A stretch of DNA of 44,812 bases from Dysgonomonas sp. Marseille-P4677 (GTDB lineage Bacteria; Bacteroidota; Bacteroidia; Bacteroidales; Dysgonomonadaceae). The DNA lies in contig NZ_JAEPKU010000020.1 in NCBI RefSeq assembly GCF_016652235.1, forward strand, positions 1 to 44,812, read 5' to 3'. How positions within the stretch are numbered: position 1 is the stretch's first letter; the number at the start of each line of letters is the position of its first letter. Under the pieces are notes generated by a model. It saw only the letters and a program-made list of their open reading frames with translations. It was not told where the DNA came from and did not search any database. The translations under genes and the position numbers were made by a program. Of this stretch, positions 1 through 44,812 are shown in pieces.

Positions 1-347
1 TATGTATACAAATAACACGCAAATAGTTATTCTCATCAGGATAATATAATATTTTTTAAGCTTTTATTGTTGACTTTATATAACATTTATTCACCAATTA
101 AAATACAAACAATAAAAAGGGTATTATTGTTTCTTGATCTAAGAATAAAGTATATTTAATGCAACAAATTTATCGAGCTAATTATTATTCATCTTCGCCA
201 CGTCATAATTTTAGAGACTAGTATGTATAATAAAAATATTATATTTATGAATACTATATGAGTTTTTATTGATGAGTTTGAGTTTCGTGCTTGAGGTCGC
301 ATTTTAAAGAATTGGTACTAATTGGCTCTCTGTACGAAGTATTTACT
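1..347. other. AT-rich intergenic stretch, no gene seen
   Basis: No convincing reading frame is visible on either strand. The one structure I see is a short AT-rich inverted repeat: AAACAATAA at 107-115 and TTATTGTTT at 124-132 around an 8-base loop. It could be a weak terminator of a gene beyond the left edge. Confidence 0.5.
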
Positions 348-355
348 TATCTTTG
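348..355 (+). promoter_or_regulatory. Bacteroidota -7 box (TATCTTTG) for the first TlpA gene
   Basis: TATCTTTG matches the Bacteroidota consensus TAnnTTTG and lies 43 bases before the ATG at 398. A TTGG at 322-325 is a possible -33 element but is spaced slightly too far away (23 bases). Confidence 0.55.
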
Positions 356-397
356 CATCAAAGATATATATCATAAATAAATAATACTTCTCTTTTA

Positions 398-1492
398 ATG
401 AAAAAAATCACATTATTTTTAATGATTCTGACAGTGATAGTTACTTCATGTCAGGATAAACAAGCTTATACAATTGAAGGTAGTTTTGCAGAAGATACTT
501 TTGAGGGAAAGACTGTATATTTGCAAAAAATAGATAGTATGCAGGCAGAGTCTTCTACACTGATAGATTCAGCTGTAGTGAAAGATAGTAAATTTACCTT
601 TAAAGGAGTTGCAGAAGCAAAACCTACGATGGGATTCATATCTGTTGGAAGATTGGAAACTCCTGCGCCTGATTCACCAGTAGGAACATTGATTTTAGAG
701 CCAGGTAAAATAAAAATATCTTTGAGTAAGAATGCTGTAAATACATCAGGAACACCCATAAATGAGGAATTTAATAAAGTGCAATCTTTAATGAATGATC
801 TAGCAGCTTTATATCAGGAAGTAAATGATGCTGGTGGAATTGATGGTGTACCAAATGCGAATGAGAGAATGCAAACTTTGCAAACAAATATGCAAAAAGC
901 TGTATTTGATTTTACGAAGGCAAATATGTCAAATAAGGCAGGTGAGTTTTTGTTTTATTCAGCAGCATCTTCTATGACAATGGAGCAATTAAAAGAATTA
1001 TTGCCTTTGGCAGATAGCACTTTTCTTAATACAGCAGAAATAAAAGCTTTAAGTAAGGAGTTAAATAGGATAGTGCCGGAAGTTGGTCAACCGTTTGCCG
1101 ATGTTCAGCTGATAGATATGACTGGAAAATCAGTTTCTCTATCAGAGCATGTAGGGAAAAGCAAATGTGTACTTATTGATTTTTGGGCATCATGGTGTGG
1201 CCCATGTATTCAGGAAATGCCGAATTTGGTAAAAACATATGCCGCTTATAAAGCAAAAGGACTCGAAATTGTGGGTGTATCCGTAGATGACGATAAACAA
1301 GCATGGACAAATGCTGTTAAAATACACAACATGAGTTGGATACAATTAGGAGATGATACTAAATCGGCTTCAGAGCTTTATGGCGTAAATACGATTCCTC
1401 ATACTATATTATTAGATGCAAATGGAGTTATCCTTGCTAAGGATTTGAGAGGGAAAGAACTTGAGGCTAAAATAGCTGAAGTCTTGAATTAA
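398..1492 (+). CDS. TlpA-like thioredoxin lipoprotein with DUF4369 domain (copy 1)
   Basis: A predicted periplasm-facing lipoprotein thiol-disulfide oxidoreductase of 364 residues. Residues 1-18 form a lipoprotein signal peptide with the lipobox VTSC, so Cys18 is probably lipidated. About residues 23-130 resemble the DUF4369 beta domain that precedes TlpA/AhpC-TSA domains in Bacteroidota. The C-terminal third is a thioredoxin fold with active site WASWCGPC (Cys267 and Cys270) and the cis-Pro loop near TIPHT. Proteins of this architecture reduce or shuffle disulfides in envelope proteins or in cytochrome c maturation; the substrate here is unknown. A close paralog follows 94 bases downstream, so the pair is a tandem duplication. 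Family assignment is firm, physiological role is not. Confidence 0.9.
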   Translation: MKKITLFLMILTVIVTSCQDKQAYTIEGSFAEDTFEGKTVYLQKIDSMQAESSTLIDSAVVKDSKFTFKGVAEAKPTMGFISVGRLETPAPDSPVGTLILEPGKIKISLSKNAVNTSGTPINEEFNKVQSLMNDLAALYQEVNDAGGIDGVPNANERMQTLQTNMQKAVFDFTKANMSNKAGEFLFYSAASSMTMEQLKELLPLADSTFLNTAEIKALSKELNRIVPEVGQPFADVQLIDMTGKSVSLSEHVGKSKCVLIDFWASWCGPCIQEMPNLVKTYAAYKAKGLEIVGVSVDDDKQAWTNAVKIHNMSWIQLGDDTKSASELYGVNTIPHTILLDANGVILAKDLRGKELEAKIAEVLN

Positions 1493-1586
1493 TCTTTCCT
1501 TCAAACAATATAGCTCATTTTCTTGTTCTATAAGTTAGGAGTAGAAACGAACTAATCATATATTAATCATCTTATACTTATAATAA

Positions 1587-2693
1587 ATGAAAAAAATAAT
1601 ATTATTTCTTTCGGTCGTGGCGATGTTGGTTACATCCTGTGTCGAAAAAGAAGCATTTACTATTAAAGGAACGCTGCCTAATACAGAATATGATGGCAAA
1701 CAGGTATACCTGAAAGTTCTTGGTGAAAATTGGAAGGATCTTATAGCTATAGATACAGTTACCGTTACTAATGGTAGTTTTGAATTTAAAGGCTTGGCAA
1801 AAGGTGGCTCTATAATACACTTTATTGAACTGGCTGAACCAACAGATAAGGTAAAAAGACCAGTCTTATTAGTTGTGGAACCTGGACAAATAGAAGTATC
1901 TATGGATAGTATTTCTACTGTAAAAGGTACTGCATCAAATGATAGTTACCAAGCGTTTAATGATAAGCTTGGAGCTATTGATAGTGAAATGAAAGCCTTG
2001 TATAAGAAAGCACAAGAAGATACAACTAAGACCTTGAGAGCTGAATTAGAAAAACAATTTGAAGAGAAAGATGCTCAAAAGGCAGCGGCTAATTTTGATT
2101 TTGTAAAGGCAAATGCGCAGAATCAGTTAGGAGCTTACTTTTTTTCATCAAGATCATATATGTTTTCTCTTGACCAGATGAAAGAAATTTCTGCATTAAT
2201 AAAACCTGAATACAAGACTAATGAAAGAATGAAAAAGGTTGAAGCACGTATTCAAGCGTTAGATGCAACTTCAGAGGGAAAAGTATTTACGGATCTGAAA
2301 GGAAAAACACCGGAAGGTGCTGATGCCTCTTTAGCTGATTATGCTGGAAAAGGGAACTACGTCTTGGTTGACTTTTGGGCTTCATGGTGTCCTCCATGTA
2401 GAGCCGAGATGCCTAAGTTAGTTGAAGCATATAAGCTAAATAAAGGAAAAGGCTTCGAAATTGTTGGTATATCATTAGATAAGAATAATGAAGATTGGGT
2501 AAAAGGAATTAAGAATTTAGGCATTACATGGCCACAAATTTCCGATTTGAAATTTTGGGATAGTGAATTGGCTGCCGCTTATGGTATAAATTCTATACCT
2601 CATTTGGTGTTGCTTGATAAAGATGGAAAAATCATGGCACGAGGTTTAAGTGCAGATCAGGCTGTAGCTAAGCTAAATGAATTATTGAAATAA
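1587..2693 (+). CDS. TlpA-like thioredoxin lipoprotein with DUF4369 domain (copy 2)
   Basis: A second lipoprotein thioredoxin of 368 residues, parallel to its upstream neighbour along its length. The signal peptide ends in VTSC (lipidated Cys18), followed by a DUF4369-like region, a Lys/Glu-rich helical linker (about residues 130-185) and a thioredoxin domain. The active site is WASWCPPC (Cys268 and Cys271), so the dipeptide between the cysteines is PP instead of GP. That dipeptide tunes redox potential in thioredoxin-fold proteins, so the copies may differ in substrate or direction. The cis-Pro segment is SIPHL. I see no separate promoter box in the 94-base gap, so co-transcription with copy 1 is likely. 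A strong terminator follows. Confidence 0.9.
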   Translation: MKKIILFLSVVAMLVTSCVEKEAFTIKGTLPNTEYDGKQVYLKVLGENWKDLIAIDTVTVTNGSFEFKGLAKGGSIIHFIELAEPTDKVKRPVLLVVEPGQIEVSMDSISTVKGTASNDSYQAFNDKLGAIDSEMKALYKKAQEDTTKTLRAELEKQFEEKDAQKAAANFDFVKANAQNQLGAYFFSSRSYMFSLDQMKEISALIKPEYKTNERMKKVEARIQALDATSEGKVFTDLKGKTPEGADASLADYAGKGNYVLVDFWASWCPPCRAEMPKLVEAYKLNKGKGFEIVGISLDKNNEDWVKGIKNLGITWPQISDLKFWDSELAAAYGINSIPHLVLLDKDGKIMARGLSADQAVAKLNELLK

Positions 2694-2706
2694 TATTTAA
2701 TATATT

Positions 2707-2751
2707 AAATACAAAAAGGGGTATCATAAAATGATACCCCTTTTTGTATTT
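2707..2751. terminator. Bidirectional intrinsic terminator between convergent genes
   Basis: A perfect inverted repeat with 21-base arms (2707-2727 and 2731-2751) and a 3-base loop. The stem core GGGGTATCAT is flanked by A-tract on one side and T-tract on the other. It works for the TlpA pair on the plus strand and for gldH on the minus strand. Confidence 0.9.
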
Positions 2752-2760
2752 AGGTTTCTT

Positions 2761-3261
2761 TTATTCTATAGCAGAAATTCTTATTCCCACTTTTTCTATC
2801 CCTTTTAATTTTTGATCTCTCATTCCATGCACTAACTTAATCTGATAATTTCGCTTTTCTTTGAATATTATTTTATTTAATTCAAGTGATGTTTGGTAAA
2901 GAGAGCCAAATCCTGAACCTTGCCACTTCCCAAATTCGTCGGCTAACAGAAATTCTTTTTCTTTATTCAAAAAAATAGAGTCATGCTCTATATTTTCCTG
3001 AATGAAGAACCAGATGTTTTGATATGGGTAACTTGTATTATTAGATAGCTCTATAGTTAAACTATAAGGCTTATTTAATCCAAAGGAAGTTGAGTCTATA
3101 TCAAACTGAAGGGTGTCGTTTTGTGCCCATTCAGCATCCTTTAATTCGTGGAAATGATAATATATCTCTTTATTATTACAAGAGACATTTATTACAGCCA
3201 GAATAACGGATATAATAATTAGAATATTAAGCTTCAGGCTTCCTCTGATCAGGCTTTCCAT
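2761..3261 (-). CDS. gldH: GldH-like gliding-motility-associated lipoprotein
   Basis: A 166-residue lipoprotein. The N-terminus has a basic stretch, a hydrophobic segment and the lipobox VSC at Cys28. The body (YYHFHELKDAEW, then a beta-rich region with WFFIQE and a KVGIRI end) fits the GldH family. GldH was named in Flavobacterium gliding, but homologs occur widely in non-gliding Bacteroidales, so motility should not be assumed. The start overlaps the 3' end of the ricT-like gene by 35 bases, which implies co-transcription. That pairing is common in the phylum and supports the call. Residues 1-8 could belong to a start chosen too far upstream, but no better ATG precedes the signal peptide. 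Confidence 0.75.
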   Translation of the reverse strand: MESLIRGSLKLNILIIISVILAVINVSCNNKEIYYHFHELKDAEWAQNDTLQFDIDSTSFGLNKPYSLTIELSNNTSYPYQNIWFFIQENIEHDSIFLNKEKEFLLADEFGKWQGSGFGSLYQTSLELNKIIFKEKRNYQIKLVHGMRDQKLKGIEKVGIRISAIE

Positions 3262-4777
3262 CTTTGTTATTTTGTCTGTTTCTATTGTTTCTATTATTTT
3301 TATAGTTATTATTTTTATTTTGAGGCTTATTTTGAGTCTGATTCTGCCCTTGTTGGTTATTCTCAGATTTATTCTCGTTTTGCCTGATATTTAGTTGTTT
3401 GTTGCCAACATTAAGTTGTTTGCCATTATCATTTTTTTGGTTCCCTCCTTGCTGTTTATTTCCGTTCTGAGAACTACTTTCATGTTTGTTTTTTTGAAAC
3501 TTCTTCTTTTTGTTATTTCGACTGTTATTGCCACTATTGTCGAAGCGATTAATGTTTTCTTGAAGAATGTCATGAGATACCGGCTTTTCATTCTGTTCTT
3601 GTTCCTCATTTACGAGATGAGTAGGCTTATCACCTCGCTTATTCATTCTTATTACTTCGAAAACTCTATCTTTAGAAAGGGTAACCAAATTTGCAGCAAA
3701 ATGTTTATCAGTAGAATAAGTCATTGCTCCGGAGAGGATATCTGTCTTAAAGTGGAAATAAGACGCATCCTTCGTTTCAAGAATAGCTTCACGTGATGGT
3801 AACTTCCGTTGTGCTTCTACATATGTGTCTACTTCAAAGTTTAGGCAACACTTTAGTTTACCACATTGTCCGGCTAGTTTTTGCGGATTTAAAGGTATAT
3901 CCTGCAGGCGTGCGGCGGAAGTAGATACAGATATAAAATTAGACATTGAGCTCGAGCAGCATAGCTCTCGGCCACAAGGTCCGATTCCTCCTACACGTCC
4001 GGCTTCCTGACGGGCTCCGATCTGTTTCATCTCTATTTTTACACGAAACTCGGATGCATATACTTTAATTAATTGACGAAAATCTACACGTTCGTCCGCT
4101 ATATAGTAAAAAATAGCTTTGTTACCATCGCCTTGAAACTCGACGTCACTTATTTTCATTGCCAGCTTAAGTTCCTCTGCTATTTCTCTGGCACGCAACA
4201 TTGTCTTATGTTCTTTAGCTCTGGACTCATTCCATTTTTCAATATCATTTGGCTTAGCAACACGGTAAATACGTTTTGTTTCTCCACGGTAATTGTTCTT
4301 CAACATTTGCAATTGTACCAGTTTACCTGTCAGGGTAACTTCTCCTATGTCGTGTCCTGGTGTAGCTTCTACGGCAACAATATCGCCTTTGTATATTTCA
4401 ATATTATTGCTGTTAAGATAGTAGCCTTTGCGTGTGTTCTTGAACTGTACTTCTACCATTTGCGATTCACCCATCACTTCCGGGATATCTTGCAGCCAAT
4501 TGTATACTTCAAGTTTATTCGTGCCAGAGCAGCATGAACCGCCCTTTTTAGAGCAGCCGCCTCCCGATTTACACGAACATGATCCGCCTGATTTGCATGA
4601 ACAGCTTCCTCCGGAACTACAGCCTCCACTGGAACCACAACCACAGGTCTTAGTGGAGGTTTTGCTGTTTTCCATTATGTCTAAAGCTTTTGTATTGGCT
4701 TTGTAACAGGTGCATCCCACGGGTGTTTTACAAGTGCCTTGGCAATCTTGCGGGATAAATGTATTTTGATTTTCCAT
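3227..4777 (-). CDS. ricT: PSP1-domain protein, RicT/YaaT-like, with Cys-rich head and Asn/Gln-rich tail
   Basis: A 516-residue protein with a PSP1 core at about residues 95-380. It contains two Cys clusters diagnostic of the RicT/YaaT group: GPCGRELCC (about 265) and GQCGKLKCC (about 300). In Bacillus, RicT joins RicA and RicF in an iron-sulfur complex that affects RNA processing by RNase Y; whether this holds in Bacteroidota is not established. Two features are unusual. Residues 12-88 hold a dense Cys/Gly/Ser stretch with near-tandem GSCSCKSGG units. From about 390 to the end the chain is low-complexity Asn/Gln/Lys. Both ends could be metal-binding or RNA-binding, which is inference. It is followed directly by gldH. 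Confidence 0.85.
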   Translation of the reverse strand: MENQNTFIPQDCQGTCKTPVGCTCYKANTKALDIMENSKTSTKTCGCGSSGGCSSGGSCSCKSGGSCSCKSGGGCSKKGGSCCSGTNKLEVYNWLQDIPEVMGESQMVEVQFKNTRKGYYLNSNNIEIYKGDIVAVEATPGHDIGEVTLTGKLVQLQMLKNNYRGETKRIYRVAKPNDIEKWNESRAKEHKTMLRAREIAEELKLAMKISDVEFQGDGNKAIFYYIADERVDFRQLIKVYASEFRVKIEMKQIGARQEAGRVGGIGPCGRELCCSSSMSNFISVSTSAARLQDIPLNPQKLAGQCGKLKCCLNFEVDTYVEAQRKLPSREAILETKDASYFHFKTDILSGAMTYSTDKHFAANLVTLSKDRVFEVIRMNKRGDKPTHLVNEEQEQNEKPVSHDILQENINRFDNSGNNSRNNKKKKFQKNKHESSSQNGNKQQGGNQKNDNGKQLNVGNKQLNIRQNENKSENNQQGQNQTQNKPQNKNNNYKNNRNNRNRQNNKDGKPDQRKPEA

Positions 4778-4795
4778 TCTATATTATTATTAATT

Positions 4796-4828
4796 AGTTA
4801 AAAACAAAGCCCCTTTTCTCGGCTTTGT
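4796..4828 (-). terminator. Hairpin with T-tract between holB and ricT
   Basis: On the minus strand, ACAAAGCC (4828-4821) and GGCTTTGT (4811-4804) form an 8-bp stem with a 9-base loop, followed directly by five T residues. It lies about 60 bases past the holB stop and about 25 bases before the ricT start. It therefore acts either as the end of the holB transcript or as a leader attenuator for ricT-gldH. I saw no clear TAnnTTTG box between it and ricT. Confidence 0.6.
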
Positions 4829-4890
4829 GGGTTTATATTATTGTTCGCAAACATTCTCATGTTTACAATCTATAGAGTCTAATCTTAATT

Positions 4891-6015
4891 CTATTGCTTG
4901 ATAAGCATTGTTATTTTAAGGCAAAGATCGAAAAATACCATCTTTGCATTTACATTCTGTTCAATATGGCGTTCTGCCAATGCTAATTCATCCATAAAAC
5001 CGATGATATTTCGTTCGTTGATAAACGGAGCAAACCGGGTTCCAAAGTTAGCTTCATCTTGAGCTAAATATATCATTTCGGGTTGGCTCATATTGCTTAT
5101 AAAATATTCCCGAATCATACGTTGGCTATATATCAAGAATGCCTTTTGGTTTTCGCGCCCCACCCCAGCTATTTCATTTCCGATAGCCTTTATCTCTTTT
5201 ATATTTCGGGCATATGAGGCACGCATCATTTGAACAAAAAGATTGAAGAAGAACTTATGTTCTTCGTTCAGGCTGATTGTTTCGATAGCCTTCAGATAAT
5301 TACCATTCGAGAGATGTGCTACACTTACAGCATCTTCCTGTGTGATATTGTAAGTCGATTCTAAAGCCATGGCGATATCCTTTTCTTCTACACCATGTAT
5401 ATTGATCCGCTGACATCTCGATTGTATGGTTGTTATAATATTGTCCGGAGTATCCGAGACCAATAGGAATATTGTATTGTCAGTTGGTTCCTCAATTATT
5501 TTTAGAAGCTTGTTTGAACAAGATTCATGCATCTTTTCGGGAAGCCAGATAACCATTATTTTATACTTAGCCTCGTATATCCTTAGGCTGAGTTTTCGGA
5601 TTATTTCCTCACTTTCTTTTGCGTAAATTAACCCTTGAGAGTTTTCAGCATCAATATGATCAAGCCATTGACTTAGGTTAAAGTAATTATTCTGCATTAC
5701 AAACTCACGCCATTCAGAGATATAATCATCACAAACTTCTTTCTTCTTTGCTGCTTTTTTTATTATAGGAAAAACAAAATGAAGATCAGGATGGGCTAGA
5801 TGATTATATTTTACACAAGACGGACATTTTCCGCATGAATCTGTTTCTGAAGGATTCTCGCAATTAAGATATTGTGCATAGGCAAGTGCCAAAGGGAATT
5901 TTCCAATTCCTTCGGGTCCACAAAAAAGTTGGGCATGAGGGATAATCCCTTTTTTGATTGAACTAACTAGCCGCTCTTTTATTTCTCTTTGGCCTATAAT
6001 ATCTTTAAAAAACAA
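4891..6015 (-). CDS. holB: DNA polymerase III delta' subunit
   Basis: A 374-residue AAA+ clamp-loader subunit, which helps load the sliding clamp onto primed DNA in the cytoplasm. Visible motifs are a Walker A-like GPEGIGKF near residue 33, a zinc-binding cysteine set ending in CGKCPSC near residue 60, the IIEEPTDNTIFLL segment and the SRC motif (IQSRCQRI) typical of delta'/tau proteins. Length is normal for Bacteroidales HolB. The stop is followed by a hairpin; the start lies 20 bases past the metF stop, so it is the last gene of the LytM-dxr-rseP-metF-holB run. Confidence 0.93.
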   Translation of the reverse strand: MFFKDIIGQREIKERLVSSIKKGIIPHAQLFCGPEGIGKFPLALAYAQYLNCENPSETDSCGKCPSCVKYNHLAHPDLHFVFPIIKKAAKKKEVCDDYISEWREFVMQNNYFNLSQWLDHIDAENSQGLIYAKESEEIIRKLSLRIYEAKYKIMVIWLPEKMHESCSNKLLKIIEEPTDNTIFLLVSDTPDNIITTIQSRCQRINIHGVEEKDIAMALESTYNITQEDAVSVAHLSNGNYLKAIETISLNEEHKFFFNLFVQMMRASYARNIKEIKAIGNEIAGVGRENQKAFLIYSQRMIREYFISNMSQPEMIYLAQDEANFGTRFAPFINERNIIGFMDELALAERHIEQNVNAKMVFFDLCLKITMLIKQ

Positions 6016-6035
6016 TTTTGATCTTAATTAGAACG

Positions 6036-6986
6036 TTAATATATTTCTTTTGCTATTCTTCTAACACTTTCTGTTGCCATTAGTGAATAAAAATGTAAGC
6101 TTGGTACACCATGAGCTATAAGTTCTTTACTTTGCTTAATACCCCATTCCACACCAACTTCTTTAGCTTCATCGTCTGTTTTACATTTACGAAGTTCAAT
6201 GGCTAACTCTTCGGGAATACTTGAACGGAATATTCTCGGCAGCACTTCCAGTTGACTCATTAATACGATTGGTTTTACTCCTGGTATAATAGGTTTGGTA
6301 ATTCCTTCTTTACGACATCTTTCTACAAAGGAAAAATACTTTTCGTTGTCGAAGAACATTTGAGTGACAAAATATTCAGCTCCATTTTCTTCCTTTTTCT
6401 TCATATAGAAGATATCAGATTCTAAGCTGAGAGCATCTTCATGTATTTCAGGATAACAAGCCATACCATAAGAAAACGGGGTTGCATTCTTTTCAAACCT
6501 TGTTCCATCCATCGCAATTCCTTCATTGAAGTCATTAACCTGCAATTGTAAGTCTGTCGCATATTCATTCCTGTTGGGATAGATTTGTTCTGGTGCAAGG
6601 CGTTTACCATCACCCTGAAGCAATAGTAGGTTATGGACATGCAGAAAATTTAAATCGATCATTGCATATTCAGTCTCTTCTTTCGAAAAACCTTTGCATA
6701 TCATGTGCGGAATAGCGGTCACATTATATTTATGCTGAATAGAAGCGGCAATAGCTACTGACCCCGGACGCTTACGTATATTCACTCTTTGGGTCGATCC
6801 ATCAGGCATTGGCTGATCCAGATACTCGCTATGGTGAGTTGTTATATTAATATATTGCGGATCAAACTCTATAAGTTTGTCTATAATATTATATACTTTT
6901 TCGATATTATTCCCTTTTAAAGGAGGTAGTATCTCGAAAGAAAAAGCAGTTTTATTACTTTTATTTATTAATTCAGTTACTGTCAT
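6036..6986 (-). CDS. metF: Methylenetetrahydrofolate reductase
   Basis: A 316-residue FAD enzyme that reduces 5,10-methylene-THF to 5-methyl-THF for methionine synthesis. The N-terminal strand AFSFEILPPLKG, with the conserved E of the FE(F/I)xPP motif, is the clearest marker. YINITTHH, the LLLQGD segment and the ATESVRRI C-terminus complete the TIM-barrel pattern of MetF. Only 3 bases separate its start from the upstream rseP stop, so the two are co-transcribed. Nothing suggests a local methionine riboswitch. Confidence 0.94.
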   Translation of the reverse strand: MTVTELINKSNKTAFSFEILPPLKGNNIEKVYNIIDKLIEFDPQYINITTHHSEYLDQPMPDGSTQRVNIRKRPGSVAIAASIQHKYNVTAIPHMICKGFSKEETEYAMIDLNFLHVHNLLLLQGDGKRLAPEQIYPNRNEYATDLQLQVNDFNEGIAMDGTRFEKNATPFSYGMACYPEIHEDALSLESDIFYMKKKEENGAEYFVTQMFFDNEKYFSFVERCRKEGITKPIIPGVKPIVLMSQLEVLPRIFRSSIPEELAIELRKCKTDDEAKEVGVEWGIKQSKELIAHGVPSLHFYSLMATESVRRIAKEIY

Positions 6987-6989
6987 ATT

Positions 6990-8360
6990 CTAATTAAAAA
7001 ATATTCTGATTATATCATTACCATTAGCTACTAATAGCAAAAGCAGCAAGAATATCATCCCTCCCATTTGGGCATATTCCATAAATTTCTCATTTGGTTG
7101 CCGTTTTGTTATTACTTCATATAGAAGAAACATTATATGTCCTCCATCTAAAGCAGGGATAGGCAATATATTCATAAATGCGAGCACTATTGATAAGAAT
7201 GCTGTCATCGACCAAAATGTATGCCAGTTCCATTGAGCCGGAAACATATTCCCAATTCCGGCAAATCCGCTAAGATTTTTCACACCTTCTTTTGTGAAAA
7301 CGAAACGAATTTGAGCAACATATCCTTTTAGTGTGGCAATACCATTCTTTATACCAGCGGGAAACGACTCGATGAATCCATATGTATCAGTTCGCATATT
7401 TCCTTTTGAGAAAATATCTGCCATTTTGGTTGCTGGGCTAATACCTATGACTCCAGAGGTGTCGATTGCCGCAGTTACAGTCAATGGTTCACCATTACGA
7501 TATAAGGTTATTGCGAGGCTGCGTTTTTCATTATCCTTCAGATTTTCACTTAATCGGGATACTGTTTTCTGTATGTTGTAAAAAGAAGTAACGGGTACCG
7601 AATCTAATGCAGCAATGCTATCGCCTTTCATCAACCCAATCCGTTCCGCTTCACAGTTTTTACCAACACTGTCGATAACAGGTGATACCCAATAGTTATA
7701 TGCAACTTGCTTAGATGCAATCACACTATCTGCAAAATTCGCAGGTAGGGTTAACTCCATTTGTTTGCCATTGCGTTCTATCAGCACTGTTTTTGCATCT
7801 ATAAAATGCATAAAAGTATTCATATCAAGTATGCCGCGTCCTTGTACAAGCTCTTCGCCGTCGGCACTGATTAAGATATCTTTATCCTGAAATCCTCCAT
7901 TTCTTTTCACCGTTTCGGAGAATGTCATACCATCTTTTACATTCTTTAGCGGAAGATATGTATCACCCCACGCAAAAAGCATCATTGCAAAAATAATCAT
8001 TGCCAGAATAAAATTGAATAAGACTCCTCCTACCATAACTAGTAGGCGTTGCCAAGCTGGTTTGGAGCGGAATTCCCAAGGTTGTGGAGGTAAAGCCATC
8101 TGTTCCTTATCCATTGATTCGTCTATCATCCCGGCAATCTTCACATATCCGCCTAAAGGCAACCAACCTATACCATATTCCGTGTCACTATTTTTAGGTT
8201 TAAACTTAAATAGAGAAAACCATGGATTGAAGAATAGGTAGAATTTTTCAACTTTTATTTTGAAAAGACGAGCAAATAAGAAATGCCCGAATTCGTGAAT
8301 AATAACCAGTATTGATAAACTTAGTATTAACTGTAGCGCTTTTATTAATATTGTTTCCAT
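6990..8360 (-). CDS. rseP: RseP-type site-2 protease (M50 intramembrane metalloprotease)
   Basis: A 456-residue inner-membrane zinc protease. The first transmembrane helix holds the catalytic HEFGH (residues 22-26). The C-terminal membrane region has NILPIPALDGGH, whose Asp is the third zinc ligand. The middle contains two PDZ-like periplasmic regions (around KDILISADGEELVQGRG and KGDSIAALDSVPV). In E. coli the enzyme releases sigma-E by cleaving an anti-sigma factor, and it also clears signal peptides. The substrates here are not shown by the sequence. It sits 16 bases downstream of dxr, the common dxr-rseP arrangement. Confidence 0.94.
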   Translation of the reverse strand: METILIKALQLILSLSILVIIHEFGHFLFARLFKIKVEKFYLFFNPWFSLFKFKPKNSDTEYGIGWLPLGGYVKIAGMIDESMDKEQMALPPQPWEFRSKPAWQRLLVMVGGVLFNFILAMIIFAMMLFAWGDTYLPLKNVKDGMTFSETVKRNGGFQDKDILISADGEELVQGRGILDMNTFMHFIDAKTVLIERNGKQMELTLPANFADSVIASKQVAYNYWVSPVIDSVGKNCEAERIGLMKGDSIAALDSVPVTSFYNIQKTVSRLSENLKDNEKRSLAITLYRNGEPLTVTAAIDTSGVIGISPATKMADIFSKGNMRTDTYGFIESFPAGIKNGIATLKGYVAQIRFVFTKEGVKNLSGFAGIGNMFPAQWNWHTFWSMTAFLSIVLAFMNILPIPALDGGHIMFLLYEVITKRQPNEKFMEYAQMGGMIFLLLLLLVANGNDIIRIFFN

Positions 8361-8376
8361 TAAAAAAATTAAAGAG

Positions 8377-9525
8377 TTATTTGATGAATTCTTGCGCTAT
8401 ATGTCTGGCTTCCATATCTGTGCCTACGTAGTCTTCATAGGATGGAGCCGTAATAAAGCTGGTTTTGTGCATTGTTTTTTCTATTACATCGCTCATTTGG
8501 AGAAAGCCTATTCTATCTTTCAGGAATGCATCAACAGCGATTTCATTTGCTGCATTCATTATACAAGCCATGTTGCCTTTCTTTCGCGCTGCTTCAAACG
8601 CAAAAGTTAAATTTCGGAAGCGTTCCATATCTGGTTTTTCGAATGTCATAGTTTGAAGTTCGAAGAAGTCGAGACGCTTAAAATTTGATTTTAATCTATT
8701 TGGGTAAGCTAAAGCATACTGTATCGGCAGATGCATATCTGGCAATCCGAGTTGGGCTATAATAGATGAATCTTCAAACTGAACCATTGAATGGATTATA
8801 GATTGCGGATGCACTACAACCTCTATCTGATCTGGTGTAACATCAAATAGCCATTTGGCTTCTATCATCTCCAAACCTTTATTCATTAAAGATGCTGAGT
8901 CTATGGTTACTTTTGCCCCCATATCCCAATTTGGATGCTTTAATGCTTCAATTTTAGTTACTTTTTCCAGCTGTTCTCTCGTGTGTCTCCTGAAAGGACC
9001 ACCAGATGCCGTAAGAAAAATTTTTTCAATAGGAGAGCGTTCTCCATTCAAGCATTGAAAAATAGCAGAATGTTCCGAATCTACAGGTAATATCGGAACT
9101 TTATTTTCTAACGCTAGTCCAGTAATCAATTCTCCGGCAACAACCAGTGTTTCTTTGTTGGCTAACGCAATTGCTTTCTTAGCTTTTATAGCATTGATAG
9201 TTGGTTTTAGACCCGAATAGCCAACCATAGCTGTAAGTACTATGTTGATAGGTTCACTTTGTACTATCTGAGCTATAGATTCACTTCCGGCCCATACTTT
9301 TATGGGTAAATCCTGTAATGCATCCTTGAGTTGACTGTATTTATTTTCGTTTGCAATTACAACAGCTTCCGGTAAAAATTCACGGGCTTGCTTTATCAGT
9401 AGATCTATATTTTCATTGGCTGTAAGGGCATATACCTCAAATTGATCGGGATGCTCCCTAATCACATCTAAAGCTTGTGTCCCAATAGAGCCAGTTGAAC
9501 CTAATATAGCGATGTTTCGTTTCAT
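8377..9525 (-). CDS. dxr: 1-deoxy-D-xylulose 5-phosphate reductoisomerase
   Basis: A 382-residue enzyme making 2-C-methyl-D-erythritol 4-phosphate, the committed step of the MEP isoprenoid pathway. Residues 1-20 show the NADPH-binding GSTGSIGTQALD. Metal and substrate motifs follow: DSEHSAIFQ, TASGGPFR and SLMNKGLEMIEA. The NAANEIAV segment in the C-terminal third is also characteristic. Length and motifs are complete, so it should be functional. It lies between the LytM gene (20 bases upstream) and rseP (16 bases downstream). Confidence 0.96.
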   Translation of the reverse strand: MKRNIAILGSTGSIGTQALDVIREHPDQFEVYALTANENIDLLIKQAREFLPEAVVIANENKYSQLKDALQDLPIKVWAGSESIAQIVQSEPINIVLTAMVGYSGLKPTINAIKAKKAIALANKETLVVAGELITGLALENKVPILPVDSEHSAIFQCLNGERSPIEKIFLTASGGPFRRHTREQLEKVTKIEALKHPNWDMGAKVTIDSASLMNKGLEMIEAKWLFDVTPDQIEVVVHPQSIIHSMVQFEDSSIIAQLGLPDMHLPIQYALAYPNRLKSNFKRLDFFELQTMTFEKPDMERFRNLTFAFEAARKKGNMACIMNAANEIAVDAFLKDRIGFLQMSDVIEKTMHKTSFITAPSYEDYVGTDMEARHIAQEFIK

Positions 9526-9545
9526 ATTATTTAAATCAGTACCTT

Positions 9546-10439
9546 TTAAAAAGATATATAATTCTCTGGATTTACAGCACTGCCTTTATACCAAAGTTCA
9601 AATTCTAGAGAAGATGCCGCAACTTCCTCCTTTGTATTTTCGATTATGGCAATGGCTTCACCTGTACGTACTTTTTCTCCTAATTTTTTAAGAAGTAAAG
9701 AGTTGTTTTTGTATATTGAAATAAATCCATTTTTATGTTGAATTTGAATTGTATAGCCTGCTTTTATATCAAGGCCTGCATAAATAACAATTCCTTCCAA
9801 TGTTGCAGAGATTGTTGTCTTAGCACTGGTTTTTATTGTTATACCAAAATGATTTTTTTTCGGATCAAATTTGCTGATGATTGTACCAACAGCAGGTTTG
9901 AAGAATATGACACTTTCCATAGGAGTTGTTGTCGTAGGGGAGAGAACCGATAAATTATATTTTTCTTCTTCTTCAAATCGTTTAGTATAAGCCTTTTCTC
10001 TATCTGTCTTTTTAAGCAAAGGATCGTTTTCTGATACAGATATTGTATCAATTGTTTTGACGGAATCAATTTGTCGTGTGCCTTTAAAGATATCCCGTAA
10101 ATTATTTATGTATGCTTCCTGATATTTGAGTTGTTGTTCTAGAGAATCTGTTTTTATTGCAGAACGAAGGGCTTTTTCACGTACCTCGGCATCTAGATAT
10201 CCTGGAAGATAATATCGTATGGGAGTAGCGATAATTATCGCAGATGTAATGGATATGAGAAAGAATGCGAATATGAGAAGTAAGACTGCACCTGAGAATA
10301 TGGAGGCTTTAATCTTCCATATCTCTTCAAGTGTATTCTCATTCATTATAGAAAGCCTGTACTTAAAATGTAGTCGCTTCCAAAAATTATGTTTGTTTTT
10401 CTTCTTTTTTACCATGTGGGTTTTTGTGGCTGTTTTCAA
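9546..10439 (-). CDS. Membrane-anchored LytM (M23-fold) protein with degenerate active site
   Basis: A 297-residue protein with a basic cytoplasmic head, one transmembrane helix (about residues 43-71), a short coiled-coil segment (about 80-115) and a C-terminal LytM/M23 domain (about 185-297). The fold is recognisable from HFGITIKTSAKTTISA, the HKNGFISIYKN strand and GEKVRTGEAIAIIENT. The zinc and catalytic residues are mostly lost: HxxxD has become HFGIT, the YxH motif reads YKNN, and the final HxH is LEFEL. It is therefore probably not a peptidase but a regulator or scaffold, like EnvC- or NlpD-type proteins that activate amidases. It heads the dxr-rseP-metF-holB transcript. A shorter start at Met9 (10415) is possible. 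Confidence 0.85.
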   Translation of the reverse strand: MKTATKTHMVKKKKNKHNFWKRLHFKYRLSIMNENTLEEIWKIKASIFSGAVLLLIFAFFLISITSAIIIATPIRYYLPGYLDAEVREKALRSAIKTDSLEQQLKYQEAYINNLRDIFKGTRQIDSVKTIDTISVSENDPLLKKTDREKAYTKRFEEEEKYNLSVLSPTTTTPMESVIFFKPAVGTIISKFDPKKNHFGITIKTSAKTTISATLEGIVIYAGLDIKAGYTIQIQHKNGFISIYKNNSLLLKKLGEKVRTGEAIAIIENTKEEVAASSLEFELWYKGSAVNPENYISF

Positions 10440-10492
10440 AGTCGATTTAAATGTTGTATTTGTATGACAATAGACGATTAGCCACTAAATTG

Positions 10493-10500
10493 CAAATTTA
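10493..10500 (-). promoter_or_regulatory. Bacteroidota -7 box (TAAATTTG) for the LytM-dxr-rseP-metF-holB run
   Basis: The plus-strand CAAATTTA reads TAAATTTG on the minus strand and lies 54 bases upstream of the LytM start. I saw no clear -33 TTTG, so only the -7 element is supported. Confidence 0.5.
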
Positions 10501-10604
10501 AGAAAAAAGCAGTATATTGTAGACAGATGAGGAAGAAGATTGACTTAAAATATCCTTTTTTTAAATATTTATGCTAAAAGGGGGGCATTCTTATTTTTTT
10601 TAGC

Positions 10605-10612
10605 TATTTTTG
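10605..10612 (+). promoter_or_regulatory. Bacteroidota -7 box (TATTTTTG) for spt
   Basis: TATTTTTG matches TAnnTTTG, 76 bases before the chosen spt ATG. The box overlaps the possible TTG start at 10610, which argues against that longer frame start. Confidence 0.55.
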
Positions 10613-10687
10613 CAGCCTGTATTCGATAAAAATAGAAATGCTTTTAAGAATACAGGTATAATAATCTACATTTGTTGTAAATTGAAT

Positions 10688-11893
10688 ATGAGTTTATTAA
10701 CTGATAAGTTATATCGGTACGATGCCGCTCGGAATACACGCGCTGCAGGTATTTACCCTTATTTTAGAGAGATTCAGAGCGATCAGGATACAGAGGTCGT
10801 AATAAATGGTAAGAGAGTCTTAATGTTTGGATCTAATGCCTATCTGGGTTTAACTAATCACCCAAAAGTAAAAGAAGCCTCTATTGAAGCGACAAAAAAG
10901 TATGGAACAGGTATGGCTGGTTCTCGTTTTTTGAATGGAACACTTGATATTCATGTGGAACTGGAGAAGAAGCTTGCCGCATTTGTTGGAAAAGAGGATG
11001 CTATTGTTTATTCCACAGGTTTTGGGGTAAATGAGGGTGTGTTATCGTGTGTTACTGGACGTGAAGATTATATTATTTGGGATGAATTGGATCATGCTTC
11101 GATTATTGAAGGGTTAAGGATCTCTTATTCAACCAAATTGAAATTTCGCCATAATGATATGGATTCTTTGGAGAAGCAACTTCAAAGATGTGAACCGGAT
11201 AAGGTAAAACTTATTGCAGTTGATGGTGTTTTCAGTATGGAAGGTGATATAGCAAAGCTTCCTGAAATTGTAAAATTGGCAAAACAGTATAACGCCAGTG
11301 TGATGGTGGACGAGGCACATAGTTTAGGTGTGTTAGGTTCCAATTACAGTGGTAGGGGTTTGGTTGAACAATGTGGTTTGACAGATGATGTAGAGCTGAT
11401 CATGGGGACGTTTAGTAAGTCCCTGGCTTCTATTGGAGGCTTTATTGCAGGGAATGAGACTATTCTTGATTATCTTCGTCATAATTCTCGTACGTATATT
11501 TTTACAGCTAGTGCTACGCCTGGTGCTACTGCTGCTGCTAGTGCTGCCTTAGATATATTGAAGTCTGAGCCGGAAAGGATTAAGCATCTGTGGGATATTA
11601 CTCATTATGCATTGGATGGATTTCGCCAGATGGGGTGTGAAATAGGTCATACAGCAACACCTATTATACCTTTATTTATTAGAGATAATGAGAAAACGTT
11701 CTTGATTACTAAAATGCTTTTTGAAGAGGGTGTTTTTGTAAATCCGGTTGTTTCTCCGGCTGTTTCGCCAACAGATACGTTGATCCGTTTTTCTTTGATG
11801 GCCACTCATACGAAAGAGCAGGTTGATATAGCATTGGGTAAAATAGAAAGAATATTTAAGAAAATGGGTGTGTTGTCGATCCAAAATGCTTGA
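10688..11893 (+). CDS. spt: Serine palmitoyltransferase-type alpha-oxoamine synthase
   Basis: A 401-residue PLP enzyme. Members of this group in Bacteroidota condense serine with a long acyl-CoA/ACP to start sphingolipid synthesis; the fold is shared with glycine C-acetyltransferase (Kbl) and BioF. Visible are FGSNAYLGL, YGTGMAGSRFLNGT, the PLP site VDEAHSLGVLG and the Schiff-base lysine in GTFSKSLASIGGF. The open frame extends upstream to a TTG at 10610, but that codon overlaps the -7 promoter box. ATG at 10688 gives the usual N-terminus (MSLLTDKLYRYDAA). A terminator follows at 11933. The choice of SPT over Kbl rests on overall resemblance, not on one decisive residue. Confidence 0.85.
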   Translation: MSLLTDKLYRYDAARNTRAAGIYPYFREIQSDQDTEVVINGKRVLMFGSNAYLGLTNHPKVKEASIEATKKYGTGMAGSRFLNGTLDIHVELEKKLAAFVGKEDAIVYSTGFGVNEGVLSCVTGREDYIIWDELDHASIIEGLRISYSTKLKFRHNDMDSLEKQLQRCEPDKVKLIAVDGVFSMEGDIAKLPEIVKLAKQYNASVMVDEAHSLGVLGSNYSGRGLVEQCGLTDDVELIMGTFSKSLASIGGFIAGNETILDYLRHNSRTYIFTASATPGATAAASAALDILKSEPERIKHLWDITHYALDGFRQMGCEIGHTATPIIPLFIRDNEKTFLITKMLFEEGVFVNPVVSPAVSPTDTLIRFSLMATHTKEQVDIALGKIERIFKKMGVLSIQNA

Positions 11894-11932
11894 TCGCCTA
11901 CGGATTGATAATTCCTTTTATAAAATAAGTAG

Positions 11933-11960
11933 ACCCTCTATCCGTTAAAAGATAGAGGGT
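11933..11960 (+). terminator. Intrinsic terminator after spt
   Basis: ACCCTCTATC (11933-11942) and GATAGAGGGT (11951-11960) form a perfect 10-bp stem with an 8-base loop, followed by TTGTTGTTT. It sits between spt and the next gene, whose ATG is at 11986. Confidence 0.8.
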
Positions 11961-11985
11961 TTGTTGTTTCTAATATGTTAGAATA

Positions 11986-12648
11986 ATGAAAAGATTTCTT
12001 ATCTTATTTATATTTATTATTTCAGGTATTCATTTAGTCGCTCAATGTGAGCTTGAGGCGAAAATTGAATATGAGCTGTATAGACGAGATGCTCCTAATG
12101 AGTTAGTAAGTACTCAGGATATTGAAGAAAAGAGATTTTCTGCTCCTGCGGCAATTCATTTTTATGGTGAAGGAAGTGGTGAAATCGACTATCGTACATG
12201 GTATATTTATAATAAAAAAGACTTAGCTAATCCGATAGCTCGGTATACGGATAAAGATATAAATTATACATTTGAGGAGGCTGGGCATTATCTTATAATG
12301 TTTGAGGTTGCAGACTCCTCTTCCGAATGTGTAGTTGCGGATACTCTTTCGTTTCAAATTACAGAGTCTGATCTTGATGTGCCTAATTATTTCTCGCCTG
12401 GTAATTCTTTGGGTGGCAATGATGAATTCAGGGTAGCTTATAGATCATTGGTTAAATTCAAGTGTACTATCTTTAATCGTTGGGGACAAAAGTTGTTTGA
12501 ATTTACTGATCCTGCTAAAGGGTGGGATGGAAGATATAAAGGTAATTATGTAAATACCGGGGTTTATTTTTATGTGATTGAAGCTCTGGGTTCCGATGGG
12601 GTAAAGTATAAGAGAGGTGGAGATATAAATGTTCTTAGGAGTAGATGA
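11986..12648 (+). CDS. Secreted protein with PKD-like region and gliding-motility-type C-terminal domain
   Basis: A 220-residue exported protein. Residues 1-19 are a signal peptide ending near VAQC. The middle (about 50-125) resembles a PKD/Ig-like fold with YTFEEAGHYLIMFEV. The last 90 residues match the CHU_C / gliding-motility-associated C-terminal pattern: NYFSPGNSLGGNDEFRV, then IFNRWGQKLFE, GWDGRYKGNYVNTGVYFYVI. In species with a type IX secretion system this domain (type B) directs export across the outer membrane. The host therefore may carry T9SS, which the window cannot show. No own promoter box is visible; it may be read through from spt or have an unrecognised start site. Confidence 0.8.
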   Translation: MKRFLILFIFIISGIHLVAQCELEAKIEYELYRRDAPNELVSTQDIEEKRFSAPAAIHFYGEGSGEIDYRTWYIYNKKDLANPIARYTDKDINYTFEEAGHYLIMFEVADSSSECVVADTLSFQITESDLDVPNYFSPGNSLGGNDEFRVAYRSLVKFKCTIFNRWGQKLFEFTDPAKGWDGRYKGNYVNTGVYFYVIEALGSDGVKYKRGGDINVLRSR

Positions 12649-12708
12649 TACTGTGGGGGAGTGAAGTGTGTTTTCTTGATGATGTAGAGTGTTGGTGTTA
12701 AAGATGTA

Positions 12709-12746
12709 AAAAGAAAAGAGCTGCTTCAGAGCAGCTCTTTTCTTTT
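12709..12746. terminator. Bidirectional terminator between the CHU_C gene and gapA
   Basis: A perfect 16-bp stem (12709-12724 and 12731-12746) with loop TTCAGA. The core GAGCTGC/GCAGCTC is flanked by A-rich and T-rich sides, so it ends transcripts from both directions. Confidence 0.88.
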
Positions 12747-12762
12747 ATTTAGATAAATGTAA

Positions 12763-13818
<1,056 letters not shown>

Positions 13819-13884
13819 TTAAGAAAAGTTTGGTTGTATAAAGATAGGTTATATGTTATAAAACATTCTTTTCTTAAAGCAGTA

Positions 13885-13901
13885 CAAAAATAGCAAAAAT
13901 A
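13885..13901 (-). promoter_or_regulatory. Two tandem -7 boxes upstream of gapA
   Basis: Minus-strand TATTTTTG occurs twice, at 13892-13885 and 13901-13894, about 120-130 bases before the gapA start. Each matches TAnnTTTG. The region 13768-14010 otherwise holds no gene. Confidence 0.45.
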
Positions 13902-14010
13902 TTTCGGATAAAAGAAATTCATTAGTCATTTTTAATAATGAATTGAGGCTTTTACTTATGATAATCACGTTTTTGCCTATTTTGTAAAGTGGGGATTGCT
14001 TTTTATGTTT

Positions 14011-15024
14011 TTATAACCAGTTGTTCTCTTTATACCACATGATAGACTCCTCAAGTCCTTTCCGTAGGTTGTATTTTGGAGAGAATCCCAAGTCGTTAAT
14101 TAGCGGAGTGATGTCGCATTCCCAATTACGCTGCTTCATTATCTTATATTTGTCTCTGTTTAGGGTTGACGGCTTTTTTGTTAGTTTAGAAATGTCTTCA
14201 GCTATATTAGATATCACTCGAAGTAACCATAATGGTACTTTTAGGCTGATTACTCGTTTTTTGTTGATGGATTCTTTTACAAGTTGAGTATATTCTTTAT
14301 CTGTGTATACATCTCCATCAGCAACAAAGTATGCTCCATTTGTGATTTTGCTTTTCAGGCCGAGAAAAGCTGCGTCTACAAGATCTTTTACATAAATGAA
14401 GGTTAAGTGTTGCGGTTTGAATCCTGCGCCTACATCCAATCCCGATTTTACAGTTTTTAGCATTAAAAAATAATCTTTTTCTCTTGGTCCATATACTCCT
14501 GTCGGACGCAAAATAATATATGGGAAGTTAGCCGTAGATTGTAAGTATATTTCTGCTTTTAATTTGCTCTTTCCATATGTGGTGTTAGGATTTGGAGTGT
14601 CGGTCAATTTTATAGGGGTGTAATTTGTTTCATCGCCTGTTCCGAAAGCACTAAGGCTGCTCATTAATATAAATTTTTCGGGAATAACATGGGCTGTCTT
14701 AAGTGCATCAATCAAATTAGCTGTATTCTGGAAATTTATCTTGTCAAAGTCTTCTGCTTTAAGACATTTAGTTACTCCTGCATTATGAATAATGTAGTCA
14801 AGCTTGCCGTACTGGTTTGTGAAGTTTACCAGTTGTTCGGTTAGTTTTTCTACCGTGTCGAAATTGAGATCTATAAAATGGATGCGCTCGTCTTTTAAAT
14901 ATTCACGATTGCTGCTTTTACGTATGCCTGCCCATACCTCGTATCCCTCGCTTAATGCTTTTTCTACAAGGAAACTTCCAATAAAACCACTGGCACCGGT
15001 TATAAGTATTCGTTTAGTATTCAT
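14011..15024 (-). CDS. NAD-dependent epimerase/dehydratase (extended SDR)
   Basis: A 337-residue extended short-chain dehydrogenase/reductase. Residues 5-20 have the Rossmann motif ITGASGFIGSFL. The catalytic Ser/Tyr/Lys are seen in MSSLSAFG and the YGKSK motif (TTYGKSKLKAE), followed by LRPTGVYGPRE. Such enzymes act on nucleotide sugars or, in some cases, on sterol-like or dihydroflavonol-like substrates; the substrate here cannot be told. It is a single gene between gapA and the divergent ribosomal-protein operon. Confidence 0.85.
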   Translation of the reverse strand: MNTKRILITGASGFIGSFLVEKALSEGYEVWAGIRKSSNREYLKDERIHFIDLNFDTVEKLTEQLVNFTNQYGKLDYIIHNAGVTKCLKAEDFDKINFQNTANLIDALKTAHVIPEKFILMSSLSAFGTGDETNYTPIKLTDTPNPNTTYGKSKLKAEIYLQSTANFPYIILRPTGVYGPREKDYFLMLKTVKSGLDVGAGFKPQHLTFIYVKDLVDAAFLGLKSKITNGAYFVADGDVYTDKEYTQLVKESINKKRVISLKVPLWLLRVISNIAEDISKLTKKPSTLNRDKYKIMKQRNWECDITPLINDLGFSPKYNLRKGLEESIMWYKENNWL

Positions 15025-15032
15025 ATTGAGTG

Positions 15033-15040
15033 CAAATTTA
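15033..15040 (-). promoter_or_regulatory. -7 box (TAAATTTG) for the SDR gene
   Basis: Plus-strand CAAATTTA reads TAAATTTG on the minus strand, 9 bases upstream of the ATG. The leader would be extremely short. No well-spaced -33 TTTG is visible. Confidence 0.45.
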
Positions 15041-15123
15041 CAATATAATTGTATATAAATATATTACAAAAAGCATTTGATCTAATAATTTCTTTGATAA
15101 GAGGAACTTTAACGATATAAATA

Positions 15124-15154
15124 TTTGTAGTTTTGAAAAATATGACTAAATTTG
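15124..15154 (+). promoter_or_regulatory. Canonical Bacteroidota promoter for rpmB-rpmG-DUF4295
   Basis: TTTG at 15124-15127, a 19-base spacer, and TAAATTTG at 15147-15154. Both elements and the spacing fit the consensus. The rpmB ATG lies 54 bases downstream. Confidence 0.75.
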
Positions 15155-15208
15155 CATCCCGATTTGGATAAGACATAACAGAAAATAAACATATAAAACA
15201 AAATAGCG

Positions 15209-15448
15209 ATGTCCAAAATTTGTCAAATTACAGGAAAAAAAGCTATGGTTGGCAATAATGTTTCTCACTCTAACAGAAAAACTAAGAGAAAATTTAATGT
15301 CAATCTTTTTAGAAAGAAATTCTACTGGGTAGAAGAAGATTGTTGGGTTAGCCTAAATATTTCAGCAGCAGGGCTTCGTACAATCAATAAAATTGGATTG
15401 GATGCTGCCATCAAAAGAGCGGCCACTGATGGTTTTTTAAACGCTTAA
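15209..15448 (+). CDS. rpmB: 50S ribosomal protein L28
   Basis: A 79-residue large-subunit protein. The N-terminal [21 protein letters not shown] and the NVNLFRKKF and [14 protein letters not shown] segments are the L28 signature. First gene of a three-gene ribosomal operon; rpmG follows after 21 bases. Confidence 0.97.
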
Positions 15449-15469
15449 TAATTTAGGAGGAAATAGAAA

Positions 15470-15658
15470 ATGGCTAAGAAAGCAAAAGGAAACAGAATCC
15501 AGGTGATTTTGGAGTGCACAGAGCACAAAGCCAGTGGTATGCCGGGTACATCTCGTTATATTACTACAAAAAATAGAAAGAACACTACTGAGAGATTGGA
15601 ATTGAAGAAATACAATCCAGTATTGAAGAAAGTAACTGTACACAAAGAAATAAAATAA
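15470..15658 (+). CDS. rpmG: 50S ribosomal protein L33
   Basis: A 62-residue large-subunit protein with the pattern [36 protein letters not shown]. Only one Cys remains of the four that bind zinc in C+ forms, so this is a zinc-independent (C-) L33. An AGGAGG-like AGGAGGAAAT lies before the start, unusual in a phylum that mostly ignores Shine-Dalgarno sequences. Confidence 0.97.
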
Positions 15659-15668
15659 GATATAAGCC

Positions 15669-15830
15669 ATGGCAAAGAAAACAGTCGCAGGTTACCGTGA
15701 CCCATCAGCAAAAGATGGTCGTAACTATGCAAAAGTAATCAAAATGGTAAAGTCTCCTAAAACAGGTGCTTACACATTTAAAGAAGAAATGGTTCCGAAC
15801 GAATCAGTAAAAGATTATTTCGCGAAATAA
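15669..15830 (+). CDS. DUF4295 small ribosome-linked protein
   Basis: A 53-residue basic protein starting MAKKTVAGYRDPSAKDGRNY and ending VKDYFAK. It starts 10 bases after rpmG. The sequence and the position behind rpmB-rpmG fit DUF4295, a Bacteroidota-specific family. From memory, a protein of this kind was seen in a Flavobacterium ribosome structure and given a large-subunit name (bL38); I cannot confirm that here. Its size, charge and operon position make a ribosomal role likely. Confidence 0.85.
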   Translation: MAKKTVAGYRDPSAKDGRNYAKVIKMVKSPKTGAYTFKEEMVPNESVKDYFAK

Positions 15831-15852
15831 TCTTGTTAAAAATATTTAAAAC

Positions 15853-15886
15853 GCCTCCTTCATTCTCATGTAGGGAGGTTTTTTAT
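15853..15886 (+). terminator. Weak hairpin and T-tract after the ribosomal operon
   Basis: CCTCC near 15854 pairs with GGAGG near 15875 over a longer loop, and TTTTTT follows. It is weaker than other terminators in the window. Confidence 0.5.
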
Positions 15887-15897
15887 TATCCATTTTG

Positions 15898-15905
15898 TAG
15901 CTTTG
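15898..15905 (+). promoter_or_regulatory. -7 box (TAGCTTTG) for ftsY
   Basis: TAGCTTTG matches TAnnTTTG, 76 bases before the chosen ftsY ATG at 15981. It lies upstream of the alternative TTG start at 15921, so it does not by itself decide the start. Confidence 0.5.
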
Positions 15906-15980
15906 TAGAAGGTAAATAGGTTGCCTTACAAAACTCAAAAAGCAGGTATTCTCTGCTTTAAAATCAGAAAGAATAAAATT

Positions 15981-16934
15981 ATGGGATTATTTGATTTCTT
16001 CTCGAAACAGAAAAAAGAAACACTGGACAAAGGTCTTGAAAAGACTAAAGAGTCAATGTTTTCAAAATTATCGCGTATTGTCGCCGGAAAGTCTAAAGTT
16101 GATGACGATGTACTTGATGATTTAGAAGAAGTTCTTATTAGTTCTGACGTCGGAGTAGATACGACTTTGAAAATAATAGAGCGTATCGAAAAGCGTGCTG
16201 CTAGAGACAAATATGTAGACGGAAACGAACTTAAAAAGATTCTGCGTGAAGAAATTGCCGATTTGTTAACTGAAAATAATGCAGTTGATGCTGAGGATTT
16301 CTCTGTTAAAGAAGAAACTAAACCTTATGTAATAATGGTTGTAGGAGTTAATGGAGTTGGTAAGACTACAACTATTGGTAAATTGGCAAATCAGTTTAAA
16401 AAGGCAGGTAAGACTGTTTATTTAGGTGCTGCTGATACATTCCGTGCTGCTGCCGTTGAACAACTGGTTATATGGGGAGAACGCGTAGGTGTACCAGTCG
16501 TAAAGCAGGCTATGGGCTCAGACCCGGCTTCGGTCGCTTTCGATACATTAAGTTCTGCAAAAGTGAATAATGCAGATGTTGTCATTATTGATACAGCAGG
16601 CCGTCTTCATAATAAGATCGGCTTGATGAACGAGCTTTCTAAAATTAAGAAAGTAATGGATAAAATAGTTCCGGGAGCACCTCATGAGGTCGTACTGGTT
16701 TTGGATGGATCAACCGGGCAGAATGCCTTTGAGCAAGCCACCCAATTTACTGCAGCTACAGATGTTACTGCATTGGCTATCACTAAACTGGATGGAACAG
16801 CGAAAGGCGGAGTCGTAATTGGTATTTCCGATCAATTTAAAATTCCTGTGAAATATATTGGATTGGGAGAAGGAATCGATGATCTGCAAATCTTCAGACG
16901 TAAAGAATTTGTAGATAGCCTTTTTGGAGAATAA
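15981..16934 (+). CDS. ftsY: Signal recognition particle receptor FtsY
   Basis: A 317-residue SRP-receptor GTPase that docks ribosome-SRP complexes at the inner membrane. The G domain shows GVNGVGKTTTIGKL (P-loop), DTFRAAAVEQL, DTAGRLHN and TKLDGTAKGG, with the closing GLGEGIDDLQIF. An amphipathic start (MGLFDFFSKQKKETL) can bind membrane, and the long acidic A domain of E. coli is absent, as usual in this phylum. The frame is open back to 15921 from a TTG, but the MGLFDFF start fits the family. rimO follows after 2 bases. Confidence 0.96.
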   Translation: MGLFDFFSKQKKETLDKGLEKTKESMFSKLSRIVAGKSKVDDDVLDDLEEVLISSDVGVDTTLKIIERIEKRAARDKYVDGNELKKILREEIADLLTENNAVDAEDFSVKEETKPYVIMVVGVNGVGKTTTIGKLANQFKKAGKTVYLGAADTFRAAAVEQLVIWGERVGVPVVKQAMGSDPASVAFDTLSSAKVNNADVVIIDTAGRLHNKIGLMNELSKIKKVMDKIVPGAPHEVVLVLDGSTGQNAFEQATQFTAATDVTALAITKLDGTAKGGVVIGISDQFKIPVKYIGLGEGIDDLQIFRRKEFVDSLFGE

Positions 16935-16936
16935 GA

Positions 16937-18232
16937 ATGAAAAAGAATAGAATAGATGTCATTACGTTAGGGTGTTCCAAAAATTTGGTAGATTCTGAGT
17001 TGTTAATGAAGCAGCTTTTAGCTAATGGTTATACAGTAAAACATGACCCCGAAAAATCGGAAGGGGAGATTGTAATCATCAATACATGCGGTTTTATAGG
17101 TGATGCAAAAGAAGAGTCGATCAATATGATTCTTGAATTTGCGGAGGCTAAAAAAGATAGAAAGCTAAATAAGCTTTTTGTAATGGGTTGTCTTACTGAT
17201 AGATATATGGAAGAGCTGAAGGCCGAAATCCCGGAAGTAGATAGTTTTTATGGTAAGTTTGGGTGGAAAGCTCTTATTTCCGATCTTGGCAAATCGTATC
17301 AACAAGATTTGGCTCTAGATCGTAATATAACTACTCCTTCACATTATGCTTATCTAAAAATCTCGGAAGGTTGTAACCGTGCATGCTCATATTGTTCTAT
17401 CCCTATTATGACAGGGAAGCATCAATCGCGACCTATAGAAGAAGTAGAACAGGAAGTTAGACATCTTGTTGCTTCGGGTGTAAAAGAATTTCAGGTTATT
17501 GCTCAGGATTTGTCATACTATGGACTTGATAAATATAAAGAGGCAAAACTACCTGAATTGATAGAGCGTATTGCTAGAATAGAAGGTGTAGAGTGGATTC
17601 GACTACATTATGCTTATCCTGCAAACTTCCCTTATGATCTGCTAAGGGTAATGCGTGAAAATGATAATGTATGTAAATATCTCGATATAGCACTACAACA
17701 TATTAGCGATAATATGTTGAAAAAAATGCGGCGCAATATAACAAAACAACAAACGTACGACCTTATGAAACGTATAAGGGAAGAGGTTCCCGGCATACAC
17801 TTGCGTACAACACTTATGGTCGGTCATCCGGGTGAAACGCACAAAGATTTTGAAGAACTGTTACAGTTCGTAAAAGATATACGTTTCGAGAGAATGGGTG
17901 CCTTTCCATATTCGCATGAGGATGGTACATATGCATATGCTCATTACAATGATGAAATATCTGATGCCGTTAAGCAAGAACGGATGGATGTTTTAATGGC
18001 GTTGCAAGAACGGATAGCCTTAGACACAAACGAACAGAAAATAGGAAAGACACTGAAAGTTATTGTAGACAGAGAGGAATTGGATTATTATATAGGGCGA
18101 ACAGAACATGATTCACCAGAAGTTGATCCGGAAGTCTTGATAAAGAAAAATAAAATACTTAATATTGGGGAATTTTATAATGTAAAAATATCAGGTGCCC
18201 AGCCGTTTGATTTGTACGGAGAAGTAATATAA
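16937..18232 (+). CDS. rimO: Ribosomal protein S12 methylthiotransferase RimO
   Basis: A 431-residue radical-SAM methylthiotransferase that adds a methylthio group to an Asp of ribosomal protein S12. The N-terminal MTTase domain has LGCSKNLVDSE and the other cluster cysteines in NTCGF and MGCL. The radical-SAM cluster motif is CNRACSYCSIP, and the C-terminal TRAM domain ends in PFDLYGEV. All six cluster cysteines are present. LGCSKN and the DLYGEV end favour RimO over MiaB. It lies in the operon between ftsY and the HU genes. Confidence 0.96.
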   Translation: MKKNRIDVITLGCSKNLVDSELLMKQLLANGYTVKHDPEKSEGEIVIINTCGFIGDAKEESINMILEFAEAKKDRKLNKLFVMGCLTDRYMEELKAEIPEVDSFYGKFGWKALISDLGKSYQQDLALDRNITTPSHYAYLKISEGCNRACSYCSIPIMTGKHQSRPIEEVEQEVRHLVASGVKEFQVIAQDLSYYGLDKYKEAKLPELIERIARIEGVEWIRLHYAYPANFPYDLLRVMRENDNVCKYLDIALQHISDNMLKKMRRNITKQQTYDLMKRIREEVPGIHLRTTLMVGHPGETHKDFEELLQFVKDIRFERMGAFPYSHEDGTYAYAHYNDEISDAVKQERMDVLMALQERIALDTNEQKIGKTLKVIVDREELDYYIGRTEHDSPEVDPEVLIKKNKILNIGEFYNVKISGAQPFDLYGEVI

Positions 18233-18247
18233 CCTAAATGCAATGCT

Positions 18248-18538
18248 ATGACTAATCAAGAATTAATAGCAACTTTAGCCAAAAGATTAGGATGGACTCA
18301 GCGCCAGACATCAGAAGTTCTAGAAACGACAGTTTCTATAATCAAAAGTAATCTGGAAGAGAGTAACTCCATCAATATTCAGGGATTCGGATTATTTGAA
18401 ACCAAGAAAAAGGGGGAGCGAATATCTGTAAACCCTGTTTCTAAGCAACGATTTTTGGTCCCACCTAAAATTACTTTAGCTTTTCGTCCGGGACAAACGA
18501 TAAAAGATAACCTTAAAAATCTGGATGTAAATGAATGA
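18248..18538 (+). CDS. HU-family DNA-binding protein
   Basis: A 96-residue HU/IHF-family protein. The helical N-terminal half is followed by the INIQGFGLFETKKKGER beta arm base and the NPVSKQRFLVPPKITLAFRPGQTIK saddle. It starts 15 bases after rimO and overlaps the next gene by 8 bases, so the two are translationally coupled. That overlap suggests it may pair with the HU domain of the neighbour as a heterodimer (inference). It is more divergent than housekeeping HU. Confidence 0.9.
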   Translation: MTNQELIATLAKRLGWTQRQTSEVLETTVSIIKSNLEESNSINIQGFGLFETKKKGERISVNPVSKQRFLVPPKITLAFRPGQTIKDNLKNLDVNE

Positions 18539-19718
18539 AAGGCTTAATCTGCAGGATCTAATTGATTTTCTGGCAAAGAAACAGGATATTACTAAAAAGG
18601 ATGCAGAGTTTTTTTTAAGAGAATTGATTATTGTTATTTCTGAAACTATAGAAAATAACGAATCAGTAAAAATAAAAGACTTCGGCGTTTTTAAGTTAGT
18701 TAAGGTAAATGCTCGAAAGAGTGTGGATGTAAATACAGGAGAGGCTATTGAGATAGCGGCTCATTACAAATTAAGTTTTACTCCGGATAAAACCTTGAAA
18801 GAGTTAATCAATAAGCCTTTTGCACATTTTGAGAGTGTTATATTAGAAGAAGGTGTATCTTTCGATAATATAGAAAGTGAGACTTTAACGGAAATGGACG
18901 AAGATAATGAAGCTATTATCGATGAGAGTGCTTCTGAAGAGGTTTTGCCCTCTGAAGAATTAGATGAAGAGATTCCTGAAGAAGAATCGATAGTTTCTGT
19001 AGACTCAGCAGCAGAGCCTGAAGTAAAGACAGAGCTTGAATCAGAGCTTTTATCTGAACCGCTATCAAAAATAGAAGAGCTAGAAGAGTCTATAGATGAA
19101 AAAACGGATACAGAATATATCGAAGAAGATAATAATCTTATATCCGATGCTACAACAGACGATATAGAATCAATATTCGAAAGTCATAAGAGAAAAACAA
19201 AGCGCAGAAGATTTATATCCTTAGCTTTTATTGTACTTCTTATTGTAGGAGGATTTGCTGTGGGTGGATATTATTTTCAGGAATTAGCAATGTTTCTAAC
19301 TGGTGATCCAAAAACTAAAAAGAAAGGAAATATTACACTGAAAGTTGATGAAATGTTATCTACAGACACATTGGTACTTGAGGTGAATAAAAAGGACTCG
19401 ATAGTAAATACCGGAGTACTGACTGAAGATACAGATAAGAATGTCAGTGCTAATAACAATACCCCGTTGGCGACAATAAGGATTGAAAGCGGGCATACAT
19501 TGCGTAATATTTCCCTTAAGTATTATGGGAATAAGTCATTCTGGGTTTACATATATGAAGAAAATAAAGATGTTATAAAAAATCCGAATAACGTTCCTAT
19601 AGGCACAAAACTTATAATTCCAGCCCCGACTAAATACGGGATAGATGCGAAAGATACACTCTCTGTGAAAAAGGCAAAGAATGCAGAATCGATATTAATA
19701 TCGAAAATGAGCTTATGA
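18531..19718 (+). CDS. HU-like domain fused to a transmembrane helix and LysM domain
   Basis: A 395-residue fusion. Residues 1-90 are an HU-like DNA-binding domain (VKIKDFGVFKLVKVNARKSV, then NTGEAIEIAAHYKLSFTP). About 113-220 is a strongly acidic Glu/Asp/Ser stretch. KRKTKRRR precedes one transmembrane helix at about 229-252. About 317-363 is a LysM-like domain (HTLRNISLKYYGNKSFWVYIYEEN, then PNNVPIGTKLIIP). Basic residues before the helix put the HU side in the cytoplasm and the LysM side in the periplasm, where LysM usually binds peptidoglycan. The protein could therefore link DNA to the wall. Its stop codon directly abuts that of the convergent licD gene, with no intergenic terminator. 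Confidence 0.88.
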   Translation: MNERLNLQDLIDFLAKKQDITKKDAEFFLRELIIVISETIENNESVKIKDFGVFKLVKVNARKSVDVNTGEAIEIAAHYKLSFTPDKTLKELINKPFAHFESVILEEGVSFDNIESETLTEMDEDNEAIIDESASEEVLPSEELDEEIPEEESIVSVDSAAEPEVKTELESELLSEPLSKIEELEESIDEKTDTEYIEEDNNLISDATTDDIESIFESHKRKTKRRRFISLAFIVLLIVGGFAVGGYYFQELAMFLTGDPKTKKKGNITLKVDEMLSTDTLVLEVNKKDSIVNTGVLTEDTDKNVSANNNTPLATIRIESGHTLRNISLKYYGNKSFWVYIYEENKDVIKNPNNVPIGTKLIIPAPTKYGIDAKDTLSVKKAKNAESILISKMSL

Positions 19719-20516
19719 TTAGATGTACTCTACATTCATAAAATGAGTGGCACGTTTATCTTTAGGTGGTATTGACATATAGTCTCCATATTGCTTAGTC
19801 AGATAGATGTCAGGATTTTTGGGTGCTGAGAACTCTCTTCCTTCGAAAGATACCTTACTCACAGGGAACATATAGCTTGAATGGTGGTTGGTCGAATTAC
19901 CTATTCCATAGCTATGTAGAATATTGTTTGGCTTTGTAATAGCACATATGCCTCTTGCTATCCAGATAAGACAAATACCTATCGGATAAAGGAGTAGGGA
20001 TGTACTATATTCATACAAATATTTTAAGGAATGAAATGGCCTTCCTCGTTTCAAACGCCTGAATGCTCTTCCGTAGAAGAAATCCACTATGTTTTTCATC
20101 CACCTATAACTTCTTTCTTCTATAAATATATCAATATATACACCTTTTTCTTTGTAAGTAGCCATATCTTCCTCCTCGGAATGTATGATGGAGTATCGGT
20201 CTCTTACTTTAGAAAACAGCATACGGTAACTATTCTCCTTCGGTGTCTGGAAATAAAGATTGCTCGGAAGCTCTTTTGGTAATATTTTAGCCAACTTTTT
20301 ATAGTCGGAGCGCATTAATTCTATATCTATATCGTCATCCCAAGGAATAAATCCTCCATGCCGTATTGCCCCTAATAAGGTACCTCCGCTAATCCAATAA
20401 GGGAGATTATGTTTGTCACAAATATCTGTTACAACAATAAGAATGTCTAGCATTCTCATTTGCAGATTTCTTAATTCGGAACCTTCCGGATTGTATAAAC
20501 TTAAATCTTCTTTCAT
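19719..20516 (-). CDS. LicD-family phosphotransferase
   Basis: A 265-residue protein of the LicD (nucleotidyltransferase-fold) family. The signature GGTLLGAIRHGGFIPWDDDIDI is intact. Known LicD members transfer phosphocholine or related phospho-groups to surface glycans. The exact group here is unknown. It ends a glycan cluster, 7 bases after the GT2 gene. The plus-strand HU/LysM stop TGA ends at 19718 and this gene's stop begins at 19719, so the two are back to back. Confidence 0.9.
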   Translation of the reverse strand: MKEDLSLYNPEGSELRNLQMRMLDILIVVTDICDKHNLPYWISGGTLLGAIRHGGFIPWDDDIDIELMRSDYKKLAKILPKELPSNLYFQTPKENSYRMLFSKVRDRYSIIHSEEEDMATYKEKGVYIDIFIEERSYRWMKNIVDFFYGRAFRRLKRGRPFHSLKYLYEYSTSLLLYPIGICLIWIARGICAITKPNNILHSYGIGNSTNHHSSYMFPVSKVSFEGREFSAPKNPDIYLTKQYGDYMSIPPKDKRATHFMNVEYI

Positions 20517-20523
20517 TATCTTG

Positions 20524-21504
20524 TTATATGCGCTGACGTAACATTTTAAATAATATTCGATATTGCTTTATATTCAAAGATATAGGCAATGATAAAGCTT
20601 TTATCGGAGTTTGCCATTCTTTACAAGCAAATATCCAACGAAATACGAGTGTCGAGATAAATATATCTCGATTGTAGGCTTTATTTTCATCCGCATGATT
20701 AGCTAGTTTGATAAGCCATAATTTCAAAGCTTTCAAATATTCCTCAGTAGAAATGTCTACGATTGTCTTGTCTTTTATTGCAGCATGCAGTAATAGCTCC
20801 TCATTTGTAGGATTAATACCTATATAATTCAATTCCCTTCTATATATATCTTTTACCAGATTATCCATCAGTGTTTTTTTCGATTGGCTGATATTATCAC
20901 CATGCCAACGGTATTGAGTGAGGTGGATAGGCAGATTCTTTAATTTATATAGTCTGGACAATCTACACCATAATTCGTAATCTTCTGCTACGGGAAAGTT
21001 TTTGTTGTATGAATGTTGGATAAGTATTTCTTTACGAATCATTATGCTAGACTGGACAAAAGTATTAATGAATAAGAGCGAGCACTTAATATCTTCGTTA
21101 CTAGATGGCATATTAATTTTTCTTATTTTTCTGCCATCCTTATCACTCATTATGCTCCATGTTCCGCACAATGCATAATCAGGATTATTATCAAGAAATG
21201 TGATCTGTTGTTCAAGCCTTGTCGGCAGAGATATATCATCACTATCAAGAAATGCAATATATTCACCTAATGACATTTCTATCATCAGATTTCGGGTATA
21301 AATGATCCCTTTGTTTTCACTATTTTTCGAATACCTTATTCGGGAATCGGAATAGGATAGTATTATTTCTTCACTTTTATCCGTAGAACCATCGTTTACT
21401 AGTATTAACTCCCATTCGGTAAAAGTTTGGGAAATAATACTGTCAATAGCTTGGGCCAGATATGCTTCGGCATTGTAAACCGGCATTAATACAGATACTT
21501 TCAT
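20524..21504 (-). CDS. Family 2 glycosyltransferase
   Basis: A 326-residue GT-A fold glycosyltransferase. The start MKVSVLMPVYNAEAYLAQAIDSI, the NDGSTDKSEEI segment, and the metal-binding DSDD (AFLDSDDISLP) are the usual GT2 marks. No transmembrane helix is evident, so it is a cytoplasmic or membrane-peripheral enzyme adding a sugar to a lipid-linked glycan. Donor and acceptor cannot be read from sequence. It is co-transcribed with the GT11 gene (7-base gap) and licD. Confidence 0.92.
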   Translation of the reverse strand: MKVSVLMPVYNAEAYLAQAIDSIISQTFTEWELILVNDGSTDKSEEIILSYSDSRIRYSKNSENKGIIYTRNLMIEMSLGEYIAFLDSDDISLPTRLEQQITFLDNNPDYALCGTWSIMSDKDGRKIRKINMPSSNEDIKCSLLFINTFVQSSIMIRKEILIQHSYNKNFPVAEDYELWCRLSRLYKLKNLPIHLTQYRWHGDNISQSKKTLMDNLVKDIYRRELNYIGINPTNEELLLHAAIKDKTIVDISTEEYLKALKLWLIKLANHADENKAYNRDIFISTLVFRWIFACKEWQTPIKALSLPISLNIKQYRILFKMLRQRI

Positions 21505-21511
21505 TCTATAC

Positions 21512-22387
21512 TTATATTTTTACCCATCCATTTGGATAGAAATCATCTAAAAAAAGATTTTTGAAATCTTCCTGAAACCATTTCTCAGGAGCTATAACTA
21601 TCTTTTGACTATTTCGGTTGAGCCATGCAGCCCACCAACTGAAACTGCTGTTTGCAATGATGTTATGTTTACAACGGCTCATCAGTTGCATATCCAGATA
21701 ACTTTCTTTATCTCTATTCCAATCGATAAATAAAACTTGGTAAGATTCAAAATTAAGATTTTTTCTAACCCAATCCATGTCTTCCGAGAATACATAGAAA
21801 ATAGGATTTTGTATTTTTCTGGCTATATAAGCAATAGCTTTTTGATAATACTCTTTTCCACATGTCACGAAGTTCAAGCTTGCTCCTTTATCCGTAATAT
21901 AATCTCCGCGACGTATATGAATAGCAATAGATTCTGATTGAGCTATTTGTTCTGCTACCTCCAAATTTCTTTCACCCAAAGGATTTTTAAATGTGAAGTC
22001 TTTAAAGATATCGGATTTTATATCTTGAAAATATCTTTCAGATTGGAAATAACCTGACATTGTCACATTTCCTTTTATTGTTTCTATTATCGGTTCGTAT
22101 TGGAGTGCATAGGTATCGGTTAATAATCCTAAATGTTGGAAGAACGATCTGTGCTTCTGAATAAAAGGACGCATCTTTATGAATAGCTTCCCTTTTATTG
22201 TAGACTTTATAGGCGCATTTATATCGAATATATCAAGCTCGTATGATCTAACTGTAGCTTTTGTCTTTTTAGTCAGATTATAAAGATCTATATTAAGGGA
22301 AGAGTCCAGCCGTTTGGCTAATGCTTTAGCCGCTGCATATTGGAACATCTGATTTCCTAAACCACCCGATAATAAGATTGAGACCAT
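21512..22387 (-). CDS. Alpha-1,2-fucosyltransferase family (GT11)
   Basis: A 291-residue glycosyltransferase of the GT11 family. The donor-site GGLGNQMFQYAAAKAL is near the N-terminus, and IAIHIRRGDY is the fucosyltransferase motif in the middle. FSWWAAWLN lies in the C-terminal third. GT11 enzymes most often move L-fucose from GDP-fucose onto galactose. The frame is open upstream to 22417, but ATG at 22387 overlaps the preceding gene's TAA by one base (TAATG), which fits coupled translation and the family's usual N-terminus. It may decorate capsule or LPS with a host-like fucosylated structure (inference). Confidence 0.9.
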   Translation of the reverse strand: MVSILLSGGLGNQMFQYAAAKALAKRLDSSLNIDLYNLTKKTKATVRSYELDIFDINAPIKSTIKGKLFIKMRPFIQKHRSFFQHLGLLTDTYALQYEPIIETIKGNVTMSGYFQSERYFQDIKSDIFKDFTFKNPLGERNLEVAEQIAQSESIAIHIRRGDYITDKGASLNFVTCGKEYYQKAIAYIARKIQNPIFYVFSEDMDWVRKNLNFESYQVLFIDWNRDKESYLDMQLMSRCKHNIIANSSFSWWAAWLNRNSQKIVIAPEKWFQEDFKNLFLDDFYPNGWVKI

Positions 22388-22674
22388 TAATTTTTTATTA
22401 AAATAAATATTCCACAACCATATTTATAATTATAATTGGTTGCAACACCCTGTTTAGTCAGATTTACATTCTCTCCGAAAGACGTTATATGAGCTATATA
22501 CCCATCTATACGTGATCCAAAAACTAGATGTTTAACCAAAAAGAAAGGTATATTTAAAAGCTTGACTTGTTTCTTGATTACTCTTTTTATCTGTCTATAC
22601 CAAAGTATTGACTTAATGCTAGCTTCAATCTTTCGGGGATAGATGCCCAAAATCAATCGTATCGTTTTTAGCAT
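22387..22674 (-). CDS. Small hypothetical protein in the glycan cluster
   Basis: A 95-residue protein I do not recognise. It is basic in the first 60 residues (MLKTIRLILGIYPRKIEASI, then YRQIKRVIKKQVK) and continues SRIDGYIAHITSFGENVNLT. The end (YNYKYGCGIFILIKN) has no clear domain. The stop overlaps the GT11 ATG by one base, and the start is 3 bases past the flippase stop, so it is fully embedded in the transcript. It could be a small glycan-assembly protein or a remnant of a larger transferase. I cannot decide. Confidence 0.55.
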   Translation of the reverse strand: MLKTIRLILGIYPRKIEASIKSILWYRQIKRVIKKQVKLLNIPFFLVKHLVFGSRIDGYIAHITSFGENVNLTKQGVATNYNYKYGCGIFILIKN

Positions 22675-22677
22675 AAG

Positions 22678-24123
22678 TTATTTAAAAGAGTGTTTAATGA
22701 AATCTATCGTTTCCTGAATGATTACTGATCCAAGTAGCTTTACGAGTAGTAAATATAAGAAACTCCCTCCAATTAGAGGTAAAATTAACAATATATATAT
22801 GTTCTCTATACCAACCTTATTAAGAAATAAAAAAGGTAGTATTGAAAAAATAGCAATAAATAGATAAGGATAAATATCCATTAATACCTCTTTTATAGAA
22901 TATGATATTGTTTTTCCTGCTATGTAAATACCAACGAAGAATATAATACCATTCACACAGCTAACTCCGGTGACTAATCCTAAAACACCAAACCTGACAG
23001 TAATAAGAATTGCAATTATTTGGAGAATATTTCTTATTAGATCAATCCGAAATAATAATCCCGATCGGCCTTTGTATTGAAGAAGGGAGCTAATAAGGCT
23101 ATATAAGGGGTAAAAAGCTCCTCCTATAGATAGAATTTGTAAGATGGGAACAACGTCTGCCCATTGGGGAGGAAGATAAATGTCTATAATTGGCTTGGCT
23201 AAAACAAGGAGTAACAGAGCCGCAGGAAAAGATATGAAAGATGTAATACGGACAATTTTTCTAAAAACTTTTTTCCCTCTTTCTTCATCATGACCAATAT
23301 TGGATAGTAGTGGAAATGCTACACTTTTTATACCATCACTAATAATGGACTGAGAGATATTATTAAATTTAGATCCTTGGCCGTATGAAGCTACCTGCTC
23401 TAATGAGTATTTTTTACCAATAAGGATAGGAATTATATTGGCACAGATCTGATTCATGAGATTAGTTAATAATAGTCTCATGCTGAATCCAGACATCTCT
23501 TTTATATGTAGAAATGTAAATTGAGCAAGGGGGCGCCACTTCACAAATATCCAGAGGAGTAAACTTCTTAGAAAGCTTTGCATAACCTGTTGCGCAGCAA
23601 GGCTCCATATCCCGAATCCTTTATAAGCCATACCTACTGCAATCAGTCCGGATATACATCCCGCAATCAGAGTGATACGTGTATTCGCCTTAAAGTTCAT
23701 TGCTTTTATCAGATTTACATTCTGGATGATTCCAAATGCATTGAAAATAAAAGCAAGGAAAATAAAACGGGAGAGATTGGTTAATATTGGTTTTTCGAAA
23801 AACCAACTAATGAGAGGGGCACATAAGAAAAATAGGATATATATTGCAAAGCTAATGGAGATGTTAAAGTAAAATACAGATGAATATTCATGTTGGGATA
23901 CCTCCTTTTTTCTAATCAGCGCTGCTGAGAATCCGCTTTCTTGGAGTATATTTGCTATAATAGTAAAAATGGAAAGGACTGCTACGGCCCCGAATTCATC
24001 TTTCAAAACCAAACGGGAAAGAATGAAGACAAATACAAGTTGAATAACTTGTTGTCCACCTTTATCTATAAAGCTCCAAAAAAGAGCTAATGCTGTTTTC
24101 CTTTTCAGAGAGGTTTCTGCCAT
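22678..24123 (-). CDS. Polysaccharide flippase (Wzx/PST family)
   Basis: A 481-residue multi-pass membrane protein of the oligosaccharide-flippase superfamily. It has about 12-14 hydrophobic helices and the N-terminal pattern LFWSFIDKGGQQVIQLVFVFILSRLV. Members move lipid-linked repeat units across the inner membrane. The resemblance is to WzxC-type lipopolysaccharide/exopolysaccharide exporters. It is the first gene of the cluster, so the 95-residue protein, GT11, GT2 and LicD genes follow on the same transcript. No Wzy polymerase is visible in this window. Confidence 0.9.
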   Translation of the reverse strand: MAETSLKRKTALALFWSFIDKGGQQVIQLVFVFILSRLVLKDEFGAVAVLSIFTIIANILQESGFSAALIRKKEVSQHEYSSVFYFNISISFAIYILFFLCAPLISWFFEKPILTNLSRFIFLAFIFNAFGIIQNVNLIKAMNFKANTRITLIAGCISGLIAVGMAYKGFGIWSLAAQQVMQSFLRSLLLWIFVKWRPLAQFTFLHIKEMSGFSMRLLLTNLMNQICANIIPILIGKKYSLEQVASYGQGSKFNNISQSIISDGIKSVAFPLLSNIGHDEERGKKVFRKIVRITSFISFPAALLLLVLAKPIIDIYLPPQWADVVPILQILSIGGAFYPLYSLISSLLQYKGRSGLLFRIDLIRNILQIIAILITVRFGVLGLVTGVSCVNGIIFFVGIYIAGKTISYSIKEVLMDIYPYLFIAIFSILPFLFLNKVGIENIYILLILPLIGGSFLYLLLVKLLGSVIIQETIDFIKHSFK

Positions 24124-24142
24124 TATTTTTATTTATTGGCTA

Positions 24143-24150
24143 CAAAGGTA
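24143..24150 (-). promoter_or_regulatory. -7 box (TACCTTTG) for the glycan cluster
   Basis: Plus-strand CAAAGGTA reads TACCTTTG on the minus strand, 20 bases before the flippase ATG. The -33 element is not clear. Confidence 0.5.
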
Positions 24151-24193
24151 TTAAATTCGTAGGATTTAATAACGAGGAATCGTTTGTAAAAAA

Positions 24194-25816
24194 CTATTCC
24201 ACATCTTCTTTTACATCCGAATATAGAGAATAGCTTTGATCAGCGTGGCGAACATACTTTCCATCTTCTATAGCTTGTTCAATATATTTTTGAGGAATAT
24301 AATAACCAAGTATTTCAGCTAGAATCAGGGTTGTACTAGAGTTGTTTATAAGTTTAGTCTCGGGATCCACATATTTATTTACTATGGTATTCAACTTATC
24401 TGTATTCTTTTCGATAGTAATAAGTGGGATATCGAATTGCGCAACACCATTTTTCCAAGGGCCATGTCCTCTCCCTATTATTTCTCCATGATCGGAAAAG
24501 TAATAAAAGATGGCTGTCGAATCTTGTTGCATCGTATCGTATATTTTATTTAGAACCCTATCAGTATGGTGGATAGAACGGTCGTAGTGAGTTTTAAGCG
24601 AATTGTCACCCGGAATAGCCTGTTTGTCTGTTTCATCATACCTATCGGAGTAATTATTATGACTGCCTACAAGATGTATTATGAAGAATTGTTTGTCAAT
24701 TTTATTATGAACACTATCTAAAATAGGAATTAGGTCAAAATCGTCATTTGCTAAATAGCCGCCTTTTGTAAATATCGCATATGTAGTGCTTGCCGATAGA
24801 TATCCGAGGTAAGAATCCTGAATGCCTGAATTCCCCTGATTGGATATCCAGAAGGTTTGATATCCGGCATCATTAGCCATATTGATGAGATTCTTATTTT
24901 TATAAAAAGGCTCTAGGTCGCGGGTAGACGCAAAAGAAAGGGCTATTCGGAGGGCATTGCGTGTAAAAGGTGCAGCAGCAATACCACTATAGTATTTTAT
25001 TTGTGTCGTATCGTTAATAGAAAGACTATCGAGGAATGGTGTTGTCTTTACTTGGTATCCATATAATGAAAAATGCTTACGATAGGCGCTTTCTCCTATG
25101 ATAAGATATATCTTTTGTGGAGTCTGTGTTGAATCATTCAAGATAATCCCCTTGGGTAAGACCTTGTTTTCTTGATTTGTAAACTCTTTTAGTTTGGCCA
25201 TTTCATCCTGATATGCCATTATAGTAAAAATATTACCGTAGAGTATAGGAGCATAAAGATTCACCTTATCTTGTATTACACGAATAGGGGCTTCTTTAAA
25301 TAGTTCTTCTTCTTCCATCCATTTGATACGTTTGTAACAAAGGTATGGTAAGAAAAGAAAAAGATAGATGAGTAGGTAGCCTATTGATAATTTGATTGAT
25401 AATTTACTTTCCCTTAATTCTTTTTCAGCAAAATATAGTAAGGCCGTTGATATTGTCAAGGTTATAATAGCAGGTAACCATATATTTCTCATCATGCTTA
25501 CCGCTTCTGTTAAATGGGTCTCAAAGATCGAAGCCATTATTTCAAGCGATACATCACTCTTTAGAATGAAGGCAAAATAAGCATTAAATGTGAGGATAAA
25601 TGCGAGTAGGAAGGTTAGAATAAAAGTGTATTTTGTCTTAGCGAGAATGTTCAGAATGGGTAGAAAAGATATGGCTAGAAATAGCATAGGTATGCTAAAT
25701 GCAAATCTGATAGGTATAAACGCAATTAATATGATATATGATAAAGAGAGTATTGTAAACTTATATTTAAATATAAACTTACTTGTCCTCTTTATATAAT
25801 CCGCTATTCGAAACAT
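24194..25816 (-). CDS. Phosphoethanolamine-transferase-like membrane enzyme (EptA/CptA type)
   Basis: A 540-residue protein with about five N-terminal transmembrane helices (residues 15-165) and a periplasmic sulfatase-fold domain. The nucleophile motif is IGESAYRKHFSLYGY, in which Ser occupies the place of the usual catalytic Thr by alignment to GETARADHFSLNGY. The metal-binding motif YFSDHGE and GRGHGPWKNGVAQFDIPL follow. Such enzymes move phosphoethanolamine from phosphatidylethanolamine to lipid A or core sugars, and some relatives confer polymyxin resistance. The acceptor is not shown. It is monocistronic with its own -7 box at 25854-25861. Confidence 0.87.
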   Translation of the reverse strand: MFRIADYIKRTSKFIFKYKFTILSLSYIILIAFIPIRFAFSIPMLFLAISFLPILNILAKTKYTFILTFLLAFILTFNAYFAFILKSDVSLEIMASIFETHLTEAVSMMRNIWLPAIITLTISTALLYFAEKELRESKLSIKLSIGYLLIYLFLFLPYLCYKRIKWMEEEELFKEAPIRVIQDKVNLYAPILYGNIFTIMAYQDEMAKLKEFTNQENKVLPKGIILNDSTQTPQKIYLIIGESAYRKHFSLYGYQVKTTPFLDSLSINDTTQIKYYSGIAAAPFTRNALRIALSFASTRDLEPFYKNKNLINMANDAGYQTFWISNQGNSGIQDSYLGYLSASTTYAIFTKGGYLANDDFDLIPILDSVHNKIDKQFFIIHLVGSHNNYSDRYDETDKQAIPGDNSLKTHYDRSIHHTDRVLNKIYDTMQQDSTAIFYYFSDHGEIIGRGHGPWKNGVAQFDIPLITIEKNTDKLNTIVNKYVDPETKLINNSSTTLILAEILGYYIPQKYIEQAIEDGKYVRHADQSYSLYSDVKEDVE

Positions 25817-25853
25817 TCAATAATTGAAAAAAGTTGTGTTGTAATCTAACGTG

Positions 25854-25861
25854 CAAAGATA
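25854..25861 (-). promoter_or_regulatory. -7 box (TATCTTTG) for the EptA/CptA-type gene
   Basis: Plus-strand CAAAGATA reads TATCTTTG on the minus strand, 38 bases upstream of the ATG. It is an exact consensus match. Confidence 0.55.
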
Positions 25862-25875
25862 TCATTTAGTTTTTA

Positions 25876-25926
25876 ATATGCCGATATGCTAATAAAGGGA
25901 TTAGGGATCATAGCATATCGGCATAT
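25876..25926. terminator. Perfect 16-bp inverted repeat after trpA
   Basis: ATATGCCGATATGCTA (25876-25891) and its exact complement (25911-25926) are separated by a 19-base loop. It follows the trpA stop on the minus strand and precedes the promoter of the next gene. The tail after the hairpin is not a good T-tract, so termination by this hairpin alone is uncertain; a protein-binding site is an alternative. Confidence 0.6.
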
Positions 25927-25941
25927 AATTTCATCAGGAAT

Positions 25942-26715
25942 TTATTCGCTGAGAGTTTCCTTCAGTGCGTTGACTGCGTCTTTTATACTTGTATGTTCCT
26001 TTAGTAAGGTAATAAACTTACTGCCGATAATTGCACCGCTTGCATTTGTCTGTGCAGCATCTAATGTCGCTTTGTTTGATATGCCGAACCCGATAAGACG
26101 AGGGTTGCGCAAGTTCATTCCATTTATTTTACGGAAATATTCTTGTTTTTTCTCATCGAAACTCTTTTGTGCTCCTGTAGTAGATGCTGAAGAAACCATA
26201 TAAATAAAGCCATCAGTATGTTCATCTATCAGCCGGATACGCTCATCAGACGTTTCGGGAGTAATAAGCATTACTATTTTGATGTCATATTTGTCAGCAA
26301 TAGCTTTATATTCATTTATATAGTCGTTGAATGGTAGGTCCGGAATTATTGCTCCATCGATGCCTATCTCATTGCATTTTTTACAAAAGTTTTCAAAGCC
26401 ATATCTCATAATAGGATTCAGATACCCCATCATAATCAATGGTATATTTACATCTTTACGAATGTCTTTTAACTGGTCGAACAAGATTTTCAATGTCATG
26501 CCATTTCTTAAAGCCGTTGTTCCACTATCCTGAATAGTAGGACCATCTGCCATCGGGTCTGAAAAAGGGATGCCTATTTCTATTAGGTCGATACCGTTCG
26601 CTTCCAGTTCGCGGATAATATTGCAGGTGTCGTCCAGACGAGGAAATCCTGCCGTAAAATAGATAGAAAGTATATCTTTCTTCTTCTTTTCGAATAGTTG
26701 CTTAATCCTGTTCAT
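25942..26715 (-). CDS. trpA: Tryptophan synthase alpha subunit
   Basis: A 257-residue TIM-barrel enzyme that releases indole from indole-3-glycerol phosphate. The catalytic Glu and Asp are visible in [20 protein letters not shown], with FTAGFP at the start of the barrel and [13 protein letters not shown] in the phosphate-binding half. It is the last gene of the trp operon and overlaps trpF by 14 bases. Its partner is one of the two TrpB proteins upstream, most likely the classical one. Confidence 0.96.
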
Positions 26716-27328
26716 ATTCTAGTTCTTTTATAAATTGCTGTAATAATGTTATGTCTTTTAATCCGGGCTCCTTTTCAAATTTACTGTTGAGATCAAGACC
26801 GTAAAACTGTGGATGCTTTATCTTTTTTATTTCATCTATATCATTAATAGATATACCGCCACTAAGGAAAAAAGGAGTATTTCCTGTATATGTTTCTAGT
26901 ATGCTCCAATCAAATTTTTGCCCCGACCCGCCATATTGAGGTGTTTTAGTATCGAATAGGAAATATCCCTGTAATCCATCATATGCCTTAGTCTTATCGA
27001 TATCTGAAGAATCTGCGATACTGAATGCTTTTATAATCGGGAGCATCCTATTCAGCCCTTTACAGAATTCCGGCGATTCGTTTCCATGCAGTTGGATAAG
27101 ATCCAGATTATATTTGTTTACCTTATTCAGTATAAAATCTATATCTGAATTGACAAAGACTCCGACTCTTTTAATATAATCAGGTAAAATCTTTAAGTCT
27201 GGTAAAATAAGGTTTTCTACATATCGAGGCGATTTTTGATAAAATATCATCCCCATAAAGTGGATAGGTAAAGTACCTAGATCTTTTATGTTGTCGGGAT
27301 ATTTCATCCCGCAGACTTTTATTTTCAT
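26702..27328 (-). CDS. trpF: Phosphoribosylanthranilate isomerase
   Basis: A 208-residue TIM-barrel enzyme for the isomerisation before indole-glycerol-phosphate synthesis. The active-site Cys is in [14 protein letters not shown], and [23 protein letters not shown] and the catalytic Asp in GLDLNSKFE are all present. It overlaps trpC by 4 bases and trpA by 14, as in tightly packed operons. Confidence 0.96.
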
Positions 27329-28107
27329 TTCAACTGTATTATAAATTCTTCAAGTGATTTACCTGGATTAGGAGTTTTCATAAAGTTTTCACCCATGAGG
27401 AATCCTTTATAACCGGCTTGTTGAAGTTCAATTACCGTTTGAGGTTGAGATATACCACTCTCGGATATTTTTACAAACTCATCAGGAATCTTATCAGCTA
27501 AATCGAATGATATTTGTACATCTGTTACAAAGGAACCAAGATTACGGTTGTTTACACCGACTACATCCACGTTATCATTAATATGTCCCAATTCTTGTTC
27601 GTTGTGTATCTCGAGCAATACATCAAGACCTAATTCTTTTGCTTTTGCTGCAAGGAGTTTTGTCTCTTGTATCGATAGAGCAGACGCGATGAGTAGAATT
27701 GCATTGGCTCCGGCTAACTTTGCCTGATAGAGTTGGTATTCATCTACCATGAAATCTTTTCGTAATAGGGGAATAGTCGTAAGATTTCTTGCCAATTCCA
27801 AATCGACGAGTGTGCCTCCGAAGAAATCGATATCTGTAAGTACAGAAATAGCACTGGCTCCATTTTTAGAATAGAGAGGAATCACATCTTCTACTTTGGC
27901 ATCCTTAAATATCCAGTCGCGCGAAGGGGATCTACGCTTAAACTCAGCAATAATTCCGGTAGGGGAATTAACCAATACTTCTTTAAACGAGTACTTATTG
28001 TTTATATCGGTAATTTTTTCTTCTAACAGGGAGAGAGAGAGAATTGCCTTCTCTCTTTGCACTTCTTCTCTTTTATTAGCGATTATTTTATCTAAAATAT
28101 TAGTCAT
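27325..28107 (-). CDS. trpC: Indole-3-glycerol phosphate synthase
   Basis: A 260-residue TIM-barrel enzyme closing the indole ring. The N-terminal extension (ILDKIIANKREEVQ) is typical. Catalytic and phosphate-site segments are AEFKRRSPSRD, RKDFMVDEYQL, LLEIHNEQEL, VGVNNRNLGSF and SESGI. It overlaps trpF by 4 bases and the MFS gene by 8, so the MFS insert is translationally joined to this gene. Confidence 0.96.
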   Translation of the reverse strand: MTNILDKIIANKREEVQREKAILSLSLLEEKITDINNKYSFKEVLVNSPTGIIAEFKRRSPSRDWIFKDAKVEDVIPLYSKNGASAISVLTDIDFFGGTLVDLELARNLTTIPLLRKDFMVDEYQLYQAKLAGANAILLIASALSIQETKLLAAKAKELGLDVLLEIHNEQELGHINDNVDVVGVNNRNLGSFVTDVQISFDLADKIPDEFVKISESGISQPQTVIELQQAGYKGFLMGENFMKTPNPGKSLEEFIIQLK

Positions 28108-29305
28108 TAGTCTCTGTTTTAGGACGTTTAATTTTATCGAATTTCAAAATCTTTACAGTGGAAGCCAGTACGACTATGCAGATGCCAAATAGTCCTATTA
28201 AAGCATAGGAATATCTTAAATTAGTAACACTTGCAATATAACCTATAAGTGGTGGCCCCATAAGAAAACCGAGGAAGCTTACACTCGAAACTATTGTAAG
28301 AGCTATACTGGTCGGTATTTTAGTCTTTTGCCCGGCTATACTATATATTGTAGGTACGATTCCGGCAGTACCGAAACCTATGATCATAAATGCAACTATA
28401 GTTGTTGCAAAATAAGGTAGAGCAACAGCAGTGAATAGTCCTATGGATATGAGGAGTCCTCCGGCTTGTATTACTTTCTTTCTGCCCCATTTTTGAGTCG
28501 CTTTATCTATAAGGAAGCGTCCCGAAGCCATTGTTATCATATAGGCTGCTAGCCCTATTGGAGCCATATGTTTTGGTGTGCCCACTACATCGATGAGGAA
28601 AAGTCCGCTCCAATCCGACATCGCTCCTTCTGCAGCCATACCACAAAAGGCAACTATGCCTAGAAGGAATAAGAATGTTTCCGGTTTGTTCCTTTTATTT
28701 TTTTCTTTTTCAGTCTGGTCTTTAACCTTTTTAATGTCAGGTTGTAAAAACCGTTTGTTTATTAGTAGACAAATAAGAATGATTATCGCTATAATGGAAA
28801 AATGGTATATTGGTTTTAAATGAATAGATGCCATTAGCAATCCAACACTTGCACCAGTCAATCCTGCTAGGCTCCAGCCTCCATGAAAGGAGGCCATTAT
28901 CGGTTTGTTATATGTCGTTTCTAGTGTTACTGCTTGTGTGTTGATTGAAATATTACAGAAGTTTCCAAAGAATCCGAAAATAATAAGACTTATTATCAGG
29001 GCATATTCACTGGCCGAAATGCCAATAAGCAGTAAGGCTAATATGTATCCGATAAGAGCAATAGGAAGTATCTTCTTACTTCCGGCTTTAGATATAATTA
29101 ATCCAGATATAGTCATTCCGCATATTTGCCCGATAGGAATCATCAGGAGAATTGTACCCCATGCTGCATCTCCGAGTTCTAACGTAGTTTTAATATCAGG
29201 TATACGGCTAGCCCAACTGGAAAAACTTAATCCTGTACAAAAATACAAACAGAATATTGCGATGCGGATTCGTTCTTTTGAGGTTGTCTGAATATTACTT
29301 TCCAT
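28100..29305 (-). CDS. MFS transporter inside the trp operon
   Basis: A 401-residue major-facilitator protein with 12 predicted helices in two halves linked by a basic cytoplasmic loop (near KKVKDQTEKEKNKRNK). The first loop, SWASRIPDIKTTLELGD, resembles a group often annotated as sugar or drug transporters (YbjJ-like). The substrate is unknown. It overlaps trpC by 8 bases and its first base coincides with the end of the quinone-reductase gene, so it is translated in the same operon. A role moving an aromatic compound is attractive but unproven. Confidence 0.88.
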   Translation of the reverse strand: MESNIQTTSKERIRIAIFCLYFCTGLSFSSWASRIPDIKTTLELGDAAWGTILLMIPIGQICGMTISGLIISKAGSKKILPIALIGYILALLLIGISASEYALIISLIIFGFFGNFCNISINTQAVTLETTYNKPIMASFHGGWSLAGLTGASVGLLMASIHLKPIYHFSIIAIIILICLLINKRFLQPDIKKVKDQTEKEKNKRNKPETFLFLLGIVAFCGMAAEGAMSDWSGLFLIDVVGTPKHMAPIGLAAYMITMASGRFLIDKATQKWGRKKVIQAGGLLISIGLFTAVALPYFATTIVAFMIIGFGTAGIVPTIYSIAGQKTKIPTSIALTIVSSVSFLGFLMGPPLIGYIASVTNLRYSYALIGLFGICIVVLASTVKILKFDKIKRPKTETND

Positions 29306-29877
29306 TATTTTTGAGCTATTACCTCTATTTTATTTAACCACTTTTCTCTTTGTTCCGGAGTTGATTTTTTTAATGTAGCGAGATATGTTGTGCGTATATT
29401 TTTTATACCACAAAATGCACCAATATTCTTACGTATCAATTTCCCTCCAACGTCGTTGAGGAACCATTTATAATAGAAAACAGGAGCGTCCATCGTACTG
29501 ATTATTTCAGAAGTTTTCCCTGAAAGAAGTTTTTTGGGGAATGGTGATTTTTCCTGATATTGGAATGTGAATCCCGGAAGAAATACTCGTTCAATAAATC
29601 CTTTAAGTAGAGCTGGTGGCGATGCCCACCAAGTAGGATAAATCCAGACGATATGTTCGGCCCATTGTAGTTTATCCCACGCATCGAGTAGGTCTGGCTC
29701 TAGTTCGGTACGCTTGCGGTAACCATACATAAGAATCGGATTGAAGGTCATGTCGGATAAAATGATTTCTTTCACTTCATTACCCTTCTTGAGACTGCCT
29801 CTCTTATAACTCTCATGCAATCCGAAACAAAAACTTTCTTTGTCGGGATGACCATTTATTATCAGTACTTTTTTCAT
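29305..29877 (-). CDS. NAD(P)H dehydrogenase (quinone)-like flavodoxin-fold protein
   Basis: A 190-residue flavodoxin-fold reductase of the NQO1/KefF-type. The start MKKVLIINGHPDKESFC binds the flavin phosphate, and WIYPTWWASPPALLKGFIERVFLPGFTF is the diagnostic block. Such enzymes reduce quinones and nitroaromatics by two electrons. Another ATG lies two codons upstream (29883), giving 192 residues. It lies between a chorismate mutase and an MFS gene in the trp operon. Why a quinone reductase is here is not evident. Confidence 0.88.
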   Translation of the reverse strand: MKKVLIINGHPDKESFCFGLHESYKRGSLKKGNEVKEIILSDMTFNPILMYGYRKRTELEPDLLDAWDKLQWAEHIVWIYPTWWASPPALLKGFIERVFLPGFTFQYQEKSPFPKKLLSGKTSEIISTMDAPVFYYKWFLNDVGGKLIRKNIGAFCGIKNIRTTYLATLKKSTPEQREKWLNKIEVIAQK

Positions 29878-29885
29878 GAACATAA

Positions 29886-30212
29886 TTAATAATAAGACTG
29901 TTTGATCTCTTTATATAAAGAGTCAAATTCAGTTAATTCTTCAATGATAAATGTATTTATCATTGTTCGGTATACCTTCTCCGTAATTATTGGGTTTAAG
30001 TCGACTTGTTCGGCTAAAGCTCTAACTTTGGATATTACCAAATCTATCCTGTCTGTTGCGAGCACTTCTGCTGTTGATTTTTTAAAATGAACAGCCTGTG
30101 ATACAAATTTACTACGTTTTGCAATCAGTTTAACTAATTCTGTATCTATTTTATCTATGTTGTCCCTTATATCATCAAGCGAACTGCAGAGAGGTGTTTC
30201 TTGTGATTCCAT
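29886..30212 (-). CDS. AroQ-fold chorismate mutase (PchB-like group)
   Basis: A 108-residue helical protein of the chorismate mutase type II fold. The N-terminal helix DDIRDNIDKIDTELVKLIAKR, the HFKKS segment, and DRIDLVISKVRALAEQVDLNP with the FIIEELTEF tail fit the AroQ/PchB branch. Chorismate mutase would pull chorismate to prephenate, competing with TrpE in the same operon; a PchB-like isochorismate-pyruvate lyase is an alternative. It starts 11 bases past the trpD stop. The presence of a branch-point competitor in a trp operon is unusual. Confidence 0.85.
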   Translation of the reverse strand: MESQETPLCSSLDDIRDNIDKIDTELVKLIAKRSKFVSQAVHFKKSTAEVLATDRIDLVISKVRALAEQVDLNPIITEKVYRTMINTFIIEELTEFDSLYKEIKQSYY

Positions 30213-30223
30213 ACTAGAAACTA

Positions 30224-31222
30224 TTAAGCGTTTAATTCCAGAAATTTTCTGAACGTTTCCTTTGTTTTCCCACTATCTAATGATTCACGTGCCTCTGCAA
30301 CGGCATCTTCAAACGAAATATTTAAATTTATAGTCTGAATAGCAGTAGCAGCATTGGCTATCACCGCATTTTTTTGAGCCGGTGTTGCCATATTATTTAT
30401 AACATTATCAAATATCTTGGAGGCATCTTCAGGTGTTGAACCTCCATAGAGTTCTTTTTCTGTATAACGTTCAAACCCGACTTGCTCAGGACTATAAATT
30501 CGTTCTTCAAATTTATTGATTATTTTGAAATCTCCTGTCAACGAAATCTCATCATATCCATCCAAACCATGTACAATGGAATAATCTACATCAGTTTGCT
30601 GATACATATAGGAGTATAGACGTGCCATCTTTAGGTTAAAGACACCTAATACAGTTCGTTTTGGTTTTATAGGGTTTACTACCGGACCAAGCATATTGAA
30701 AAATGTACGGACACCTAAAGCTTTACGTATAGGCGCTACGACCTTCAAAGCATTGTTGAATAGCGGAGCATGCATATATGCAATATTAGTCTTAGCTAAC
30801 GATTCTTCCAATTTATCTACATTTGCGGTGAATTTTACTCCATGCTGTTCCATGACATTCGACGCACCACTTACTGAAGTAGCTCCATAATTTCCATGCT
30901 TGGCAACTTTATATCCCGCTCCAGCTGTAACAAAACAAGCCAGTGTAGATATATTGAATGTATTTTTGTTATCGCCACCTGTACCTACAATATCAATTGG
31001 ATTATACGCTGCTAATGGGTCTACATTCGCTCGTAAATCCAACAGTGCATCAGAAAATCCTAAAAATTCGTCTACACTGATACTTCGCATTAGGAAAACA
31101 CTTATAAATGCCGCAATTTCAGAATCATTGTATATCCCCGCTGCCATATTAGTTAGTATTTCCTTTGCCTCGTTGCGGTTGAGGTATTGATGCTCGAATA
31201 GTCTGTTTAGTATCTGTTTCAT
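30224..31222 (-). CDS. trpD: Anthranilate phosphoribosyltransferase
   Basis: A 332-residue enzyme joining anthranilate to PRPP. The PRPP-binding DIVGTGGDNKNTFNIST is near residue 77. KHGNYGATSVSGASNVMEQHG and RTFFNMLGPVVNP follow, and HGLDGYDEISLTG is the conserved C-terminal block. The small N-terminal domain is complete. It is separated by 45 bases from the exported hypothetical gene upstream, the largest gap in the operon. Confidence 0.96.
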   Translation of the reverse strand: MKQILNRLFEHQYLNRNEAKEILTNMAAGIYNDSEIAAFISVFLMRSISVDEFLGFSDALLDLRANVDPLAAYNPIDIVGTGGDNKNTFNISTLACFVTAGAGYKVAKHGNYGATSVSGASNVMEQHGVKFTANVDKLEESLAKTNIAYMHAPLFNNALKVVAPIRKALGVRTFFNMLGPVVNPIKPKRTVLGVFNLKMARLYSYMYQQTDVDYSIVHGLDGYDEISLTGDFKIINKFEERIYSPEQVGFERYTEKELYGGSTPEDASKIFDNVINNMATPAQKNAVIANAATAIQTINLNISFEDAVAEARESLDSGKTKETFRKFLELNA

Positions 31223-31267
31223 TATATTATTAGCTATTGCGGTTCTACTTTATTTATAATACAGTAA

Positions 31268-32065
31268 TCAGTTCTCTTCAAAAAAATTGTCCCATAAATA
31301 TTGATGTTTAGCTTTTTCGAATGGGAATTCGAATATCAATGATAGTGAATCTACTACATGTTCATCTCCTTTCAATGGGTTTTCGTAATATGATAGTATA
31401 TAATGATCAGATCCCATAGGAGCATCTTCTACTAAATTTTTTCTAATCTCTTTCATGATTATCAAATTCTCTCCATGCCATTTATAGAGAGTGAGGATGA
31501 GAGGCATATACCAGCTCCCGCCATAATAAGTTCTGACTGTCTTAGCTATTTTATCGGCTTCATAAGTAGATGTAAAGAAACTCGCTGCAATATGTACAGA
31601 GTCATTGTTGGGAGAAAAGTAATATATTTCTTTGAAGGTATTACCATTCATATTGGGATAGGAGAAAGTGATCACTTCATTTCTATTATCGCCATCCATA
31701 TCTTCAATAGATACATCAAAGATTTGCTCCCATACAGGACGTTCTGATCCAATCTGCTTCCATTTAGTTTTAGCTAAATCAAAATAGTAAAAGTTTAATA
31801 ATGTATCTTTATCATCATACAGTAAGGCATAGACGTTTTGCTCATCTATAATTTTTCCTATTATATGCGAAAAATGTCCATCTTTATGATATGCTATATC
31901 ATAGATAGTATCAGATTTTTCAGTAAATTTCTTTATGTCAGGACTAATGCTATCCAGATAGACTGGAATATTTTCATCCAGTCTATTCGGGATATCATTA
32001 TTCCCCCTTACAAAGAAATATAAAGATGCAAGTAATGAGGTTAATATGATGAGTGAATATCTCAT
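31268..32065 (-). CDS. Exported hypothetical protein within the trp operon
   Basis: A 265-residue protein I do not recognise. Residues 1-20 ([19 protein letters not shown]) form a signal peptide or membrane anchor. A calcium-binding-like [13 protein letters not shown] occurs near residue 115, as in FG-GAP/VCBS-like or XAC2610-type proteins. The rest is aromatic-rich, beta-like ([16 protein letters not shown], then [17 protein letters not shown]). It overlaps trpB2 by 4 bases, so it is read with the operon, yet an exported protein has no obvious part in tryptophan synthesis. Confidence 0.7.
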
Positions 32066-33420
32066 TTAACTAGTTTTTCCAACGTATTTGTTGTTCGTGC
32101 AATTTCTTCGTCAGTCAGATCATAATTCTTCATCTTTCCGGTCAGAAATTGATCGTAAGCCGTCATATCTATTAACCCATGTCCTGAAAGGTTGAATAAT
32201 ATTGTTTTCTGCACACCTTCTTCTTTAGCTTTCAACGCTTCACGGATAGCAGAAGCAATGGCATGAGTAGATTCTGGAGCAGGGATAATACCTTCGGTGT
32301 TAGCGAATAATTTGCCTGCTTCGAAGGTTTCCAATTGAGGTATAGCCTGCACCTCAACAAATCCATCTCTATGTAATTGGCTGACAATAGTACCAGCTCC
32401 GTGGTAACGCAATCCTCCGGCGTGAATATCTGCGGGTTGGAAGTCGTGTCCAAGAGTATACATTGGAAGAAGTGGAGTTAAGCCGACAGTATCTCCATAA
32501 TCGTATTCAAATTTACCTCTCGATAATTTTGGAGTACTAGCAGGTTCGGCTGCAATAATGCGTACTTCTTTACCATCCGTCAGCTTATGACGAAGGAATG
32601 GAAAACTGATCCCTGAGAAATTGGAACCACCGCCAAAACAGCCGATAACAATATCCGGATATTCGCCAGCCATTTCCATCTGCTTTTCACTTTCCAATCC
32701 GATGATAGTTTGGTGAAGGATAACGTGATTCAATACACTACCTAGTGTATATCGGGTGTTTTCTCCTTTTACGGCAGCTTCTACGGCCTCGGAAATGGCG
32801 ATACCAAGGCTTCCCGAATTATTAGGGTCTTTAGCTAAAATGCTTCTACCCGAGTCGGTCAGAGTGCTGGGAGAAGGAATTACATTTGCACCCCATGTTT
32901 GCATCATCATGCGACGATATGGTTTTTGTTCGTAACTAACCTTTACCATATATACTTCCAGATCTAAACCAAATAGGCTTGATGCAAAACTCAAAGCTGC
33001 ACCCCATTGTCCGGCTCCTGTTTCCGTCGTAAGCCGTTTGATACCTTGCTTCTTATTATAATATGCTTGCGGTAATGCAGAGTTTAATTTGTGCGAACCT
33101 ATCGGGCTTACTCCTTCATTTTTGAAATAGATATGAGCTGGGGTATCCAGCGCTTTTTCCAGCCCTGTAGCTCTTACTACCGGAGTCGGTCTCCATATTT
33201 TGTATAATTCTCTTACTTCGTCAGGGATTTCAATCCATCTTTCCTCTGTCAGTTCCTGATTGATCAGTTCTTTTGCAAAAATAGGTTCGAGATCGGAAGG
33301 ATTTAGTACTTCTTTTGTCTGAGGATTAAGTGGAGGTAACGGCTTATTTTTCATATCCGCTACAATGTTATACCAACTTTTAGGAATATCATCCTCACTT
33401 AAAAAGATTTTCTTGCTCAT
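32062..33420 (-). CDS. trpB2: TrpB2-type tryptophan synthase beta-like protein
   Basis: A 452-residue PLP enzyme, longer than classical TrpB and with the TrpB2 N-terminus ([26 protein letters not shown]). The PLP lysine is in [30 protein letters not shown] and the LFNLSGHG end are intact, so it is probably active. TrpB2 proteins can make tryptophan from indole and serine without TrpA, acting as indole salvage or rescue. The classical trpB is the first gene of the same operon. It overlaps the exported hypothetical by 4 bases. Confidence 0.93.
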
Positions 33421-33437
33421 AATTGTTAGATTTATAT

Positions 33438-34004
33438 TTAGTTATTTAAAAAGTTTCTGACTATTGCTTTTCCTGCCGGAGTCAATACCGATTCAGGGTG
33501 AAATTGAACACCGTGTATATCAAATTCTTTATGTCTTAAGGCCATAATTTGTCCATTATCATCTATTGCGGTAATTTCTATGCAATCAGGTAAATCAAGT
33601 TTGTTCACTATCCATGAATGATAACGTCCTACTTCCAGTCTATTGTCAAGTCCATTAAAAAGATAATCAGGCTTGATGATACTTATTTTTGTTGCAACGC
33701 CATGGTATACATCTTCCAGATTACTTAGCTTTGCCCCGAATGTTTCTCCGATAGCCTGATGTCCCAGACATACTCCCAGAATAGGCTTCTTACCAGCATA
33801 TTCTTTAATCAAAGGGAGCAGTAGTCCGGCTTCGGACGGGATGCCAGGACCGGGAGAAAGAATAATCTTATCATATTTTTCGACATCTTCAAGAGCTATC
33901 TTGTCGTTTCTGTATACATCGACCTCTGTGAAGCCTAGTTCTTTAACTAAGTGTACGAGATTGTATGTAAATGAGTCGTAATTATCGAATATCAGAATTT
34001 TCAT
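33438..34004 (-). CDS. trpG: Anthranilate synthase glutamine amidotransferase subunit
   Basis: A 188-residue class I glutamine amidotransferase supplying ammonia to TrpE. Motifs are [19 protein letters not shown], the nucleophile Cys in [12 protein letters not shown], and the His/Glu pair in [10 protein letters not shown]. It ends 17 bases before trpB2 and begins 15 bases past the trpE stop. The pair makes the amination step of the pathway. PabA sharing with folate synthesis is possible but not indicated here. Confidence 0.95.
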
Positions 34005-34019
34005 ATTTTCTTACTTAAC

Positions 34020-35426
34020 TTAGTTTTTTAGTTTCTCGGCAAACTTAACAGCTTTAGTTAATGCGCCCAGTTTGTTCTTTACTTCCATTACTTCAGTTTC
34101 AGGATTAGATTTGGAAACAATACCTCCTCCTGCCTGATAATACAATGTGTTATTTCTACTTAGAAATGTACGGATGGTAATGGCCTGATTCAAATCACCA
34201 TTAAAACCAATATATCCGATGCATCCTCCATATACTCCACGCATTTGCTTTTCTATATCCCTAATCAATTGCATTGCTCTCACTTTTGGCGCACCGGATA
34301 ATGTTCCGGCAGGGAATGTATCGGCAAAGACAGAGATACTATTTCTTCCTTTGTCAACTGTTCCACTAACACGTGATACCAAGTGAATGACATGAGAATA
34401 GAATTGAACATTCTTGTAAAATTCAACTCTAACATCCTGGCAGTTACGACTTAGATCGTTGCGTGCAAGATCGACAAGCATGACATGTTCGGCATTCTCT
34501 TTCTCGTCTTTTAATAGATTTTCGGAAAGAATACGGTCCTTTTCATCATCACCTGTGCGGAAATATGTGCCGGCTATGGGGTCTATGTAAGCCTTACCTT
34601 TTGTTATTTTACAATGTGTTTCAGGAGATGAGCCAAATATGCGGAAGGAGCCAAATTCGAAGTAAAACAGGTATGGAGAAGGGTTGATGGAGCGTAAAGA
34701 ACGATATACTTTAAAATCGTCACCGGCAAATTTTTGAGTGAAGCAACGTGAAAGGACTATTTGAAAAACGTCACCACGCTTACAATGTGCAATTCCTTTC
34801 TTTATCATCTCCTGATGTTCTTCATCGGTAATCATTGATTGCTCCTGACCTATAGCTTCAAAATTATATGATGCAATATTATTATTGGTAAGTATAGCTT
34901 CCAGCTCATGAGACTTTTCTTCCGATCCATCCGCTATGTTTTCAATAATTGTCAACTCATTCTTTAAATGGTTAATAACTAGTATGAAACGATAGAGAAT
35001 ATAATAGAATTCAGGAATATCTGCATTTTTTAGTTTCGTATTAATCGGGTCTACAGTTTCGAAGTGTCGGATGGCATCATAGGATGTATAACCGAAAAAA
35101 CCATTGATATTCGTTTGGTTTTCACCTTTTACATCAAATTCACCAATGAATTCATGAAATTTGTCTGTTAATTTCTGATGTCCTGATAAGGTTTCTTGTT
35201 TTACTGTATTGTCGGGATAAGTATAAGTTATTTCATCATTTTCTACTTTAAACCGTGCAATAGGACTGATGCCTATAAATGAGAAGCTATTCTCTCCTCC
35301 ATGATAGTCAGAACTTTCCAATAAAGCAGATTCTGGATATATATCTCTTACCTTCAGGTAGATTCCTACCGGTGTTTGAAGATCGGCAAGAAGGTTTTTT
35401 GTTTTTACATTTATTTTATATTTCAT
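34020..35426 (-). CDS. trpE: Anthranilate synthase component I
   Basis: A 468-residue chorismate-using enzyme. The N-terminal ALLESSDYHGGENSFSFIGISP is the LLES region that binds feedback tryptophan in TrpE, so end-product inhibition is likely. The catalytic half has VFQIVLSRCF, DPIAGTYFRTG, FPAGTLSGAPKVRAMQLI and YQAGGGIVSKSNPETE. Two starts are possible: MPKIMK at 35438 overlaps trpB by 8 bases, while MKYKIN at 35426 leaves a 4-base gap. I chose the second because the family often starts MK plus a few residues. Confidence 0.94.
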   Translation of the reverse strand: MKYKINVKTKNLLADLQTPVGIYLKVRDIYPESALLESSDYHGGENSFSFIGISPIARFKVENDEITYTYPDNTVKQETLSGHQKLTDKFHEFIGEFDVKGENQTNINGFFGYTSYDAIRHFETVDPINTKLKNADIPEFYYILYRFILVINHLKNELTIIENIADGSEEKSHELEAILTNNNIASYNFEAIGQEQSMITDEEHQEMIKKGIAHCKRGDVFQIVLSRCFTQKFAGDDFKVYRSLRSINPSPYLFYFEFGSFRIFGSSPETHCKITKGKAYIDPIAGTYFRTGDDEKDRILSENLLKDEKENAEHVMLVDLARNDLSRNCQDVRVEFYKNVQFYSHVIHLVSRVSGTVDKGRNSISVFADTFPAGTLSGAPKVRAMQLIRDIEKQMRGVYGGCIGYIGFNGDLNQAITIRTFLSRNNTLYYQAGGGIVSKSNPETEVMEVKNKLGALTKAVKFAEKLKN

Positions 35427-35430
35427 TATT

Positions 35431-36612
35431 TTAGGCATTATAATTTATATATGTTTCCATATCCTTATCTCCTCTTCCTGAAAGACATAGTACGACAATA
35501 TCATCTGCTTTGAATTTCATCTTGTTTAATGCGCCCAGCGCATGCGCCGATTCTATAGCCGGAATGATACCTTCCAGTTTGGTCAGTTCGAAAGCCGCTT
35601 GCATAGCTTCATCGTCTGTTACAGCGAGTACTTGCGAACGTCCTATCTTGGCGAGATGAGCATGCATCGGACCGATACCCGGATAATCCAAGCCGGCTGA
35701 TATAGAATAAGGTTCTTCTATTTGCCCGTCTTCCGATTGCATAATCAGAGTCTTACTTCCATGAATGATTCCCAGTTTTCCTAAATGGATAGTTGCTGCC
35801 GATTCTCCGGAATTTATACCTTTTCCGGCAGCTTCCGCAAGTACTATTTCTGTATTTATTTCATCTATGAAGTGGTATATTGTACCTGCGGCATTGCTGC
35901 CACCTCCTACACAGGCCATCACATAGTCAGGTGTTTCACGACCTTCTTTTTCGAGTAGTTGTTTTCGTATTTCTTCACTAATGATCGATTGTAGACGTGC
36001 TACCATATCTGGATAGGGATGGGGACCCACAGTCGAACCGATTACATAATATGTGTTGGATGGGTTGCTGCACCAGTCGCGTATGGCTTCATTGGTCGCA
36101 TCCTTGAGAGTCATATTTCCACTGGTAACAGGAACAACTGTAGCACCAAGCATTTCCATTTTTTGTACATTCAGTTTCTGGCGTTCTACATCCACAGCTC
36201 CCATGTATACAACACATTCCATATTCATCAGTGCACAAACTGTTGCAGTAGCGACACCGTGTTGCCCGGCTCCTGTTTCGGCTATAATGCGGGTTTTTCC
36301 CATGCGGCGGGCAATCAATATCTGTCCTATTGCATTGTTTATTTTATGGGAACCCGTATGGTTGAGGTCTTCTCGTTTAAGATATATTTTGCATCCATAT
36401 TTTAGAGACAAACGGTTAGCTAAATATAGGGGTGATGGTCGGCCTACATAGTCTTTTAATAAACCTTCATATTCTTCTTTAAAGGATGGCTCATTTAATA
36501 CTTCTAAATAAGTATTCTTCAATGTTTCTACATTATCATAAAGAATTTCAGGTATATATGCACCACCGAATTCTCCATAAAAGCCATTTGAATCAACTGT
36601 GAATTTTCCCAT
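35431..36612 (-). CDS. trpB: Tryptophan synthase beta subunit (classical TrpB)
   Basis: A 393-residue PLP enzyme joining indole and serine. GEFGGAYIPE opens the chain; the PLP lysine is in HKINNAIGQ. ETGAGQHGVATA, CVGGGSNAAG and LSGRGDKDM are intact, so this is the TrpA partner. The frame is open to 36639, but ATG at 36612 gives the standard MGKFTVDSNGFYG start, and 36639 lies inside the terminator T-tract area. It is the first structural gene after the leader, a gene order known from Bacteroidales. Confidence 0.96.
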   Translation of the reverse strand: MGKFTVDSNGFYGEFGGAYIPEILYDNVETLKNTYLEVLNEPSFKEEYEGLLKDYVGRPSPLYLANRLSLKYGCKIYLKREDLNHTGSHKINNAIGQILIARRMGKTRIIAETGAGQHGVATATVCALMNMECVVYMGAVDVERQKLNVQKMEMLGATVVPVTSGNMTLKDATNEAIRDWCSNPSNTYYVIGSTVGPHPYPDMVARLQSIISEEIRKQLLEKEGRETPDYVMACVGGGSNAAGTIYHFIDEINTEIVLAEAAGKGINSGESAATIHLGKLGIIHGSKTLIMQSEDGQIEEPYSISAGLDYPGIGPMHAHLAKIGRSQVLAVTDDEAMQAAFELTKLEGIIPAIESAHALGALNKMKFKADDIVVLCLSGRGDKDMETYINYNA

Positions 36613-36640
36613 TTTATATTTTGTTTTGTTTATTATCATA

Positions 36641-36674
36641 AAAAAAAAGCCTATCGTGAGTTACGATAGGCTTT
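36641..36674 (-). terminator. trp attenuator terminator hairpin
   Basis: On the minus strand, AAAGCCTATCGT (36674-36663) and ACGATAGGCTTT (36657-36646) form a perfect 12-bp stem with loop AACTC. A run of eight T residues ends at 36641. It lies 44 bases past the leader stop and about 28 bases before the trpB ATG. It is a complete intrinsic terminator positioned to stop transcription before the operon. Confidence 0.92.
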
Positions 36675-36723
36675 GTATTTTAAAAACTTTCTATTTGTAA
36701 ATACACACCGACTTGGCTCACGA
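36654..36723 (-). promoter_or_regulatory. trp antiterminator: two nested 7-bp helices
   Basis: On the minus strand TCGTGAG (36723-36717) is complementary to CTCACGA (36660-36654), and TGTATTT (36705-36699) to AAATACA (36680-36674). They nest, forming one long structure that uses the loop and 3' arm of the terminator and so excludes it. The leader stop TGA (36720-36718) lies inside the first arm. A ribosome held at the Trp codons (36750-36742) leaves this arm free; one finishing at the stop covers it. Confidence 0.8.
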
Positions 36724-36777
36724 CTTTTTAAGTTGAGAGTGCCACCACCAAAATGTATTTGTTAATAAAAAGCTCAT
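36718..36777 (-). CDS. trpL: trp operon leader peptide with three consecutive Trp codons
   Basis: A 19-codon frame reading MSFLLTNTFWWWHSQLKKS followed by TGA. Trp codons 10-12 are TGG TGG TGG at 36750-36742. Three adjacent Trp codons in so short a frame, between a promoter and a terminator before a trp operon, are the mark of ribosome-mediated attenuation. Its ATG lies about 15 bases past the expected transcription start. Low charged tRNA-Trp would stall ribosomes on these codons and open the antiterminator. No Shine-Dalgarno sequence precedes it; the upstream bases are A-rich, as is normal in this phylum. Confidence 0.92.
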   Translation of the reverse strand: MSFLLTNTFWWWHSQLKKS

Positions 36778-36796
36778 TTTTTCTTTTTTGTTTTTG

Positions 36797-36826
36797 CAAA
36801 GATATAAAAAAAATGATATTGACAAA
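36797..36826 (-). promoter_or_regulatory. Promoter of the trp operon
   Basis: On the minus strand, TTTG (36826-36823), an 18-base spacer and TATCTTTG (36804-36797) match the two Bacteroidota elements. The expected start is near 36790. This is the best-formed promoter in the window along with that of rpmB. Confidence 0.75.
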
Positions 36827-36882
36827 CCCATCGCTAATATTTTTTATCTTAGCATATTGTTTAATTTAAAAATGCCAGTATC

Positions 36883-37872
36883 ATGCGCTATTTATCTACA
36901 CTAGTTTTTTTCTTTTTTATATTATCTGTGTCAGCTCAAAATCTAGTTTTACATTTTAATGATAAAGGTAGTTTCAAAATAATACAATTTACGGATATTC
37001 ACTATCAGAAAAATAATCCGGAATCGGCTGTTGCAATCTCTTTAATAAGAGAAGTCCTTATCGAAGAAAAGCCAGACCTGGTGGTTTTCACAGGAGACGT
37101 GATTTATTCCAAACCGGTGAAGGAAGGCCTTGATGAAGTTTTTAATGAAGTAGAGCAATCTGAGATACCTTGGGCCTATGTATTCGGTAATCATGATGAT
37201 GAACATGGTATGTCGAGACAAGAACTGATGGATTATGTAATGACTAAAACTTATTGTATTGCACAACCCGGAAACAAAGCCTTGAAAGGCGTAGGGAACT
37301 ATATATTGGAAGTAAAATCAAAAGACGGAAATGAAAACAAAGCCCTTCTCTATTTCTTCGATTCGGGAGCCTATACCCCAATAAAGGGGCTTGGTACTTA
37401 CGACTGGTTTGCGCCCAATCAGATAGAATGGTATAAAAACCAGAGTGCAGCTTATACTATAGAGAATGATGGAGTTCCATATCCGGCATTAGCATTCTTT
37501 CATATACCGTTAGTAGAGTATGCGCAAATGAAAGCCGAAAAATATAACGAGCTGATAGGAAGCAAAGATGAAAAAGAATGTAATGGAAAGTTAAATACAG
37601 GTATGTTTGCTGCTATGCGTCAGGCGGGCGATGTAATGGGGACTTTTGTCGGACATGATCATGATAATGACTATATTGGCAATTATTATGATATTTATTT
37701 GGCTTACGGTCGTTTCTCAGGAGGAAACACAGAGTACAATAATCTTGGTAAGAATGGTTGCCGAGTGATAGAATTGAAAGAGGGTCAGAGGGTATTTTCT
37801 ACCTATATAAGATTGTTAGGTGGAGAGAAATTATATCCCGTAGAGTATCCTAAAACCTTTTCTAAAAAATAA
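36883..37872 (+). CDS. Secreted calcineurin-like metallophosphoesterase
   Basis: A 329-residue protein with a signal peptide (residues 1-19, cleaved near SAQ) and a metallophosphatase domain. The five metal-ligand motifs are FTDIHY, FTGDVIY, FGNHDDE, FFHIPL and VGHDHDND. The set is complete, so activity is likely. The group resembles eukaryotic-like purple-phosphatase/DCR2-type proteins; the substrate is unknown. It is divergent from the trp operon, its ATG being 57 bases from the trp -33 element, so the two promoters may be close or overlap. A near-match box TATCTTAG at 36845-36852 may serve it. Confidence 0.88.
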   Translation: MRYLSTLVFFFFILSVSAQNLVLHFNDKGSFKIIQFTDIHYQKNNPESAVAISLIREVLIEEKPDLVVFTGDVIYSKPVKEGLDEVFNEVEQSEIPWAYVFGNHDDEHGMSRQELMDYVMTKTYCIAQPGNKALKGVGNYILEVKSKDGNENKALLYFFDSGAYTPIKGLGTYDWFAPNQIEWYKNQSAAYTIENDGVPYPALAFFHIPLVEYAQMKAEKYNELIGSKDEKECNGKLNTGMFAAMRQAGDVMGTFVGHDHDNDYIGNYYDIYLAYGRFSGGNTEYNNLGKNGCRVIELKEGQRVFSTYIRLLGGEKLYPVEYPKTFSKK

Positions 37873-37879
37873 GCGGGAT

Positions 37880-37912
37880 AAAAAAACAGGGGGCTTAGCC
37901 CCCTGTTTTTTT
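37880..37912. terminator. Bidirectional terminator between the phosphoesterase and thioesterase genes
   Basis: A 15-bp stem with core CAGGGGGC/GCCCCCTG and loop TTA, flanked by A7 and T7. It overlaps the first bases of the minus-strand thioesterase stop codon at 37911. Confidence 0.9.
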
Positions 37913-38348
37913 ATAACTCTAGCTCTTCTACTTCAGAAATAGCTTTTCGCCAGACATCAGGTATAAGCATAGATGACTGTGTGTCGGCATTATATGTAAC
38001 GAATACCGTTTTGCAACGGCATTTGATATCTCCATTCTTTACATTCCTTATTTGTTGCAGAAATACACCGCTCTTTTCTCCCAGGCTGATTATTTTTGTA
38101 TCTACTGCTATATTTTCTTTATAATATATAGGGGAGAGGAAGTCAGTTTCAATACGTGCAACAACAATTAATCCTTCGATCCAACTTGTGGCCGATTTTC
38201 CTTTTAAATCTTCTAAGTAGTTTATCTTTCCTAAATCGAAGTAGCTGAAGTATAGGTTATTATTTATATGTCCTAAAGCGTCGATGTCATTAAAGCGGAT
38301 CTGTATCGGAAGTGTAGATTTAAATGTTTCGGGTGTTATTTCTTTCAT
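37911..38348 (-). CDS. Acyl-CoA thioesterase (hotdog, 4HBT family)
   Basis: A 145-residue hotdog-fold thioesterase. The segment IQIRFNDIDALGHINNNLYFSYF has the catalytic Asp and the H-x-N-N pattern of 4-hydroxybenzoyl-CoA-type thioesterases. DTKIISLGEKSGVFLQQI and the TVFVTYNADTQ strand follow. The acyl substrate is unknown. It is the last gene of the recF-DUF721 run, starting 7 bases after the DUF721 stop. Confidence 0.9.
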   Translation of the reverse strand: MKEITPETFKSTLPIQIRFNDIDALGHINNNLYFSYFDLGKINYLEDLKGKSATSWIEGLIVVARIETDFLSPIYYKENIAVDTKIISLGEKSGVFLQQIRNVKNGDIKCRCKTVFVTYNADTQSSMLIPDVWRKAISEVEELEL

Positions 38349-38355
38349 TTCTTAT

Positions 38356-38649
38356 TTATCTGAATATTATATCGGTAATTACAGGCATGCCTGCATGTTC
38401 GTTTAATTTATTTATTAATCTGTCTTTTGCCATAATTAGTTCGGAACGGAGAACAGATGAATTAAGGGATACATATAAAACTCCATTTCGTAAATATATG
38501 TTAGTTGTATATGAAGCAATCATAGAGCCTAATAGTTGCGACCATCCGGTTACAGCCCTACTTTCTGCAAGTTTTCGTTTGATAAACTGGTTTTCTTCAA
38601 AATATTGTTTCAATACTTCTCCGATACTTTCTGTATTCCTCTTTCTCAT
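38356..38649 (-). CDS. DUF721 protein
   Basis: A 97-residue protein of the DUF721 (DciA-like) family. Visible are SIGEVLKQYFEEN, the conserved WSQLLGSMIASYT and VLYVSLNSSVLRSEL with the KDRLINKLNE tail. DciA proteins load the replicative helicase in many bacteria without DnaC, and DUF721 next to recF in replication-linked loci is common. The homology is to the domain; helicase loading here is inference. The start overlaps the recF stop by 4 bases. Confidence 0.85.
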   Translation of the reverse strand: MRKRNTESIGEVLKQYFEENQFIKRKLAESRAVTGWSQLLGSMIASYTTNIYLRNGVLYVSLNSSVLRSELIMAKDRLINKLNEHAGMPVITDIIFR

Positions 38650-39752
38650 GATGTTATATTTTTTTGTATAACCTCACCTTTTTCCACTTCGTATAAATGG
38701 TAATTGCTGTTGGTGCGTGAAAGAATTTCATCCAGATGTTCGCGGTTGGTATCGGTGACAAATATCTGTCCAAAGTCTTTATCTAATACCAGTTTTATAA
38801 TTTGTTCGACACGAGATGAATCGAGTTTGTCAAATATATCGTCCAGTAATAAAATAGGAGTTGTTTCGGTTGCTTTATGTAAGAAATCGAATTGAGCCAA
38901 TTTTAATGCAACAACATAAGTCTTGTTTTGCCCTTGAGATCCAACACGTTTGATAGAGTAGCCATCCATTTGCATGTCAAGATCATCTTTGTGCGAACCT
39001 ACTGTCGTATAACCAAGTATTTTGTCTCTCTGTCTTCTTTCTTTTAGTAATTCCGGGAAGTTTCCCTTATCGAAATGCGATTCGTATTTTAGCTCTACGG
39101 TTTCGTTCGATTGACAAATGAAATCATAAAATTTTTGGAATGTAGGTATAAACTTGTCTATGAAGTCTTTCCTTTTTTTATAAATTATTTTACCTTCGAT
39201 AGACAGCTGTTCATCCCATAGATCTAATAATGTATCATCTATATGACCATCTGTTTTCAGTAGTGCATTTCGTTGTTGTAGCGATTTGTTATAACGGATA
39301 AGAGAATGGAGATATTCTTTATCAAATTGGGATAGGAATAGATCCATAAATTTACGGCGTTCGTCACTTCCACCATTTATCAATTCGGTGTCGGAAGGCG
39401 ATACCATTACGAGTGGTAATATTCCGATATGATCCGAGAACCGTTCATATTCTTTTTTATTTCGTTTAAATTGCTTTTTCTGTTTCCTACGCAGACTGCA
39501 AAAAAACTCCTCCTGTTTATTGTCTATTTCATACCATCCCTGAATAACTGTAAATTCAGCATTATGACAAATATTTTGCGAGTCGATAGGATTGTTATGG
39601 CTTTTACAGAATGATAGATAATAGATAGCATCCAATAGGTTCGTTTTACCCATACCATTGCTTCCCAAGAAACAGTTTATCTTGGGTGAAAGGCTAAGGT
39701 CAGCCTGTTCTATATTTTTATAGTTGAGTATGGACAAACGATCGAGTATCAT
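38646..39752 (-). CDS. recF: DNA replication and repair protein RecF
   Basis: A 368-residue SMC-like ATPase that helps load RecA at gaps in DNA. Visible are the Walker A site GSNGMGKTNLLDAIYYLSFCKSH, the VMVSPSDTELINGGSDERRKFMD block, the signature SQGQNKTYVVALKLAQF and the Walker B LLLDDIFDKLDSSR. It starts the recF-DUF721-thioesterase operon and has a clear -7 box at 39774-39781. dnaN is not beside it in this window. Confidence 0.95.
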   Translation of the reverse strand: MILDRLSILNYKNIEQADLSLSPKINCFLGSNGMGKTNLLDAIYYLSFCKSHNNPIDSQNICHNAEFTVIQGWYEIDNKQEEFFCSLRRKQKKQFKRNKKEYERFSDHIGILPLVMVSPSDTELINGGSDERRKFMDLFLSQFDKEYLHSLIRYNKSLQQRNALLKTDGHIDDTLLDLWDEQLSIEGKIIYKKRKDFIDKFIPTFQKFYDFICQSNETVELKYESHFDKGNFPELLKERRQRDKILGYTTVGSHKDDLDMQMDGYSIKRVGSQGQNKTYVVALKLAQFDFLHKATETTPILLLDDIFDKLDSSRVEQIIKLVLDKDFGQIFVTDTNREHLDEILSRTNSNYHLYEVEKGEVIQKNITS

Positions 39753-39773
39753 ATTCGAATAATATTACTCCTG

Positions 39774-39781
39774 CAAAAATA
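39774..39781 (-). promoter_or_regulatory. -7 box (TATTTTTG) for recF
   Basis: Plus-strand CAAAAATA reads TATTTTTG on the minus strand, 22 bases before the recF ATG. It matches TAnnTTTG exactly. Confidence 0.55.
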
Positions 39782-39836
39782 CGACTTTTTTTATTAGTAA
39801 GGGATGCTGTATACTTAAACTTCCCCTGTTTCAGTA

Positions 39837-39955
39837 TTACCTTTTAAAGCAAAAGGTAACAAAAGTAACAGTCTTTTCTTCTTTTTTTATTTGTAACCAT
39901 TTTAGGGTTGCCAATGGCTAACTCTTTTCTAACAAAAAAGTAACAAAGGTAACAG
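39837..39955. repeat. Repeated GTAAC motif cluster in the recF upstream region
   Basis: GGTAACAAAAGTAACAG (39855-39871) recurs as AGTAACAAAGGTAACAG (39939-39955): a shared 17-base pattern RGTAACAAARGTAACAG, 84 bases apart. The first copy is also half of an inverted repeat, TTACCTTTT (39837-39845) with AAAAGGTAA (39851-39859). The gap from 39753 to 40073 holds no gene, only this cluster and the recF -7 box. Confidence 0.65.
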
Positions 39956-40073
39956 GTTCTATCTGTTTTTTTATCTGTTATTTTTTATGTCCTGAGGAAA
40001 TTTGTATCAGTTAGCCTTCTTATAGATAAAAGAGTCAGGAAAAGATACATAAATTCAAATAGAATAGAGGAAT

Positions 40074-40685
40074 TTATAGTAATTCAAATGTATAACCTTG
40101 TTCTTTCAACCATTCTATACTGCGTGGTAGTGCATATTTCATATTCTTTTCGGCTTTCAACGAGTCGTGAAAAACAATAATAGACCCATCGCGGGTATAT
40201 CTTTTCACGTTCTGAAAGACTTTTTCTGGAGTCTGCCGCTTACTATAATCGCGGGTAACCACGTCCCACATAATTATTTTATAGTATTTGCGAAGAGTAA
40301 AGAATTGAGGTATTCTCATATGCCCATGTGGTGGGCGAAATAATTCAGATTCAATATATTCAGATGCCAGTTTGGTATTCTCTAAATACCTTTTAGAAAA
40401 TTTTCTAATACCTTGTACATGATTGAATGTATGATTACCTACACGGTGTCCCCGGTCGAGAACCATATTGTAAATATCCGGATATTTCCTGACATTATCT
40501 CCTACACAGAAGAATGTAGCTTTGATGTTATATTTATCCAATAAATCTAATACCCAAGGTGTGATATCCGGGATGGGGCCATCATCAAAGGTCAGATAAA
40601 TTGTTTTCTTACCTTCTACTTTTTCTCTCCAGTAAGCTCCCGGAAAAAAGAGGCGATATAATAAAGGGGGTTGTTCTATAAACAT
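40074..40685 (-). CDS. NodB-type polysaccharide deacetylase
   Basis: A 203-residue carbohydrate esterase family 4 protein. The motifs are complete: TFDDGP (motif 1 with the catalytic Asp), HTFNH (metal ligands), RPPHGHMR, WDVVTRDY and IIVFHDS. The enzyme removes acetyl groups from peptidoglycan or another glycan. No cleavable signal peptide is evident; the N-terminus MFIEQPPLLYRLFFPGAYW is only weakly hydrophobic, so localisation is unclear. It follows the DUF2723 gene with a hairpin in the 62-base gap. Confidence 0.92.
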   Translation of the reverse strand: MFIEQPPLLYRLFFPGAYWREKVEGKKTIYLTFDDGPIPDITPWVLDLLDKYNIKATFFCVGDNVRKYPDIYNMVLDRGHRVGNHTFNHVQGIRKFSKRYLENTKLASEYIESELFRPPHGHMRIPQFFTLRKYYKIIMWDVVTRDYSKRQTPEKVFQNVKRYTRDGSIIVFHDSLKAEKNMKYALPRSIEWLKEQGYTFELL

Positions 40686-40699
40686 GATAAACCAATATA

Positions 40700-40739
40700 A
40701 ATAGCAGGATTACCAATTGATTTTGAGAATCCTGCTATT
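40700..40739 (-). terminator. Hairpin between the DUF2723 and deacetylase genes
   Basis: AATAGCAGGATT (40700-40711) and AATCCTGCTATT (40728-40739) form a perfect 12-bp stem with a 16-base loop, just after the DUF2723 stop on the minus strand. The following tail TTATATT is only moderately T-rich, so some read-through into the deacetylase is possible. Confidence 0.6.
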
Positions 40740-40747
40740 CATCTGTT

Positions 40748-43700
40748 TTATTTTTGATAATATTTTTGTAATAGCTCCGGCTTGAACTTTTGCATCAGTC
40801 CGCCGATACGTTCTGCTTTTTCTTGCGCTGTCTTTTGACTAGCAGTATCCTCAGCCATATATATACCTCTCATCGTGATACGCATCAAGTAATCGAGTGG
40901 ATGGCTTCTTTCGCTAAATGAAACTCTGTTGTTAAGGAAAAATTCGGTACGGTTAAGTATTTTTTCCAAATAAGTATTGTACTTCTCAGTATCAAAGCGT
41001 TGATATGTATCTAGAATTTGAATTTCTATATTCATCTGCTCTCTGATATCGACTGTACAACTCACCATTTGGCTTGGCTTCATGCTAGCATACCACTGTA
41101 AATTACCATCTGTTCGATACTGTATTTCGTCCAACACCTTTTGTGCTTTTTCCGGTTGTTTTAATAAATAATAAGCATCGGCGAATGAGATCGATTCTCC
41201 TCCGCGAGGTACTGTATTACCCGGAATTACTTCCATACATTTGTCCAGAGCTTGCAAGGCTTTATCGTTCTTATCTTGTTCTAATAATGCTGTTATAAGG
41301 CGTTCAAACATTAATCGGAAGGTGCGGCACATTCTAATATTGTTTTCATCCAGATATACTTTTGGATTTTCGATACCACCCCATTGATATTTATTGACCA
41401 TATTGTCGAACATAACATCTGTATTGACTCCCGTACTATCGATAACTCCCGGAGTAATTCTATATGTGATACCTTCAAGCATTGACTGATCTGTTAGTTT
41501 TAGAGGAGCTTCACCAATTGTTACACAGTGGTAAATTGGTCTTTTCCAGTCATCTTTGTTGATATTGAACAACATATCCAAGATCATCATTTCCTGACGA
41601 TAGATGCCGCCTTTATTATCTCCGAGATTGAAAACAAATTCAGGTTTTGGTTTCGTCCCTAATCCATTCCAATCCACGTTGGCAGTGTTGATAGGCATTC
41701 TAAATATGCTGGAAGGTATGATTATTCCATTGTCGACATATGGGTTTTTAGGTGCATAATTGTCTTTCGTTTTCAATATATCAAGTACCTCGGCCAGATC
41801 CATTGTATCTTTGTAAGCCTGAGTGTCATAATAGTCGCCGTAGTTGACACGTCCCATCCAGTTAGATTCCGCTGAGCTTTTCAGGTCTCTGGCAAGCAAT
41901 CTTTCGATATCATTCTTGGTAAATACATAGGCCGATTGTCCTTTGTCTCCATGATAGCGATCTTCTTCCCAGTCTATTGGCAATGGAGGAGAATCGTAAG
42001 CTTGTCGGCGCATTTGATCTACATACCAGTCTGTTTGCAAGTAACTGAGGTTACATACGCGCACATCTGTACGGTAACCTTCCACTTCCTGTATATACCA
42101 CAACGGGAATGTATCGTTGTCACCCATCGAGAATAATATACTGTTTGGTTCACATCCTGTGAGGTAATTTTTTGCGAAGTCACGCATTGTATATCTATCC
42201 GAGCGATCGTGATCGTCCCAGTTCTCACTGGCCATTTGTATAGGGATAAACAATGTTACAACTGTAGCTATTGCTGCAGAAGGTGCTTCAGGTAACTTTT
42301 TCTTTAGTAGATTCCATATAAATGCAACACCAAACCCTATCCATATACAGAAGGCATAGAAAGAGCCAGCATAAGCATAGTCTCGTTCACGCGGCTCGAA
42401 TGGTTGTTGATTCAGATATATGATAATGGCAATACCTGTCATGAAGAATAACATAAAGGTAACAAGGAATTGTTGTTCTCCTTTCTTTCCTCTAGTCAAT
42501 TGGAATGCAATCCCTAAGATACCCAGTATCAGAGGAAGCATGTAATATTTATTATGTCCTTTATTATTCGCAATATCAGGAGGAAGGTTTCCTTGTGGAC
42601 CACGTCCCAAGAGTTCGTCAACAAAGCTAATTCCTGTAATCCAGTTACCGTTGGTCATTCCGCCGGTTGCCTGTATATCGTTTTGGCGACCTGAGAAATT
42701 CCACATAAAGTAGCGGAAATACATGAAGTCTAACTGATAATCAAAGAAAAATTTCAAGTTTTCAAACATGGTAGGGGGTACTGACGTATCTTTTATACCA
42801 CCCCATATCTGATATCCTGTAAGATGCCTTGGTTCTGAAGAGGAATACATGCGAGGAAACAACATTGTGTTAGTATATCCGTATGTCGGAATAGTACCTG
42901 TTACTACATATTCGTCTTTCTGATCCGGTGATTTTTTTACGACTTTGTCGTATGATTGTTTTTCGCTAACTGGCGGTTCCAAACGTCCGGTAGAAGGATC
43001 TCTTTTCTCTGTCGAAGCATATGTTTTTCCGTAAAATAACGGTCTGTCACCATATTGTTCACGATTGAGGTAGCTAGCCAAAGTAAATACGTTTTCAGGA
43101 GAATTCTGGTCCATCGGTGTATTGGCTATCGAGCGTATAGGTATTAGTGCAAAAGAAGAATATCCTATCAATATTACCATCAAGCATAAAACAGTTGTGT
43201 TGAGTAGTCTGAAATTAATCTTCTTAGAAACAATAAGAAAAGCGATAAGTCCACCCAATAGGATCAACCATAAAAATACGCTGTCTCCGATAAAGGTTGC
43301 GCCACTTAGAGCCATACAGAGCACAAAGGCGACTTTTGCTCGAGTCATATTTCCTTTAGCAGAAAGTGTTTCGTATAATGCCCATATAATAGAAAGCACT
43401 ATTAATAATATATAGGCTAAAGCACCGGAATTATATGAAAAACCAAAACCGTTGACAAACATCTTTTCAAACCAGCCACCTACTTTTGTGAATCCCGGGA
43501 TGATACCATACATTAGTACAACAATTAAAAACAAAGAGCCAATTAATGCAAGTAGAGTGCCTTTGATATTTATATCTTTTGACTTTTTGAAATAATAGAC
43601 AAGAACAATCGCAGGAATACATAATAGGTTCAGCAAGTGGACCCCGATAGACAACCCCATTGCATATGCAATAATAACCAGCCATTTATCAGAACCTTCT

Positions 43701-44212
43701 TTGTCGGCTCTGTTTTCCCATTTCAATATCAGCCAGAATACAAGCGCTGTAAACATGGATGAGTAAGCATAGACTTCACCTTCTACAGCTGAGAACCAGA
43801 ATGTATCGGTAAATGTATATGTTAAAGCTCCAACCAATCCACTACCGATAATAGCTATAAGCTGGCCGGTTGTTAACTCCTTCTCAGTATTGGTGTATAT
43901 AAGTTTTTTTGCGAGGTGAGTTACTGTCCAGAAAAGGAATAGTATAGTTGCTGCACTTAATAGAGCAGACATACTATTGATCATTACTGCTACTTGAGAC
44001 GGATCGGAAGCAAACAGTGAGAAGAATTTTCCCGTAAGCATGAAAAACGGTGCTCCCGGAGGATGCCCTACTTCAAGTTTGAAGGCTGATGTGATAAACT
44101 CACCGCAATCCCAAAAGCTGGCTGTGGGTTCAATTGTCATAAGATAGACAACAGCAGCAACTGTAAAGCTAAACCAACCAAAGATGTTGTTAATCAGGTT
44201 ATATCTCTTCAT
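40748..44212 (-). CDS. DUF2723 multi-pass membrane protein, possible protein O-glycosyltransferase
   Basis: A 1154-residue protein. The N-terminal part has about 10 transmembrane helices (to about residue 620), opening NNIFGWFSFTVAAVVYLMTIEPTASFWDCGEF. SFWDCGEF carries the acidic Asp/Glu typical of GT-C glycosyltransferases, and EVGHPPGAP follows. The rest is a large soluble part with TPR-like helices. DUF2723 is related to human TMEM260, reported as an O-mannosyltransferase, so a protein O-glycosylation role fits, but the donor is unknown. The frame runs open to 44311, yet a TATCTTTG box lies at 44275-44282, so the ATG at 44212 is chosen. Confidence 0.85.
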   Translation of the reverse strand: MKRYNLINNIFGWFSFTVAAVVYLMTIEPTASFWDCGEFITSAFKLEVGHPPGAPFFMLTGKFFSLFASDPSQVAVMINSMSALLSAATILFLFWTVTHLAKKLIYTNTEKELTTGQLIAIIGSGLVGALTYTFTDTFWFSAVEGEVYAYSSMFTALVFWLILKWENRADKEGSDKWLVIIAYAMGLSIGVHLLNLLCIPAIVLVYYFKKSKDINIKGTLLALIGSLFLIVVLMYGIIPGFTKVGGWFEKMFVNGFGFSYNSGALAYILLIVLSIIWALYETLSAKGNMTRAKVAFVLCMALSGATFIGDSVFLWLILLGGLIAFLIVSKKINFRLLNTTVLCLMVILIGYSSFALIPIRSIANTPMDQNSPENVFTLASYLNREQYGDRPLFYGKTYASTEKRDPSTGRLEPPVSEKQSYDKVVKKSPDQKDEYVVTGTIPTYGYTNTMLFPRMYSSSEPRHLTGYQIWGGIKDTSVPPTMFENLKFFFDYQLDFMYFRYFMWNFSGRQNDIQATGGMTNGNWITGISFVDELLGRGPQGNLPPDIANNKGHNKYYMLPLILGILGIAFQLTRGKKGEQQFLVTFMLFFMTGIAIIIYLNQQPFEPRERDYAYAGSFYAFCIWIGFGVAFIWNLLKKKLPEAPSAAIATVVTLFIPIQMASENWDDHDRSDRYTMRDFAKNYLTGCEPNSILFSMGDNDTFPLWYIQEVEGYRTDVRVCNLSYLQTDWYVDQMRRQAYDSPPLPIDWEEDRYHGDKGQSAYVFTKNDIERLLARDLKSSAESNWMGRVNYGDYYDTQAYKDTMDLAEVLDILKTKDNYAPKNPYVDNGIIIPSSIFRMPINTANVDWNGLGTKPKPEFVFNLGDNKGGIYRQEMMILDMLFNINKDDWKRPIYHCVTIGEAPLKLTDQSMLEGITYRITPGVIDSTGVNTDVMFDNMVNKYQWGGIENPKVYLDENNIRMCRTFRLMFERLITALLEQDKNDKALQALDKCMEVIPGNTVPRGGESISFADAYYLLKQPEKAQKVLDEIQYRTDGNLQWYASMKPSQMVSCTVDIREQMNIEIQILDTYQRFDTEKYNTYLEKILNRTEFFLNNRVSFSERSHPLDYLMRITMRGIYMAEDTASQKTAQEKAERIGGLMQKFKPELLQKYYQK

Positions 44213-44274
44213 AGTGAAACTAGTATATGATAATAATCGTTTATTTAAACGGTTGTTTTTTATACATTTGGGTG

Positions 44275-44282
44275 CAAAGATA
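44275..44282 (-). promoter_or_regulatory. -7 box (TATCTTTG) for the DUF2723 gene
   Basis: Plus-strand CAAAGATA reads TATCTTTG on the minus strand, 63 bases before the chosen ATG. It lies inside the longer open frame, which rules out the upstream start at 44311 if this promoter is used. Confidence 0.6.
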
Positions 44283-44471
44283 GTTAAAACGGTGAAAGTA
44301 TTGTTTCTCATAGCTTTGTTTTTACTCCTTAAATTAAAAAACTTCTTAAAAAGGTTGGTTATTCGCTATTATTCGTCATATCAAGGTTTCTCTCACATTC
44401 TCTACTCATGTCTTTACCAATCCAAACTGGAGTTTTACCCATTCTTTATCATATTTAATCAGCTTAATCTA

Positions 44472-44479
44472 TATATTTG
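44472..44479 (+). promoter_or_regulatory. -7 box (TATATTTG) for the MuiA-like gene
   Basis: TATATTTG matches TAnnTTTG, 32 bases before the ATG at 44511. No clear -33 TTTG is seen. Confidence 0.5.
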
Positions 44480-44510
44480 AGATAAATCACATTAAAAAAG
44501 TAAATTAAAC

Positions 44511-44812
44511 ATGAAAACAAGACTGCTCATTATCGGGATATTCTTTTTGTCTTTTATGTCACTTAACGGAAAGGCAGAAAATAAGAAAACTGAAAAATCA
44601 AAACTAAAGGAAGCTACTGTTTTTTTTCAAGGTGCAGAGTTGATTCACACTGCATCGAGCGCATTGTCGAAAGGAGAAAACGAGATCTTTATTGAGGGAT
44701 TAAGCCCGAATATTGATAAAAATAGCTTGAAAGTGAAAACAACGAATGGAGTTGTAATTTCCGCTTCTGAATTCTCATTGGATTTCTTAACTGATAATCA
44801 ATCGGCTAACGC
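44511..44812 (+). CDS. MuiA/DUF4139-family secreted protein, N-terminal part only
   Basis: Only the first 100 residues are in the window; the gene runs past the right edge. Residues 1-22 form a signal peptide (KTRLLIIGIFFLSFMSLNGKA). The following EATVFFQGAELIHTASSALSKGENEIFIEGLSPNIDKNSLKVK fits the DUF4140 domain that precedes DUF4139 in mucoidy-inhibitor-MuiA-like proteins. The function of this family is not well known. No frameshift is visible in the part present. Confidence 0.75.
   Translation, partial: MKTRLLIIGIFFLSFMSLNGKAENKKTEKSKLKEATVFFQGAELIHTASSALSKGENEIFIEGLSPNIDKNSLKVKTTNGVVISASEFSLDFLTDNQSAN

Follow-up and report, generated by a model that had tools for sequence, protein, structure and literature searches.

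A Bacteroid-trp leader as a very probable ribosome-mediated attenuator of the trp operon in Dysgonomonas sp. Marseille-P4677

Described trp leaders and affiliation of the element

In trpL, the trp leader of E. coli, RNA segment 2 takes segment 3, the 5' arm of the terminator. Members of the Bacteroidota largely initiate translation without Shine-Dalgarno pairing. A comparative study of attenuation in bacteria was reportedly made by Lopatovskaya and others in 2010. Passages of a study on actinobacteria (PMC1262725) describe trp attenuators which, similar to the leader reported here, encode leader peptides in which UGG occurs two or three times and contain complementary triples common to terminator and antiterminator, conserved across the compared genomes. 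In contrast to the present leader, these triples are GC-rich (gGCC-rGCy-GGCC), and the likeness is one of descriptions. For B. thetaiotaomicron, sORFs in long 5' UTRs reminiscent of attenuation leaders were reported (PMC7366714), the words 'tryptophan' and 'trpB' being absent from the main text of that source. A passage on the trp leader of Flavobacterium psychrophilum (PMC6414381) mentions Bacteroid-trp and a similarity to the E. coli leader; this passage contains neither a test of attenuation nor an antiterminator. Bacteroid-trp itself (RF01692) is given in Table 1 of PMC2864571 (2010) as a probable cis-regulatory RNA of Bacteroidetes. The literature searched, with most subscription journals outside its range, contained no experimental study of a Bacteroid-trp element and fits the remark made in the original prediction for this locus that attenuation in Bacteroidota is little studied.

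The window, i.e. the whole stretch of 44,812 nt analysed from Dysgonomonas sp. Marseille-P4677, was compared with 4227 Rfam families and yielded one match above the gathering score. This match affiliates positions 36665-36797 of the minus strand with RF01692 over the complete model (50.8 bits, model positions 1-131 of 131, gathering score 49 bits), and a search of the whole genome with the same model returned it alone. The score is barely above the cut-off, and several consensus pairs are non-standard in the alignment of the window. Shared with the family are the phylum, the location ahead of a trp gene and the leader frame with its Trp codons, and probably the sequestering hairpin too: the match lies upstream of trp genes of a member of the Bacteroidota, with trpB first and the genes trpB to trpA downstream, and it comprises consecutive Trp codons in a short ORF, as implied by the name and the consensus of RF01692. 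The element is a member of RF01692 and, since that family has already been published, no discovery. The model ends within the 5' arm of the terminator (model position 131 corresponds to 36665) and its consensus structure holds the sequestering hairpin only; the antiterminator and the terminator described here fall outside. The mechanism proposed below is sharper than the one given by the literature searched, and the same antiterminator may already have been proposed in the supplement of PMC2864571.

With E values of up to 0.001 and strict filters that lose weak matches, the RF01692 model gave matches in 53 of the 101 genomes sampled from the window's family; the corresponding figures were 38 of 393 for the order, 15 of 295 for the class and 30 of 296 for the phylum (the samples overlap), so that at the level of order, class and phylum it finds Bacteroid-trp in a minority of the sampled genomes. 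A search for sister attenuators elsewhere in the window's genome gave no stretch of five consecutive His codons, and the pattern AGTCGTGAG-N30..60-CTCACGA occurred once only, at the trp leader.

Similar to E. coli trpL (RF00513), the element combines a short Trp-codon leader, a sequestering hairpin, a terminator and a rival pairing that would be freed by a stalled ribosome. In contrast to trpL, its antiterminator arm holds the stop codon of the leader and takes the terminator loop and 3' arm, and the RF00513 model (Trp_leader) reached 19.5 bits in the window, below its cut-off of 41. From this and the analyses described below, the element, as a member of the Bacteroid-trp family, very probably controls the trp operon by ribosome-mediated attenuation of transcription.

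The leader and its operon

A two-element promoter, a 19-codon leader frame with TGG TGG TGG and a perfect 12-bp terminator had been predicted on the minus strand, and all three were recovered. The putative promoter (36826-36797), read directly from the sequence, consists of TTTG (36826-36823) and, after 18 nt, TATCTTTG (36804-36797); its TTTG/TAnnTTTG form differs from E. coli and represents what we take to be the Bacteroidota-type consensus. A scan of the 44.8-kb window on both strands finds the pattern TTTG-N16..24-TANNTTTG four times, this promoter included. Of the 85 leaders having 40 nt of upstream sequence, 68 carry TANNTTTG within that stretch before the leader ATG. A generic sigma-70 scan did not list the promoter at 36826-36797.

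The leader peptide ORF (36777-36718, minus strand) consists of MSFLLTNTFWWWHSQLKKS and the stop codon TGA; its 19 codons, beginning with the ATG at 36777, translate to M S F L L T N T F W W W H S Q L K K S. Codons 10-12 are the three Trp codons TGG TGG TGG (36750-36742), the predicted stall site. The inner 5' strand of the sequestering hairpin, CTCTCAACT (36739-36731), hides the 5' arm of the antiterminator, GTCGTGAG (36724-36717); both strands were assigned from pairing in the alignment A1 described below. As originally predicted, the leader stop codon (36720-36718) lies inside this arm. The 3' arm of the antiterminator, CTCACGAT (36660-36653), was assigned from pairing and folding and is composed of three terminator-loop bases followed by the five with which the 3' arm of the terminator begins; within it, CTCACGA (36660-36654) is complementary to TCGTGAG (36723-36717) of the 5' arm. 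The motif TGTATTT (36705-36699) is, according to the folds, the partner common to two copies of AAATACA. Copy 1 (36760-36754), missed by the original prediction, is located within the leader frame and pairs with TGTATTT in the sequestering hairpin, as also in the RF01692 consensus hairpin. Copy 2 (36680-36674) forms a small, terminator-compatible hairpin with it.

The intrinsic terminator (36674-36646) is a hairpin of 12 bp with the loop AACTC, whose arms (36674-36663 and 36657-36646) match in 12/12 pairs. The T tract that follows had been given as eight residues and counts nine (36648-36640), the first three of which pair with the AAA of the terminator. The 150-nt leader folds with -40.8 kcal/mol compared to a mean of -23.1 for shuffled sequences (z -5.0; 0 of 200 shuffles as good).

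Downstream, trpB (35431-36612, minus strand; TIGR00263, 577.5 bits, cut-off 392.45) is the first gene of the operon that would be controlled. The remainder (25942-35438, minus strand) encodes, from trpE to trpA, trpE, trpG, a TrpB-like PLP enzyme, a 265-aa protein, trpD, a chorismate-mutase-type protein, a flavodoxin-fold protein, an MFS transporter, trpC, trpF and trpA. Their spacing suggests that the genes from trpB to trpA form a single transcript. For trpB, the start at 36612 appears more likely than that at 36639: the relative L021 has an in-frame stop four codons after the upstream ATG, which renders the ATG at 36639 an unlikely start. The TrpB searches were started at 36612 by choice and do not decide this point.

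Two TrpB-type genes are present in this one operon, the ordinary trpB (35431-36612, minus strand) and the TrpB-like PLP enzyme (32062-33420, minus strand; NF009057, 726.6 bits) located between trpG and trpD. Among 61 named loci longer than 15 kb, a copy of the latter with at least 60% identity was present in 14, and the chorismate-mutase, flavodoxin and MFS genes were present in 7, 10 and 16, respectively. The 265-aa protein encoded within the operon (31268-32065, minus strand) had no Pfam or NCBIfam match at E 0.001 and, by tblastn at E 0.001, 0 matches in the same 61 loci.

Conservation and pairing among relatives

Loci were chosen by TrpB similarity alone, disregarding the leader. Among the best 80 of 99, the closest named relatives were mostly Dysgonomonas, with TrpB identities of up to 91%, and a Trp-Trp leader precedes the first gene of the operon in 75 of the 80, in agreement with the predicted conservation of Trp codons among relatives. 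The leader ORF lies at most 400 nt upstream of trpB in 47 of these best 80 loci (46 with a terminator). In a further 28, mostly Aquimarina, a Trp-Trp-Trp leader with a terminator is located before trpE, and the distance from the leader ATG to the start of the TrpE match is 153-239 nt; these loci (L110-L114, L116-L129 and L131-L139) have the gene order trpE-G-D-C-F-B-A and the same leader design before trpE. Because the leader is found before trpB or trpE, whichever comes first, it follows the front end of the operon and not a particular gene. L130, one of the five loci without a counted leader, extends only 983 nt upstream of trpB; L082 is a cut locus, yet a terminator with CTCACGA is visible; L090 and L096 have no such leader in the stretch examined; and the fifth, L061, has Trp-Arg-Trp in a leader that matches in its other parts. 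Elsewhere in the loci, the ORF-plus-terminator rule gave 28 hits in 2.16 million nt of strand, a background that is inflated, as the trpE-proximal leaders lay within the scanned part.

For the analysis of pairing, 106 leaders with a leader ORF were reduced to 103 with a terminator (the rule did not find one in L040, L047 and L094, which were left out) and to 87 distinct leaders, which were aligned with MAFFT. As 57 of the extracted leaders had been found via the RF01692 model and Trp-Trp was required in all rows, the conservation of Trp-Trp and of RF01692 features was not counted on this selected set. Alignment A1 comprises 45 of the 87 leaders, hand-chosen and mainly from the window's family. 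In these 45 sequences, the antiterminator GTCGTGAG:CTCACGAT (36724-36717 with 36660-36653) is paired in 95.5% of cells. The sequestering hairpin, in the version of the window with its several non-standard Rfam consensus pairs, reaches 89.2% as a whole and 99.0% in its inner part (CTCTCAACT with 36725-36717, over the seven pairs that are standard in the window), and the pairing of TGTATTT with copy 1 of AAATACA reaches 79.2%. For the terminator, 98.7% of cells are paired and both sides have changed in 7 of 12 pairs. Every structure exceeded its own slid versions in both cells paired and covariation score.

The original prediction had named two nested pairings, TCGTGAG:CTCACGA and TGTATTT:AAATACA, as excluding the terminator. 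The nesting of the second inside the first holds for copy 2 of AAATACA (36680-36674), and TCGTGAG:CTCACGA does exclude the terminator. It is the only one to do so: TGTATTT:AAATACA (36680) is paired in only 67.9% of A1 cells and shares one minimum-energy structure with the terminator in the RNA left free by a Trp-stalled ribosome. This less conserved, terminator-compatible pairing was rejected as a component of the excluding antiterminator.

Covarying helix pairs had been proposed as a test. Across families the antiterminator remains paired and bases on both of its sides have changed, but few of these events were independent. In shuffles of A1, both-side changes were as high as observed in 447 of 500 cases for the antiterminator and in 374 of 500 for the sequestering hairpin, and further pair types in 495 and 446 of 500, respectively. 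Since shuffles often match the observed values, the measure of both-side changes is uninformative for these two structures. In the alignment of 87 leaders, the second base of the stop codon takes part in a G-C pair in 61, in an A-U pair in 23 and in neither in 3, and the matching base of the sequestering hairpin is U in all 23 leaders with A-U. The arm pair two bases beyond is G-C in 67, A-U in 5, G-U in 1 and non-standard in 4 of the 77 leaders without a gap, and the pair in between is A-U in 66 of 85 and non-standard in the rest. In 64 of 87 leaders, exactly four bases of the antiterminator arm precede the stop codon. Mapped onto a TrpB tree of 85, the G-to-A change requires two changes and gives one supported independent pair, in which the change runs the same way on both sides; a single such pair cannot reach significance. 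Despite large cell counts, only two changes on the tree concern the key pair, and covariation was dismissed as decisive proof; the changes in the antiterminator are consistent with compensation, too few in number to prove it. Duplexes formed within a leader had a mean energy of -13.2 kcal/mol, against -12.1 kcal/mol for arms swapped between leaders (0 of 5000 permutations, relatedness being ignored), and a terminator's own leader was in the best quartile for only 0.32 of terminators.

Folding of the transcript and the proposed switch

For the complete transcript of the window, the probability of the terminator was 0.91-0.96 without a ribosome, with a ribosome at the Trp codons and with a ribosome at the stop codon, and in only 2 of the 87 leaders did a Trp-stalled ribosome bring it under 0.5. 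As the finished terminator prevails in almost every sequence and state, an equilibrium model of the switch was rejected. With complete transcripts favouring the terminator, the switch would have to be kinetic, and partial transcripts were used for folding in place of complete ones.

The occlusion was estimated by placing the last Trp codon in the A site and allowing a reach of 15 nt from the P site. A Trp-stalled ribosome would thus cover CTCTCAACT (36739-36731), to approximately 36732, and leave the arm 36724-36717 free, and a ribosome at the stop codon would cover the arm, in rough agreement with the coordinates predicted originally. When the transcript included 4 to 8 nt of the 3' arm of the terminator, the antiterminator of the window had a probability of 0.93-1.00 if a ribosome stood at the last Trp codon, compared to 0.00-0.06 if there was none and 0.00-0.32 if it stood at the stop codon. 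With 5 nt made, it exceeded 0.5 in 9 of 87 leaders without a ribosome and in 76 of 87 with a Trp-stalled one; 67 of the 87 were switch-like, i.e. favoured the antiterminator only with a Trp-stalled ribosome, and 20 failed. Among the Flavobacteriia, 24 of 28 leaders were switch-like. Footprints of 10, 12, 15 and 18 nt, combined with 5 or 7 nt of the arm, gave 56 to 71 switch-like leaders of 87. Ten rounds of shuffling the stretch that separates the terminator from the last Trp codon gave 1 to 8 switch-like leaders of 87; this shuffle moves dinucleotide blocks and breaks the sequestering hairpin too.

Terminator and antiterminator were mutually exclusive in silico, as in a classical attenuator, the terminator needing five of the bases 36660-36653. 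A stalled ribosome freed the antiterminator and a stop-codon ribosome blocked it on partial transcripts, not with the full terminator equilibrated. The predicted ribosome-occlusion logic was reproduced by folding; in detail it departs from that of E. coli trpL, as an antiterminator that takes the loop and the 3' arm can win only kinetically. The minimum-energy structure changes from antiterminator to terminator at the point where the RNA extends to 36648 and the 3' arm has 10 of its 12 bases. At the release point of the polymerase, the last eight or nine bases remain in the RNA-DNA hybrid, and with these bases still held there the antiterminator could persist at the moment of choice.

The preference of full-length folding for the terminator in every ribosome state of the window, like the few independent changes behind the covariation of the antiterminator, would also be expected of a real terminator with fixed low read-through, the alternative pairings being a by-product of conserved sequence. 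This explanation is very unlikely: the loop bases, dispensable for the terminator, stay complementary to the leader arm (85/87, 66/85 and 73/77 leaders without a gap), shuffled segments seldom give a switch (1-8 of 87 compared to 67), and the runs of Trp codons that precede trp genes in 75 of 80 loci (the best of 99) would be left without a role. Slightly less probable still is direct sensing of tryptophan or tRNA-Trp by the leader, which would then be a T-box, a riboswitch or the target of a TRAP-like protein, the short ORF being incidental. A terminator with alternative folds suits any such leader and the RNA folds well even without a ribosome, but the predicted switch needs ribosome occlusion (9 of 87 leaders without a ribosome, 76 of 87 with a Trp-stalled one), the register of the stop codon with the antiterminator arm is kept in 64 of 87, and the sole Rfam match above its gathering score in the window is Bacteroid-trp. 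None of the 14 Rfam matches examined belongs to a T-box or riboswitch-named family, and the 'trpB ncRNA motif' (RF04312) reached 22.6 bits, below its gathering score of 59.

For the preferred reading, ribosome-mediated attenuation, we infer promoter use, leader translation, stalling, termination and a response to tryptophan from the sequence parts, their conservation, their pairing and the predicted switch. Transcription would start near 36790 and a ribosome would begin the leader peptide. With ample charged tRNA-Trp, the ribosome would reach the stop codon (36720-36718) and cover the antiterminator arm (36724-36717); upon its release, the arm would fold into the sequestering hairpin. In either state, with a ribosome at the stop codon or a sequestered arm, the terminator (36674-36646) would form and transcription would end near 36640. 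With tRNA-Trp in short supply, the ribosome would stall at 36750-36742 and cover 36739-36731, so that the arm 36724-36717 stays free, pairs with 36660-36653 while the 3' arm of the terminator emerges, and the polymerase continues into trpB. The RNA switch thereby probably lets the trp genes be read only under tryptophan shortage.

A terminated leader RNA or peptide that acts also in trans, besides in cis, as reported of the Sinorhizobium trp leader peptide peTrpL (PMC7298713), is the least probable explanation, for although a transcript of about 150 nt with a stable 3' hairpin would presumably accumulate under plentiful tryptophan and a weak likeness to the Qrr small-RNA model was found (27.2 bits, gathering score 50; probably a reflection of the terminator), the conserved stretches of the leader coincide with RNA arms and hence need no separate role in trans.

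With attenuation in cis as the most probable function, the element is ordinary in kind and adds a concrete mechanism for the family RF01692. As the antiterminator arm takes the loop and the emerging 3' arm, the choice would be made within a few nucleotides before the terminator hairpin closes. We lean, by a small degree, towards the view that the Bacteroidota, here Bacteroidales and Flavobacteriia, share one conserved kinetic trp design unlike that of E. coli, with the stop codon in or beside the antiterminator arm, an arm that takes the loop and the emerging 3' arm, and a choice just before the hairpin closes. If true, the switch would work only with a ribosome close behind the polymerase, and the fact that it is conserved would then speak for a coupling of transcription and translation in this phylum. 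The element also offers a conserved handle for asking whether ribosomes closely trail RNA polymerase in Bacteroidota.

A deviating leader was encountered in locus L061 (leader ATG 8836), where TGG CGG TGG, coding for Trp-Arg-Trp, replaces the three consecutive Trp codons and the other parts are kept. This locus represents a natural variant for the question of how many Trp codons are needed.
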